A stretch of 64,000 bases of DNA from Oscillospiraceae bacterium. Its GTDB lineage: Bacteria; Bacillota; Clostridia; Oscillospirales; Acutalibacteraceae. The notes beneath the pieces were generated by a model. It ran no database searches and was not told where the DNA came from. It saw only the letters and a list, made by a program, of their open reading frames with translations. The stretch lies in NCBI GenBank assembly GCA_015066245.1, contig SVOS01000001.1, positions 214,433 to 278,432 of the forward strand. The letters are read 5' to 3'. Made by a program: the position numbers and the translations under genes. Below are positions 1 to 64,000 of this stretch, piece after piece (the stretch's first letter is position 1; the number at the start of each line of letters is the position of its first letter).

Positions 1-967
1 GCAATGCACCCGTGGCGATATAAAGGACTTTTCGGTACTTTTTTGCTATCAACGAAGGCAGAATATGTGCACTCAACACGCAGGCACCGCATCCGCATCC
101 CGAGCCGCCTGCGTGGACATCCTGCTTATTGATATCATAAATCATAAGTCCGCAGTCGTTGTGGTTGTTTCTTATATCATAACCTGTGTGTCCCATAAGC
201 TCAGAAAAAAGACTGCTGCCCACTTTGCCCAGATCTCCTGTAAAAATCATATCAAAATCCGAGGGGCTTTTGCCTGTGTCATCAAAATAGGTTTTGAGTG
301 TAGAGGCCGCTGCAGGAGCCATTGCCGCCCCCATATTATTGGCATCTTTTACCCCTTGGTCGCAGATTACGCCAACAGTTGCGGCTGTGATTTCGGGACA
401 AATAAGAGAGCTCTTTGAGCTTTTGGCAGGATTTGTGGGGTTTTCCACTATAAATGCGGCAGAGCCCGTTACTGTACGCTGAGATGTGGGAGTACGCACT
501 GCACCGTATTCCAGCGGAAAACGAAACTGCCGCTCTGCCGAGCAATAGTGAGACGAGGTAACTGCCGCGGATACCTTTGCGGCTTTGCCTTCGGTAAAAA
601 TTGCCGCCATTATCAGATTCTGAGCAGAGGTGGAGCAAGCTCCGTACTGGCCCAGAAAGGGTATTCCGAATGCCTTGAGCCCGAAGGAGGAGGCTATGCA
701 CTGATTCAGCAAATCTCCTGCCAACACAAAATCCACTTCTTCGGCTTTTGAGCCCCATTTGGAAAGTGCAAGGCTCAGCGCCTCCTGCTGAAAGGTGCTT
801 TCGGCTTCTTCGAATGTATCTTTTTGTGCGTGGCTGTCGTAAATAATCTTGTCAAAATTATCTTTCAGAGGGCCTTCGCTCTCAAACTTACCTGCAACCG
901 AGGCAAAGGCAGTAATCAGCGGAGGCTCGGTGAATTTTAGGGTGTATTTTCCAACTCGTTTTATCAT
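1..967 (-). CDS. spoVAD: Stage V sporulation protein AD (SpoVAD), C-terminus truncated by window edge
   Basis: Reverse-complement translation from 967: MIKRVGKYTLKFTEPPLITAFASVAGKFESEGPLKDNFDKIIYDSHAQKDTFEEAESTFQQEALSLALSKWG...GQYGACSTSAQNLIMAA...; thiolase-fold SpoVAD signature. Runs off the left edge, so it is absent from the ORF track. Confidence 0.9.
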   Translation of the reverse strand, partial: MIKRVGKYTLKFTEPPLITAFASVAGKFESEGPLKDNFDKIIYDSHAQKDTFEEAESTFQQEALSLALSKWGSKAEEVDFVLAGDLLNQCIASSFGLKAFGIPFLGQYGACSTSAQNLIMAAIFTEGKAAKVSAAVTSSHYCSAERQFRFPLEYGAVRTPTSQRTVTGSAAFIVENPTNPAKSSKSSLICPEITAATVGVICDQGVKDANNMGAAMAPAAASTLKTYFDDTGKSPSDFDMIFTGDLGKVGSSLFSELMGHTGYDIRNNHNDCGLMIYDINKQDVHAGGSGCGCGACVLSAHILPSLIAKKYRKVLYIATGAL

Positions 968-1110
968 ATCGCTACTTCCTTTCAGCTCTATAATCTGCAG
1001 TTTTTGCCTTAATATGAAATCTTGTTTTGGTTTTTGGCTTATATGCTTTTATTCGTATATGTTTTATCTTATTTGCCAAAGATATTTACATCAAATATGC
1101 GGAGGTTAAT

Positions 1111-1374
1111 ATGATAAAAGGAATCAATCACAAAATTATCGAGGTTACGGACACAGACAGTATTTACTACGAGCGAGCTTTTCTGCTGGTAAGACCCGAA
1201 TATGAGGAAGTTGAGCAGGCAGTGCTGAGAAACGAGGCAAAAAAGCTTATTAGTTCTGTGGGCACTCCCTCAAGTATCAAGGGCAAACGCACCATAGGAT
1301 ACTGGATACTGAGGATTATGCCTGCGGTTTTGTCGGGAATAGGTATAGGGGTTATACTGGGACTTTTGCTCTGA
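1111..1374 (+). CDS. Small hypothetical protein with C-terminal TM segment
   Basis: Internal ATG at 1111 preceded by GGAGG (ORF 1027..1374); C-terminus hydrophobic (IMPAVLSGIGIGVILGLLL). Confidence 0.6.
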   Translation: MIKGINHKIIEVTDTDSIYYERAFLLVRPEYEEVEQAVLRNEAKKLISSVGTPSSIKGKRTIGYWILRIMPAVLSGIGIGVILGLLL

Positions 1375-1433
1375 TTATTCATCAAAATAAATCTTCGGGA
1401 ATATATTTTAGCAAATAAATCCGGAGGTTTTTT

Positions 1434-2024
1434 ATGAACGAAAAGCTATTTAAGAGGCTGGAATTTTTCGGAGCAGCTGCGACTTTTCTTATTGCTACGG
1501 GGCTACATTTTATCTACGACCTAAACCCCAACACCCTCACCGCCCTTGTGGGTGCAGTCAACGAAAGTATATGGGAGCACATGAAGATTTTTGCCATTGG
1601 ATATCTGTTTTACTCAGTTATAGAATATCTGTGGGCAAAGCCTGAGCTTAGGCGGTTTGCGGTGTCAAAAACCTTGGGGGTTTTTGTGATGATTTCCCTT
1701 ATCCCTGCGGCTTTTTACACATTTTCTCTGTTTACACAAGGTCCGATACTTATTCTGGATTTGTTAATAGGCTTCGGGTCGGCAGTTGCAGGATTTCTTG
1801 TGTCCTGCAAGCTTTATTTTTCCGAAAAAAAGATAGAAAAATTTTTCTACACCTCTTTGATGATGATTTTTCTGCTTATGATGATGATTGTCAGCTTCAC
1901 GTTTTTTCCGCCAAAATCCGAACTTTTCAGGGATGTGCCCACCGATACCTTCGGCATTCCCGACAAAAATCTGGATATGGGAGCTTTTGCCTTGGAAAAA
2001 GTGAAAAATATTGATATTTTTTGA
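1434..2024 (+). CDS. DUF6512-like integral membrane protein
   Basis: 196 aa, GGAGG upstream, multiple TM helices; motif LVGAVNESIWEHMKIF. Confidence 0.65.
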   Translation: MNEKLFKRLEFFGAAATFLIATGLHFIYDLNPNTLTALVGAVNESIWEHMKIFAIGYLFYSVIEYLWAKPELRRFAVSKTLGVFVMISLIPAAFYTFSLFTQGPILILDLLIGFGSAVAGFLVSCKLYFSEKKIEKFFYTSLMMIFLLMMMIVSFTFFPPKSELFRDVPTDTFGIPDKNLDMGAFALEKVKNIDIF

Positions 2025-2130
2025 TTTTTACTGTTTTCAAATCTCTTACTTTGTGGTACTATTATAATGTATAAGAATGTCGGTTAATCTGCGTGATGTA
2101 GATATGGACGCAGAACGAAAGGGAATAAAT

Positions 2131-2877
2131 ATGGAAAATGTAAAAAATGAAAGGGACGACATAATTTTTGGCAGAAATCCCGTGTCCGAAGCTATCCGCT
2201 CAGGCAGACCCATTGACTCGGTTTTAGTGGCAAAGGGTGCACACACAGGTGCTATCACAGGTATCCTTGCCAAAGCAAGAGAAAGAAAAATCCGTATTAA
2301 AGAAGTCGACCCAAAAAAACTTGATTTTATGTGTGCTCACGGTACTCATCAGGGCATTGCGGCTGTTGCTGCTGTGTGCGAGTACAAAGAGCTTGACGAT
2401 ATTTTTGCACTTGCCAAAGAACGCGGCGAAGAACCATTTATCGTTGTTCTGGACGAAATTGAGGACCCTCACAACTTAGGTGCAATTATCCGTACTGCCG
2501 AATGCTCTGGTGCTCACGGTGTAATCATCCCCTCAAGACGCAGTGCTTCCCTTACCTTTACGGTAGGCAAGGTCAGCGCAGGTGCGGTTGAGTATGTGCC
2601 TGTGGTAAGGGTACCCAACATCCCCACTGTTCTTGATACTCTCAAAGACAGAGGTGTGTGGGTATATGGCGCAGATATGAACGGCGAGGACTTCCGCAAA
2701 TGCAATATGTCGGGTGCGGTTGCTCTTGTTATCGGCAACGAAGGCAAGGGTATGGGCAGACTTGTCCGCGAAAAATGCGACGTTATCGTGTCTTTGCCAA
2801 TGAAGGGCAAGCTTAATTCTCTTAACGCTTCTGTTGCAGCAGGTGTACTTATGTATGCAGTTGCATCGGGACGATAA
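2131..2877 (+). CDS. rlmB: 23S rRNA (guanosine-2'-O)-methyltransferase RlmB / SpoU family
   Basis: IIFGRNPVSEAIRSG...LDEIEDPHNLGAIIRTAECSGAHGVIIP...GNEGKGM...SLNASVAAGVLMY; start placed at internal ATG 2131 with AAAGGGA upstream. Confidence 0.88.
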   Translation: MENVKNERDDIIFGRNPVSEAIRSGRPIDSVLVAKGAHTGAITGILAKARERKIRIKEVDPKKLDFMCAHGTHQGIAAVAAVCEYKELDDIFALAKERGEEPFIVVLDEIEDPHNLGAIIRTAECSGAHGVIIPSRRSASLTFTVGKVSAGAVEYVPVVRVPNIPTVLDTLKDRGVWVYGADMNGEDFRKCNMSGAVALVIGNEGKGMGRLVREKCDVIVSLPMKGKLNSLNASVAAGVLMYAVASGR

Positions 2878-2908
2878 GAACTGAGATTCTTTTTAAGGAA
2901 GTGACAAA

Positions 2909-5473
2909 ATGAGCGACTCCGTCAAGGATATGCAGAATAAAGACAATATGATTGACTCCATTATCGAAGAAACCAGATATCTGTCTGAGAAAGAAAAAAT
3001 GGAGCTGGAAGCCAGAAAATTCAACAAAGTAAAACGCAACCGTGCTACTGCATCGGCTGACGAAATTTACTCCAATAAAAGCAAAGAAGTCAGATTCACA
3101 AATCAGAATCCTCTTGATATAGCAGACGATGACGAGGAAGAAGAGATAAACCCACAGCCTCAGGAGCAGATTGAGGAAAGTGTGGAGCCTCAGCAGGTTG
3201 TTACGCTTACTCCCGAATACGAAGAAGGCACCAAAATATCTGACGACATTGTAGAAAATGTTGATAACTTCAATGTAAAGCCTGTACAGATTCAGGACAT
3301 AGATACTATTGATATAGATATTGACAGCGCTGAAAATAATGAGGAAAATCCCTCTGAAAAACCTTCTGATGCTAAAATTCCTGAAAAAGCTGCAGAAGAA
3401 GAAAAGGCAGAAACCCAGAGCGAGTTTGAAAAGCTCTTTGGCAAGGCAAAGCCTGTTTCATCTGCTCAGGCCATTGTGTCAAGGGTGCCTGTTTATCAGC
3501 ACGAAAGCAAGGTCGAGAAGGTCCACGTAAGAGCAGGCAAGTTTTCGGCTGTGGTTGAAAATGAGTATAAAAAATACATAGCATCTCCAAATCCCGTTAT
3601 TTCTCAGATGGTTACCCCTGAGGAAGTAGAGCCTAAAGAAGAGGAAGAAAAAACTCCCAAAAAGGTTGCCACCAATTTTATGGGCAAGGTTACGGGATTC
3701 TTCAGCTCAGGCGAGGACGAAAACGATGATTTCCGCGAAAAGACTGTGCAGATTGAGGACTACAAAAGCCGTCAGGACACTGGCTCTATTATGCAGGAGA
3801 TTAACCGCAACATCCGCAAGATGTTTATCAACAGCGTCTTCACAGGAGTTATTACTGCCATACTTTTTGTACTCAGTATTGTAATCTCCGTAAACGGTAT
3901 TTTGCTTGGTGACACAGGCTCCATCGTTATGTGCCTTATAAACACACTGCTGCTTCTGATGAGCTGCTGGATTTGCAGAGTTACCATCATAAACGGTCTG
4001 ACTCCCCTTAAGAAATTCCGCGGTAATTCTGACACAGGTGTGTCTATAGCCGCTATTTCAGGCATTATTCAGGGTGGTATTTCTATTTTTACCTCCACCA
4101 GATTTACCGGCGGATTTATGCATCACTACGCAGTGATTGTTGCACTTATCCTGCTGCTTAACAATCTTGGCAAGTTGTTTATGGTGCTGAGAGTCAAGGA
4201 TAACTTCAAATTTGTTACCCAAAAAGCCCCCACATACTCGGGCAAGATATATGTAAACGAGGATATCGCCAAAAAGCTTATGAGCGGCACCATCGGCAAG
4301 CCCATTGTTGCCTATCAGGTAGAAAGCGACTTCCTCTCAGATTACCTTAAGATTTCTTATTCACCCGACCCCTCTGAGGACATGTCAGGCAAGATTGCTC
4401 CTGTTTCCATTTTGTGCTGCGTATTTGTCGCAGTACTTTATGCAATTCTCTCGGGCGGTGACATTATCGGTGCTTTTTCTGCCCTTGCAGTTATGGCGGC
4501 AGTAAGCACACCTGTGGCAAATCTGCTGGCGGTAAACCTGCCCATGAGACGCCTCTGCAAGGATACTTTGCAGAAAAACGCGATGATTGCAGGCTACCCC
4601 TCTGTAAGACAGTTCTGCGACACAAAAGCAGTTATTGCTGATGCAAGAGACCTTTATCCTGCAGGCAGCATTACATTAAACGGTGTAAAAGCTTTTGATA
4701 ACTACAAAATCGAAGACAGCTTTCTTTCTGCGGCAGCAGTGCTGAGAGAAGCAGGCTCCCCCTTAGCTTCTGTTTTTGACAATGTGGTGGACAACCACGG
4801 CGGAAAACTCCCCAAGGTAGAAAGTGTTATGTACGAGGACAAGCTTGGCCTTGTTGGCTGGGTAAACGGCGAGAGGCTTCTTATCGGTTCTGCTGAGCTT
4901 CTTGAAAAATTCGGTGTTGTTGCTCCTCCTTTAAGCGGCGAGGAACAGTACATGAAAGAAGGCAGAAAAAAGACCTATTACGCAAAAGGCTCAAAGGCGA
5001 TAGCTATGTTTGTCACAACATATAACGCTACTTTGAGAATTGCCGAGGAGCTTCAGCGTGCTGAGGCAAACGGAATCAACCTCCTCGTGCGTACTGCTGA
5101 CCCCAACATCACATCCGAGAAAATCTCCGAGGATTTCGGCATTTTCTTCAGAAGTGTCAAGGTACTTTCCACGGGGCTCGGCAACGTATGTCAGGAAATT
5201 TCTTCTCAGAAAGAGGACTCGTCCCGTGCATATCTTGCCACAAGAGGCAGCTTCCTGCCTTTCCTCAGAGCTGTATCAGGTTGTGTAAGAATGAAAGCCA
5301 ACATCTCTCTGACTGTTGTGATTCAGCTTATCGGTCTGATTTTAGGCATACTTATCACTGCTACAATCACCCTTTGCTCGGGTGTTCATTCTCTTGATTC
5401 AATCAAAATTCTCTTGTATCTTATGTTCTGGGGTATTGCGGCGGTTGTTGCTCCCCTTATTCAAAAACCATAA
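2909..5473 (+). CDS. Degenerate P-type ATPase-like membrane protein with long acidic N-terminal region
   Basis: 854 aa; acidic low-complexity N-terminus, then TM helices, then segments resembling the P/N domains (VIADARDLYPAGSITL in place of the DKTGT motif; GLVGWVNGERLLIGSAELLEKFGV). Confidence 0.6.
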   Translation: MSDSVKDMQNKDNMIDSIIEETRYLSEKEKMELEARKFNKVKRNRATASADEIYSNKSKEVRFTNQNPLDIADDDEEEEINPQPQEQIEESVEPQQVVTLTPEYEEGTKISDDIVENVDNFNVKPVQIQDIDTIDIDIDSAENNEENPSEKPSDAKIPEKAAEEEKAETQSEFEKLFGKAKPVSSAQAIVSRVPVYQHESKVEKVHVRAGKFSAVVENEYKKYIASPNPVISQMVTPEEVEPKEEEEKTPKKVATNFMGKVTGFFSSGEDENDDFREKTVQIEDYKSRQDTGSIMQEINRNIRKMFINSVFTGVITAILFVLSIVISVNGILLGDTGSIVMCLINTLLLLMSCWICRVTIINGLTPLKKFRGNSDTGVSIAAISGIIQGGISIFTSTRFTGGFMHHYAVIVALILLLNNLGKLFMVLRVKDNFKFVTQKAPTYSGKIYVNEDIAKKLMSGTIGKPIVAYQVESDFLSDYLKISYSPDPSEDMSGKIAPVSILCCVFVAVLYAILSGGDIIGAFSALAVMAAVSTPVANLLAVNLPMRRLCKDTLQKNAMIAGYPSVRQFCDTKAVIADARDLYPAGSITLNGVKAFDNYKIEDSFLSAAAVLREAGSPLASVFDNVVDNHGGKLPKVESVMYEDKLGLVGWVNGERLLIGSAELLEKFGVVAPPLSGEEQYMKEGRKKTYYAKGSKAIAMFVTTYNATLRIAEELQRAEANGINLLVRTADPNITSEKISEDFGIFFRSVKVLSTGLGNVCQEISSQKEDSSRAYLATRGSFLPFLRAVSGCVRMKANISLTVVIQLIGLILGILITATITLCSGVHSLDSIKILLYLMFWGIAAVVAPLIQKP

Positions 5474-5485
5474 GGAGGCTATGAT

Positions 5486-6133
5486 ATGTTAATTGCACCA
5501 TCCCTTCTTTCCTGTGATTTTTCACGATTCGGCGAGGAAATTGCCCGTATGGACAAAGCAGGTGCTGATATGATGCACCTTGATATTATGGATGCTCATT
5601 TTGTACCAAATCTTACTTTTGGTGCTCCTGTTATTAAATTTGTAAGAAAATATACGGACAAGCCCTTTGATGTTCATCTTATGATAAGCGAACCTCTCAA
5701 ATATATTGATGATTTTGCCGATGCAGGTGCAGACATCATTACTTTCCACGTTGAGAGCGACTCTCCTATCCGCGAAACCATTGATAAAATCAAAGAAAGA
5801 GGACTTAAGGCAGGTCTTGTTATTAAGCCTAACACCCCTGTGGAGACGGTTTATCCCTACCTTGAGGACCTTTACATGGTTCTTGTTATGACGGTTGAGC
5901 CAGGATTCGGCGGTCAGAGCTTTATGGCGGATATGATGCCTAAGGTTGAGGCTCTTAAGGCAAAGCGAGAGGAGCTTTCTCTTGATTTTCTTATCGAGGC
6001 TGACGGCGGAATCGGCGACACGACTATTGCAACTGCTGCAAAAGCAGGCGTAGATGTTGCAGTAGCCGGCACTGCCGTATTTAAGGCTGAGGACGCGGGT
6101 GCAAAGATTGCTGAGCTTAAGGCTTTTTGCTGA
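5486..6133 (+). CDS. rpe: Ribulose-phosphate 3-epimerase
   Basis: IAPSLLSCDFSRFGEEI...MHLDIMDAHFVPNLTFG...VMTVEPGFGGQSF...EADGGI. Confidence 0.95.
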   Translation: MLIAPSLLSCDFSRFGEEIARMDKAGADMMHLDIMDAHFVPNLTFGAPVIKFVRKYTDKPFDVHLMISEPLKYIDDFADAGADIITFHVESDSPIRETIDKIKERGLKAGLVIKPNTPVETVYPYLEDLYMVLVMTVEPGFGGQSFMADMMPKVEALKAKREELSLDFLIEADGGIGDTTIATAAKAGVDVAVAGTAVFKAEDAGAKIAELKAFC

Positions 6134-6161
6134 TTTTCATGATTTTAAAGGGGTTTTTATC

Positions 6162-6716
6162 TTGAAAAACAAACTATCCAAAATTGATTCCGTAGTTCTT
6201 GATGCAGTGACAAAGCTGCATTCAAAAACAAATAATGTATTGGTCCATCTTATTACAATGCTGGGAAATGCAGGCGTTATCTGGTGGATTATGTCTGTGC
6301 CCTTCTTTATTACAAGGCACTACCGATATATAGGCTTCAATATTCTTGTGGCAATGCTTTTCGGCTGGCTCATCGGTGAGGTTATCATCAAAAACATCGT
6401 CGGCAGAACCCGCCCCTCAGAGCTTCTGGAGCAGGACGAGCTTATTATTAAGCCCCGTCACTCATCCTTCCCCTCAGGTCATACCACCACAAGCTTTGCA
6501 GTGGCAATGGCGTTGATTCTTAACTGCAGAATAATTATCTGGCTTCCCGGTCTTGTTATTGCTGCTCTTATTTCTTTCTCAAGAATGTATTTAAGAGTTC
6601 ATTATTGCACAGACGTTTGCGGCGGTATTGCTATCGGTCTTTGCTGCGGTGTTCTCTCAAAATTTGCCACCGAAGCAGTCAGACTTATTCCCATTATGGA
6701 GATTATTTTAGGATAA
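6162..6716 (+). CDS. PAP2-family phosphatase
   Basis: GRTRPSE...SFPSGHTTTSFA...SRMYLRVHYCTDVCGGIAIG phosphatase motifs; probable TTG start at 6162 after AAAGGGG (ORF track starts 6099). Confidence 0.85.
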   Translation: MKNKLSKIDSVVLDAVTKLHSKTNNVLVHLITMLGNAGVIWWIMSVPFFITRHYRYIGFNILVAMLFGWLIGEVIIKNIVGRTRPSELLEQDELIIKPRHSSFPSGHTTTSFAVAMALILNCRIIIWLPGLVIAALISFSRMYLRVHYCTDVCGGIAIGLCCGVLSKFATEAVRLIPIMEIILG

Positions 6717-6723
6717 ATGATGA

Positions 6724-6760
6724 AATCAGAGTTTTTTATAAAAAGACTCTGATTTTTTTA
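6724..6760 (+). terminator. Rho-independent terminator
   Basis: AATCAGAGT...ACTCTGATT followed by T-run. Confidence 0.7.
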
Positions 6761-6823
6761 TTTTCTTATTGAATTCTTAAGATTTATATATTAGTATATA
6801 ATTAAATAAAGGAGGTTTTTAAT

Positions 6824-7690
6824 ATGAAAAAATTACTGGCAATTTTAATGTGTGTTCTGGTAGCATTAAGTCTTTTTGCTTGCAGCAATAACGCACCCGA
6901 AACCACCAACCCCGTTACAGAACCCAAGGCAACCACCGCACCTGCAGATACTCAGGTAGAAACCGATGTTGTAACCACCGCACCTCAGGCTACAACTGCA
7001 CCTGTCATAACAACAAAGCTTACACCCTCTGAGGCAGTAAACATTTATATTGAAAACTCCTCTCTTTGGGAGAAGGATGCCGAAGAGTTTTACATGGCAG
7101 GTTTTTACTATCTGTTCTTAGACCTTGATTTTGACGGTGTGCTTGAGCTTGTTACAACCGAGGTTCAGGGCACAGGCATATACAGCACAAACAAATATTT
7201 CAAGATTAACGCTGACAAAACCGTAGAGGAGATTATGGTTGACGCCAACCAGGGCGAAAGCAGCTGTGATTTTTATATTGATGATTCTCCCATCCTTCTC
7301 AAGAATAAATCCACAGGCGAGTACCAGTACATCGTCAAGGACTATATCCGTGCAGGCGGCGGTATGGACTTTACTGCTGAGAGAACACTTGATTTTGCTG
7401 ACGGCAAAATTTCGGAAACCAATCTTTTCAGCATTGAAAGAATTGATGCCGGCGTAAGCTCCAGCGGTGAGACCGAGGAGTTCTACAAAGTTTATAACCC
7501 CGAAACCAAAGATGTAGATAAAGCAGAGTACGAAAGCCTCAGAAACGAATACTTTGCTCAGTTTATTGATGTGGATTTGGATGTTGAGACTGTTGACGGT
7601 ATGGAATACTTCGAAGCTTCCGACAAATTTGCACTGCTCTTGGACGCATACACAGATTTTTCCTTTGATGGATTTGAATTTGAAGATTGA
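6824..7690 (+). CDS. Putative lipoprotein with Thr/Pro-rich linker
   Basis: MKKLLAILMCVLVALSLFACSNN lipobox; GGAGG upstream; TTAPxxTT linker. Confidence 0.7.
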   Translation: MKKLLAILMCVLVALSLFACSNNAPETTNPVTEPKATTAPADTQVETDVVTTAPQATTAPVITTKLTPSEAVNIYIENSSLWEKDAEEFYMAGFYYLFLDLDFDGVLELVTTEVQGTGIYSTNKYFKINADKTVEEIMVDANQGESSCDFYIDDSPILLKNKSTGEYQYIVKDYIRAGGGMDFTAERTLDFADGKISETNLFSIERIDAGVSSSGETEEFYKVYNPETKDVDKAEYESLRNEYFAQFIDVDLDVETVDGMEYFEASDKFALLLDAYTDFSFDGFEFED

Positions 7691-7701
7691 TTATTAATAT
7701 T

Positions 7702-7745
7702 AAGAAGCCTTTCTAAACTAATAGGAAAGGCTTCTTATTTTTTCA
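7702..7745 (+). terminator. Rho-independent terminator
   Basis: AAGAAGCCTTTC...GAAAGGCTTCTT followed by T-rich tract. Confidence 0.75.
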
Positions 7746-7886
7746 TAAATTTTATCAATATATGCTTTATAAAAGGACAGATCGTGGCTATTTTATGGCT
7801 AAACGCCTTATGTTTACTATAAATTAATTTACTTTCTTTCTTTATTGATGTAGAATTAAGATAACAAATTATATAGGAGGATATTT

Positions 7887-9737
7887 ATGAAGACATTAAG
7901 TTTTAAGAAATTATTAGCTTGCATTATGGCATTGCTTGTGCTTATGACAAGTCTTTCCGTAGGCATGGCAACAGCTCTGACCGAAGGTGACTTTGAGTAT
8001 TCTATTGATACTGAGTACGATGATGATTTTAATGCTATAAAATCCATCAAAATCACAAAGTACAACGGTAATGCTGCGGATGTTGTAATCCCCGATAAAA
8101 TCGAGGACCTTCCCGTTACAATTATCGGCTCCAATGCTTTTGCAAACAACACATCTATCAAATCTGTAAAGATTCCTGAAACAGTTGTTGAAATCGGCGG
8201 TTGGGCATTTGATAACTGCTCAAACCTCACAGACATCAACCTTCCCGCAAATCTTGAGACCATCGGCGGATATCTCTTGTCAAACACTGCCTTTGAAAAG
8301 GACGGCAACAACTGGGACGGCGAGCTTCTTTACCTTGACAACTACCTCTTAAATTCTACAGACCAGGCTGCAGGCGATATTACAATCAAAGACGGTACAA
8401 AGATTGTTTCCGGCTTTGCATTCAGCCACAACCCCAACATTACTTCCGTAAAAATTCCTGCTTCTGTCAAGACTATTGATATTTGTGCTTTTGACCATTG
8501 CAGCAACCTTGCTTCTGTTACACTCAGCGAAGGTCTTGAAACTATCGGCTATGCTGCATTCGAAAATACTGCAATTACTGAGATAAACATTCCCAATTCT
8601 GTTAAGACAGTAGAATCTCTTGCTTTCTCTCATACTGCAATTGAGTCCGTTAATTTCAGTGCTAACCTTGAAAAAGTAGACGGAGATTCTTTTGCAAATT
8701 GTCCTAACCTTAAGAGCGTTAATGTAGACAGCAGCAATCCTGTTTTCTACTCAACTGACGGTATTCTCTTTGAAAAGTCTCAGTATGACTTTATGGGCGA
8801 CACACTTATGATTTATCCTTCTGCTAAAGAAGGTACAACCTATTCAGTTCCCGAAAATGTTGAATATTTAGGCTATAACACTTTTGCCGGTCTTGTTTAT
8901 CTTAAAGAGTTAAACATTCCTGCATCCGTTCGTTCTATGTCTTTAGCAAGCAAAACTAACCTTGAGAAAATCAATATTGCTGACGATCATGAAGCTTACA
9001 AGTCTGTTGACGGTGTAGTTTTCAGCAAAGACGGCAGTGTAATTCTTTATTATCCCGACGGCAAAAAGGGTGACAAGTACGAGGTAACAAGCGGCACAAA
9101 AGAGGCTGAGTACGGCAGTATTTCTTACAACAACAATCTTAAGGAACTTACTTTCCCCGAAGGTTTTGAGAAAATAGAAAGAAGTGCTGTTTATGGTTGC
9201 GAAAACCTCGAAACAATCAACCTTCCTTCTACATTGACAGAGCTTGAAGACAACTTCACCGGCTACTGCCTTAACCTCACAACCATCAACTTCAACGGTA
9301 CAAAGGCACAGTGGGAAGCACTCGGCACAAATGTAAGCGGATATTATGACAAGGACATCAACCTTGTTTGCACAGACGGCACAATCTTGCTTGTAAAGGG
9401 CAACGAAGAGCCCACTTTCACCACAGAACCCACAGAGCCCTCTACATCTACTGATGCTACTGAGCCTGTTGTTACTAACCCCACAACACCCGCAGTAACA
9501 GAGCCTTCCGAGGGCAACACAACTGCTACAAATCCTGCAGAGTCTGAATTTGAAATCGGCGATGTTAATATGGATAAGAAGCTTAACATCAAGGACGCAA
9601 CAACAATTCAGAAGTATCTTGCAAACATCGTAACATTAGACGAAACTGCACTTAAGCTTGCTGACTTCACACAGGACGGCAAGGTTAACATCAAGGATAC
9701 ATCAAATATCCAGAAGAGACTTGCAGGCATTATCTGA
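7887..9737 (+). CDS. Secreted BspA-like leucine-rich repeat protein with C-terminal type I dockerin
   Basis: Signal peptide; repeated LRR_5-like units (VKIPETVVEIGGWAFDNCSNLTDINLP...); Thr/Pro linker; EIGDVNMDKKLNIKDATTIQKYLANI...ADFTQDGKVNIKDTSNIQKRLAGII dockerin duplication. Confidence 0.88.
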   Translation: MKTLSFKKLLACIMALLVLMTSLSVGMATALTEGDFEYSIDTEYDDDFNAIKSIKITKYNGNAADVVIPDKIEDLPVTIIGSNAFANNTSIKSVKIPETVVEIGGWAFDNCSNLTDINLPANLETIGGYLLSNTAFEKDGNNWDGELLYLDNYLLNSTDQAAGDITIKDGTKIVSGFAFSHNPNITSVKIPASVKTIDICAFDHCSNLASVTLSEGLETIGYAAFENTAITEINIPNSVKTVESLAFSHTAIESVNFSANLEKVDGDSFANCPNLKSVNVDSSNPVFYSTDGILFEKSQYDFMGDTLMIYPSAKEGTTYSVPENVEYLGYNTFAGLVYLKELNIPASVRSMSLASKTNLEKINIADDHEAYKSVDGVVFSKDGSVILYYPDGKKGDKYEVTSGTKEAEYGSISYNNNLKELTFPEGFEKIERSAVYGCENLETINLPSTLTELEDNFTGYCLNLTTINFNGTKAQWEALGTNVSGYYDKDINLVCTDGTILLVKGNEEPTFTTEPTEPSTSTDATEPVVTNPTTPAVTEPSEGNTTATNPAESEFEIGDVNMDKKLNIKDATTIQKYLANIVTLDETALKLADFTQDGKVNIKDTSNIQKRLAGII

Positions 9738-9756
9738 TTAATCATTTAACTATACA

Positions 9757-9795
9757 AAAAGCTCCCGAAATTAATTTCGGGAGCTTTCTTTTTGC
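9757..9795. terminator. Bidirectional terminator between LRR gene and gyrA
   Basis: AAGCTCCCGAAATTAATTTCGGGAGCTT with flanking A/T runs. Confidence 0.8.
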
Positions 9796-9803
9796 TTTTT
9801 TAT

Positions 9804-12344
9804 TTATTCTTCTGAAGTTTCCTCTGCCTCTTGGTTATCTGCATCACTTGTATCGGGAACTTCGGTAATAACCTCAGCACTGTCTTCGTGAGGAGCAGAT
9901 ACAACTGCTACTACCTTGTTGCCCTCTTTAATTCTCATTACGGTAACACCCTTAGAGGGACGGGCACAAACACGAACACTTTCTGCCGCAATACGGATGA
10001 TAACACCGTCGGCATTAACCATAATGATATCTTCATCAAGGTTAATTGTTCTTACAGCCGCAACATCGCCGTATTTCTCGGTATGATAGTTAGTAAGACC
10101 CTTACCGCCTCTGGACTGGAGTCTGTAGTTTTCAGCAGGTGAAATTCTGCCGTAGCCTGTCTCGGAAACTGTCAGCACCAGTGCATCGTCGCCAACAATT
10201 GTAAGGCTTACAACCTCGTCATTTTCTTTAAGCTTCAATGCCTTTACACCGCGAGCCTGTCTGCCCATGGGACGAACATCAGACTCGTTAAAGCGGATTG
10301 ACATGCCCTTCTTGGTTGCAATCATAAGCTGCTTTGAGCCGTCTGTAACCTGAACGCCAACAAGAGAATCGCCCTCGTTAAGGTCAAGAGCAATAAGTCC
10401 GCCCTTGCGGTTGGTATCATAAGCACTGAGTAAAATTCTCTTGATGATACCCTGCTTGGTAATCATATTGAGGTAAAGCTCCTCTGAAAATTCAGGGATT
10501 CTTACCATTGCGGTAATCTTTTCGTCACCGCCGATAGGCAGTAAGTTTGCAATATTGATACCCTTTGACTGGCGGCTGCCCTCGGGGATTTCGTAGCACT
10601 TGAGTCTGTATACCCTGCCCATATCTGAGAAGAACAGAATATAGTCGTGGCTTCCTGTGGTGAACATCTCAGAAGCAAAGTCTTCTTCGCGTCTGGTCAT
10701 ACCGCTTACACCTCTGCCACCACGATTCTGGAGCTTATAAGTGTCTACAGTCTGACGCTTGATGTAGCCGTAGCGTGTATAAGTAACAACACATTCTTCC
10801 TTGGGAATAAGGTCCTCAATGTCAACCTCGCCGCTGATAGCACAAATCTCTGTGCGTCTGGGGTCGTCGTACTTGTTACGGATAGCAATAGCTTCTTCCT
10901 TAACGATAGCAAGACGTCTTTCTTCCTTAGCTAAGATATCAATGAAGTCTGCAATCTTAAGTTTAAGCTCTGCAATTTCGTTTTCAATCTTCTCTCGCTC
11001 CAGACCTGTGAGCTGACGAAGTCTCATCTGCACAATAGCCTGAGCCTGAATATCTGTAAGACCGAAACGCTCCATAAGATTATTTACAGCATCAGCAGTA
11101 TCTTTACTTGCCTTGATAATTGCAATAATCTCATCAATATTGTCAAGGGCAATCTTCAAGCCCTCTAAAATATGCATTCTGTCCTGAGCTTTTTTAAGGT
11201 CAAACTGAGTTCTTCTTGTAATGACCTCCACCTGGAAGTCGATGTAGTGCTGAAGAATCTCTTTGAGAGTAAGTGTCTTAGGCTCGCCGTTTACAATAGC
11301 AAGCAGAATTGCACCAAAAGTAGACTGCAAAGCAGTATATGTGAAAAGCTGATTTAAAACAACCTGAGGAGAAGCATCACGCTTAACATCAATTTCGATG
11401 TGCATACCGCTTCTGTCAGAGTGGTCCTCAATATTAGAGATACCTTCGATTCGCTTGTTGTTAACAAGGTCAGCAATATTAGAAATAAGACGTGCTTTGT
11501 TAACCTGATAAGGAAGCTCGGTAACAATAATCTTGAATCTTCCGTTTTTAGCTTCTACAATCTCGGTTTTTGCTCTTACAATAATCTTACCCTTACCTGT
11601 AGCATAGGCAGCACGGATACCGCTTCTGCCCATAATAATACCGCCAGTGGGGAAGTCAGGTCCGGGCATACACTCCATAAGCTCGGCAACCTCAACATCG
11701 GGGTTGTCAATAAGCATGCACATTGCATCGACAGTTTCGCCTAAGTTATGGGGAGGAATGTTGGTTGTCATACCAACAGCAATACCGCCCGAGCCGTTTA
11801 CAAGAAGATTAGGAAATCTTGAGGGCAAAACAGTAGGCTCCTCAAGACGGTCATCGAAGTTAGGCTGAAAATCAACAGTTTCCTTGTCGATATCAGCAAG
11901 CATTTCCGTGGAAATTTTGCTCATTCTTGACTCAGTATATCTGTAAGCAGCAGGGGGGTCACCGTCAACAGAACCAAAGTTACCGTGACCGTCCACAAGC
12001 ATATATCTCATGGAGAAATCCTGAGCAAGTCGTACCATTGCATCATAAACAGATGCGTCACCATGGGGATGATATCTACCCAGAACCGAACCAACTGTAT
12101 CGGCACACTTACGATATGCCTTTTCGGGAGCAAGTCCGTTTTCGTACATTGTATAAAGAATACGTCTGTGAACAGGCTTTAAGCCGTCACGAACATCAGG
12201 CAATGCTCGGGAAACGATAACCGACATAGAATAGTCAAGGAAGGACTGACGCATCTCACGGTTTACGTCTACGTTTATAAGTCTGCCGCCTGAGGGGGTT
12301 TCGCTTATAATATTATCGTTATTCATCTTATTTTCATTATCCAT
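9804..12344 (-). CDS. gyrA: DNA gyrase subunit A
   Basis: [37 protein letters not shown]...; six-bladed C-terminal GyrA repeats; downstream of gyrB. Confidence 0.98.
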
Positions 12345-12364
12345 CTTAAATCACGCTCCATCCA

Positions 12365-14320
<1,956 letters not shown>

Positions 14321-14362
14321 CTAAAACTCCTCCGTTCTTCTGTCCGTCTGAATCATTCTATA

Positions 14363-15172
14363 TTAAAATCTTCGATTTGCAGAGTAATTTTTATCTGCCG
14401 AATTTTTATCCATTTCTTTTGCCTGAGCCTCAAGCTCACGCTTTTGTCTTTCTTGCTCGCGAAGAACTTTTACGCGATAAAGTTCGTTTGTATCTTCTTT
14501 GATTTCTTCTTTAATTCTTACCTGCTGGGTATGCTCCATTTTTTTAAGAGGAGCTTCGCTTCTGTAAGAAGAAGTCTTTACATAATTTTCGGGATTTATT
14601 TTTGTAACTTCTGATTTGATGCTGAAGTTTCTTGTATCGCTTATGTTCTTTGAGCTTGATGAAATATTCTCAAATTCAAAGTCATCTGCCACTTTATTTA
14701 CACCAACTTTAGGAATAACTCTTGTATTTGTGCCGATTTTCTCGGTTTCACTTTCAACAGGGGGCAGAAAATCCGTACCTAAATCAATAAATTCAGAGCT
14801 CATATATGCATATTTCTTCTGCATCTGATATCTTATAAACAAAGGAGATACAAAAAAGAATGCTACATAAGGTATTGTTTCCCACAAAATCCATTTTATG
14901 GTTTTGAATTTTCCGAAAAATAAAGTAATGAAAAACTCATGGTCACCATTTGCGTTATATTCCTGCTGCATTACATTGCCGAAAATGAAATAGAAAATAA
15001 GAATCAGCAGCGAGAATACAGCAACTCCCGCAAATACACCCCAAAGCTTTTTATCCTGAACTATATTTGAAGGCTTTTTGCAGTGTTTGCATACATGCTC
15101 ACCGTAAATTCGCTCCATAAATCTTGTGCCATAAGAAATTTTTCTTCCGCAATACGGACATTTTGCTTTCAT
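14363..15172 (-). CDS. Zinc-ribbon membrane protein of unknown function
   Basis: N-terminal MKAKCPYCGRKI...HVCKHCKKP (two CxxC), two hydrophobic segments, charged C-terminus. Confidence 0.65.
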   Translation of the reverse strand: MKAKCPYCGRKISYGTRFMERIYGEHVCKHCKKPSNIVQDKKLWGVFAGVAVFSLLILIFYFIFGNVMQQEYNANGDHEFFITLFFGKFKTIKWILWETIPYVAFFFVSPLFIRYQMQKKYAYMSSEFIDLGTDFLPPVESETEKIGTNTRVIPKVGVNKVADDFEFENISSSSKNISDTRNFSIKSEVTKINPENYVKTSSYRSEAPLKKMEHTQQVRIKEEIKEDTNELYRVKVLREQERQKRELEAQAKEMDKNSADKNYSANRRF

Positions 15173-15185
15173 ATAAATCCCTCTT

Positions 15186-15449
15186 TTACATAAGGTATTG
15201 GTTGCTTTCTGCTCTTTTTGTCAAGGTAGAGCTTGAAAGCTGGCTTATATATACAGTAATTTTATCACCTGTTTTTGCAATTACAAAGGACTTTGGCAGC
15301 TCCATTGATACATTTACAACCTGTCCCGACTTTTCTGCTTTTGATAGAAAATCTCTTGTTTTCTGAGAAACCGTGGAGGTATCCATATCACAGATCGCAA
15401 TAATATCTTTTGTATTGACAACCGTATCCTGACCTAAATGAAGAAGCAT
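15186..15449 (-). CDS. remB: DUF370-family extracellular matrix regulator RemB-like
   Basis: [24 protein letters not shown]...; position between recF and gyrB as in Bacillus yaaB. Confidence 0.85.
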   Translation of the reverse strand: MLLHLGQDTVVNTKDIIAICDMDTSTVSQKTRDFLSKAEKSGQVVNVSMELPKSFVIAKTGDKITVYISQLSSSTLTKRAESNQYLM

Positions 15450-16549
15450 CAGTAAATATTGCCTCCTTCAACCCTGAAAAGCTTTACATCTCCCAAAAAA
15501 TCATTTTCAAGAGGTTCACAGCAGGTAATAAACACCTGACATTTTTCTGTATTTTTAAGTAAAAATTCCTGACGTGTTACGTCAAGCTCACTCATAACAT
15601 CATCCAGAAGCACTACCGGTGATTCTCCGAAAGCATCGCTCATAATACGCGCTTCGCTTAGCTTAAGAGAAAGGACAATGCTTCTCTGCTGACCTTGAGA
15701 GCCAAAACGTCTTGCACTTTTTGAATTTATATAAAATTCAAGGTCATCTCTGTGGGGACCTGCATTTGTAACACCTGAGAAAATATCCTCTCTTTTTACT
15801 CTCTTGAATTCTTTTCTCAGAAGTTCTTTTATGTCATCTGTGGTATATTCGCCTTTTTCTTTAAAAATCTGTGATGAATATTCAATTTCAAGCTCTTCTT
15901 TGCCTGATGAAATACCTAAATGCAGTTCTTTTGCATTTTTCTTAAGGCTTTCTAAAAATTCAAGACGCTTTTTTATAATTTCCGCACCCGAATCTATGAG
16001 AACATCATCCCAGATTTCAAGGGTATCCTTAAGCTCTTTATGCTTGGAAATTTCTTTCAAAAGAGCATTTCTCTGCTGCAAAGTCTGATTATATTTGCTA
16101 AGTCTGACTGCATATCTTAAGTCCTGCTGACAAATAGAACCGTCCATAAACTTTCGTCTCAAGGCAGGTCCGTTTTTAATCAACGTCAGATGCTCGGGAG
16201 AAAATACAACTGCCGAAAAATGCTGAGAAAGATAGGCAGCCGAGCTTTTTTTTACGTTATTTATGGTTACTTCCTTTTTAGAGTTTCTTAAGATAAGCTC
16301 TGCTTTCTGGTCTCTTTCTGATGAGAAAAATTCCATATAGAGCTTTGAAAAATTCTCGCCGAATTTTATTAGCTCGTTTTCTTTTGCTCCTCTGAAAGAA
16401 TGTCCGCCGGAAAAAAGCCATATTGCCTCTAAAAGATTGGTTTTGCCCTGAGCATTAAAGCCGTAAATTACATTAACTCTTTCTGAAGGCAATATTTTAT
16501 TGTCAAAAAGATTTCTGTAATTAGAAAATTCAAGGGCTTTAACTATCAA
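15449..16549 (-). CDS. recF: DNA replication and repair protein RecF
   Basis: LEFSNYRNL...[23 protein letters not shown] (Walker A)...[18 protein letters not shown]...[13 protein letters not shown]. Confidence 0.96.
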
Positions 16550-16764
16550 TCAGAGTCCACCTCAATAACAAAATCTTCTATCTGGGCTTTGTCGCCTTTA
16601 CGCATTTTTTTGCCGCGCATTGTGCAAACTTCACCGTTTACTTTTACTTGTCCGTCCTGAATAACAAATTTAGCCGCACCGCCTGTATCTACGCAGCCTG
16701 AATATTTAAGCAAATTGTCAAGACGGATAAATTCTGTGTCAATTTTAATAATTTCAGTTTTCAT
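16546..16764 (-). CDS. yaaA: S4-domain RNA-binding protein YaaA
   Basis: [47 protein letters not shown]; dnaN-recF spacer gene. Confidence 0.9.
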
Positions 16765-17860
16765 CGTTAATCCTCATAGGTACTACAAGGAAAGTAAAGC
16801 TGTCGCCTTCAACGGGCTTTACAATCATGGGAGTAAGGCTTCCGTTTAAAATAAGCAGTACCTCATCACATTCTGAATTTTTAAGAGCATCTAAAAGATA
16901 GCGGTTGTTAAAGCCGATTTCTACATCATTACCAACTGTGCCTACTGTAAGAGAATCAGATGCTCTGCCCACAGAAGTCTTGCAGGTAAGCTTGATTTCA
17001 TCTTTTCCAAAGCTGCACTTTACGGGAGACTGAATTCTCTCGCTTGTGAGAAGGCTCATACGCTCAACAGCACTGATGAGCTTTCGTGTATTGATTCTTA
17101 CTTCTGTATTTTTATCCTTTGGAATAGTTGTGGCATAATCAAGGAATGTGCCCTCAATAAGACGGGAAATAACGGAATATGTGCCGACTGTAAAGAGGAC
17201 ATGACGCTGACCAACAATGATATTTACCATTTCTTCGTCAGAATCGATAAGCTTTAAAATTTCCATCTGAATCTTGCCGGGGATAATAAACTGAGTATTA
17301 CGCTGAGCCTCGATATTCTCTTTTCTGATAGCCATTCGATAGCCGTCAATGGTAACAATTCTTAATACATTGTCTTTGATTTCATAAAGAGAGCCTGTAT
17401 AAATAGGCTTTGCCATATTATCGGATACTGCATAAATTGTTTGACGAATCATATTTTTGAGGACACCTGCCTCAAGAGAAATTTCGTCTGTGCTTTCAAA
17501 TGTGGGAATATCAGGATATTCCATAGATGACATACCGATAATCTGATAATCTACATTACCTGAGTTGATGTAGAAAATATATCTTTCATCAGATTCAAAG
17601 CTTGCAATTTCTTCAGGAAGTTTACGAACAATGTCAGAGAAAAGCTTTGCGCCAACAACAATTTCGCCTTCTTCAGCAATAGTTGCATCAATAGTTGTTG
17701 TAATTCCAATCTCAAGGTCATAGCCTGTTAATGTAAGTTTTGAGTCGTATGCTTTGATAAGAATACCTTCAAGTGCAGGAATTGTAGCTTTGTTTGATAC
17801 TGCACGCTGAACATTCATAAGAGCTTCAGAAAGCTCTGAGCGGATACATGTAAATTTCAT
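16754..17860 (-). CDS. dnaN: DNA polymerase III beta clamp
   Basis: [37 protein letters not shown]...; C-terminal [22 protein letters not shown]. Confidence 0.97.
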
Positions 17861-17917
17861 TTTCCGTACTTCCTTTCAAAAATTAGAAAATTGAATTGAT
17901 TTGATTATATATAAAAA

Positions 17918-17953
17918 TAGTAGTAGTTGTAGAGAGTGTGAATTTGTGAAAAT
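17918..17953 (+). promoter_or_regulatory. Candidate DnaA-trio-like tract with adjacent weak DnaA-box-like sequences
   Basis: TAGTAGTAGTTGTAG followed by TGTGAATTT and TGTGAAAAT (weak similarity to TGTGGATAA) downstream of A/T-rich sequence in the dnaN-dnaA gap. Confidence 0.4.
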
Positions 17954-18028
17954 ACCCGTAAACTCAAGAGTACATCTGTATTTTCATCTCCATAAGCGCG
18001 TGTTTAAAATTATAGGGTTTTTAACATG

Positions 18029-18111
18029 GTTAATTTGTTAATTTTTGTTAATTAACAATATGTTAAAATCTGTGATGTTAATGTGTGTTAATATGTTAAT
18101 TTCTGAGTTAA
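18029..18111 (+). repeat. Eight GTTAA direct repeats in dnaN-dnaA intergenic region (candidate oriC component)
   Basis: GTTAA begins at 18029, 18037, 18047, 18062, 18077, 18087, 18095, 18107; includes palindrome TTGTTAATTAACAA at 18045-18058. Confidence 0.75.
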
Positions 18112-18220
18112 GTTTGAATATAAATTTTCATTTATATAAACCTCAACCCGCCGTTAATTAAAGTTTTAAATAATATCAAACTTTTCCGTAGGCGAATCGC
18201 CCTGTGGGTGGCTAACCCAC

Positions 18221-19540
18221 TTAACGGTCACCGCGGATATTTTTCATGATATCCTGCACAGTTTCCTTGAGTTTTGAATCTGTCTGCATTTTCTTTTCCA
18301 TCTGCTGAACTGTATAAACAATGGTTGAGTAGTGCTTTCCGCCGAATTTCTCGCCGATTTGCTCCATTGTGTAGGTTGTAAGCTCTCTTGAAATATAAAT
18401 TGCAATATGTCGAGGATGATTGATAGATGCTTTTCGGCTTTTTGGCGAAGTAATGGCATCGGGAGTAACGCCAAAGGTACGGGCAACCTCCTCAACAATT
18501 TTCTCGATAGTATGCTCAGGAGAAACATTATTGGTAAGAATATCGCTGATAACTTCTGAAACAATCAGAATTGTGGGTTTTTCGTTGTTGAGCATATATC
18601 TTGCTTTAAGCTTTTTGACTGTTCCTTCAAGCTGACGGATATTGTTCTTAAGCTTCTGAGCAATAAACTCGGCAACTTCATGAGAAAGAGGTAAATCAAG
18701 GTGGTCAGCTTTACGCTTGATAATGGCAATACGGGTTTCCATATCGGGAGGCTGAACATCTGCAAGCAAACCCCACTCAAAACGAGAACGGAGACGCTCT
18801 TCAAGAATATTAATGTCCTTAGGCGGACGGTCAGATGTGAGAACAATCTGTTTTTTGCCTTCAAAAAGTGTATTGAATGTGTGGAAGAACTCTTCCTGAG
18901 TTGCTTCTTTGCCACCGATAAACTGAACGTCATCCACCAAAAGAACATCAGCCTGACGGTATTTCTGTCTGAATTCTGTGGTGGTGTTCTGTTTGATTGC
19001 TTCAATAAGCTCTACTGTAAAGTCGTCACCCTTAACGTAGATAATTTTCATTTCGGGATTTGCTTTTTTGATATCGTTGCCGATAGCATAAAGCAAATGA
19101 GTTTTGCCAAGACCGGAATTTCCGTAAAGAAACAGGGGGTTGTATGCTCCTGCAGGATTTGCAGCAACTGCAAGAGAAGCAGCATGTGCAAATTTATTTG
19201 ATGAACCTACAATAAAGTTTTCAAAGGTATATTCATAATCTGAGTGTACAACCTCAATGGGATTTTCTTCTTCTTCTTTTTTCTGTTCTTCCTCAGTAAT
19301 AAAGCAAAGCTCAAATTTCGTGCTGAAAACAGCTTCAAAAGCTTCGTCAAGAAGTGTCATGTAGTTTCTGACTACAGTATTCCGATGAAAAGAATTAGGT
19401 ACTAAAAGTGTTACTTTTCCGGTGTCGTAATCGAGAGATACAGGCTTAATACGTGCAATCCAGGTTTTATATGCAATGTCGGTAATTTTTGTTCTGCAAT
19501 ATTCGCTTACTATAAGCCAAGCGTCTTTAAAAGAATCCAT
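18221..19540 (-). CDS. dnaA: Chromosomal replication initiator DnaA
   Basis: NPLFLYGNSGLGKTHLLYAIGN...VLLVDDVQFIGGKEATQEEFFHTFN...HPRHIAIYISRELTTYTMEQIGEKFGGKHYSTI. Confidence 0.98.
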   Translation of the reverse strand: MDSFKDAWLIVSEYCRTKITDIAYKTWIARIKPVSLDYDTGKVTLLVPNSFHRNTVVRNYMTLLDEAFEAVFSTKFELCFITEEEQKKEEEENPIEVVHSDYEYTFENFIVGSSNKFAHAASLAVAANPAGAYNPLFLYGNSGLGKTHLLYAIGNDIKKANPEMKIIYVKGDDFTVELIEAIKQNTTTEFRQKYRQADVLLVDDVQFIGGKEATQEEFFHTFNTLFEGKKQIVLTSDRPPKDINILEERLRSRFEWGLLADVQPPDMETRIAIIKRKADHLDLPLSHEVAEFIAQKLKNNIRQLEGTVKKLKARYMLNNEKPTILIVSEVISDILTNNVSPEHTIEKIVEEVARTFGVTPDAITSPKSRKASINHPRHIAIYISRELTTYTMEQIGEKFGGKHYSTIVYTVQQMEKKMQTDSKLKETVQDIMKNIRGDR

Positions 19541-19868
19541 ATTTTTCGTCCTCCTTCGTATTTAAATTACATTCTTTTTCTCAAAATCAGCCTACTACGG
19601 CATAATAAAAATTACTCTTTAATTTTAGCAAATTTTTTGCTTTAAAGCAATAGTTTTTTCCATTATTATGTAAATATAACAATATAAAATGGATGTATTC
19701 TGAAAAAATAATTATTTTTTTAAAAATAAAAAATGAATCAAATTATTAGAAAAATCAGTTTTTACCTTGTATTGTGGGTGTTTAATTTAATTTATACAAT
19801 ATCTTGTATAAGACTCAAAACCTTTGGTATAGAGCGGAAAAATAATAAAAAGAGTAAAAAAATTTTTG

Positions 19869-19897
19869 TTGACTTTAAGGCCGACTTTAGATATAAT
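19869..19897 (+). promoter_or_regulatory. Sigma-A type promoter for rpmH operon
   Basis: TTGACT-N17-TATAAT. Confidence 0.75.
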
Positions 19898-19935
19898 GTT
19901 ACATTGCAAGGTTATGTTGTGAAAGGAGGATTAAT

Positions 19936-20070
19936 ATGCTGAGAACATATCAACCCAAAAAGCTTCACAGAAAGAAGGAGCACGGCTTCAGAAAGAGAAT
20001 GTCCGACAAAAACGGTCGTAAGGTTCTTGCTCGCAGAAGAGCAAAGGGCAGAAAGAGACTTTCTTACTAA
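19936..20070 (+). CDS. rpmH: 50S ribosomal protein L34
   Basis: [44 protein letters not shown], preceded by AAAGGAGG; too short for the ORF track. Confidence 0.97.
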
Positions 20071-20174
20071 TTTGAAAGGCCACCGTTTATCTGTGGTCTT
20101 TCTTTAGTTTTATTGCGTTCTTTTCTACTTTATCTACTTAATAAGATACGCATTTGAAATTCAAGGTGGTTAAA

Positions 20175-20519
20175 ATGAGTGAAATAATCACTTTATGTGA
20201 TGCTTGGGCTTTCAGACGTGCTTACCAGAGAGGTAAGAGTTTCGTCTCGCCCGAGCTTGTCACCTATGTAAATAAAAATAAACAAAATAACCTGCGTATC
20301 GGCATAACCACCGGCAAAAAAATCGGCAAGGCTTATATGCGTAGCCGCGCCAGACGAGTTATAAGAGCAGCATACAGAGCAGTTCTCAAAGACAGCGAAA
20401 TTGTAGCTGATCACATAGATATTGTTTTTGTTGCGAGAGGAAAAACCCCTTTTATCAAAAGTACCGCACTTGAAAAAGTGCTTAGAAAGCATCTTTCGGA
20501 TGCAGGGGTTATCAGATGA
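20175..20519 (+). CDS. rnpA: Ribonuclease P protein component
   Basis: FRRAYQRGKSFVSPELVTYV...RIGITTGKKIGKAYMRSRARRVIRAAYR; likely start ATG 20175. Confidence 0.95.
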   Translation: MSEIITLCDAWAFRRAYQRGKSFVSPELVTYVNKNKQNNLRIGITTGKKIGKAYMRSRARRVIRAAYRAVLKDSEIVADHIDIVFVARGKTPFIKSTALEKVLRKHLSDAGVIR

Positions 20520-20740
20520 TTAAAAAACTTTTTATCCGTATGATTCGTTTTTACCAGACGCATATTTCAGTGCACACTTCGCCTAAATGTAAATATTATC
20601 CTACGTGCTCTCAATATGCTATAGAAGCTATTGAGTCTTTTGGTGCGTTCAGAGGTTTTTTTATGGCGTTGTGGAGGATTTTGCGGTGTAATCCGTTTTC
20701 AAAGGGTGGGTACGACCCTGTTCCGCAAAAGAAAAAGTGA
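20516..20740 (+). CDS. yidD: Membrane protein insertion efficiency factor YidD
   Basis: FIRMIRFYQTHISVHTSPKCKYYPTCSQYAIEAIESFGAFRGFFMALWRILRCNPFSKGGYDPVP. Confidence 0.97.
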   Translation: MIKKLFIRMIRFYQTHISVHTSPKCKYYPTCSQYAIEAIESFGAFRGFFMALWRILRCNPFSKGGYDPVPQKKK

Positions 20741-20767
20741 TTTGTTTTTTAAGGAAGGTTTATTGCC

Positions 20768-21676
20768 ATGAATGATCTTTTTGGTTTATTGGGCGGTCTT
20801 TTCGGTTGGGTGCTTTATGGCGCTTATTGGTTAGTCCGCAACTACGGTCTTGCTATTTTAATTTTTACAATTATTACTAAGCTTATTTTCTTCCCTTCTA
20901 CAATCAAACAGCAGAAGAGCATGGCTAAGAACGCAAGACTTTCAGGTCAGATGGCAGCCCTTAAGGAGAAATACGGCAACAACCGTATGAAACTTAACGA
21001 AGAAACACAGAAGCTTTATGAAAAAGAGGGCGTGTCTCCCTACGGAGGATGTCTTACTTCTATTCTTCCTATGTTCCTTTTGTTAGGCGTTTTCTATGCA
21101 GTAGCTTATCCTCTTACAAATACTCTGCACCTTAATGCAGGTATGGTAAATGATGCAAGAGAGGCTTTGGCGGCTGTTCCCGGTCTTAATCTGTCTGCTT
21201 CACAGTCTTACGGCGGTCAGGTTGATATCCTTATGCACATCAAATCCTTCCCAAGTATCGCAGAATGTTTCGGCGATATGCAGAATCAGGTTATTGAATT
21301 CAGTAATTCATTTAATTTCTGTGGATTAAACCTTTTGGTAAGCCCCTCACAGTATGGTTTTTCTATCTACCTTATTTTCCCTGTGCTTTGTTTTGTTACT
21401 TCTGTTGCATCTCAGATCGTTATTCAGAAGCTCAACGGTACAGGTCAGAATCAGCAGGGCTGCATGAAGGTTATGATGTACTTACTCCCACTTTTCTCTG
21501 CATATATCGCATATAGTGTACCTGCAGCGGTTGGTTTTTATTGGATTTGTTCCACCGTTATCAGTTTCGTACAGTCACTTATCGTACAGAAGTTTTTTGG
21601 TCCTGGCATGATGATTGCAAGGGGCGAAGCTGCCAGAGTTGCACTTCTTGAACAGAAGGAAAGCCTGGTAAAGTAA
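20768..21676 (+). CDS. yidC: YidC/Oxa1-family membrane protein insertase
   Basis: NYGLAILIFTIITKLIFFPSTIKQQKSMAKN...; position after yidD. Confidence 0.94.
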   Translation: MNDLFGLLGGLFGWVLYGAYWLVRNYGLAILIFTIITKLIFFPSTIKQQKSMAKNARLSGQMAALKEKYGNNRMKLNEETQKLYEKEGVSPYGGCLTSILPMFLLLGVFYAVAYPLTNTLHLNAGMVNDAREALAAVPGLNLSASQSYGGQVDILMHIKSFPSIAECFGDMQNQVIEFSNSFNFCGLNLLVSPSQYGFSIYLIFPVLCFVTSVASQIVIQKLNGTGQNQQGCMKVMMYLLPLFSAYIAYSVPAAVGFYWICSTVISFVQSLIVQKFFGPGMMIARGEAARVALLEQKESLVK

Positions 21677-21722
21677 ATTTTGAAAATTAGTGGTATACAT
21701 AGATATACTTTAAGGAGAAAAA

Positions 21723-22508
21723 ATGATTAAAGAAGCTATCGGCGTAGGTGATACCGAAGTTCTTGCTCTGGAAGATGCTTGCAGACAGCTTGGTGTTGAA
21801 ACTTACGAAGTAGAATTTGAGACTTTGCAGCGTGCTGAAAAAGGCGTTTTAGGTATTTTCGGCAAAAAGCAGGCAAAGGTAAGAGCATTTATCAAAACAG
21901 GCCCTGCAGATACTGCAGCACAGTTTGTTAAGGATGTTCTTAATGCTATGGATATCAATTCCATAGAAGTAAAAGTTACCGAGGAGGAGCAGGGTGCTGT
22001 AATCGACCTTGAGGGCGAGGAAGTTGGCTCTATCATCGGCAGACGCGGCGAGACTCTGGATGCATTACAGTATCTTACCGGTCTTGTTGCAAATCATGTT
22101 GATAATTCTTATTACAAGATTACAATCAACACAGGCAACTACCGCGAAAAGAGAGAAAAAACTCTTGAGATTTTAGGTAGAAAGCTTGCTTTCAAGGCAG
22201 TTAAGACAGGTATGAAAACCTCTCTTGAGCCTATGAATCCTTATGAGAGACGTGTTATTCACACTGCAGTTCAGAAGGTAAACGGTGCAACATCCTGGAG
22301 CGAAGGCGAAAACCTTCAGCGTCATGTTGTTATCGGTCCTGACGGCAATGTAAAGCCCAGAAACGATAAGTATCGCGGCAGAAATAATCGCGGCGGCAGA
22401 GGCAGAGGCGGATATAACCAGAAGCCAAGATACAATGCTGAAAAGTCTGATCGTGCTCCTATCAATGAGGGCGAAGGCATGGGCCTTTACGGCAGAATTG
22501 ACAAGTAA
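21723..22508 (+). CDS. jag: Jag/KhpB-like KH-R3H RNA-binding protein
   Basis: Jag-N region, IGRRGETLDALQYLTGLVAN (KH), MNPYERRVIHTAVQ (R3H), Arg/Gly-rich tail. Confidence 0.93.
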   Translation: MIKEAIGVGDTEVLALEDACRQLGVETYEVEFETLQRAEKGVLGIFGKKQAKVRAFIKTGPADTAAQFVKDVLNAMDINSIEVKVTEEEQGAVIDLEGEEVGSIIGRRGETLDALQYLTGLVANHVDNSYYKITINTGNYREKREKTLEILGRKLAFKAVKTGMKTSLEPMNPYERRVIHTAVQKVNGATSWSEGENLQRHVVIGPDGNVKPRNDKYRGRNNRGGRGRGGYNQKPRYNAEKSDRAPINEGEGMGLYGRIDK

Positions 22509-22537
22509 ACAACGACGAGTTTTAACCCGTCGATATT

Positions 22538-22568
22538 AAAGGCGGCGGATTGCCGCCTTTATTTTTTT
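22538..22568 (+). terminator. Rho-independent terminator
   Basis: AAAGGCGGC...GCCGCCTTT followed by ATTTTTTT. Confidence 0.8.
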
Positions 22569-22579
22569 CAGGTGATATT

Positions 22580-23947
22580 ATGAAAGAAACCACAATTGCT
22601 GCCATCAGTACTGCCCAAGGTGCAGGTGGTATCGGAATAATCAGAATATCGGGAGATAAAGCTATAGAGATTGCTGACAAGGTTTTTGTGTCCTTTACAG
22701 GAGTTAAGCTTAATGAGCTCAGCGGATATCACGGTGCTTACGGAAAAATTGTTTTTGAAGACGAAATAATCGATGAGTGCGTGGCTTTTGTATTCAGAAA
22801 TCCCAAAAGTTTTACCGGTGAAGATGTTGTAGAGCTTTGTTGTCATGGTGGAGTGCTTGTTACAAAACTTGTTTTGAGGGCGGTTCTTGCCAGCGGAGCT
22901 ACTCCGGCAGGTGCCGGCGAATTTACGAAACGAGCTTTTCTCAACGGAAAAATGAATCTTTCCGAGGCAGAGAGTATTATGAACCTAATTTCTGCCCAGA
23001 GCAAAAACGCTCTTAAGGCTGCTAATGAGGTACGTCAGGGTGCTGTCAGCAAGAAAATCTACGAGCTTTGTGAAAGACTTGAGAATACTGCGGCACACCT
23101 CAGTGCGTGGGCTGATTTTCCTGAGGAAGATATCCCCGAAGTAAGCGAAGATGCCTTGAGAAATACTCTTTATACTACAGAGAAAGAACTTTCTGAGCTT
23201 ATTAAGAATTATGATGCAGGTAAAGCCATTACTCAGGGTGTACCTACTGCTATTTTAGGCAAGCCTAATGTAGGTAAATCTACTCTTATGAACTTGCTTT
23301 CGGGCTTTGATAAGAGTATTGTTACTGATATCCCCGGAACTACCCGAGATGTAGTTGAGGAAACTGTGGTTTTAGGTGATATAATTTTAAGACTTTCTGA
23401 TACTGCAGGTATCAGAGAAACCGATAATATTGTAGAAAAAATCGGTGTTGATAAAGCAAAAGAGAAAATTGACGAAAGTCAGCTTTTGCTTGTTGTGTTT
23501 GACTCAAGCATTCCTCTGGATGATGAGGATAGGTTGATTGTAGAGAATATCAGAGACACTGCAGCTATTGCTGTAATTAATAAAAGCGACCTTGAAAGTA
23601 AAATTGATATTGAATATATCGAAAATAATTTTAAATTTGTGGTGTATATAAGTGCAAAGCAGGGCATCGGCAAGGATGAGCTTGTGTCTGCGGTTTCTAA
23701 AGCAACCGGTACAGAGGAGTTTTCTGCTTCTGCGGTGCTTCTTGCCGGAGAGCGACAGAAAGCTGCTGCCGAAGATGCTCTTAATAGCGTGAAATCTGCT
23801 ATTGATGCACTTGAGATGGGCTTTTCTCTTGATGCTGTTACAATAGATCTGGAGAATTCTTTGCAGAAACTATATGAGCTTGTAGGTAAAAATGTAAGCG
23901 AAGAGATAGTTGATAAGGTGTTCCACAACTTCTGTGTAGGAAAATAA
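22580..23947 (+). CDS. mnmE: tRNA modification GTPase MnmE
   Basis: TIAAISTAQGAGGIGIIRISG...LGKPNVGKSTLMNLLSG...DIPGTTRDVVEE...C-terminal FCVGK; start at ATG 22580. Confidence 0.97.
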   Translation: MKETTIAAISTAQGAGGIGIIRISGDKAIEIADKVFVSFTGVKLNELSGYHGAYGKIVFEDEIIDECVAFVFRNPKSFTGEDVVELCCHGGVLVTKLVLRAVLASGATPAGAGEFTKRAFLNGKMNLSEAESIMNLISAQSKNALKAANEVRQGAVSKKIYELCERLENTAAHLSAWADFPEEDIPEVSEDALRNTLYTTEKELSELIKNYDAGKAITQGVPTAILGKPNVGKSTLMNLLSGFDKSIVTDIPGTTRDVVEETVVLGDIILRLSDTAGIRETDNIVEKIGVDKAKEKIDESQLLLVVFDSSIPLDDEDRLIVENIRDTAAIAVINKSDLESKIDIEYIENNFKFVVYISAKQGIGKDELVSAVSKATGTEEFSASAVLLAGERQKAAAEDALNSVKSAIDALEMGFSLDAVTIDLENSLQKLYELVGKNVSEEIVDKVFHNFCVGK

Positions 23948-23964
23948 GATTAGGACTTGATAGT

Positions 23965-25845
23965 ATGAAATATGTGGCAGGTAATTATGATGTTGCCGTT
24001 ATTGGTGCAGGCCATGCAGGTATAGAGGCGGCTTTTGCATCAGCTCGCCTTGGCGTAAAAACCGTTATTTTTACAATTAATATGGATGCCGTGGGAAATT
24101 GTCCCTGCAATCCTTCTATCGGTGGTACTGCAAAGGGTCATCTTGTAAGAGAAATTGACGCTTTGGGCGGAGAAATGGGCAAGACTGCTGACGAGGCTAT
24201 GCTTCAGATGAGAATGCTTAATCTGGGCAAAGGTCCTGCGGTCCATTCTCTCAGAGCTCAGATTGACAGAAGAAAGTATCAGGATATTATGAAGCACAAG
24301 CTTGAGCTTTGCGAGAATCTTGAGCTTCGTCAGGCTGAGATTGTAAATATTGAAAAAAGCGAGGATTGTTTTGTTCTGGAGAGCAGAACACACGCCCAGT
24401 ATATGGCAAAAAAGGTAATTATTGCTACTGGTACATACTTAGGCGGTAAAATCTTTATCGGTGATGTCAATTACGAAGGCGGTCCCGACGGTATGTTTGC
24501 GGCTACTGAGCTTACAAAAAGTCTGGTAAAGATGGGGCTTCCTCTCAGACGATTCAAAACAGGTACCCCTGCAAGAGTCCTTAAAAGCAGCATTGACTTC
24601 TCAGACCTTGAGGTGCAATGTGGAGACGAGCCTCCCCAGCACTTTTCTTTCGAAACAGAAAAAGAGCTGGAGAATAAGGTGGTTTGCCATATAAGCTGGA
24701 CAAACGAGAATACAAAGAAAGTAATTCTTGATAATATTCACCTCAGTCCCCTTTATTCCGGTATGATTGAGGGTGTTGGACCAAGATATTGTCCGAGCCT
24801 TGAGGACAAGATTGTCCGTTTCAAAGACAAAGAGCGTCATCAGCTTTTTATTGAGCCTTGCGGACTTGATACAGAGGAAATGTATCTTCAGGGCATGAGC
24901 TCGTCTTTACCCGAAGGTGTTCAGAGTGCTTTTTATAAAACTATCAAAGGTCTTGAAAATGCAGTAATTATGCGTCCTGCTTATGCTATTGAGTATGATT
25001 GTGTCGACCCTACTGCTATGGACCCTACTTTAGAAATAAAGGCAATACCGGGACTTTTCGGTGCAGGTCAGTTTAACGGTTCTTCGGGCTATGAGGAGGC
25101 TGCTGCTCAAGGTCTTGTGGCAGGTATAAATGCAGCAAGAGCCGTCAAGGGTGAGAGCAAGTTCATACTTGACCGTTCGGGTTCTTACATTGGTACACTT
25201 ATTGATGACCTTGTAACCAAAGGCAGCAACGAGCCCTACAGAATGATGACCTCAAGAAGTGAGTACAGATTGTTGCTTCGCCAGGATAATGCTGACGAGC
25301 GACTTACTCCCACAGGATATGAAATCGGACTTATCAGCGAGGAGAGATATAATAACTATCTCCAAAAGACTCAGAAAAAGGCCGATGAGCTTAAACGTCT
25401 CAAATCTACGGTGCTTTCCCCTACTGATGAGCTTAATAATATACTTGTTTCACGTGAAACATCTCCTGTAACATCTGGTGTAACACTATATGACCTTTTA
25501 AAGCGTCCTCAGTTAAGTTATAAGGATTTAGCACCTGTTGACAAATCAAGACCTGAGCTTGCTCCAATTATTATTGAGCAGCTTCAGACAGAAATTAAGT
25601 ACGAGGGCTATATCTTAAAGCAAAAGGATAGAATTGAGCAGATTGAGCGTATGAGCCGCAAAAAGTTGCCGTTGGATATAGATTATCGTGAGATTACAGG
25701 ACTCAGACTTGAGGCTCAGGAAAAGCTCAATAAAATCAAACCCCTTAACGTAGCTCAGGCAAGCAGAATTTCAGGTGTGTCCCCTGCTGATATCAGCGTG
25801 CTTGTTATCTGGCTGAGCAGTCGAAAAAAGGAGAATAATGTATGA
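23965..25845 (+). CDS. mnmG: tRNA uridine-5-carboxymethylaminomethyl(34) synthesis enzyme MnmG
   Basis: DVAVIGAGHAGIEAAFASARLGVKTVIFTINMDAVGNCPCNPSIGGTAKGHLVREIDALGGEMG. Confidence 0.98.
   Translation: MKYVAGNYDVAVIGAGHAGIEAAFASARLGVKTVIFTINMDAVGNCPCNPSIGGTAKGHLVREIDALGGEMGKTADEAMLQMRMLNLGKGPAVHSLRAQIDRRKYQDIMKHKLELCENLELRQAEIVNIEKSEDCFVLESRTHAQYMAKKVIIATGTYLGGKIFIGDVNYEGGPDGMFAATELTKSLVKMGLPLRRFKTGTPARVLKSSIDFSDLEVQCGDEPPQHFSFETEKELENKVVCHISWTNENTKKVILDNIHLSPLYSGMIEGVGPRYCPSLEDKIVRFKDKERHQLFIEPCGLDTEEMYLQGMSSSLPEGVQSAFYKTIKGLENAVIMRPAYAIEYDCVDPTAMDPTLEIKAIPGLFGAGQFNGSSGYEEAAAQGLVAGINAARAVKGESKFILDRSGSYIGTLIDDLVTKGSNEPYRMMTSRSEYRLLLRQDNADERLTPTGYEIGLISEERYNNYLQKTQKKADELKRLKSTVLSPTDELNNILVSRETSPVTSGVTLYDLLKRPQLSYKDLAPVDKSRPELAPIIIEQLQTEIKYEGYILKQKDRIEQIERMSRKKLPLDIDYREITGLRLEAQEKLNKIKPLNVAQASRISGVSPADISVLVIWLSSRKKENNV
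25446..25461. promoter_or_regulatory. parS: parS site (ParB binding), inside mnmG
   Basis: TGTTTCACGTGAAACA, perfect 16-bp palindrome matching the Bacillus-type parS consensus. Confidence 0.9.
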
Positions 25846-26561
25846 CAAAATCAGAATTTATCTCTGTGCTTTTAAATAAGGCAGAAGAATTCGGAGTATC
25901 TCTTACAGAGGAGCAAGGCGAAAAGCTGTATATATACTTTGAAGAGCTTGTTAGAGTAAACGAGTATATGAACCTCACTGCTATTACTGAGCCTGAAGAA
26001 GTTATTGTAAAACATTTTTGCGATAGTCTTGCCCTGCTTAAATACAGTTTTATCAAAGAAAATGCAAGCTTGGTTGATGTAGGCACAGGAGCAGGTTTTC
26101 CCGGTGTTGTAATAAAAATCGCAAGAGATGATATTAAACTTACACTTATGGATGCCGCAGGAAAAAGAATTAATTTTCTTGAAGAGCTTTGCGAAAAGCT
26201 GCAGATTGAAGCAGATTGCGTAAATATCCGTGCCGAGCAGGCTGGTGTAGATACTGATTATCGCGAAGAATTTGATGTTGTTACCAGCCGTGCGGTTGCT
26301 GAGCTCAGGGTACTTAATGAATATTGCCTCCCTCTTGTTAAGGTGAACGGCAAATTTGTAGCCCTTAAAGGCAAAAGCGGTTGCGATGAGGTGAACTCGG
26401 CAAAGCCGTCTATCTCTATTTTGGGCGGAAAGCTTACAAAGGTTGAGGAGTATTCCTTATTTGATGCAGGAGAAAGAACTGTAGTAGAAATCAAAAAGGT
26501 TAAGAGAACCTCGTCAAAATATCCCCGACATAACTCTCAGATAAAATCAAAACCACTTTAA
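25842..26561 (+). CDS. rsmG: 16S rRNA (guanine(527)-N7)-methyltransferase RsmG
   Basis: YFEELVRVNEYMNLTAITEPEEVIVKHFCDSLAL...DVGTGAGFPGVVIKIA. Confidence 0.96.
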   Translation: MTKSEFISVLLNKAEEFGVSLTEEQGEKLYIYFEELVRVNEYMNLTAITEPEEVIVKHFCDSLALLKYSFIKENASLVDVGTGAGFPGVVIKIARDDIKLTLMDAAGKRINFLEELCEKLQIEADCVNIRAEQAGVDTDYREEFDVVTSRAVAELRVLNEYCLPLVKVNGKFVALKGKSGCDEVNSAKPSISILGGKLTKVEEYSLFDAGERTVVEIKKVKRTSSKYPRHNSQIKSKPL

Positions 26562-26571
26562 TTATTTTTTA

Positions 26572-26605
26572 AAACTCCCTTTCAGATAAGAAAGGGAGTT
26601 TTGTC
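26572..26605 (+). terminator. Rho-independent terminator
   Basis: AACTCCCTTTC...GAAAGGGAGTTTTGT. Confidence 0.75.
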
Positions 26606-26759
26606 ATATATTGACCTTTTCGCCAAAATCAAATCTTTTATTATAATTTGTATCCTGTTATCTCAAAATTATCGGTGCTTATGTGTCAGTTTTCTCGTAA
26701 TCATGGTGGTATTATTAAGTCACATCAAAAAACCGTGGACGGCGAAGGGAGATGTTGGG

Positions 26760-27584
26760 ATGATATTTTCTAAAACCAAGGATGAAAGAAAAGTTCTTGA
26801 TATACCCATAATCTGTATCCGCCCCAACAAAACCCAACCCCGAAAAAATTTTGATGAAGAAGAGCTCATGAGTCTGGCACAATCTATATCTCAAAGCGGT
26901 ATTCTTCAGCCTTTGACTGTACGCAAGCTTAACGAAAACGAGTACGAGCTAATAGCTGGCGAGCGAAGGTTGAGAGCCTCAATTCTTGCAGGTCTTAAGA
27001 GTGTGCCTTGTGTACTTTATAAATGCTCCGATATGGACTCGGCAATATTCGCACTGATTGAAAATCTTCAGCGTTCTGACCTTAATATGTTTGAAGAAGC
27101 GAGAGGAATCAGCAGATTAATAAGAAAATATAACATTACTCAGGAAGAAGCAGCCATAAAGCTGGGGAAAAAGCAGAGTACCATTGCAAATAAGCTGAGA
27201 CTTCTCAAACTTAGTCTTGAAGAGCAGGACTGGATTTCGCAGGCAGGCCTTTCGGAAAGACACGCCAGAGCTTTGCTCAGGATAAATGAGGAAGAACTGA
27301 GAAAAAAGCTGCTGAGCAGAATAATATCAGAAAGTATGAACGCCAGTGAAACCGAAAAGCTGGTAACCGATACGTTACTGAGCAACACTCTTCCCGACAA
27401 AAAACAAGAGCGAAAATACATCGTCAAAGATCTGAGAATTTTTGTCAATACTATAAACAAAGCCGTCGATACCATGAGGCTTTCAGGTATCAACGCCATT
27501 GCAAAACGAGTCGACAGTGAGGAATTTATAGAATATACAGTGAAAATTCCAAAAGCTGAAGCAATTACGGGTAAAACCGCATAA
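26760..27584 (+). CDS. noc: ParB/Noc-family nucleoid occlusion protein
   Basis: IPIICIRPNKTQPRKNFDEEELMSLAQSISQSGILQPLTVRK...GERRLRASILAGLKSVPCVLYK; second ParB-like gene directly after rsmG; start at ATG 26760. Confidence 0.85.
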   Translation: MIFSKTKDERKVLDIPIICIRPNKTQPRKNFDEEELMSLAQSISQSGILQPLTVRKLNENEYELIAGERRLRASILAGLKSVPCVLYKCSDMDSAIFALIENLQRSDLNMFEEARGISRLIRKYNITQEEAAIKLGKKQSTIANKLRLLKLSLEEQDWISQAGLSERHARALLRINEEELRKKLLSRIISESMNASETEKLVTDTLLSNTLPDKKQERKYIVKDLRIFVNTINKAVDTMRLSGINAIAKRVDSEEFIEYTVKIPKAEAITGKTA

Positions 27585-27597
27585 AAGCGGTTTTGCA
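27574..27597 (+). terminator. Terminator overlapping the noc stop codon
   Basis: AAAACCGC-ATAAAA-GCGGTTTT. Confidence 0.6.
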
Positions 27598-27699
27598 TAC
27601 ATATTCTCTCAAAGAAAGGAAGTTGAGAACAAGCTTTCCCCTCGGATGCGATGCATCCGCCACTCATACCCATTTCCTTATCTGAACCCCTTTGTCAAG

Positions 27700-27733
27700 A
27701 GCCACACAGCATTGCCACTGCTGTGTGGCTTTT
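27700..27733 (+). terminator. Strong hairpin, terminator-like
   Basis: AGCCACACAGCA-N7-TGCTGTGTGGCT (12-bp perfect stem) followed by TTT. Confidence 0.6.
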
Positions 27734-27763
27734 GGCATTATATAAAAGCTTATCAATAAATTC

Positions 27764-27932
27764 AAAATCGAAAGTCAACAATGCTCGGCTTACTGTGAAA
27801 TCACGCCTTGTTCATTGTTGCTGACCTTCCGAGTTTTCTTCGCCCTCAACAAAATCACGCAGCTGAATAAATCAGCTCTTGCGATTTTGTGTTCGTGCTA
27901 AAAAATCGAAAGGCAACAATGCTCGGCGTACT
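27764..27932. repeat. Pair of 31-bp direct repeats flanking an imperfect stem-loop
   Basis: AAAATCGAAAGTCAACAATGCTCGGCTTACT (27764-27794) vs AAAATCGAAAGGCAACAATGCTCGGCGTACT (27902-27932), 29/31 identical; stem-loop 27849-27890. Confidence 0.8.
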
Positions 27933-27937
27933 AATAA

Positions 27938-27953
27938 AGTTTCACGTGAAACA
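27938..27953. promoter_or_regulatory. parS: parS site upstream of parA
   Basis: AGTTTCACGTGAAACA; one mismatch to TGTTTCACGTGAAACA. Confidence 0.88.
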
Positions 27954-28094
27954 AATATATGATTTACTGTTAAACATCCAAAAATTTTAATAAAATAAGG
28001 ATTTCCTCTTTAATTTTGCTTATATATGTGATAAAATACTCTTTATTAAGACGAAAAAACGAAAATTAAGGAAAATTTGAAAGGTGATATTGAT

Positions 28095-28859
28095 TTGGCG
28101 AAGGTAATTGCAGTATCTAATCAGAAAGGCGGAGTTGGCAAAACCACCTCAGCCGTTAATCTTGCCGCAGTTTTCGGAGCTCTTGGCAAGAGAGTTTTGC
28201 TTGTTGATACCGACCCCCAGGGCAATGCCACAAGCGGTGTGGGTATTGACAGAAGAAAGACAAAAGGTTCTTCTTACGACATAATTGTTGATGGCAAAAG
28301 TGTTTCTGAATGTCTTATTAAAACAGAGTTCAAAAACCTCGACATTATTCCCTCCAGCCTTGACCTGGCAGCGGCTGAGCTTGAGATTGTAGACAGAAAT
28401 CACAGAGAAAGCCTTCTTAAGGCAGCTCTTGCTCCTGTTAAGGCTAATTATGACTACATTTTAATCGATTGTCCCCCATCGCTGGGACTTATTACAACAA
28501 ATGCATTATGCGCCGCTGATACGGTTTTGCTTCCTATTCAGTGTGAGTATTATGCTCTCGAGGGTTTGTCTCAGCTTATGAACTCCGTAAGACGTGTAAA
28601 GCGTATGTATAATCCCAGACTTGATATCGAGGGTGTTGTGCTTACAATGTATGACGGCAGACTTAACCTTACTCAGCAGGTTGTTGCCGAAGTAAAAAAA
28701 TACTTTCCAAAGAAAGTGTACTCAACTCCTATTCCCAGAGGCGTCAGAATTTCAGAAGCTCCAAGCTACGGTATGCCTGTAATTTATTATGACAAGAGCT
28801 GCAAGGGCTCAGAGGCATATATGGCACTGGGTAAGGAAATTCTTAAGAAGGAGAAATAA
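28095..28859 (+). CDS. parA: Chromosome partitioning ATPase ParA/Soj
   Basis: AKVIAVSNQKGGVGKTTSAVNLAAVFGALGKRVLLVDTDPQGNATSG; likely TTG start at 28095 after AAAGGTGAT. Confidence 0.96.
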   Translation: MAKVIAVSNQKGGVGKTTSAVNLAAVFGALGKRVLLVDTDPQGNATSGVGIDRRKTKGSSYDIIVDGKSVSECLIKTEFKNLDIIPSSLDLAAAELEIVDRNHRESLLKAALAPVKANYDYILIDCPPSLGLITTNALCAADTVLLPIQCEYYALEGLSQLMNSVRRVKRMYNPRLDIEGVVLTMYDGRLNLTQQVVAEVKKYFPKKVYSTPIPRGVRISEAPSYGMPVIYYDKSCKGSEAYMALGKEILKKEK

Positions 28860-28860
28860 T

Positions 28861-29730
28861 ATGGCTAAGAAAAAATCTGGTCTTGGCAAAGGTATAGATG
28901 CCATTTTTATGGAAAATGAAACCGAAAGCCGCGACTCGGTGGTGGTTCTGGGTATTGACGAGATATCCCCTAACCGCAGTCAGCCTCGTACAGAGTTTGA
29001 CCCCGAGGCACTGGCAGAGCTTACAGACAGTATCAGCAAACATGGTGTGCTCCAGCCTATTCTGGTACGTCCTCTTATTGCAGGCGGATATCAGATTGTA
29101 GCAGGCGAAAGACGTTACAGAGCATCCTTGCAGGCAGGACTTTCGGAGATTCCTGCCATTATCCGTGAGCTTGACGACAAAGAGACAATGGAGATTGCTC
29201 TTATCGAAAACTTACAGAGAAAAGACCTTACTGCAGTTGAAGAAGCTTTAGGCTACGATGCTTTGATGAAAAATCACGGCTTTACACAGGAAGAAGTTGC
29301 AGATGCCGTGGGAAAGTCAAGGTCAGCAGTTGCAAATGCTCTGAGACTTCTTACTTTGCCCGATGCTGTAATTGAGCTTATTAAAGAAGGCAAACTCAGT
29401 GCAGGCCACGCAAGAGCATTGGTAAGCATCGAGGATGAGGAAATTTCCATCAAACTTGCAAATGAAATCGTTGACAACGGCTTGTCTGTGCGTGCAGTAG
29501 AATCCCTTGCAAAGAATGTTCAGAAGAAAAAGAAAGTCAAAGAAACCGACGGCAGAAAGTCAAAGAAACCCACATATTTTGCCGAGGTGGAGATGGCACT
29601 TTCCGAGAATATGGGCAGACGTGTAGTTGTAACTGCTGCCAAAAACGGCACAGGCGGTACAATTTCCATAGATTTTTATTCAGATGATGAGCTTAAGGCA
29701 ATTGCAAACCGCATTGCCGAAGTGGATTAA
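28861..29730 (+). CDS. parB: Chromosome partitioning protein ParB/Spo0J
   Basis: GLGKGIDAIF...ISPNRSQPRTEFDPEALAELTDSISKHGVLQPILVRP...AGERRYRASLQAGL; start at ATG 28861. Confidence 0.96.
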   Translation: MAKKKSGLGKGIDAIFMENETESRDSVVVLGIDEISPNRSQPRTEFDPEALAELTDSISKHGVLQPILVRPLIAGGYQIVAGERRYRASLQAGLSEIPAIIRELDDKETMEIALIENLQRKDLTAVEEALGYDALMKNHGFTQEEVADAVGKSRSAVANALRLLTLPDAVIELIKEGKLSAGHARALVSIEDEEISIKLANEIVDNGLSVRAVESLAKNVQKKKKVKETDGRKSKKPTYFAEVEMALSENMGRRVVVTAAKNGTGGTISIDFYSDDELKAIANRIAEVD

Positions 29731-29768
29731 TTTTGATATAACTTGTATTTACACAGGAGGATATAAAG

Positions 29769-31058
29769 ATGATTGATATTAAATTTTTGAGAGAAAATCC
29801 CGAAGCAGTAAAGGAAAATATCCGCAAAAAGTTTCAGGACAACAAGCTTCCCCTTGTTGACGAGGTAATTGAGCTTGATAAGCAGAGCCGTCAGGCAAAA
29901 GGCGAGGCTGATGCATTAAGAGCAGAGCGTAACAAGTACTCAAAGCAGATTGGTGCTTTAATGGGTCAGGGCAAACGTGAAGAGGCTGAGGCTATGAAAA
30001 AGCTTGTTACAGAAAAGGGTGACGAGCTCGCAGCACTTGAGAAGAAGGAAGCTGAGCTTTCAGAGCGTGTTAAGACAATTATGATGACAATTCCCAACAT
30101 TATCGACCCCTCTGTTCCTATCGGCAAGGATGACTCTGAGAATGTTGAGGTACAGCGTTACGGTGAGCCTGTTACTCCCGATTTTGAGGTTCCCTATCAT
30201 ACAGAGATTATGGAGCGTTTCTGCGGTATTGACCTTGATGCTGCAAGAAAGGTTGCAGGTAATGGTTTTTACTATCTCATGGGTGACATCGCAAGACTTC
30301 ACTCTGCTGTTATCTCCTATGCAAGAGATTTTATGATTGACCGCGGATTTACTTATTGCGTTCCTCCCTTTATGATTCGTGCAGAGGTTGTAACAGGTGT
30401 TATGAGCTTTGCTGAGATGGATGCTATGATGTATAAGATTGAGGGCGAGGACCTTTATCTTATCGGTACAAGCGAGCATTCTATGATTGGTAAATTTATC
30501 GACACAATCACTCCCGAGAAGGAGCTTCCCTATACTCTCACAAGCTACAGCCCCTGCTTCAGAAAAGAAAAGGGTGCTCACGGTATTGAGGAGAGAGGCG
30601 TATATCGTATTCACCAGTTTGAAAAGCAGGAAATGATAGTTGTTTGTAAGCCTGAGGACAGCCCCAAGTATTTTGATGTTCTATGGCAGAACACAGTTGA
30701 CCTTTTCAGAAGTCTTGATATTCCCGTAAGAACACTTGAGTGTTGCTCAGGCGACCTTGCAGACCTTAAGGTTAAGTCCATTGACGTTGAGGCATGGTCT
30801 CCCAGACAGCAGAAGTATTTTGAAGTTGGCTCATGCTCAAATCTCGGCGATGCTCAGGCAAGACGTCTTAAGATTCGCGTAAATGGCGAAGATAACAACA
30901 AATACTTTGCTCATACTCTTAACAATACTGTTGTTGCTCCTCCCAGAATGCTTATTGCTTTCTTAGAGAATAACTTAAACGCAGATGGTTCTGTTAATAT
31001 TCCTGTAGCTCTCAGACCCTATATGGGCGGTAAAGAGAAGCTTACTCCCTGTAAATAA
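29769..31058 (+). CDS. serS: Seryl-tRNA synthetase
   Basis: MIDIKFLRENPEAVKENIRKKFQD...TSEHSMIGKF...CFRKEKGAHGIEERGVYRIHQFEKQEM. Confidence 0.97.
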   Translation: MIDIKFLRENPEAVKENIRKKFQDNKLPLVDEVIELDKQSRQAKGEADALRAERNKYSKQIGALMGQGKREEAEAMKKLVTEKGDELAALEKKEAELSERVKTIMMTIPNIIDPSVPIGKDDSENVEVQRYGEPVTPDFEVPYHTEIMERFCGIDLDAARKVAGNGFYYLMGDIARLHSAVISYARDFMIDRGFTYCVPPFMIRAEVVTGVMSFAEMDAMMYKIEGEDLYLIGTSEHSMIGKFIDTITPEKELPYTLTSYSPCFRKEKGAHGIEERGVYRIHQFEKQEMIVVCKPEDSPKYFDVLWQNTVDLFRSLDIPVRTLECCSGDLADLKVKSIDVEAWSPRQQKYFEVGSCSNLGDAQARRLKIRVNGEDNNKYFAHTLNNTVVAPPRMLIAFLENNLNADGSVNIPVALRPYMGGKEKLTPCK

Positions 31059-31060
31059 TA

Positions 31061-31095
31061 ACGACCGCCCGAAATTTCTTTCGGGCGGTTTAATA
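31061..31095 (+). terminator. Rho-independent terminator
   Basis: CGACCGCCCGAAATTTCTTTCGGGCGGTTTA. Confidence 0.75.
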
Positions 31096-31137
31096 TTATA
31101 TAGAATATAAATGTATTATAATCAAGGAGGAATTTTC

Positions 31138-32304
31138 GTGAAACCATTAAAAAGTATACTTGCTGTATTATTGTGCTTAACCATAGTTGTGGCACTTTGC
31201 ATTCCTTGTTTTGCAGCTCCTGAAACAGATGGCGTTGATGCAGAATTTATGTATAAGCTCTACATCACGGATATGCTCTATAACGACATGATTACCTCCG
31301 GCAAAAGCCGCGACGAGCTTCTTGAGAAACGAGCCGACGAGCTTGGACTCAGCGATATCAGAGCTTATGAAATAGAGCTGGAGTGTGGTCTTCACCCCGT
31401 TATTTATACAAAAGACGAGCTGCCTCTGCCCTCTACAACTGCTACTGAGCCTGCAGAAACCGAGACAACTCCCATAACAACCGTAGAGCCTACAGAAATT
31501 ACTACGACTCCGTCTGCATCTGTTCCTACGGATAATGTAACCGAGCCCTCTGAGCCTGCAAATACATCAACTTCCGAAACAGAAGACCAGGAAACAGGAA
31601 CAAACAGATACTACTTCTACAAGCCGGGCTATTGGTTAGAAAACGAGTACTCTGACACAGTAGGTATCGACTGGTGGGACGACGATACAGACGCACCTTC
31701 GGCATGGCCCGGATATGAGGCTAAAAAAGCTGATTTTGAGGGCGTTTATTACTATGATGTGCCAAAAGATGTAACTACAATTATTTGGAATAACTTTGTT
31801 GACGGCTCAAACTCCGAAACTGATATTTATCAATATCTGTATCAGACAAAAAATATACCCACCGAGTACTATGATCCCGGTGAGTGCGTATTATATCCAA
31901 ATGGTACAGAGTCCTTTGACGGTATGATATTTATTTGTAATGGTATGGTATATTCTAGCGATTATAGTGTTTTAAAAGATGTATATATCGGTGAGTGGTA
32001 TTATTACTACGGCAACGGTGAGTATGGAATTACTCCGAAAAAGAGTGAGGATTTCTATTCTTCTTCCTTTCTTACAGATGTTCCCGATTCTGATGAATTT
32101 GATAAAAGTATTATCCCCATTTTCGGTGATGTAAATATTGATAGCAAGCTTAATATTAAGGATGCTACGATAATTCAGAAGTATATTGCTATGCTTTGGG
32201 CATTTGACAAGATTAAGTTATATCTTGCAGATATTAATAAAGACTTTGTTATAAATATAAAGGATGCAACAACTATCCAGAAAAAGCTTGCAAACATAAT
32301 CTGA
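31138..32304 (+). CDS. Secreted protein with CBM26-like region and C-terminal dockerin
   Basis: GTG start after AGGAGG; signal peptide KPLKSILAVLLCLTIVVALCIPCFA; Thr/Pro/Glu linker; WWDDDTDAPSAWPGYEAKK...GVYYYDVPKDVTTIIWNN; FGDVNIDSKLNIKDATIIQKYIAML...ADINKDFVINIKDATTIQKKLANII. Confidence 0.78.
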   Translation: MKPLKSILAVLLCLTIVVALCIPCFAAPETDGVDAEFMYKLYITDMLYNDMITSGKSRDELLEKRADELGLSDIRAYEIELECGLHPVIYTKDELPLPSTTATEPAETETTPITTVEPTEITTTPSASVPTDNVTEPSEPANTSTSETEDQETGTNRYYFYKPGYWLENEYSDTVGIDWWDDDTDAPSAWPGYEAKKADFEGVYYYDVPKDVTTIIWNNFVDGSNSETDIYQYLYQTKNIPTEYYDPGECVLYPNGTESFDGMIFICNGMVYSSDYSVLKDVYIGEWYYYYGNGEYGITPKKSEDFYSSSFLTDVPDSDEFDKSIIPIFGDVNIDSKLNIKDATIIQKYIAMLWAFDKIKLYLADINKDFVINIKDATTIQKKLANII

Positions 32305-32312
32305 ATATAATA

Positions 32313-32348
32313 GTAAAAGCTTCCCTTTTTCGGGAAGCTTTTATTCTT
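32313..32348. terminator. Terminator between convergent genes
   Basis: AAAAGCTTCCC...GGGAAGCTTTTA. Confidence 0.75.
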
Positions 32349-32366
32349 ATAAATTATATAAAACTA

Positions 32367-33092
32367 TCAGAATTTGAATTCTTCTGCGGATTCTTCGTCC
32401 ACAGAATTGATAGCATCTTCTATTCTTTTGAGAATATCGTCGTATTCCTCGAGAACTTCTTCGTCGGATTTGTGAACGCTGGAGGATTTGGACTCTTTCT
32501 CATATTTCTTCTGTTCTTTTTTCTCGGCTTTCTTATCTGCTTTTGCTTTGGATTTTTCTTTGATGTCCTTTGCTTTCTCCTTAGCTTTTTCAGAAATATC
32601 CGCAGCTTTGTCTTTTGCCTTGATGCCTAAGTCAGCGGCTTTGTCCTTGGCCTTGATAGAGAGGTCTTCTGCTTTGGCAGATGCCTTTGCTGCAAATTCC
32701 GAGCCTTTTTCCTTTGCAAAGTTTTTTGCATCCTTTGCCTTTTCTAAGGCGGCATCTTTTGCGGCATTTACAGTGTCGCTGAGCTTTTCTTCAAAAGCCT
32801 TTGTGCATTCATCCACAGACGCAGCAACTTTAAGGTTGTCATATCTTACCTTTGCTCGGAGAATTCTTGCCTCCAGCTTCTTGGCTTCTTCAACCAAAGA
32901 CTCCCGTCTTTTTTTATCTCCGCCTGTTACATCAATTCTGCCGATTCTGGAATAAATGAAATCAAGCTGTCTCTTATCCTGAAGCATAACATCAAGAAGA
33001 CGGTTCTGCTGGGATTTTATACGTGCTTTTTCAACGGTTTCCTCAGCCATATCTATCATAAGGGAAACAATTTCTTTGCATGTACTTAACAT
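32367..33092 (-). CDS. Lys/Ala/Glu-rich coiled-coil protein with AKDKA-type repeats
   Basis: SAKAEDLSIKAKDKAADLGIKAKDKAADISEKAKEKAKDIKEKSKAKADKKAEKKEQKK. Confidence 0.65.
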   Translation of the reverse strand: MLSTCKEIVSLMIDMAEETVEKARIKSQQNRLLDVMLQDKRQLDFIYSRIGRIDVTGGDKKRRESLVEEAKKLEARILRAKVRYDNLKVAASVDECTKAFEEKLSDTVNAAKDAALEKAKDAKNFAKEKGSEFAAKASAKAEDLSIKAKDKAADLGIKAKDKAADISEKAKEKAKDIKEKSKAKADKKAEKKEQKKYEKESKSSSVHKSDEEVLEEYDDILKRIEDAINSVDEESAEEFKF

Positions 33093-33236
33093 AAAAATAA
33101 ACTCCTTTCGGAAATCTTGTCTTTCATAGTATTAACATTATCGCATTAATTAGCAATAAAATCAACAAAAATTTTGTCGCCCTATTGGTTTAGGATGAAT
33201 TTTGTGATATAATTAAATATATTTTCTAAGGAGTAT

Positions 33237-33935
33237 ATGAATATGGCAAATGTAGTTGTTAAGAAAATTGCCTGCCCAAAGTGCAGCGAAACAACAGATG
33301 CAAAGCTTTTTATGAGCATTAATGCTACCAATGAGCCTACACTGAGAGGCGATATTTTAGACGAAAAGCTTCTGAAGTGGCGATGCTCAGCCTGCGGATA
33401 TGAGGCAAGACTTACATATCCCCTTTTATATAACGACATGAAAAACCGCTTTATGGTCTATCTTATTCCCGAGGCAGACCGCTTTCAGCTTGAGGACGTA
33501 GAGCTTGAGCAGAAGTACGAGCGTCTTAAAGGCATCAGAAAGCGTCTGGCACCTGACTTCAATGTTTTCAAAGAAAAGGTGTTTATCTTTGAGTCGGGGC
33601 TTGATGATATGGCGGTGGAGATTACAAAGCTTGTAATCAGCGAGATTGTAGCCAAAAAATATGGTATCAAGCACGTTGAGGAAGGATATCTCTCAATGTA
33701 TGACAGAGAGAAAAACACCATGGGTTTTACCTTCTTTGTAGGCAAAGAGCGTGAGCCCTATGTTCAGTCTGCTCGTCTTGAGATTTACGGCAAATCTGTT
33801 GGTATCGTATCAGAGCTTGCAATCAAGGACAAGAAAATCAGCGGGTTTATCAAGATTGACCGCGAATGGGCAGAAAATGTCCTCTACAGATACAAGAGGA
33901 TGAAGCAGCTTGGCAAAAGTGCAGAGGAAGAATAA
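33237..33935 (+). CDS. CpXC-domain protein
   Basis: IACPKCSETTDAKLFMSINATNEPTLRGDILDEKLLKWRCSACGYEARLTYPLLYNDM. Confidence 0.75.
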   Translation: MNMANVVVKKIACPKCSETTDAKLFMSINATNEPTLRGDILDEKLLKWRCSACGYEARLTYPLLYNDMKNRFMVYLIPEADRFQLEDVELEQKYERLKGIRKRLAPDFNVFKEKVFIFESGLDDMAVEITKLVISEIVAKKYGIKHVEEGYLSMYDREKNTMGFTFFVGKEREPYVQSARLEIYGKSVGIVSELAIKDKKISGFIKIDREWAENVLYRYKRMKQLGKSAEEE

Positions 33936-33938
33936 AAT

Positions 33939-34529
33939 ATGACTGAAAAAGAAAAAATGCTGAATACTCTCCCCTATGTGGGATGGGACCCGGAGCTTGA
34001 AGAAGAAAAAGCAAGAGTCCGTGAGCTGGTGTATGAGTATAATAACTCAAGACCCGCTGAGCGTGAAAAGCGAAATGAGCTAATCACCAAAATTTTAGGC
34101 TCTCGCAAGAATAATGCCTTTATGGAGCCGCCTTTTCATTGCGACTACGGATACAATATTCATGTTGGTGAGAATTTTTATGCAAATTTCAATCTGACAA
34201 TTCTCGATTGCAGCAAAGTTACAATTGGCGACAATGTGCTTATTGCACCTAATGTTACAATTACTGCTGCAGGTCATCCAATACATCCCGAAATGCGAAA
34301 GGTTGCAGAGTATGCCGCACCGGTAAAAATCGGCGATGATGTGTGGATTGGTGCAGGAGTTATCGTAAACCCCGGTGTTACCATCGGCTCGGGCTCGGTA
34401 ATCGGCTCAGGCTCAGTGGTTACAAAGGATATTCCGCCTATGGTGGTGGCTGTGGGCAACCCCTGCAGAGTCCTCAGAGAAATCACCGAAGAAGACAAAC
34501 AGTATTATTTTAAGAAAATGAAATTTTAG
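33939..34529 (+). CDS. Sugar O-acetyltransferase (maltose/galactoside acetyltransferase type)
   Basis: MTEKEKMLNTLPYVGWDPELEEEKARVRELVYEYN...hexapeptide repeats IGDDVWIGAGVIVNPGVTIGSGSVIGSGSVVTKDIPPMVVAVGNPCRVL. Confidence 0.92.
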   Translation: MTEKEKMLNTLPYVGWDPELEEEKARVRELVYEYNNSRPAEREKRNELITKILGSRKNNAFMEPPFHCDYGYNIHVGENFYANFNLTILDCSKVTIGDNVLIAPNVTITAAGHPIHPEMRKVAEYAAPVKIGDDVWIGAGVIVNPGVTIGSGSVIGSGSVVTKDIPPMVVAVGNPCRVLREITEEDKQYYFKKMKF

Positions 34530-34599
34530 CAAAAAGTAAGTAATGCTGATTTTAAATTGATATACTTAATGGGTGTTGATAAAATAAAATAAGAAAAAA

Positions 34600-34650
34600 G
34601 AGAGAACAAAGCGCATATTGATATCTGCAATGTTCTCTCTTTTATTTTAG
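34600..34650 (+). terminator. Long-stem terminator-like hairpin
   Basis: AGAGAGAACA...TGTTCTCTCTTTTATTTT. Confidence 0.65.
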
Positions 34651-34852
34651 GTTTAGCGATATATTCGTAAGCGAATGCGATATAATCTCATTTCAGTCGA
34701 TTGCGATATACTGAGCAATAACTCAGTGCGATATGATATAAATCCTCATTTGCGTAGCAAATATATCGCACGCAAAGCGTATATCGTATTGAGCATCAAT
34801 ATATCGCAAATCCCTTAAGGATTTATATCGCTTGCGTGATTTTATCACGCAA
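34651..34852. repeat. Array of GCGATATA/TATATCGC motifs interleaved with short hairpins
   Basis: GCGATAT(A) at 34656, 34677, 34703, 34728 then TATATCGC at 34762, 34800, 34824, plus a degenerate TATATCGT at 34780; intervening hairpins ATTCG-taag-CGAAT, CTGAG-caataa-CTCAG, ATTTGC-gta-GCAAAT, ACGC-aaa-GCGT, ATTGA-gca-TCAAT, AAATCC-cttaa-GGATTT, TTGCGTGAT-ttt-ATCACGCAA. Confidence 0.88.
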
Positions 34853-34853
34853 C

Positions 34854-35723
34854 TTATTCCTCAGTATTATGTTTTTCGATAGTAACGGAAAGAATACGTC
34901 TTTCCTCGATTTTGTTGATTTTGAATGTGGCATTGTTGATAGTAACTTCAGGGGTTTCGGAGTCTTCGGGGATTCTGCCCAGATTCTCAAGAATAAAGCC
35001 TGCAACAGTATCGCAGTCGGTTTCGGGAATATCAAGCTCAAGCTCTTTTGAAATATCCTCGATTGATGCACTGCCTTCAACGGTGAAACGATTGTCAGAA
35101 AGCTTCTTTACTTCGTCTTCTTCGTTGTCATATTCGTCGCGGATGTTGCCTAAAATATCCTCAATCAGATCCTCAAGAGTAATAAGTCCCTCGGTGCCGC
35201 CGTATTCGTCCACAACAATTGCCATCTGAACTCTTTTCTTGGTCATTTCTGTAAAAAGCTCGGAGCAGTTCTTGGTTTTGGGAACAAACAGAACATCGCG
35301 GACAACTTTGGAGAGATCAAAGCCCTCAACCTTTGCGCCTACAAAGGGAAGCAAATCCTTTACATACAAAACACCTACGATGGTGTCGATATCGCCTTTG
35401 AAAACAGGGATTCTGGAGTAGCCGCTTTCGATGGCTGCGTCCACCACCTGAGAAAGCTCTGATGTATCTTCAATGGCAGTCATTTCGGTGCGGTGGGTCA
35501 TAATTTCAGAAGCAACCGTATCGTCAAAATCAAAAACATTTTCTATGATGTTTTTTGTAGAATCACCGATAACGCCTTTTTCTTGTCCTTCTTCAACCAG
35601 CGAGAGGATTTCTTCCTCTGCTTCCTGCTGGATTTCTTCGCGGCTTTTGCTGCCGAAAAGTCTTGAAAAAAGCGAGTCTCGTTTTTTGGCTTCTTTAAGC
35701 TTATTACCTGAATCGTCAGGCAT
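34854..35723 (-). CDS. CBS-domain hemolysin/CorC (CNNM-associated) family protein lacking an N-terminal membrane domain
   Basis: DFDDTVASEIMTHRTEMTAIEDTSEL...GYSRIPVFKGDIDTIVGVLYVKDLLPF...VDEYGGTEGLITLEDLIEDILGNI...; likely start ATG 35723. Confidence 0.88.
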   Translation of the reverse strand: MPDDSGNKLKEAKKRDSLFSRLFGSKSREEIQQEAEEEILSLVEEGQEKGVIGDSTKNIIENVFDFDDTVASEIMTHRTEMTAIEDTSELSQVVDAAIESGYSRIPVFKGDIDTIVGVLYVKDLLPFVGAKVEGFDLSKVVRDVLFVPKTKNCSELFTEMTKKRVQMAIVVDEYGGTEGLITLEDLIEDILGNIRDEYDNEEDEVKKLSDNRFTVEGSASIEDISKELELDIPETDCDTVAGFILENLGRIPEDSETPEVTINNATFKINKIEERRILSVTIEKHNTEE

Positions 35724-35948
35724 TTTGGTCAACCCTTTCGGTTTAAAATTGTGAGTCAGTAACATAAAAGTTTCCTCACCTCCATAAGTTTACATAAAAT
35801 CCAATAAAAAGTCAATGGTAAAGGCTTTTTGCACTTTACAAATCACGAATAAAGTGTTATTATGTTAGATGGTACAAAAGACGTGCCATCTATATTTTTT
35901 AAAGTATGTGAATTTTTTCACATTTATCTAAAAAGGAGGACGATTCCA

Positions 35949-39470
<3,522 letters not shown>

Positions 39471-39519
39471 TCTCATTAGCAAAGACGTTTTCTCACTGAG
39501 GAAAGTATCATAAATAAAA

Positions 39520-39553
39520 TTACGCCCCGAGGGTTTTCTCGGGGCGTTTTTGT
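39520..39553 (+). terminator. Rho-independent terminator after nifJ
   Basis: ACGCCCCGAGGGTTTTCTCGGGGCGTTTTT. Confidence 0.8.
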
Positions 39554-39567
39554 ATATGCAAATATGA

Positions 39568-39596
39568 TTGAAAACACGCAAAAACTGTGATACAAT
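39568..39596 (+). promoter_or_regulatory. Sigma-A type promoter
   Basis: TTGAAA-N17-TACAAT. Confidence 0.55.
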
Positions 39597-39618
39597 TTAA
39601 AAAAGGGGGATTTGAAAG

Positions 39619-40215
39619 ATGAAGAAATTAATTGCACTTGTTTTGATTATACTGACTTTTGGTGCGGTGTTATGTGCCTGCAATGAAGATCCTTTTCAGA
39701 GCATTAAGTCAAAAATCGAAAAAGGCGACTATCAAGGTGTTTGTGATGAGGTAGACAGAAATTACAAGCTGAGAAACGAAGAAGGTCAAAAATATCGCGA
39801 CTATGCTAGTGCGATGCTTGTATTGGAAGAAGGTAATCTGAAAAAAGCACACCTGATGTTCCAGAGTATTGAAGGATTTTTAGATGTAAATGACACTATT
39901 CTCAAATTAGAGCGTTTCTTTTCTGAAATAGAGGGAGAATATGTTGCAGAAAATATACTTGGCACATATTTTATTAAGATTAATGACAAAGGTATCGCAT
40001 CGGTTGGTGCCTTCGATGTAATTGAGTATGACTACAATGTTTTTGCAACAGACCTGGATACCAACGGTACCATTCATTTTTCTTTGGGCTTTGATTACTC
40101 AAAAGATAAATTTTACGATGTCACCCTTGATTCTGACAGAGAGACTATGTTTGTGGCAAATGCTGAAGGCAGCGACCACGATGTATTTGACGGCACATAT
40201 ACAAAAATAAACTAA
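39619..40215 (+). CDS. Putative lipoprotein
   Basis: MKKLIALVLIILTFGAVLCACNEDP lipobox. Confidence 0.7.
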   Translation: MKKLIALVLIILTFGAVLCACNEDPFQSIKSKIEKGDYQGVCDEVDRNYKLRNEEGQKYRDYASAMLVLEEGNLKKAHLMFQSIEGFLDVNDTILKLERFFSEIEGEYVAENILGTYFIKINDKGIASVGAFDVIEYDYNVFATDLDTNGTIHFSLGFDYSKDKFYDVTLDSDRETMFVANAEGSDHDVFDGTYTKIN

Positions 40216-40229
40216 AAAATATAAAAATA

Positions 40230-40263
40230 ACCGCCAAGTGATGATACTTGGCGGTGTTTTTTT
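40230..40263. terminator. Terminator between convergent genes
   Basis: AACCGCCAAGTGATGATACTTGGCGGTGTTTTTTT. Confidence 0.75.
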
Positions 40264-40264
40264 G

Positions 40265-41698
40265 TCAGATAATTCGGATATTAAGCGTGTCGGTACCGGA
40301 TGTGGGGACAGTTTTGTTGGATGAAATAACAATAACTGTGTCGCCCTTTTTAACAATACCTGTCTCAATGGCTTTGTCCATAGCCTGACGGGTGATATCG
40401 TCACTTTCTGTAAGCTCTTCGCCTAAAACTGTGGTGATACCCCAGTTAAGGCTCAGTTTCTTGCAGACATCCATTGTGGTAACAACACCGATAATGTCGC
40501 AGTCAGGACGGCATCGAGCCATAGCTCTTGCAACCGAGCCTGTTTTACTCTCAACAATAATCGCTGCAGCTCCTAAGTTTTCAGCAATGTTTTTAGCGGC
40601 ATTACAGATATTCTCTCTGAAGGAGTTTTTCTTCTCGATATTGCCGTGAACATCCTTGAGGATATGATATTCTGTGTGTTTTTCTGCCTGATAGCAGATA
40701 TTCGCCAGAGTCTCAACGCTTTCTACGGGGAATTCGCCTGCTGCAGACTCACCTGAAAGCATAACTGCAGAGGTACCGTCATATACTGCATTTGCAACGT
40801 CGTTGATTTCTGCACGGGTAGGACGGGGAGAGTGTGTCATACTTTCAAGCATCTGGGTTGCGGTAATTACGTATTTGCCTGCGTAAACAACCTTGCGGAT
40901 GATGGTTTTCTGAAGTTCGGGGATTTTGATGAAGGGAATCTCAACGCCCATATCACCGCGGGCTACCATGATACCGTCGCTGACTTTGATAATGTTGTCA
41001 ATATCGTCAACACCGCTCTGATTTTCAATTTTTGAGATAATCTCAACGCCTTCATAGCCTAAACTGTCGATAAAATCACGCATTGTCATAACATCGTCTG
41101 CACTTCTTACGAAAGAGGCAGCAACATAGGTAACACCTAAGGAAAGACCAAACTCAAGGTCTTTTCTGTCCTGAGCGCTGACAAAAGGCATATTGATGTG
41201 ATAGTCGGGGATATTGATGCTCTTGCGATTAGAGAGTGTACCGCCCTGAATAACAATACAGGTGATTTTCTCCTTTGTAACACTTTGTACGCTCATTACG
41301 ATTTTGCCGTCATCAAAGAGCAGCTGTCTGCCGATGGCAGTTTTGTCGGCATAAAGAAGGTCAACAAGTCTGGGGTAGCTGATGCTGATGCCTTTTTCGG
41401 TGCCTTCGGTGGGTTCTTTGTAAAGCTCAAAGGTCTGTCCTGCAACAAGGTCCACAGATTTATTCTCAAAAGTGCCGATTCTTACCTCGGGGCCTTTTGT
41501 ATCAAGAAGAATGGCAACATTTTTGTCGCACTCTTTTGCGGCTTCGTTAAGGGTGTTTACAAGGTTTCTGACAACATCGTAAACGCCGTGTGACATATTG
41601 ATTCTGGCAACATTCATACCTGCCATAATCATCTTTTTAAGTGTTTCTTTGTCGCTGCAAGCGGGACCCAGAGTGCAAACAATTTTGGTTTTTCTCAT
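40265..41698 (-). CDS. pyk: Pyruvate kinase
   Basis: MRKTKIVCTLGPACSDKETLKKMIMAGMNVARINMSHG...GDMGVEIPFIKIPELQK...; start ATG 41698. Confidence 0.97.
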   Translation of the reverse strand: MRKTKIVCTLGPACSDKETLKKMIMAGMNVARINMSHGVYDVVRNLVNTLNEAAKECDKNVAILLDTKGPEVRIGTFENKSVDLVAGQTFELYKEPTEGTEKGISISYPRLVDLLYADKTAIGRQLLFDDGKIVMSVQSVTKEKITCIVIQGGTLSNRKSINIPDYHINMPFVSAQDRKDLEFGLSLGVTYVAASFVRSADDVMTMRDFIDSLGYEGVEIISKIENQSGVDDIDNIIKVSDGIMVARGDMGVEIPFIKIPELQKTIIRKVVYAGKYVITATQMLESMTHSPRPTRAEINDVANAVYDGTSAVMLSGESAAGEFPVESVETLANICYQAEKHTEYHILKDVHGNIEKKNSFRENICNAAKNIAENLGAAAIIVESKTGSVARAMARCRPDCDIIGVVTTMDVCKKLSLNWGITTVLGEELTESDDITRQAMDKAIETGIVKKGDTVIVISSNKTVPTSGTDTLNIRII

Positions 41699-41914
41699 AT
41701 ATATCACCTGTAAAATAGAGTTTGGATAAAGTCTTACATATATATGATACCACAATGAGCAACTTAATACAAACTAAATTTCGTCTATTTATGAAATAAT
41801 TCACTTTTGCAATTTTTGGACTAAAACGCGTCTGTTTTATTCGTTTTGACGGAAAATAGGGCAAAAAACCGCTAAAATTTGCAGGAATTAAAGGAAAAAT
41901 ATTCATATTTTGAC

Positions 41915-41943
41915 TTGAAATTATAATATTTATGATGTATAAT
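41915..41943 (+). promoter_or_regulatory. Sigma-A type promoter for gdhA
   Basis: TTGAAA-N17-TATAAT. Confidence 0.65.
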
Positions 41944-41995
41944 CTAACTATGCTACAATAGCGAAAAATTTTTATTTAAAGGAGCCGTGACAAAA

Positions 41996-43348
41996 ATGGC
42001 ACTTAAGAACGAGTATCTCCTTGATTTATTGGAGAGAGTAGAGAAAAGAAATCCTAATGAGCCCGAGTTCATTCAGACAGTAACAGAGGTTTTGACCTCT
42101 CTCGAGCCCGTTGTAGAAAAAAGACCTGACTTGGTTGAGGCAGGCGTTTTAGAGAGAATCGTAGAGCCCGAGAGACAGATTTTCTTCCGTGTTCCCTGGG
42201 TTGACGATAACGGCAAGGTTCAGGTTAACCGTGGTTTCAGAGTTCAGTTTAACTCTGCTATCGGTCCTTATAAGGGTGGTATCAGACTTCATCCTTCTGT
42301 TAATGCATCTATCATCAAGTTCCTTGGTTTTGAGCAGACATTCAAGAACTCCCTCACAACACTTCCCATGGGCGGTGGCAAGGGCGGTTCTGACTTTGAT
42401 CCCAGAGGCAAGTCTGACGGCGAAGTTATGCGTTTCTGCCAGAGCTTTATGACAGAGCTTCAGAGACACATCGGTCCCGACCTGGACGTTCCCGCTGGTG
42501 ACATCGGCACAGGTGCTCGTGAAATCGGCTACATGTTCGGTCAGTACAAGAGACTCAGAAACGAGTTCACAGGCGTTCTTACAGGTAAGGGCTTACAGTA
42601 CGGCGGTTCTCTTATCCGTCCTGAGGCTACAGGCTTCGGTGCAGTTTACTATACAGTAGAAATGCTCAAGACTCTCGGCGAGTCTATCGAGGGCAAGACT
42701 GTTGCAGTTTCCGGCTTCGGTAATGTTGCTTGGGGTGTTGTTCAGAAGGTAACAGAGCTCGGCGGTAAGGTTGTAACACTTTCCGGTCCCGACGGTTACA
42801 TCTATGACGAGGACGGTATCAACACAGAGGAGAAGATCAACTTCATGCTTGAGATGCGTGACTCCCGTCGTGATAAGGTTCAGGATTATGCTGACAAGTT
42901 CGGCGTTCCCTTCTTCGCAGGCGAGAAGCCCTGGGGCGTTAAGGCTGACATCATCATGCCTTGTGCAACTCAGAACGAGGTAGGCATGGCTGAGGCTGAG
43001 AAGATCGTTGCTAACGGCGTTAAGTATTATGTTGAGGTTTCCAACATGCCCACAACAAACGAGGCTGTTGAGTACCTTAAGGAGAACAAAGTTGTTGTTG
43101 CTCCTTCTAAGGCAGTTAACGCAGGCGGCGTTGCAGTTTCAGGTCTTGAGATGAGCCAGAACTCCATGCGTTACAGCTGGTCTGCTGAGGAAGTTGACGA
43201 GAAGCTCAAGACTATCATGAAGGCTATCTACAAGAACTCCTACGATGCAGCTAAAGAGTACGGCATGGAAGGCGACCTGGTTGCAGGTGCTAACATTGCA
43301 GGCTTCCTTAAGGTAGCTGAGGCTATGAAGGCTCAGGGTTGCGTTTAA
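41996..43348 (+). CDS. gdhA: Glutamate dehydrogenase (NADP-type, hexameric)
   Basis: RVPWVDDNGKVQVNRGFRVQFNSAIGPYKGGIRLHPSVNASIIKFLGFEQTFKNSLTTLPMGGGKGGSDFDPRGKSDGEVMRFCQ. Confidence 0.97.
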   Translation: MALKNEYLLDLLERVEKRNPNEPEFIQTVTEVLTSLEPVVEKRPDLVEAGVLERIVEPERQIFFRVPWVDDNGKVQVNRGFRVQFNSAIGPYKGGIRLHPSVNASIIKFLGFEQTFKNSLTTLPMGGGKGGSDFDPRGKSDGEVMRFCQSFMTELQRHIGPDLDVPAGDIGTGAREIGYMFGQYKRLRNEFTGVLTGKGLQYGGSLIRPEATGFGAVYYTVEMLKTLGESIEGKTVAVSGFGNVAWGVVQKVTELGGKVVTLSGPDGYIYDEDGINTEEKINFMLEMRDSRRDKVQDYADKFGVPFFAGEKPWGVKADIIMPCATQNEVGMAEAEKIVANGVKYYVEVSNMPTTNEAVEYLKENKVVVAPSKAVNAGGVAVSGLEMSQNSMRYSWSAEEVDEKLKTIMKAIYKNSYDAAKEYGMEGDLVAGANIAGFLKVAEAMKAQGCV

Positions 43349-43382
43349 TCCATAAGTTTTCACAGCATAAATATATATTGCT

Positions 43383-43425
43383 TTCAGGACAGGCACTTTT
43401 TTATGAAGTGCCTGTTTTCTTTTTG
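43383..43425 (+). terminator. Rho-independent terminator
   Basis: ACAGGCACTTTTTTATGAAGTGCCTGTTTTCTTTTT. Confidence 0.7.
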
Positions 43426-43444
43426 TCTTTTAGCTTTGAATTTG

Positions 43445-43473
43445 TTGCACAATAGTTTGCGATAGTTTACAAT
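43445..43473 (+). promoter_or_regulatory. Sigma-A type promoter for the dockerin protease gene
   Basis: TTGCAC-N17-TACAAT. Confidence 0.55.
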
Positions 43474-43510
43474 TGATGTAAAGGATTACTGTTATAAACG
43501 GAGGAAAAAC

Positions 43511-46462
43511 ATGAAAAAGTCTGCGCTTACTTTTGTATCTTTACTTTTAATATTGACAGTTGTGTTGTCATCCTTGGCAATGGTTTCTTTTGTCGCCGAG
43601 GAAACAATAGATGAGTTTGTATGGAGTGAAGAAACTCCTTTTATAATGTATGAAGATGAGGAAGGTATCCGATACATCGGACCCACAGGCAATAAGACAG
43701 TTGAAGAAAACTCTGACGCTTCAGCAGCGGATAAATCTGAAAATGTGCGTGGTGACAAAGAGCTTGTGGCGGTAGGCAACAGTTCACTTCCTTCATCTGT
43801 AGACTTGAGCACCACAAAATTCTTTCCTGCTATCGGCAACCAGGGCTCTTTAGGCTCTTGTGCTACATGGGCAACTGTTTACTATCAGTTTACTTACGAG
43901 ATGAACCGTGCGAGAGGTACAACTGCTACGGCTGAAAACACAGCTTCTCCTAAGTTTGTTTACAACCTGCTTTCTCAGAAGGATGCCTCAGGTACCTCTG
44001 CCGAGGAAAACTATGCCGTTCTTAAGACACAGGGTGCTCCTCCCATAACTATGCTGCCTTATGACGAAGAACACATGAGTTGGAACGCAGACGCAAAAGT
44101 CTGGAGAGAAGCCCTTAACTGGCGACTTGATGAATATAAAAATCTTGAATTTATAGGCAGAGACGGCAGAGAAATTACTTCTCCTACCGACCCTGACCTT
44201 AACGAGATTAAAACTGCCCTCAGCAACGGTCAAATGATAACCTTCAGTTCTTTTATGAATTCCTGGGTTTACGATACTATAAAAGTCCACTCCGATGCTC
44301 CCGAAAACTCCAAATATGCAGGAGAAAAAATTGTAAAGTATCTTAACGGTACCAAGGGTAGTCACAGAATGGTTATCGTAGGATATAACGATGGAATTTG
44401 GTTTGACCACAATTCAAACAGCAAGGTAGATGCAGGGGAGAAGGGTGCTTTTAAAATCGCCAATTCCTGGGGTGCAAGCTATGGAAACAAAGGCTTTTGC
44501 TGGGTTTCTTACGATGCCCTTAATTATGAAACTTCCGTTGATGGGGGCTATTCCCAAAGCAACAGAGTCGGCGGTATGAGTGACTTCACAACCATTACAG
44601 TCAGACCTTATAAAGAGGGTGCGGGAATTTATCTTAAGTTTACTCTCAACACCGTTGACAGAACACAGTTTTTTGTAAATGTTACCACAGAGCATAACGG
44701 AACAAGCGAGAAATCCTCATTTTTACGCGGTATCAATTACTCATTAAAGACAGATAACAAATTTTCCTTCGGGGGCAAAACCGTAGCTGAGGATGGAAGC
44801 TTTTGTTTCCCGTTAGATAACATTTCACCTGAGCTTAACGCTGATAATTTCAATGAGTATGCGTTTTCTGTTACAATAAAAGACAGTAAAGCCGATTCAA
44901 AGCCCCTTAAGATAAAAAGTCTTGAGCTTGTAAATGAGTATACGGGCAAATCCTACAAACCCTCTGTAAGCTATAAAACTCTTGACGGCAGTGAGCAGAC
45001 TTTTGATATGAAATTTCCTGAAACCGACAACAAGGTTATTTATTACATAGGTTATGACGAGCCTGTGTTACATTATCTTGATAACGGCACATGGAAAGAA
45101 GCCCAAATGGAGAAAAACGAGGAGCATATAGGTCATAACTATAAGTATGTAATAAGGGGAATTTCTACAGAGACTCATATCTACTTTACCGATAAGAATG
45201 GAAACAAAGATGATAATTCGGGCAACTTCTATGTTGCAAAAGACCGCCTCAACTACTACCGCACAAAGGGAGTAAGGGACGCTCTCGTGCTTAAAGATTT
45301 TAAGGTTGACCCCGAAGTTATTGATATTGGTATAAACAGATATCTGATTTCTGATGCTGTAGGCGGATACGAGCCCTATAACTATCAATATACCATCGAG
45401 CACTTGCCAACAGGTAAGGTAGAGGTTGAGAAATTCAAGGCAATGACTGAAGTTTTGTATTACTTTAAAAATGGAGGTCAGTACAAAATCACCGCAGAGG
45501 TAAGAGACCAGGCGGGTGATATTGTAAGCTTAAGCAAAGTGGTTAATGTTGAAGATATACCCTTTGGTTTTTCTGAGCTTACTGCCACAGGCGAAAACGG
45601 AAATCTCTTTGTGGGTGATAACATCAGTTTCTATGCCCGCACAGAATATGAGAAAATCGCATATATGAAAACCTACTATGATGTTATAATCAAGGACTCA
45701 GCAGGCAAAGTCTGCCACGAAGCAAGCATAAAGCCAACAGATTGCAGCACAAACTTCGGCTACAGCAACATTTATCACGACTGGACCCCTGCGAAAAAAG
45801 GCGATTACACAATAACAATATCCGATACCGACAACAGCGGCGAATACGCCGAAAAATCCTTAAAATTTACTGTTCTTGATAAATTCTACGGCGATGCAGA
45901 TGCAGACGGCAAGGTTACCATAAAGGATGCCACTGCACTGCAGAAATATCTTGCAGGAATCAAGGGTGATTATTCCTTTGCAAAGGGCCTTGCGGATTGT
46001 GATGTCAATGACGTTATAAGCATCAAAGATGCTACCTGCATCCGCAAACTCCTTGCGAATATTCCAAACTCAGGCAAAGCCGGTCAGGGTATGACATATA
46101 CTCCTCCCGAGACCGAGCCCGAAACAAAACCCACCGAGCCTCCCACAGAGCCCAAGCACACCTACAAGAATGTTGTTACATTTACAAATTCTCACAACTG
46201 GAGCGGCACAATCTCATGCTATTACTGGAGCGACAGTAACACGAGCATGACTACCTGGCCGGGCAAGGCAATGACCGCTGCAGGCAAAAACGATTATGGT
46301 CAGACACTTTATACCTTTAATGTGCCTGATGGTGTTACATATATAATCTTTACCAACGGCTCAAGCCAGACCGTAGATATTTCTTATAGCGGCGGTGAGG
46401 TTAAGTATTATCCCACTAACGAGACAAACTCCAGCGGACATTACAACGTTGCAAACTGGTAA
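43511..46462 (+). CDS. Secreted papain-like (C1A) cysteine protease with starch-binding-like modules and dockerin
   Basis: Signal peptide; IGNQGSLGSCATWATVYYQ (Cys), GSHRMVIVGYND (His), IANSWGASYG (Asn); CBM25-like DNGTWKEAQMEKNEE...NKDDNSGNFY; dockerin YGDADADGKVTIKDATALQKYLAGI...CDVNDVISIKDATCIRKLLANI; CBM26-like C-terminus KNVVTFTNSHNWSGTISCYYWSDSNTSMTTWPGKAM. Confidence 0.85.
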   Translation: MKKSALTFVSLLLILTVVLSSLAMVSFVAEETIDEFVWSEETPFIMYEDEEGIRYIGPTGNKTVEENSDASAADKSENVRGDKELVAVGNSSLPSSVDLSTTKFFPAIGNQGSLGSCATWATVYYQFTYEMNRARGTTATAENTASPKFVYNLLSQKDASGTSAEENYAVLKTQGAPPITMLPYDEEHMSWNADAKVWREALNWRLDEYKNLEFIGRDGREITSPTDPDLNEIKTALSNGQMITFSSFMNSWVYDTIKVHSDAPENSKYAGEKIVKYLNGTKGSHRMVIVGYNDGIWFDHNSNSKVDAGEKGAFKIANSWGASYGNKGFCWVSYDALNYETSVDGGYSQSNRVGGMSDFTTITVRPYKEGAGIYLKFTLNTVDRTQFFVNVTTEHNGTSEKSSFLRGINYSLKTDNKFSFGGKTVAEDGSFCFPLDNISPELNADNFNEYAFSVTIKDSKADSKPLKIKSLELVNEYTGKSYKPSVSYKTLDGSEQTFDMKFPETDNKVIYYIGYDEPVLHYLDNGTWKEAQMEKNEEHIGHNYKYVIRGISTETHIYFTDKNGNKDDNSGNFYVAKDRLNYYRTKGVRDALVLKDFKVDPEVIDIGINRYLISDAVGGYEPYNYQYTIEHLPTGKVEVEKFKAMTEVLYYFKNGGQYKITAEVRDQAGDIVSLSKVVNVEDIPFGFSELTATGENGNLFVGDNISFYARTEYEKIAYMKTYYDVIIKDSAGKVCHEASIKPTDCSTNFGYSNIYHDWTPAKKGDYTITISDTDNSGEYAEKSLKFTVLDKFYGDADADGKVTIKDATALQKYLAGIKGDYSFAKGLADCDVNDVISIKDATCIRKLLANIPNSGKAGQGMTYTPPETEPETKPTEPPTEPKHTYKNVVTFTNSHNWSGTISCYYWSDSNTSMTTWPGKAMTAAGKNDYGQTLYTFNVPDGVTYIIFTNGSSQTVDISYSGGEVKYYPTNETNSSGHYNVANW

Positions 46463-46517
46463 GCAAAGCACTTTGTTTGCGGATGTAAATGTATAAAGCG
46501 GAGAAAGGAGCATTAGT

Positions 46518-49484
46518 ATGAAAAAATCTGTATTTGCATTTGTGTCAATATTTCTTATATTGACGATTGTGATGACATCTTTTACATATTTTTCTATATC
46601 TGCATCTGACATATCGGCTGATATGGCCAACTCAGAGTGGAGCGAAGAAACTCCCTTTATCAGATACGAAGATGCTCAGGGTATCCGCTACATAGGTGCT
46701 GTCGGAAATATAACTGAGGAAAGAAGTTATGACGAAGATGCCGCAGTGGATATAGAACCTGTCGGCAACAACAAGTCTCAGCTTGCGGCTGTGGGCAAGG
46801 ATCTGACTTTGCCCGAGTCTGTGGACTTAAGCCAAAGCGAATACTTTCCGCCCATAGGCAATCAGGGCGGACTTGGCTCCTGCGCTACATTTTCCACCGC
46901 TTATTATCAGTTTTCCTATGAAATTAACAGAAGCCGCGATGTTGCGGCAACCTTTGAGAATACCCGCTCTCCTCAGATTGTTTATAATGTTATGAGCGAC
47001 CTGAACAACAGCGGTACATATTCTGAAAGCAACTATACATTTATGAAATACCACGGTGCACCGTCTATGGCGATGCTGCCGTATTCTGATGCTGATAATC
47101 TGTCATGGCACGCAAAAGAAGAAATCTGGAACGAAGCACTTGATTATCGAATTGACGAGTTTTTCTCCTTGGATAACATCGGAATTGACGAAACCCGGAT
47201 AACTTCTCCTGACGATGAGGATCTGGCAGAAATCAAATCAGCTCTTGCATCAGGCAGTGTGCTGATTTATTCCACCTGTATCTACAGTTGGGTAGCAGAC
47301 AAAATTGTGCACCACAAGGATGCCCCCGAAAACGACAAATTTTTAGGCCAGGAAATCGTCAAATATCAGGACGGTTTCAATGGTGCTCACTCTATGACGC
47401 TGGTGGGCTATAACGACAACATCTGGGTAGATCAGAACTCAAACGGCAAAGTTGAGACTGCGGAAATGGGCGCATTTAAAATCGCCAACTCCTGGGGCGA
47501 GGGTTATGCAAACGGCGGTTTTTGCTGGGTAGCTTATGATGCAGTCAATAAGGTTACTGCGGTTGAAGGCGGTTTTGCAGGCAACAGAGGTAGCGCCATT
47601 GAGGATGTCAAGAGAATAACTGTCAAGCCCTTTGGTCAGGGCTCAAAGATTTATGCAAGATTCACCCTAAACACCACCGACAGAGTGCAGATGAACGTTG
47701 ATTTTCACTCTGAGCGCAATGGTATTGAAGAAAACGGCAAGTTCCTTTTTGGTTCTTCTTATAGAAATGACAACAACCGCTTCGGCTTTGATGGTACCAA
47801 GAACGCTACCGATGGTCATTTCTGCTATGCGCTTGACAACGTTTCTCCTGAGCTTTGCCGCGACAACTTTGACGATTATGTGTTCTCGGCTACTTTTGAG
47901 GATACTGACAAAGACGGTCAGATGCTTCAGGTAAAAAAGGTTGAGATTGTAAACGAGTATACAGGCAAGGTTTATCCTATGGACTGTGCTCCCTTCAGCA
48001 TTGACGGCGAGAAAAAGACCGTAAATCTTAAGTCTGCCGAAACAACGGACAAGACAATTTATTACATAGGCTTTGACGAGCCTGTGCTTAACTATAAAAT
48101 AGGCAACGGCGAGTTTAAGTCTGTCAAAATGGAGTATTCCGAGGTAAGACACGGCTATAACTACCGATATGTAATCGAGGATGCTCCTGAGGACGTTACA
48201 CTTTACTTTACAGATGCCGATGGCAAAGCTGATGATAATGGTGGTGCCTTGCACAAAGCCACAGAAAGACTTAATTTTTATCGCACAAAGGGTGTACGCG
48301 AGCCACTTGAGGTTACGGGCTTTGAGTACGAAAACGGTTTGCCCGATATTAACAAGAGAAGTGTGTTTTTGCCTGAAATAAAAGGTGGTTATGAGCCGTA
48401 CAATATGCAGTACACCTTTGAAAATCTGGACACAGGGGACGTGAAACAGTACGCCTTTGATTATCGCTATGAAAAGAGCCATGCTTTTTATCAAGGCGGA
48501 AAAATCAGATTTACCATTGATGTTATGGACCAGACAGGCGACATTGCAACTTATGTTGAGATTCTCGATATTATCGACCGTCACTTTGAGTTTGCCGAGT
48601 TTACGGCAGCGTCTCAGTACGGTGACAGTATTTTTGTAGGCGAAAATGCTCATTTTAATGCCCGTACCGAGTTTGAGGATATTATTTCCCGAGGACCCTT
48701 CAAGAGTCTTTATGATTTTGTTATCAAAGACAGCGACGGTAACGTCTGCTACACAGAAACAAAGAAAAGCTACGCGTTTCACCTGACAAACTGTGTATCA
48801 AAGATTGCCCTTGACTGGGTACCTCAGAAAAAAGGCGACTATACTGTTACGATTTCGTCAACTGATGACAGCAAAGACTTTGCCGAAAGAACCCTCAGCT
48901 TTTCTGTAGTTGACAGAATCTACGGTGATGCCAACGGTGACGGCAAAGTAAGCATCAAAGACGCCACCGCCCTGCAGAAAAGCCTTGCAGGTTTTTCTCA
49001 GGATATACAACTGATAAAGTTTTTGTCGGACTGTGACAACAACAACGTACTAAGCATAAAGGACGCAACCTGCATCCGCAAATATCTGGCAGGTCTTGAT
49101 AACTCCTTTGATGCAGGCAAGATTATTGAATATATTCCCCCGGTGACCGAGCCCGAAACAAAACCCACAGAGCCCAAGCCTACCTACAAGAATGTTGTTA
49201 CATTTACAAATTCTCACAACTGGGGCGGCACAATTTCCTGCTATTACTGGAGCGACAGTAACACGAGCATGACTACCTGGCCGGGCAAGGCAATGACTGC
49301 CGCAGGCAAAAACGATTATGGTCAGACACTTTATACCTTTAATGTGCCTGATGGTGCTACATATATAATCTTTACCAACGGCTCAAGTCAGACCGAAGAT
49401 ATTGCATATTCGGGTGGAGAGATAAGGTATTATCCCTTGACAGAAACGGATTCAAAGGGACACTATAAAGTGAAAACCTGGTAA
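46518..49484 (+). CDS. Paralogous secreted papain-like cysteine protease with starch-binding-like modules and dockerin
   Basis: IGNQGGLGSCATFSTAYYQ, GAHSMTLVGYND, IANSWGEGYA; YGDANGDGKVSIKDATALQKSLAG...CDNNNVLSIKDATCIRKYLAGL; CBM26-like C-terminus. Confidence 0.85.
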   Translation: MKKSVFAFVSIFLILTIVMTSFTYFSISASDISADMANSEWSEETPFIRYEDAQGIRYIGAVGNITEERSYDEDAAVDIEPVGNNKSQLAAVGKDLTLPESVDLSQSEYFPPIGNQGGLGSCATFSTAYYQFSYEINRSRDVAATFENTRSPQIVYNVMSDLNNSGTYSESNYTFMKYHGAPSMAMLPYSDADNLSWHAKEEIWNEALDYRIDEFFSLDNIGIDETRITSPDDEDLAEIKSALASGSVLIYSTCIYSWVADKIVHHKDAPENDKFLGQEIVKYQDGFNGAHSMTLVGYNDNIWVDQNSNGKVETAEMGAFKIANSWGEGYANGGFCWVAYDAVNKVTAVEGGFAGNRGSAIEDVKRITVKPFGQGSKIYARFTLNTTDRVQMNVDFHSERNGIEENGKFLFGSSYRNDNNRFGFDGTKNATDGHFCYALDNVSPELCRDNFDDYVFSATFEDTDKDGQMLQVKKVEIVNEYTGKVYPMDCAPFSIDGEKKTVNLKSAETTDKTIYYIGFDEPVLNYKIGNGEFKSVKMEYSEVRHGYNYRYVIEDAPEDVTLYFTDADGKADDNGGALHKATERLNFYRTKGVREPLEVTGFEYENGLPDINKRSVFLPEIKGGYEPYNMQYTFENLDTGDVKQYAFDYRYEKSHAFYQGGKIRFTIDVMDQTGDIATYVEILDIIDRHFEFAEFTAASQYGDSIFVGENAHFNARTEFEDIISRGPFKSLYDFVIKDSDGNVCYTETKKSYAFHLTNCVSKIALDWVPQKKGDYTVTISSTDDSKDFAERTLSFSVVDRIYGDANGDGKVSIKDATALQKSLAGFSQDIQLIKFLSDCDNNNVLSIKDATCIRKYLAGLDNSFDAGKIIEYIPPVTEPETKPTEPKPTYKNVVTFTNSHNWGGTISCYYWSDSNTSMTTWPGKAMTAAGKNDYGQTLYTFNVPDGATYIIFTNGSSQTEDIAYSGGEIRYYPLTETDSKGHYKVKTW

Positions 49485-49517
49485 TACTGAGCTGTGAAGG
49501 ACAAAATTTCAGAGTAC

Positions 49518-49555
49518 AAGAAACCGCTTCGATTAATTCGAAGCGGTTTTTTACT
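49518..49555 (+). terminator. Rho-independent terminator
   Basis: AAACCGCTTCGATTAATTCGAAGCGGTTTTTTA. Confidence 0.8.
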
Positions 49556-49564
49556 TAAACTGTA

Positions 49565-49593
49565 TTGTTAATTCAGAGAAATTATGATATAAT
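49565..49593 (+). promoter_or_regulatory. Sigma-A type promoter for lepA
   Basis: TTGTTA-N17-TATAAT. Confidence 0.55.
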
Positions 49594-49633
49594 TTTGATG
49601 TATAAGCTTAATTTTCAGAAACAGGTGAGAAAT

Positions 49634-51445
49634 TTGAACTTTCCACAGGATAAAATAAGAAATTTCAGCATCATTGCTCACATCGACCACGGCAAATCCA
49701 CTCTTGCCGACAGAATTCTGGAGCACACCTCGGCAGTCAGCCAGAGAGACATGCAGAGCCAGCTTCTTGACAATATGGATTTGGAAAGAGAAAGAGGCAT
49801 TACAATCAAAGCCCGTGCAGTTACCCTTAAGTACACTGCTGACGACGGCGAGGATTATCTCTTTAACCTTATTGACACCCCCGGACACGTTGACTTTAAC
49901 TACGAAGTAAGCCGTTCTCTTGCAGCCTGTGAGGGTGCGGTGCTGGTGGTTGATGCATCTCAGGGTATTGAGGCTCAGACTCTGGCAAACACTTACCTTG
50001 CAGTTGATACAGGACTTGAGATTTTGCCTGTTGTTAATAAAATCGACCTTCCCAGTGCAGACCCCAAAAGAGTTAAGAACGAAATTGAGGATATTATCGG
50101 TATTCCTGCTCAGGATTGCCCCGAAATTTCTGCAAAGGCAAACATCAACATCCACGATGTTTTAGAGCAGATTGTCAGAGAAGTACCTGCTCCCACAGGG
50201 GATGCCAATGCTCCTTTAAAGGCTATGATTTTCGACTCCTACTATGACTCCTACAAGGGCGTTATTATATATGTAAGAGTTAAAGAGGGTACCATCAAGG
50301 TGGGCGACGAGTTCAAGCTGATGCAGACAGGCTCCGTATTCAATGTAGTTGAGTGCGGTCACATGCTGGCTACATCCCTTGACCCCGTAGGCGAGCTTAA
50401 GGCAGGCGAAGTTGGATATATCACAGCTTCTATCAAGACTTTGGGAGACGCCAAGGTTGGCGACACAGTTACATTAACCTCAAATCCTGCTGCAGAGCCC
50501 CTGCCCGGTTACCGAGAGATTCAGTCTATGGTTTTCTGCGGTGTTTATCCTGCTGACGGTGCAAGATACGGAGATTTACGAGATGCTCTTGAAAAGCTCA
50601 AGCTAAACGATGCTTCTCTTACTTATGAGGCAGAAACATCTGTTGCATTGGGTTTTGGGTTCCGTTGCGGTTTTCTGGGACTTCTTCATATGGAGATTAT
50701 TCAGGAGAGACTTGAGCGAGAGTTTAACCTTGACCTTATTACTACAGCCCCCTCGGTTAGCTACCGTATTACCTTCACCGACGGCACAGTTAAGATGATT
50801 GACAACCCCACAAACTATCCCGACCCGGCACTTATTGCATCAACCGAGGAGCCGATTACAAACGCTCATATCTACTCGCCCACAGAGTATGTCGGCAATA
50901 TTATGGAGCTTTGTCAGGACAGACGCGGTACCTTCAAGGGCATGACATATATTGACTCTGACCGAGTTGACATCCACTACGAGCTTCCTCTTGCTGAGAT
51001 TATCTACGACTTTTTTGATACTCTCAAGGCTCGCACCCGAGGTTATGCATCCTTTGACTACGAGCTTAAGGATTATCAGGAGAGTAAGCTTGTTAAGCTG
51101 GATATTATGCTTAACGGTGAGGTTGTAGATGCACTTTCCTTTATTATCCACACAGACAAGGCATATCCCAGAGCAAGAAAAATGGCAGAAAAGCTTAAGG
51201 ACAAAATTCCCCGTCAGCTTTTCGAGGTGCCCATTCAGGCTTGCATAGGCGGCAAGATTATCGCCCGAGAAACTGTTAAGGCAATGCGTAAGGACGTTCT
51301 TGCCAAGTGCTACGGCGGTGACATTACCCGAAAGAAGAAGCTTCTTGAGAAGCAGAAAGAGGGCAAAAAGCGTATGCGCCAGTTGGGTACTGTTGAGGTG
51401 CCTCAGGAGGCGTTTATGGCGGTTCTCAAGCTTGATACAGATTAA
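49634..51445 (+). CDS. lepA: Elongation factor 4 (LepA)
   Basis: [24 protein letters not shown]...[39 protein letters not shown] start at 49634 with GGTGAG upstream (ORF track starts 49565). Confidence 0.95.
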
Positions 51446-51457
51446 CATTTATAAACA

Positions 51458-51500
51458 ACACCTCAGACTAATTAAAGTCTGAGGTGTTGTTTTTATTAAT
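51458..51500. terminator. Terminator between convergent genes
   Basis: AACACCTCAGACTAATTAAAGTCTGAGGTGTTGTTTTTA. Confidence 0.8.
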
Positions 51501-51501
51501 G

Positions 51502-52344
51502 TTATTTTCTTTTTGCCAGGTTTACAAAAACGATGTTTGCGATAGCAAATAAGAACAGGAAAACAGGAGCAGGTGTTGCGTATGCACGATAAGCATCAGT
51601 CATCATCATCGCAAAGAAGGTTACAGTAACCAGAGAAAGTATTGAGGCGGTGATGGCAAAGCCCAAGGGCATATCAGAACGTTTTACAAATGCGAGAACA
51701 ACACCGGGAATAAGCATACCGATACATACCAGCATTAAGATTGCACAAAATACAAGACCTTCAAGATCTGCATAATAGAAAAGATCTGTGTCGGAAAAAG
51801 CCATAAACAGATTAAGGTTTTCACCGCTGCGTGTTGTGACCCAGGGCATCAGGTAAATAAAGAACATGATAGCCATACCAATTGCAGAAATAATGGTGAA
51901 AGCGTTGTGCTTGGCAGGCTCCTGAGGTGTGGGAGCAGGATAGGCGTTGTATACCGGATTCTGAGGATATGCGTCATACACGGGAGGCTGGTAGTTCTGC
52001 TCGGGTGCAGGAGGCATATATGCAGGTGGTGGAGTAGGCTGTGTATACTGGGGTGCAGGTTGAGTGTACTGAGGTGCAGGGGGAGTATAAGCCGGAGGCG
52101 CCTGCTGGGTGTAGGGCTCGGCTACGGGTGTTTCCTGAGCAGGATACTGAGCATACGGATTAGCATCCTGGGCAACGGGTTCGGGCTGGGCAATGGGCTC
52201 AGGCTGAACATCAGGCTCAATTATCGGTTCGGGCTGAGAGGCGGGCTCTGCTACTACCTCATTAGGACGGCTGACCTGACAACCGCAACAAAAACAGAAC
52301 TTTGCATCATCGTTGAGTTGAGCACCACAATTATTGCAAAACAT
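51502..52344 (-). CDS. Zinc-ribbon membrane protein with Pro/Gln/Glu-rich linker
   Basis: MFCNNCGAQLNDDAKFCFCCGCQ zinc ribbon; PEPIxQPEP repeats; four TM segments. Confidence 0.75.
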   Translation of the reverse strand: MFCNNCGAQLNDDAKFCFCCGCQVSRPNEVVAEPASQPEPIIEPDVQPEPIAQPEPVAQDANPYAQYPAQETPVAEPYTQQAPPAYTPPAPQYTQPAPQYTQPTPPPAYMPPAPEQNYQPPVYDAYPQNPVYNAYPAPTPQEPAKHNAFTIISAIGMAIMFFIYLMPWVTTRSGENLNLFMAFSDTDLFYYADLEGLVFCAILMLVCIGMLIPGVVLAFVKRSDMPLGFAITASILSLVTVTFFAMMMTDAYRAYATPAPVFLFLFAIANIVFVNLAKRK

Positions 52345-52569
52345 AAAATCACTCCTTAAGAATGTTTAACTTGATAATATAATAATATCGCGTAAGCCGC
52401 AATATGTCAAATTAAAAATGTAAAATCGTCGTAATTTGCGGCATAATTAAAATTTTTGTGCTATAATTGTAAAAAACAATTTAAAATCAACATTTTCATG
52501 TATATATGTTGTTCAGTTTATTTCTTTGAGATTGTAAAATAAGGTTACAAAATCAAAGGAGGTTCGCAA

Positions 52570-52920
52570 ATGAACACAGATAAAATTGTAGCAGAAGCTA
52601 TAGCAAAAGATTATGCGCCCAAAGAAAACTCAAAATTAATAGCTCTTAAGAAACTTGACAGACAGGCAAAACGTCCGGCTACAGTATTTGCATATACTTG
52701 CGGAATTGTGTCTGCACTTGTTTTTGGTACAGGTATGAGCCTTGCTATGGGGGTTATCGGCGAAGGTCTGATGGGTATAGTTCTCGGAATAGTAATAGGT
52801 GTAGTTGGAATGGCAGGCTGTGCCGTAAATTATCCGATTTATAAGAAAATGCTTGAAAAGGGCAAGTCTAAATATGCTTATGAAATTGTTCAGCTTGCTC
52901 GCGAAATTGCCGATAAGTAA
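52570..52920 (+). CDS. Small hypothetical membrane protein
   Basis: 116 aa, GGAGG upstream, two TM segments with Gly-rich glycine-zipper-like pattern. Confidence 0.65.
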   Translation: MNTDKIVAEAIAKDYAPKENSKLIALKKLDRQAKRPATVFAYTCGIVSALVFGTGMSLAMGVIGEGLMGIVLGIVIGVVGMAGCAVNYPIYKKMLEKGKSKYAYEIVQLAREIADK

Positions 52921-52944
52921 CTGATTTTTGCAGGAAGTGGTTTT

Positions 52945-53538
52945 ATGAACAAATCTGAAAGTAAATATTTCAATACAGCCACTAAATTCGACCTTGCACT
53001 GATTTCTTTGCTAAAGAAGAAGCCCATTGAATATGTTACTGTCAGCGAAATATGCAAAGAAGCAGGAGTAAACCGCTCTACATTTTATTTGCATTATGAA
53101 ACTATCGGTGATTTGCTGAGCGAAACTGCCAGATATTTGCTGGACGATTTTTCTGCATATTTTACACCTGATGTAAAAACAGCAATATGCAATTTGAAAG
53201 AACGCAATCTTGATGAATTGGTTTTTATTGGTGACGAGTATCTGTTTCCTTATCTGACTTATATCAAAGACCACAAGGAAGTTTTCAGAACTGCATTGAC
53301 ACACAACAAAACTTTAGGGTTTGAAGATATATACAAGCGCATGTTTGATGGTATTTTTAATCCGATTCTGGATAGATTTCAGTATTCGTCGGAAATCAGA
53401 AATTATGTTATGATGTATTATCTTAACGGAATAAATGCCATAGTAGTTGAGTGGTTAAGAAACGATTGCGACAAACCTATTGATGAAATATCGAAGATAA
53501 TAACAATTTGTATTTATGGGAAAGAAAATGTCAGCTGA
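52945..53538 (+). CDS. TetR/AcrR-family transcriptional regulator
   Basis: KPIEYVTVSEICKEAGVNRSTFYLHYETIGDLLSETARYLLDDF HTH. Confidence 0.85.
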   Translation: MNKSESKYFNTATKFDLALISLLKKKPIEYVTVSEICKEAGVNRSTFYLHYETIGDLLSETARYLLDDFSAYFTPDVKTAICNLKERNLDELVFIGDEYLFPYLTYIKDHKEVFRTALTHNKTLGFEDIYKRMFDGIFNPILDRFQYSSEIRNYVMMYYLNGINAIVVEWLRNDCDKPIDEISKIITICIYGKENVS

Positions 53539-54094
53539 AAATACACAGCGGATAGCTTTAATAAGCTTAGGCCTCAATATGGCATACAGTGCCTATCATA
53601 TAATTTTCGGTGTAACAGCCGCCTCGTGGTGGCTGTTTACAATCGGAATTTATTACGCAATACTAAGCTGTGTTCGCTTTGCGGTACTGCAATCAAAAGT
53701 TCATGAAGGCATCGCACTACGCTTTACGGGAATCATGTTAATGTTATTGTCATTGCCGCTTGTGGGTACAGTAATCCTGGCTTTTGTGAAGGAGCGAGGC
53801 AAAGAGTTTCATCTTATAGTAATGTTGGTGATGGCAATTTATGCCTTTACAAAAATAACTCTTGCTTCCGTAAATTGGGTGAAATCGAGAAAAAGCACGT
53901 CTGCAAAACTGATTACATTACGAAATCTGTCTTTTGCCGATGCTTTTGTTTCTATGTTTTCTTTGCAAAGGTCCATGCTTGTATCCTTTGAGGGAATGAC
54001 CGAAACAGAAATCCGTATTATGAATGTAGCAACAGGTTCGGCAGTGTGTATTATTGTATTTTTGCTTGGACTGAGTCTGGTAAGGAAAAAATAA
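53528..54094 (+). CDS. Hypothetical membrane protein overlapping the TetR gene
   Basis: Multi-TM, ATG 53528 (ORF 53516..54094). Confidence 0.6.
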   Translation: MSAENTQRIALISLGLNMAYSAYHIIFGVTAASWWLFTIGIYYAILSCVRFAVLQSKVHEGIALRFTGIMLMLLSLPLVGTVILAFVKERGKEFHLIVMLVMAIYAFTKITLASVNWVKSRKSTSAKLITLRNLSFADAFVSMFSLQRSMLVSFEGMTETEIRIMNVATGSAVCIIVFLLGLSLVRKK

Positions 54095-54174
54095 ATATTG
54101 TCCTGAGCATCCTATGGTTATTTTGCCATAGGATGTGTTATTTGAGTTTAAAGCCCCCCGAATTTGTCAAAAGA

Positions 54175-54220
54175 AAAACCCCGAAAACCGTGATGGTTTC
54201 GGGGTTTGTTGTTTTTGTAA
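54175..54220. terminator. Terminator 3' of rpsI
   Basis: AAACCCCGAAACC...GGTTTCGGGGTTT-type stem. Confidence 0.75.
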
Positions 54221-54231
54221 GAAATAAATGA

Positions 54232-54633
54232 TTATCTCTTGGAGAACTGAGGAGCACGTCTTGCGCCCTTGAGACCGGGCTTCTTACGCTCTTTCATTCT
54301 GGGATCACGTGTGAGGAAGCCAGCCTTCTTAAGTGTAGCACGGAGTGCTTCGCTGTCGTACTGGAGAAGTGCACGGGAGATACCGTGACGGATTGCACCA
54401 GCCTGGCCTGTAACGCCGCCGCCTGCAACTCTGCAAACTACGTCAAACTTTGCGCCTGTCTCTGTAAGCTCAAGAGGCTGACGAACAATGAGTTTGAGTG
54501 TCTCGAGACCGAAGTAATCGTCGATGTCTCTGTCGTTGATTGTGATTTTGCCTGTACCCTGATATAGGCGAACGCGAGCAACGGAGCTCTTTCTTCTGCC
54601 TGTACCATAGAAATAAGGTGCCTTATCGTACAT
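54232..54633 (-). CDS. rpsI: 30S ribosomal protein S9
   Basis: [33 protein letters not shown]...[24 protein letters not shown]. Confidence 0.97.
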
Positions 54634-54650
54634 TGTTGTGTCCTCCTTTC

Positions 54651-55079
54651 TTACATTTCAAAAGTCTCAGGCTGCTGAGCCTGATGATTGTGCTCTGCGC
54701 CTGCAAAGAGACGGAGTCTGAGCATCTGATCTCTGCCTAAAGAGTTAGAGGGGATCATACCCTTAACTGCGAGCTCCATAGCCTTCTCGGGCTTTGTAGC
54801 CATAAGTGTCTTATAGTCAGTCTCCTTGAGGTGACCAACGTAACCTGTGTGTCTGTACCACTTCTTCTGAGTGAGCTTGTTACCTGTTAAAACTACATCC
54901 TTGCAGTTGATGATAACAACATGGTCGCCGCAATCAACGTGGGGAGTAAAAGTAACCTTGTGCTTGCCACGGAGCAATGTAGCTGCCTGAGCAGCAACCT
55001 TACCGAGGGGCTTGCCGGCTGCATCTATTACATACCACTTGCGGTCGATTTCGCCTTTTTTAGCCATAAATGTTGACAT
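54651..55079 (-). CDS. rplM: 50S ribosomal protein L13
   Basis: [40 protein letters not shown]... Confidence 0.97.
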
Positions 55080-55192
55080 AGCAAATAACCTCCTGATATT
55101 TCTTTTTTTCGTGCCTCAGTATAATAACATAAGGCTAAATTAATGTCAACACCTTTTTCTAAAATTTTTAATTTACTATACTATCATCTTTA

Positions 55193-55232
55193 AAATGCTC
55201 CCAAATACTCGAAAATGCTCTCAAATGCTCAC
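55193..55232. repeat. Four 10-bp tandem units (AAATGCTCNN)
   Basis: AAATGCTCCC AAATACTCGA AAATGCTCTC AAATGCTCAC. Confidence 0.7.
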
Positions 55233-55382
55233 TTGCGATTTTTGTTAAAATTACATTTTTGTAATTAAAAATTTGAGAAAACTTGAAAAATCCCCTTTAT
55301 AACAGAGGTTCTGTGTGTTATACTTATATTGGATTTTAACGCTTGGCGTACAAGCGTATCAATTATGAAAGAAGGATTTTTT

Positions 55383-56345
55383 ATGTACAGACTTGGTATC
55401 GACCTTGGCGGCACAAATATTGTTGCCGGTGTTGTAAACGAGAATTACGAGATTGTGGCAAAGGCACAGTGTAAGACCGCTGTTCCTCGTCCTGAGGCTG
55501 AAATCTGCGATTCTATGGCAGAGGTTGCTCTTGCAGCTATAGCAGAGGCAGGCATTACTCTTGATGATATCGATTCAGTTGGTATCGGTGTTCCCGGAGC
55601 TGTTAACCCCGAAACAGGTATTATCGAATATTCTGCTAACCTTTTCTTCCACAACTGGGCAGTTACACAGATGATGCAGGAGCGTCTCGGCGGTAAAAAG
55701 GTTATTATTGAGAATGACGCAAATGCTGCTGCTTACGGTGAGTTCCTTGCAGGTTCTGCAAAGGGTACAAAGAATGCTATTGCCATTACTATCGGCACAG
55801 GTGTTGGCGGCGGTATTATTATCGACGGCAAAATCTACTCAGGCTCCAACTACGCAGGTGCCGAGATGGGCCATATGGTAATTGTTAAAGACGGCAAAGA
55901 GTGTGCTTGCGGAAGATGCGGCTGCTGGGAGGCTTATGCTTCTGCAACAGGCCTTATCAACATGACAAAAGAGGCTATCTTAAAAGAAAAGCCCGACTTC
56001 TCCTATATGCTTAAGTCTGTTGACGGTGACATCAACAAGGTTGACGGCAGAACTGCTTTTGATGCTATGCGTGCAGGAGACGCAAGCGGTAAAGCTGTAG
56101 TTGACGAGTACTTAAGCTACCTTGCCTGCGGTATTATCAATGCAATTAATATCTTCCAGCCCGATGTGCTTTGCATCGGTGGCGGTGTTTCAAACGAAGG
56201 CGAAACATTACTTGCTCCCTTAAGAGCTATTATTGAGAAAGAGCGTTACACAAAGCACAACCCCAAGCAGACAATTATCTGCAAAGCATCTCTTGGCAAC
56301 GATGCAGGACTTATCGGTGCCGCTTTCCTTGGTGATTTGTACTAA
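55383..56345 (+). CDS. ROK-family glucokinase
   Basis: YRLGIDLGGTNIVAGVV...GVPGAVN...CACGRCGCWEAYASATGL ROK signature; start ATG 55383. Confidence 0.93.
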   Translation: MYRLGIDLGGTNIVAGVVNENYEIVAKAQCKTAVPRPEAEICDSMAEVALAAIAEAGITLDDIDSVGIGVPGAVNPETGIIEYSANLFFHNWAVTQMMQERLGGKKVIIENDANAAAYGEFLAGSAKGTKNAIAITIGTGVGGGIIIDGKIYSGSNYAGAEMGHMVIVKDGKECACGRCGCWEAYASATGLINMTKEAILKEKPDFSYMLKSVDGDINKVDGRTAFDAMRAGDASGKAVVDEYLSYLACGIINAINIFQPDVLCIGGGVSNEGETLLAPLRAIIEKERYTKHNPKQTIICKASLGNDAGLIGAAFLGDLY

Positions 56346-56352
56346 GCTTATT

Positions 56353-56384
56353 CAAAGCTCCCCTTTGGGGAGCTTTTCTTTTTG
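56353..56384 (+). terminator. Rho-independent terminator
   Basis: AAAGCTCCCCTTTGGGGAGCTTTTCTTTTT. Confidence 0.8.
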
Positions 56385-56390
56385 CCTTTG

Positions 56391-56419
56391 TTGCACGAAA
56401 GTAAAAATTATATTATAAT
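56391..56419 (+). promoter_or_regulatory. Sigma-A type promoter
   Basis: TTGCAC-N17-TATAAT. Confidence 0.6.
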
Positions 56420-56448
56420 AGGTATATAAATATTCAGGAGTGATTAAT

Positions 56449-56898
56449 ATGACTAAAGCGGAGAAAGCCAGAGAGCTTTTCTTAAAAGGATATAACTGTG
56501 CTCAGGCAACCTTTGGTGCCTTTGCAGAGGATTACGGCCTTGATCTTAATGTGGCAATGACACTGTCTGCAGGACTTGGCGGCGGTATCGGAAGACTGAG
56601 AGAAACCTGCGGTGCAGTAACAGGTGCTACATTGGCGGTGTCTCTTGCTATGGGTAGCTTTGAGCTTAACAACCCTGATGCTAAAACCAGAGTCTACGAA
56701 GAAATCCGCAAGGTAGTAGAAATTTTTGAAAAAGAAACAGGCTCTATTGTTTGTGCAGATATGCTGGGTGTACCCCGCAGAGGTGACAGTGCAGTTGCAG
56801 AGCCCCGTACAAAGGAATACTACGAAAAACGTCCTTGCTCGGAGCTTGTATACATAGCCGCAAAAGCAGCAGAAGAGATAATAGAAAAAATGAAATAA
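56449..56898 (+). CDS. C_GCAxxG_C_C family (split-Soret-like) protein
   Basis: LKGYNCAQATFGAFAEDYGL...GLGGGIGRLRETCGAVTGA... Confidence 0.85.
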   Translation: MTKAEKARELFLKGYNCAQATFGAFAEDYGLDLNVAMTLSAGLGGGIGRLRETCGAVTGATLAVSLAMGSFELNNPDAKTRVYEEIRKVVEIFEKETGSIVCADMLGVPRRGDSAVAEPRTKEYYEKRPCSELVYIAAKAAEEIIEKMK

Positions 56899-56940
56899 AT
56901 ACGGTTTGCCTGCATATTATATTTTGATTATGCAGGCGAG

Positions 56941-57768
56941 GTGGTTCTTATTTACGGATACAAAGAAATTCTGCAGGATCTGAAATCTCTTGAGAAAAGA
57001 CATCCAAAGGAAGTTACGGCGGATTTTTGCGGAATTACCCCGAAAGGCAGAGGGATTCCACTTGCGAAAATCGGCAAAGGAAGAAAAAAGCTTCTCATCC
57101 TTGGCTCAATTCACGGCAGAGAGTGGATAAGCTCGCTTTTCTCGGTGCGGTTGATGGAAAAGGCTCTTGAGCATAAAGAAAAATGCCTTGCAGAAGCGAC
57201 GTTTTTTGTTATGCCTGTGGTAAACCCCGATGGTGTTGAAATTTTTTGGGGCAGAGATGAGCCTTTCGAAAAAGATGCGGGTTTTTTGCCGACATTTTAT
57301 AAGAACAATGCAAATAATATAAATCTGAACGCAAATTTTCCCTATGAATTTTTGAAGGTCCCCAAGTCGAGGCAGGGCGGCATTCGGGCAGCGTCCGAAA
57401 AAGAAACAGAATCCGTAATTAATATTTGTTGCAAAGCTTATTTTGATGCTGCGGTCTCGCTTCATGCCAGAGGAAACTGTATTTTTTGGCGTGACAAAGG
57501 GAATGGAGCAATAAGAGGTGACTATAAGCTTGCAAAGGCTCTTGAGGAGCACTGTGGATTTCAGCTTATAAAGCCTACAGAAGATGTGGCGGATTATTCG
57601 GGCGGCTTTGAAAACTGGTTTCGACACCGATTCAGAAGACCTGCCTTGTGTGTTGAATTAGTAAAGGATGAAGAAATATCCTTTAAGGATATGGAAAAAG
57701 ACTTCAAAAAATGGGTAATATGGGAAAAAACAAAAGGATTTATGGATGTTTTCTCAAAATTTACTTAG
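56941..57768 (+). CDS. M14-family zinc carboxypeptidase
   Basis: LGSIHGREWISSLFSVRL (HxxE), NPDGVEIFWG, SLHARGNCIFW; GTG start. Confidence 0.82.
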   Translation: MVLIYGYKEILQDLKSLEKRHPKEVTADFCGITPKGRGIPLAKIGKGRKKLLILGSIHGREWISSLFSVRLMEKALEHKEKCLAEATFFVMPVVNPDGVEIFWGRDEPFEKDAGFLPTFYKNNANNINLNANFPYEFLKVPKSRQGGIRAASEKETESVINICCKAYFDAAVSLHARGNCIFWRDKGNGAIRGDYKLAKALEEHCGFQLIKPTEDVADYSGGFENWFRHRFRRPALCVELVKDEEISFKDMEKDFKKWVIWEKTKGFMDVFSKFT

Positions 57769-57842
57769 AATTAATCCATTAATCAAAAAGCTGTCACAAT
57801 ATGAGAATATAAAGAAGATATAAAGTAACAGGAGGGTGTAAA

Positions 57843-58514
57843 ATGAATAGATTACTTGTAGCCGATGACGAATTCGGTATAAGAGAAATTATAAAGAAAT
57901 ATGCAGATTTTGAGGGCTATGAGGTCGCTGAGGCTGTTGACGGTATGCAGGCAGTGGCTATGGCGCTGGCTGAAGATTATGATTTGATTATAATGGATGT
58001 TATGATGCCTGAGCTGGACGGCTTTTCTGCTTGCAAAGAAATCAGAAAGCAGAAGAAAACTCCAATTATTATGCTTTCTGCCCGTGGCGAAGAATATGAT
58101 CGCATCCACGGCTTCGAGCTTGGAGTTGATGATTATGTGGTTAAGCCTTTCTCTCCAAGAGAGCTGATGATGCGTGTTGCGGCAGTAATCAAACGCAGCC
58201 AAGGCACAAAAGAAGAGGGCGATGTTTTCAACTACAAGGGCCTTTCTGTGGATTTTTCCGCAAGAATTGTAACAATAGACAATCAGCGCGTCAATATGAC
58301 CCCAAAAGAGTACGACCTTTTCTTTTATATGGTAAAAAACCGCGGTCTTGCTCTTACCCGTGAGACACTCATAAGCAAAGTCTGGGGATATGACTTCTTT
58401 GGCGATGACCGCACTCTTGATACTCACGTAAAACTCCTCAGAAAATCATTGGGCGAATATAGCTCCTGCGTAGTTACGCTGAGGGGAGTTGGTTATCGTT
58501 TTGAAGCAGAATAA
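57843..58514 (+). CDS. OmpR/PhoB-family response regulator
   Basis: LLVADDEFGIREIIKKYADFEGYEV...LIIMDVMMPELDGF...winged helix LRKSLGEYSSCVVTLRGVGYRFE. Confidence 0.95.
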   Translation: MNRLLVADDEFGIREIIKKYADFEGYEVAEAVDGMQAVAMALAEDYDLIIMDVMMPELDGFSACKEIRKQKKTPIIMLSARGEEYDRIHGFELGVDDYVVKPFSPRELMMRVAAVIKRSQGTKEEGDVFNYKGLSVDFSARIVTIDNQRVNMTPKEYDLFFYMVKNRGLALTRETLISKVWGYDFFGDDRTLDTHVKLLRKSLGEYSSCVVTLRGVGYRFEAE

Positions 58515-59973
58515 AAAACATTCGCTAAGGCTCAGACAAAAGCTGCTCATGTACTTTCTGGGATTTGCTGCTCTGATTTTGGCGGCTTTGTGGCTGACTC
58601 AGACGGTATTTCTGGATGACCTTTATCGCATGATAAAGACCGCCAGCATCGAAAACAGCGCGGATTATATTGTTGAGCATATAGATGACGATAATTTTTC
58701 TTATACTCTTGATGAAATGCATAAGAAAAATCAGATGGGTATAGAAATCTACGATACCCGTTCCAGCATTATTTTCTATCAGCTTTATACTTCTCGCCAG
58801 CAGGACGATTGGGGTATTGACTATTATCCGCATCAGCTGCACTCATATTATAAAGAAGCAAAAGCAAATAATGGCGAAATGGTGTTTTATGAGGACGTTG
58901 AGCAGGCGTCACCTAACAAGCTTCATAAGGAGCACCAGGAGCCGCGTCACGAACGTGAGGGCGTTGCGATACTTACCTGTGTAAGAATTGCCAAAGATGC
59001 AGATAATAACGAGTTTATGGTTATGCTGCGCTCCGAGATTACTCCTATCGAAAGCACCGTTACCACCATGAGGTTTATACTCATTATAATAACAGGTTTT
59101 GTGGTTATACTGAGTATAATTATGGCGGTGTTGATAAGCCTTAAGGTTTCAAAGCCTCTCAAAGAAACTACAGAAAAAGCCAAACGTCTTGCAGGCGAAG
59201 ACTATTCTGTTGATTTTGACAGCAAAGGATACAGGGAGGTAGAGGAGCTTAACTCGACTCTCAGCTTTGCAGCCTCAGAGCTTGGCGTTGCTACAGAGCT
59301 CAGAAAAGAGCTTGTTGCCAACGTAAGCCATGATTTGCGTACACCCCTTACTATGATAAAGGGCTATGCTGAGGTAATGCGGGATATCCCCGGAGAAATG
59401 AACGAGGATAATCTTCAGGCGATTATTGACGAAAGCACAAGACTTTCGAACCTTGTAACCGATTTGCTGGATATATCAAAACTTCAGAGCGGAGCGGTGC
59501 CCATATCAAAAACCACCTTCTCCATTACCGATTGTACTGCTGATATTATGACCAGATTCAATGTGGTTTCTCAGCAGCAGGGGTATAGCCTGAAGTTTGA
59601 ATATGATGACGATGCGTTGGTTTTTGCTGATAAGGCAAGAATTGAGCAGGTGCTCTATAATCTTATTTCCAATGCGGTGAATTATTCTGATATAGACAAA
59701 GAGATCGTTGTAAGACAAATTGTCAAAGACAAAAATGTAAGAATTGAGGTTACTGACAGCGGCAAGGGTATAGAGCCAGAAAAGCTTCAGCATATCTGGG
59801 ACAGATATTATCGTGCCGACAAAAATCACCAGCGTGCAGTAGTGGGCTCAGGTCTGGGGCTTTCTATTGTTAAGGAAATTCTTGATTTGCATCAGGCACA
59901 TTTTGGAGTTACAAGTGTAATTAATAAGGGAAGCACCTTCTGGTTTGAGCTTCCTGAAAATACAGAAAAATAA
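58489..59973 (+). CDS. Sensor histidine kinase
   Basis: HAMP-like region; LVANVSHDLRTPLTMIKGYAEVMRD; VTDSGKGIEPEKLQHIWDRYYRADK; GSGLGLSIVKEI. Confidence 0.95.
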   Translation: MVIVLKQNKKHSLRLRQKLLMYFLGFAALILAALWLTQTVFLDDLYRMIKTASIENSADYIVEHIDDDNFSYTLDEMHKKNQMGIEIYDTRSSIIFYQLYTSRQQDDWGIDYYPHQLHSYYKEAKANNGEMVFYEDVEQASPNKLHKEHQEPRHEREGVAILTCVRIAKDADNNEFMVMLRSEITPIESTVTTMRFILIIITGFVVILSIIMAVLISLKVSKPLKETTEKAKRLAGEDYSVDFDSKGYREVEELNSTLSFAASELGVATELRKELVANVSHDLRTPLTMIKGYAEVMRDIPGEMNEDNLQAIIDESTRLSNLVTDLLDISKLQSGAVPISKTTFSITDCTADIMTRFNVVSQQQGYSLKFEYDDDALVFADKARIEQVLYNLISNAVNYSDIDKEIVVRQIVKDKNVRIEVTDSGKGIEPEKLQHIWDRYYRADKNHQRAVVGSGLGLSIVKEILDLHQAHFGVTSVINKGSTFWFELPENTEK

Positions 59974-59976
59974 CCT

Positions 59977-60012
59977 TAAGGGATATGCTTTTATGAGGCA
60001 TATCCCTTTCTT
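59977..60012 (+). terminator. Rho-independent terminator
   Basis: AAGGGATATGC...GCATATCCCTTTC. Confidence 0.65.
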
Positions 60013-60283
60013 TGTTGTGGCTGATTTAAGACTTAAACCTGCCGTAACCCCAGTGTTTAAGCGGAAAGATAATTTTTGATATTGTGCAAAAAATGGCAAT
60101 TTGGCCTTGTGAGTTGTCATTTTTTGTTACATTTTTGTAATAATTAAATTTTAACAATATTACACAGTTTTTTTGTAAAAATAAAATCAAAAAACCCAAC
60201 ATATGGGGGAGGCACGACAACAAGCGTCAAGATGCCACAGGGGCAGTTAGTCAAAATGCACAAAAACTATCAGCTCTGTTTGT

Positions 60284-60312
60284 TTGACTCATATGAAAAT
60301 GTTGTTTATAAT
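60284..60312 (+). promoter_or_regulatory. Sigma-A type promoter for G5/3D protein gene
   Basis: TTGACT-N17-TATAAT. Confidence 0.65.
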
Positions 60313-60374
60313 CATTTTGTAGCATTGGAATATAGTGTTCTGATGAGATTTTGAGAGAAAGGAGTCGGTTTGTA

Positions 60375-61595
60375 ATGTCAAAATCCCTTAAGGAAAAAAG
60401 CTTTTTCATTGTTGCGGCAATTGTAGCTTTGATTTTGTTTGCTGCTGTTGCAGCAAGCACAACTTTATATGCAGCGGGCAAAGACAACTCCTCCGACACC
60501 TCTGCTCTTTATACTGATGATATACTGTCTCAGGCCGGCATAACTCTGGACGAAAAAGACGAGGTTCATCGTGTTGATGCTGACGGTGCAGTTTCCCTTA
60601 CTATTATAAGAGCCTTCGATGTTGAGGTCGTATACCGTGGCGAAAGCTTTATGGTTAAGGTAGCAGGCGGCACGGTTTCAGAGGCGATTAACGCAGCAGG
60701 CTTTACTCTTTCGGGTGCCGAGAGCGTCAGCCTTCCTCTTGATGCAGAAGTTAAAGCGGGTACTGTGATTGAGATTACTGCAGATTGTGTTGTAGTTCTT
60801 ACAGACAGCAAGGTTACAACTGAGGTTGCTACCAAGGCAATTACTGTTGCTGAGTTCCTCAAAGAAAGCGGCGTTAAGCTTAACAAAGACGATATTATTA
60901 ATGTAAGCGAAGATACCGCCATCGAAGATGGTCTTGAGATTGTTATCAATCGTGTAGAGTATAAAGAAGAAATCAAAACCGAAACAGTAGATTATGGTTT
61001 TGTAACAGAAGAAACCGACGATATGTATCTTGGTGTTACCGAGATTTATTCGTATGGTATTGAAGGCGAAAAAGAAGTAACTTACAAATGTAAGTACGTT
61101 GACGGCGAGCTTGTTGACAGTGAGGTTGTAAGCGAAAAAATAACAAGAGAGCCCGTTGACCAGATTGAGCTTGTGGGTACTTACGAAGAGCCCGAGTATG
61201 ACTATGACTATGATTACGATGAGCCTGACTATGATTTTGTTCCTCCCACAGGTGAAGGTGCAGGTACATTTATAGACCACAACGGCAACGAAGTTTCTTA
61301 TATTAATGTATACACAGGCTCAGCAACTGCATACTATGCCGCAGAAGGTTCTCATACCGCCACGGGCGTACCTGTATACAAGGGCGGTGTAGCGGTTAAT
61401 CCCGACCTCATTCCTTATGGAACAAAGCTTTATATAGTTGCATCTGACGGCAGTATTCTCTATGGATATGCAACAGCGGTCGACACAGGCGGAGCTCTGA
61501 TGAGCGGCGAGGCATTGGTAGACGTTTTCTATCCTACTTACGATGAATGCGTAATCTGGGGCAGACGCGATGTTACTGTATATGTTTTAGGTTGA
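60375..61595 (+). CDS. DUF348/G5/3D-domain cell-wall protein (YabE/Rpf-like)
   Basis: DUF348-like repeats, G5-like segment (EVVSEKITREPVDQIELVGT), C-terminal 3D domain GSATAYYAAEGSHTATGVPVYKGGVAVNPDLIPYGTKLYI...AVDTGGA. Confidence 0.9.
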   Translation: MSKSLKEKSFFIVAAIVALILFAAVAASTTLYAAGKDNSSDTSALYTDDILSQAGITLDEKDEVHRVDADGAVSLTIIRAFDVEVVYRGESFMVKVAGGTVSEAINAAGFTLSGAESVSLPLDAEVKAGTVIEITADCVVVLTDSKVTTEVATKAITVAEFLKESGVKLNKDDIINVSEDTAIEDGLEIVINRVEYKEEIKTETVDYGFVTEETDDMYLGVTEIYSYGIEGEKEVTYKCKYVDGELVDSEVVSEKITREPVDQIELVGTYEEPEYDYDYDYDEPDYDFVPPTGEGAGTFIDHNGNEVSYINVYTGSATAYYAAEGSHTATGVPVYKGGVAVNPDLIPYGTKLYIVASDGSILYGYATAVDTGGALMSGEALVDVFYPTYDECVIWGRRDVTVYVLG

Positions 61596-61630
61596 TCTGA
61601 TATTTCCACACATCTCTTACATTATATAAA

Positions 61631-61663
61631 CAAGGCGGAGACAATTTTGTCTCCGCCTTGCTA
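61631..61663. terminator. Terminator between convergent genes
   Basis: CAAGGCGGAGACAATTTTGTCTCCGCCTTG. Confidence 0.8.
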
Positions 61664-61677
61664 TATATTGGCTGAAA

Positions 61678-62397
61678 TTACTTGTTTCCCCAACCGCTGA
61701 TGTTTCCTCTTTCCAAAGCACCCAGAAGTTTCGTCTTTAAATCGGGGTAGTCCTTGCTTAAATTTTTGATAAGCTCCTTAGACCGTTCACGCTCAGTATT
61801 TTTATCCATAGGACAACGGCTTTTTACAACGGGCAGATTGAGCTTTTCGGTCAGTGCCGTAATTTTGCTCTCCTCTGCGAGAATCATCGGTCTTATCATA
61901 TATAAATCTTTGTTTGAAAGATAAGTAACAGGGCTGAAGCAACCAACTGTACCGGTGCAGAAAAGATTCATGAGAAAAGTCTCGGCAGCATCGTCAGAGT
62001 GATGTCCTAATGCGATTTTGTTGCAACCTGCATCTTTTGCCATGTTGTGAAGAATTCCTCGGCGCATTTTTGCACACAAAGAGCATGGACTCTGGCTTTT
62101 CATTTCTTCAAATACAACGTGGTAAAGTTCAGTTCTTCTTATTATATATTGTATATCCAGAGAGCGGCACAGATTTTCAATTTGAGAGAAATCCGAATCC
62201 TCTCCGAAAAAGCAAGGGTCTGCCGTCAGAGCAACCAGCTCGAATTTTTTAGGATAATACCGTCTTAGGTGTGCAAGTCCCATAAGTAAAGCAAGGCTGT
62301 CCTTGCCTCCTGAAACTCCTACACCAATTCTGTCGCCTTCGTCTATCATATTGTATCTGTCCACGGCAGCCCTCATAATACTGCTGAGTTTTTGCAT
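61678..62397 (-). CDS. TtcA/TilS-like PP-loop ATPase (tRNA 2-thiocytidine biosynthesis family)
   Basis: IGVGVSGGKDSLALLMGLAHL PP-loop; CSLCAKMRRGILHNMAKDAGCNKIALGHHSDDAAETFLMNLF. Confidence 0.87.
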   Translation of the reverse strand: MQKLSSIMRAAVDRYNMIDEGDRIGVGVSGGKDSLALLMGLAHLRRYYPKKFELVALTADPCFFGEDSDFSQIENLCRSLDIQYIIRRTELYHVVFEEMKSQSPCSLCAKMRRGILHNMAKDAGCNKIALGHHSDDAAETFLMNLFCTGTVGCFSPVTYLSNKDLYMIRPMILAEESKITALTEKLNLPVVKSRCPMDKNTERERSKELIKNLSKDYPDLKTKLLGALERGNISGWGNK

Positions 62398-62500
62398 AAA
62401 AACACCTCACTCTATGTAATTATACACTATTGATTTAAATTTGAAAATGTGTTATTATAGAAAAACAAAATTAAATTGCCTTAAATTTATGGAGGTTAAT

Positions 62501-63019
62501 ATGAAGAAGATTATCGCAATGCTTTTGGTTATTATGTCAGTGCTTGCGCTGGGTGCTTGCGGCGGTACACCTGCTGCAACTTATGAAACTGCAACCGAGC
62601 CTGCAAATCCCGAAAAAATTTCCTATAAGGACTATGACTATTCTCTGGAAGGCCTTTGCAGCTATCTTGACGACTTAGGATATTTTGTATACGACTACAA
62701 CGCATCTGCAGACGAAGCCGGCAAGTCCACAAGAAAAATGGAAGCTGAGCTTATCGGTGCCGAAAAGGGCTACCAGTCCACATATACATTCGATAAGGAA
62801 AAGTGGATTGTAGAGGTATACTATTACAGTGAGTCTACATCAGATGAGTACAAAGAGGCTCTCACAGGCACATATACCTATGATAATGTGGAGAACGGCT
62901 CCTTTGAGATTACTGTAAATAATGAATTTGCCATTGTTGTTATCGCTCCCGACGGTAAGGGCGAGCACAAAGATGCAATTATCAAAGCATTTAAGGATTT
63001 CTATCCCAACGGCAGATAA
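62501..63019 (+). CDS. Putative lipoprotein
   Basis: MKKIIAMLLVIMSVLALGACGG lipobox; GGAGG upstream; start ATG 62501. Confidence 0.72.
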   Translation: MKKIIAMLLVIMSVLALGACGGTPAATYETATEPANPEKISYKDYDYSLEGLCSYLDDLGYFVYDYNASADEAGKSTRKMEAELIGAEKGYQSTYTFDKEKWIVEVYYYSESTSDEYKEALTGTYTYDNVENGSFEITVNNEFAIVVIAPDGKGEHKDAIIKAFKDFYPNGR

Positions 63020-63047
63020 ATCTCTATACTATTAATATAGGTTTTTT

Positions 63048-63080
63048 AGCTCTCTCTTGAAAAAGAGGGAGCTTTATTAA
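63048..63080 (+). terminator. Rho-independent terminator
   Basis: AGCTCTCTCTTGAAAAAGAGGGAGCTTTATT. Confidence 0.65.
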
Positions 63081-63266
63081 TTTTGTAATATGTATTTTCA
63101 AAATTAATATATAAGAACCTTCAGACAATAACGAGTTTAAAAACAGATAAATGACTTAAAATCAATATAGCACTTACAACATCTTGTGATAAAAAAGAGA
63201 CAAAACCCAACTTTTTGTGACACGAAAAAAACTTTAAAAATTTTTAAAAAAATTTGAAAAAAGGGG

Positions 63267-63298
63267 TTGACATTTGAGGGGGTACGTGGTATTATAAT
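63267..63298 (+). promoter_or_regulatory. rRNA operon promoter
   Basis: TTGACA at 63267; TATTAT (N17) overlapping TATAAT (N20) at 63290-63298. Confidence 0.75.
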
Positions 63299-63580
63299 AC
63301 ACGTTCCGCACGGGACACCACAAAAAACGAAGCAAGTTCACTAAAGAACAACCTTCCAAATTGTGCAACCTGTACGAACAAGGACCTTGAAAATTAAACA
63401 ACAAAGAAATGAGAACCCGTAATGAATTTGAGTAAATTAGTACTCAACTAATTACAGTGAGAAAAACACTACAAATCCGGATCTCGAAAGAGATTTGAAG
63501 AAAGAACACGCAAGTGTTTAAGAATGAGCAGACACAAAGCTCTGAAATTGATATTAACGGCTTCGGCTGTTAAGATACAG

Positions 63581-64000
<420 letters not shown>

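Follow-up and report, generated by a model that had tools for sequence, protein, structure and literature searches.

A hairpin array at a gene 3' end in an Oscillospiraceae genome, probably a gene-less copy from a mobile-element family linked to 23S rRNA intervening-sequence proteins

We propose, with a probability of about 0.7, that the 200-bp hairpin array at positions 34651-34852 of the window (the whole 64,000-nucleotide stretch analyzed here) is a non-autonomous, gene-less copy from a family of mobile elements that encode a 23S rRNA intervening-sequence protein (IVP, PF05635) and are related to the 23S intervening sequences. In the complete elements, the array is directly followed by the gene for this four-helix-bundle protein of ~113 aa; the window contains no IVP gene, and no IVP remnant was found at its array, which is a gene-less relative of the complete elements only. 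There is good support for regarding the arrays and IVP as a single genetic unit. From the observations given below we infer the mobility of these elements (also in trans), the binding of the linkers by IVP, which would drive the spread, and a fold-back step at insertion.

On the forward strand, four GCGATAT(A) motifs (34656-34734; GCGATATA at 34656, 34677 and 34703, GCGATAT at 34728) are followed by four inverted ones (34762-34831; TATATCGC at 34762, 34800 and 34824, TATATCGT at 34780), with palindromes between them, as described in the initial annotation, all of whose named hairpins were found; the spacer 34685-34702 (ATCTCATTTCAGTCGATT) shows imperfect pairing only. The array is intergenic and lies between convergent protein genes. 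Its orientation is that of the minus strand: it begins behind the CorC/HlyC-type stop codon (gene end 34854) and runs to 34656 (Table 1). The interval annotated initially did include the terminal hairpin (34832-34852) but omitted the terminator-like hairpin abutting the other end (34594-34644). The whole window contains eight GCGATATA sites, six of them inside the array, and eight or more were obtained in none of 100 dinucleotide shuffles; the array also folds far better than its shuffled versions, both as RNA (z -5.95) and as DNA (z -7.4). No second array of such kind was found elsewhere in the window.

Table 1. Features of the array and of its neighborhood (window coordinates; numbering of linkers and hairpins follows the orientation of the array)
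Feature	Position	Strand	Remark
Terminal hairpin TTGCGTGAT-AAA-ATCACGCAA	34832..34852	-	starts 1 nt past the CorC/HlyC-type stop codon
Linker 1, GCGATATA	34824..34831	-	
Hairpin 1, AAATCC/GGATTT	34808..34823	-	conserved in the family; also matched by Gut-1
Linker 2, GCGATATA	34800..34807	-	
Hairpin 2, TTGA/TCAA	34788..34799	-	
Linker 3, variant ACGATATA	34780..34787	-	
Hairpin 3, CGC/GCG	34770..34779	-	
Linker 4, GCGATATA	34762..34769	-	
Hairpin 4, TTTGC/GCAAA	34747..34761	-	
Centre, GAGGATTTATATC-ATATCGC	34728..34746	-	GGATTTATATC able to pair with the array start; ATATCGC is the first inverted linker
Hairpin CTGAG/CTCAG	34711..34727	-	
Inverted linker	34703..34710	+	
Spacer, imperfect hairpin	34685..34702		
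Inverted linker	34677..34684	+	
Hairpin ATTCG/CGAAT	34664..34676		
Last inverted linker	34656..34663	+	right end of the array
Terminator-like hairpin AAAAGAGAGAACA..TGTTCTCTCTTTT	34594..34644		abuts the right end of the array
Gut-1 (RF01706) match, sub-threshold	34758..34833	-	full model length, 31.5 bits
Upstream (target) gene, CBS + CorC_HlyC domains	34854..35765	-	
Convergent neighbor, hexapeptide acetyltransferase (Mac)	33939..34529	+	

Pattern and Rfam searches, the only ones used for the source genome (1.80 Mb, 35 contigs), revealed a close homologue at C8:216005-216133, in which most hairpins of the window copy recur in unchanged order; the two also share the centre and, at the right end, the GAGAGAACA terminator-like hairpin. 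Of the three occurrences of this terminator-like hairpin in the genome, two are at these arrays. Shorter copies are located at C8:16653 and C8:170193; near the former, other dispersed-looking inverted repeats, GGGGCGATTCACGAATCGCCC and GGGGAGGGTCCATCCCCTCCC, are present (L011, 2250-2500). Among 59 relatives the hairpin-spaced pattern occurs in several families of the order, with a reversed control pattern nearly absent, and a scan of one genome per species gave at least 116 matches; those listed belong, by name, nearly all to Clostridia, Clostridiales or Oscillospiraceae, mostly from ruminant gut. In Clostridia the family numbers at least 126 distinct GCGATATA-type copies, which bears out the initial proposal of a modular palindromic element; it is dispersed, and its pairing is under constraint.

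The layout of the family is largely fixed: a terminal hairpin, four GCGATAT units beginning, from the AATCC end, with GCGATATAAATCC..GGATTT, the GGATTTATATC-ATATCGC centre and three inverted units, i.e., hairpins each closed by ATATCGC. The linker is constant, and the arms drift with their pairing kept, as was noticed initially from the window copy alone: of 368 different spacers, 73% can form self-paired arms of 4 bp or more, as against 8% when halves are swapped between spacers. Since direct and inverted linkers can pair in a nested manner, the strand could, judging by its sequence, alternatively form stacked four-way junctions. The terminal hairpin, with an arm of ~10-11 bp, occupies the same place in 104 of 118 relatives. 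Also 104 of 118 testable copies of the GCGATATA type lie behind the end of a same-strand open reading frame (40 of 118 for opposite-strand frames within the same span), the median distance from the stop codon to the first linker being 27.5 nt; a tRNA is located upstream in only three of 118. The window copy has all the traits of this family, i.e., the position at a gene 3' end, the terminal hairpin, four direct and four inverted GCGATAT motifs and the centre. Carriage by phages was considered as the main route of spread and rejected: the strict TGAAAT-type pattern gave no matches in a viral contig collection, a phage collection gave one 28-nt match, and the GCGATATA type was present on only one prophage-like viral contig (L120, IMG/VR). 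The latter carries three near-identical left halves (at 5010, 7059 and 10043) among terminase, portal and capsid genes, and their terminal hairpins, located at or over the stop codons of upstream genes, differ by paired changes.

The association with IVP was seen at several levels. In the first set of genomes, PF05635 was present in all 18 array-rich and in two of 12 array-free genomes. Among 199 genomes of the order, matches to Gut-1 (RF01706), the Rfam model related to these arrays, and IVP occurred together in 71, whereas 10 had only Gut-1, 24 had only IVP and 94 had neither (odds ratio 27.8, p ~4e-22); the family-stratified odds ratio was 30.9, and the observed overlap was reached in none of 10000 within-family permutations. 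Thus 10 of 81 Gut-1 genomes, some of whose assemblies may be incomplete, have no IVP match, and 24 of 95 IVP genomes have no Gut-1 match. When 50 IVP genes were fetched by family search alone, with arrays disregarded, and labeled by counting and by eye, a hairpin array was found to end just upstream of the start codon in 34, and tandem short repeats in 15, with one case unclear. A linker-agnostic detector recognized arrays at 24 of the 50, as compared with 0 of 21 and 4 of 193 control reading frames (p=1.7e-15 for the latter); detection with a fixed linker misses the majority of IVP-linked arrays, whose linkers vary from clade to clade. The tandem-repeat group of PF05635 genes (L237-L240, L253, L259, L268-L271, L273, L275, L277, L281, L285, L317, L326-L329) has repeats of 7-9 nt (AATGCAG.., GTGGACAGT..) at its flanks and not hairpin arrays; an inverted form is often present on the other side, and base pairing of the two could enclose the gene in a single long stem like that of classical intervening sequences.

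The linkers of IVP-linked arrays include GCGATAT, TGATATT, TGATAT, TGAAAT, TGATGT, TGAAG, GCTAAAT, TTATGA and GAATTG. When 78 IVPs were placed on a maximum-likelihood tree (76 labeled rows), the linker type changed 12 times, as compared with 49.6 times for shuffled labels (minimum 45), some of the labels having been given during inspection of the loci, prior to tree construction. Several genomes (G038, G051, G214, G205, G101) contain more than one linker type, and every type there is accompanied by an IVP of the corresponding clade, which indicates that the correspondence is not simply a consequence of host ancestry. Eleven IVP genes directly behind GCGATAT arrays group together with modest support (83), and a representative of the window's genus, G079, has an array with a GCGATAT-clade IVP 80% identical to another one, P0001 (from L048). 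Two IVPs with GATGATAT-like and ATGTAATC-like linkers (G000:C8:182577-182879, i.e., L318, and L332) form long branches beside the GCGATAT clade, and further linker classes probably exist. In the source genome itself, three intact-looking IVP genes are present, none of the GCGATATA clade, and on contig C24 the remains of an IVP gene, with no frame left intact, lie immediately behind a Gut-1-type array, which indicates that gene-less arrays can arise through loss of IVP. Two loci of the window's genus (L335, L336) are array-IVP-array tandems, in which the first terminal hairpin recurs at the start of the second array, as a single arm in L335 and in full in L336; they may be the result of tandem duplication or of target duplication.

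The novelty claimed initially holds in part. Half of the architecture is already represented in Rfam by Gut-1, listed as a probable ncRNA found in human gut only, with no function given (Weinberg et al., 2010, PMC2864571), while for the link between IVP and the arrays we found no description in the open-access literature, although subscription papers may hold one; IVP has been mentioned among CRISPR-adaptation associations (PMC10910872). The Gut-1 consensus has the identical layout with TGAAAT as the linker, and the model matches the AATCC half of most elements examined, with scores up to 91 bits. Copies of the TGAAAT type in the source genome score 66-75 bits, whereas the window element (E=7.6e-4, model positions 1-77) and other elements of the GCGATATA/GTGATAT type (26-48 bits) are below the Rfam gathering cut-off of 50 bits. 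Three consecutive hairpins with a constant ~7-nt linker are present, as seen in the alignment of L057 and in the full-model match in the window. The window element has the Gut-1 architecture and belongs to a different linker subfamily; by the curated rule it is not a Gut-1 member, and Gut-1, judged by its architecture, is the sister family of the GCGATATA family. Gut-1 matches at E 0.001 were found in 81 of the 199 genomes (in 68 above the cut-off; up to 22 matches scored per genome). Among the best 30 copies, 17 are directly at the 3' end of a tRNA and two at that of tmRNA (19 of 30 together), behind a terminator-like hairpin.

Sites of the array occupied in some species and empty in others are among the grounds for the mobile reading. 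In the sister species G026, the orthologous site has no element, only a terminator between the two genes. A hot spot is the rlmD-type methyltransferase gene, whose 3' ends were seen both with and without an element. Element-free rlmD genes end with the usual HVExVV tail and have no 3'-end hairpin over ~6 bp; at six element-bearing loci, by contrast, a perfect palindrome of 12-14 bp precedes the first linker, one of its arms lying in the conserved HVExxV codons, and the inverted copy encodes the new C-terminus. The same arrangement, with mismatches, was observed at L185 and L314; at L165 and L301 the rlmD frame enters the element and stops there, in L301 without a long palindrome. In G079, the terminal hairpin of the GCGATAT units holds the stop codon of the upstream gene in its loop. 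These rlmD palindromes and the G079 hairpin favor fold-back copying of target sequence at insertion. However, the hairpins may have been present before insertion, or the second arm may have evolved later: a single event is common to related species of the SLVCL group, and in L185 the two arms carry changes that compensate each other. No clean target-site duplication was seen by eye at rlmD or in L335, nor a near-identical empty site with one. Against mobility stands the fact that no transposition was observed, presence and absence of arrays being seen only between species (G026, rlmD loci), with the sister species only 86% identical to ours in the neighboring protein. Also at odds with the proposed explanation are the Gut-1 genomes lacking IVP and the IVP genomes lacking Gut-1, the tandem repeats that replace arrays at about a third of IVP genes, the lack of a GCGATATA-clade IVP in the source genome, and the L301 element with no long palindrome.

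A complete member of the family comprises a terminal hairpin, four direct and four inverted linkers with their hairpins, and a PF05635/TIGR02436 gene for ~113 aa, each protein clade being paired with its own linker of 5-8 nt (GCGATATA for the clade concerned here). The clade-specific linkers suggest that IVP probably recognizes its own linker in a folded strand, and the protein-binding platform proposed initially is plausible; if the arms serve as geometry and not as sequence, this would explain why they drift and yet stay paired, although replication-linked correction of imperfect palindromes could keep the pairing instead. The copies lie in the sense orientation at gene 3' ends, namely at stop codons (GCGATATA type) or at tRNA and tmRNA 3' ends (TGAAAT, or Gut-1, type), and a fold-back step at insertion is suggested by the rlmD terminal hairpin, which is usually the last codons of the target plus their inverted copy. 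Gene-less copies can come from decay of the IVP gene. P0001 scores 82 bits with PF05635 and 93 bits with TIGR02436 and matches PDB 2rld (BT_0352) by sequence; its predicted four-helix model (pLDDT 87) resembles 2rld and 2gsc (TM 0.83-0.88) and, more weakly, Avd of diversity-generating retroelements (TM 0.69-0.80, E 0.05 and worse). Comparison of its domains and structure revealed no catalytic domain; as none is known for IVP, the strand-transfer enzyme is the missing part of the mobile reading.

Several other explanations have to be considered. The array could be transcribed together with the upstream gene, as a structured RNA or 3'-UTR element (Gut-1 being listed in Rfam as an RNA) that acts on mRNA ending, stability or decay, with IVP as its RNA-binding regulator. 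The covarying arms, the strong RNA folding, the Rfam match and the sense orientation directly behind genes, tRNAs and tmRNA are in its favor; however, a terminator-like hairpin precedes the array at tRNAs and some genes, so that much of it may stay untranscribed, the occupation of orthologous sites is patchy, many copies per genome stand behind unrelated genes, and the IVP gene belongs to the complete elements. We therefore consider this explanation unlikely, though it is not exclusive, as a mobile element may act as RNA too. Quite improbable, in our opinion, is the mobilization of REP-like repeats in trans by an unrelated enzyme (a Y1/RAYT transposase, a reverse transcriptase or another one), with IVP as a hitchhiker. 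REP elements are the most familiar hairpin repeats of bacteria, and Y1 is weakly associated with the arrays (odds ratio 2.0, p=0.018). But the Y1 transposase (PF01797), of which the source genome has one gene, is absent from 14 of 24 array-heavy genomes, and the reverse transcriptase (PF00078) from 18 of the 24 and from the source genome, so neither is a general partner; the linker tracks IVP clades, although an enzyme other than those searched for may be responsible. In place of the REP-type transposase, suggested initially as something to look for, the linked protein is PF05635.

Binding sites for chromosomal housekeeping (gyrase, a nucleoid or a cruciform-binding protein), spread by recombination and palindrome correction and having no mobility of their own, would agree with the intergenic place between convergent genes, and replication slippage in palindromes could keep the pairing. 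Such sites leave unexplained the adjoining IVP gene, the clade-specific linkers, several linker types per genome and the rlmD insertions, and we regard this explanation as very improbable. A CRISPR array, with repeats of ~23-50 bp and unique non-palindromic spacers, is excluded by the repeats of 7-8 bp and the self-complementary spacers, in agreement with the initial annotation. The probability of chance low-complexity sequence is practically nil: A+T richness and nothing more speaks for it, and the shuffles, the pairing within each copy and the copies in the own and many other genomes refute it, the absence of other copies and of conserved self-complementarity having been named in advance as the sign of a chance region.

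In gut Clostridia, the array-IVP family, including Gut-1, is widespread and seems to represent a class of mobile DNA that has gone largely undescribed. It provides a genomic context for the nature of the Gut-1 RNA, for the spread of intervening sequences and for the abundant genes of gut bacteria annotated as "four helix bundle protein" or "23S rRNA-intervening sequence protein", and the match between protein clades and linkers offers directly testable protein-nucleic acid pairs. The insertions alter host proteins, as palindrome-encoded tails replace the C-termini of RlmD. If mobility is true, the element is very small, less than ~1 kb with the gene and 0.2 kb without it. More tentatively, and with somewhat less than even confidence, we suggest a separate class of mobile elements that encode no transposase, recombinase or reverse transcriptase and spread by means of only one protein, a four-helix bundle of ~110 aa; they would recognize a clade-specific linker between hairpins, insert at RNA or gene 3' ends and turn the last codons of the target into an inverted copy, the 23S intervening sequences being their rRNA-dwelling branch.

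Among the known systems, diversity-generating retroelements share with the family the four-helix-bundle likeness of Avd, in fold only; unlike them, our elements have no consistent reverse transcriptase, and no pair of template and variable repeats was seen. REP/BIME sequences with RAYT (an IS200-like Y1 transposase) are multi-copy non-autonomous hairpin repeats with a small protein that has a matching recognition motif. The arrays are similar to them as multi-copy gene-less hairpin repeats tied to a small protein; unlike REP/BIME, their distribution requires no Y1 transposase, which most array-heavy genomes lack, and they consist of a constant linker and variable hairpins rather than of constant hairpins. 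Gut-1 has the same left half, with hairpins separated by a constant linker; catalogued as a stand-alone ncRNA of 77 nt with TGAAAT, it is here one half of an element of ~200 bp, and, unlike the catalogued family, the elements also use further linkers, are associated with an IVP gene and are widely distributed among Clostridia. The closest known relatives are the 23S rRNA intervening sequences, which have a protein of the same family. Known ones, such as that of Coxiella burnetii with its S23p/IVP gene (PMC4990558), lie inside 23S rRNA and are excised by RNase III; no linker-hairpin arrays were noticed in the description of the Coxiella sequence. The window copy lies between two protein genes and not inside 23S rRNA, and the elements in general differ from intervening sequences by their location at the 3' ends of tRNA, tmRNA and protein genes, their modular linker-hairpin arrays and their many gene-less copies; in common with them they have the PF05635 protein, the selfish character and the complementary arms.
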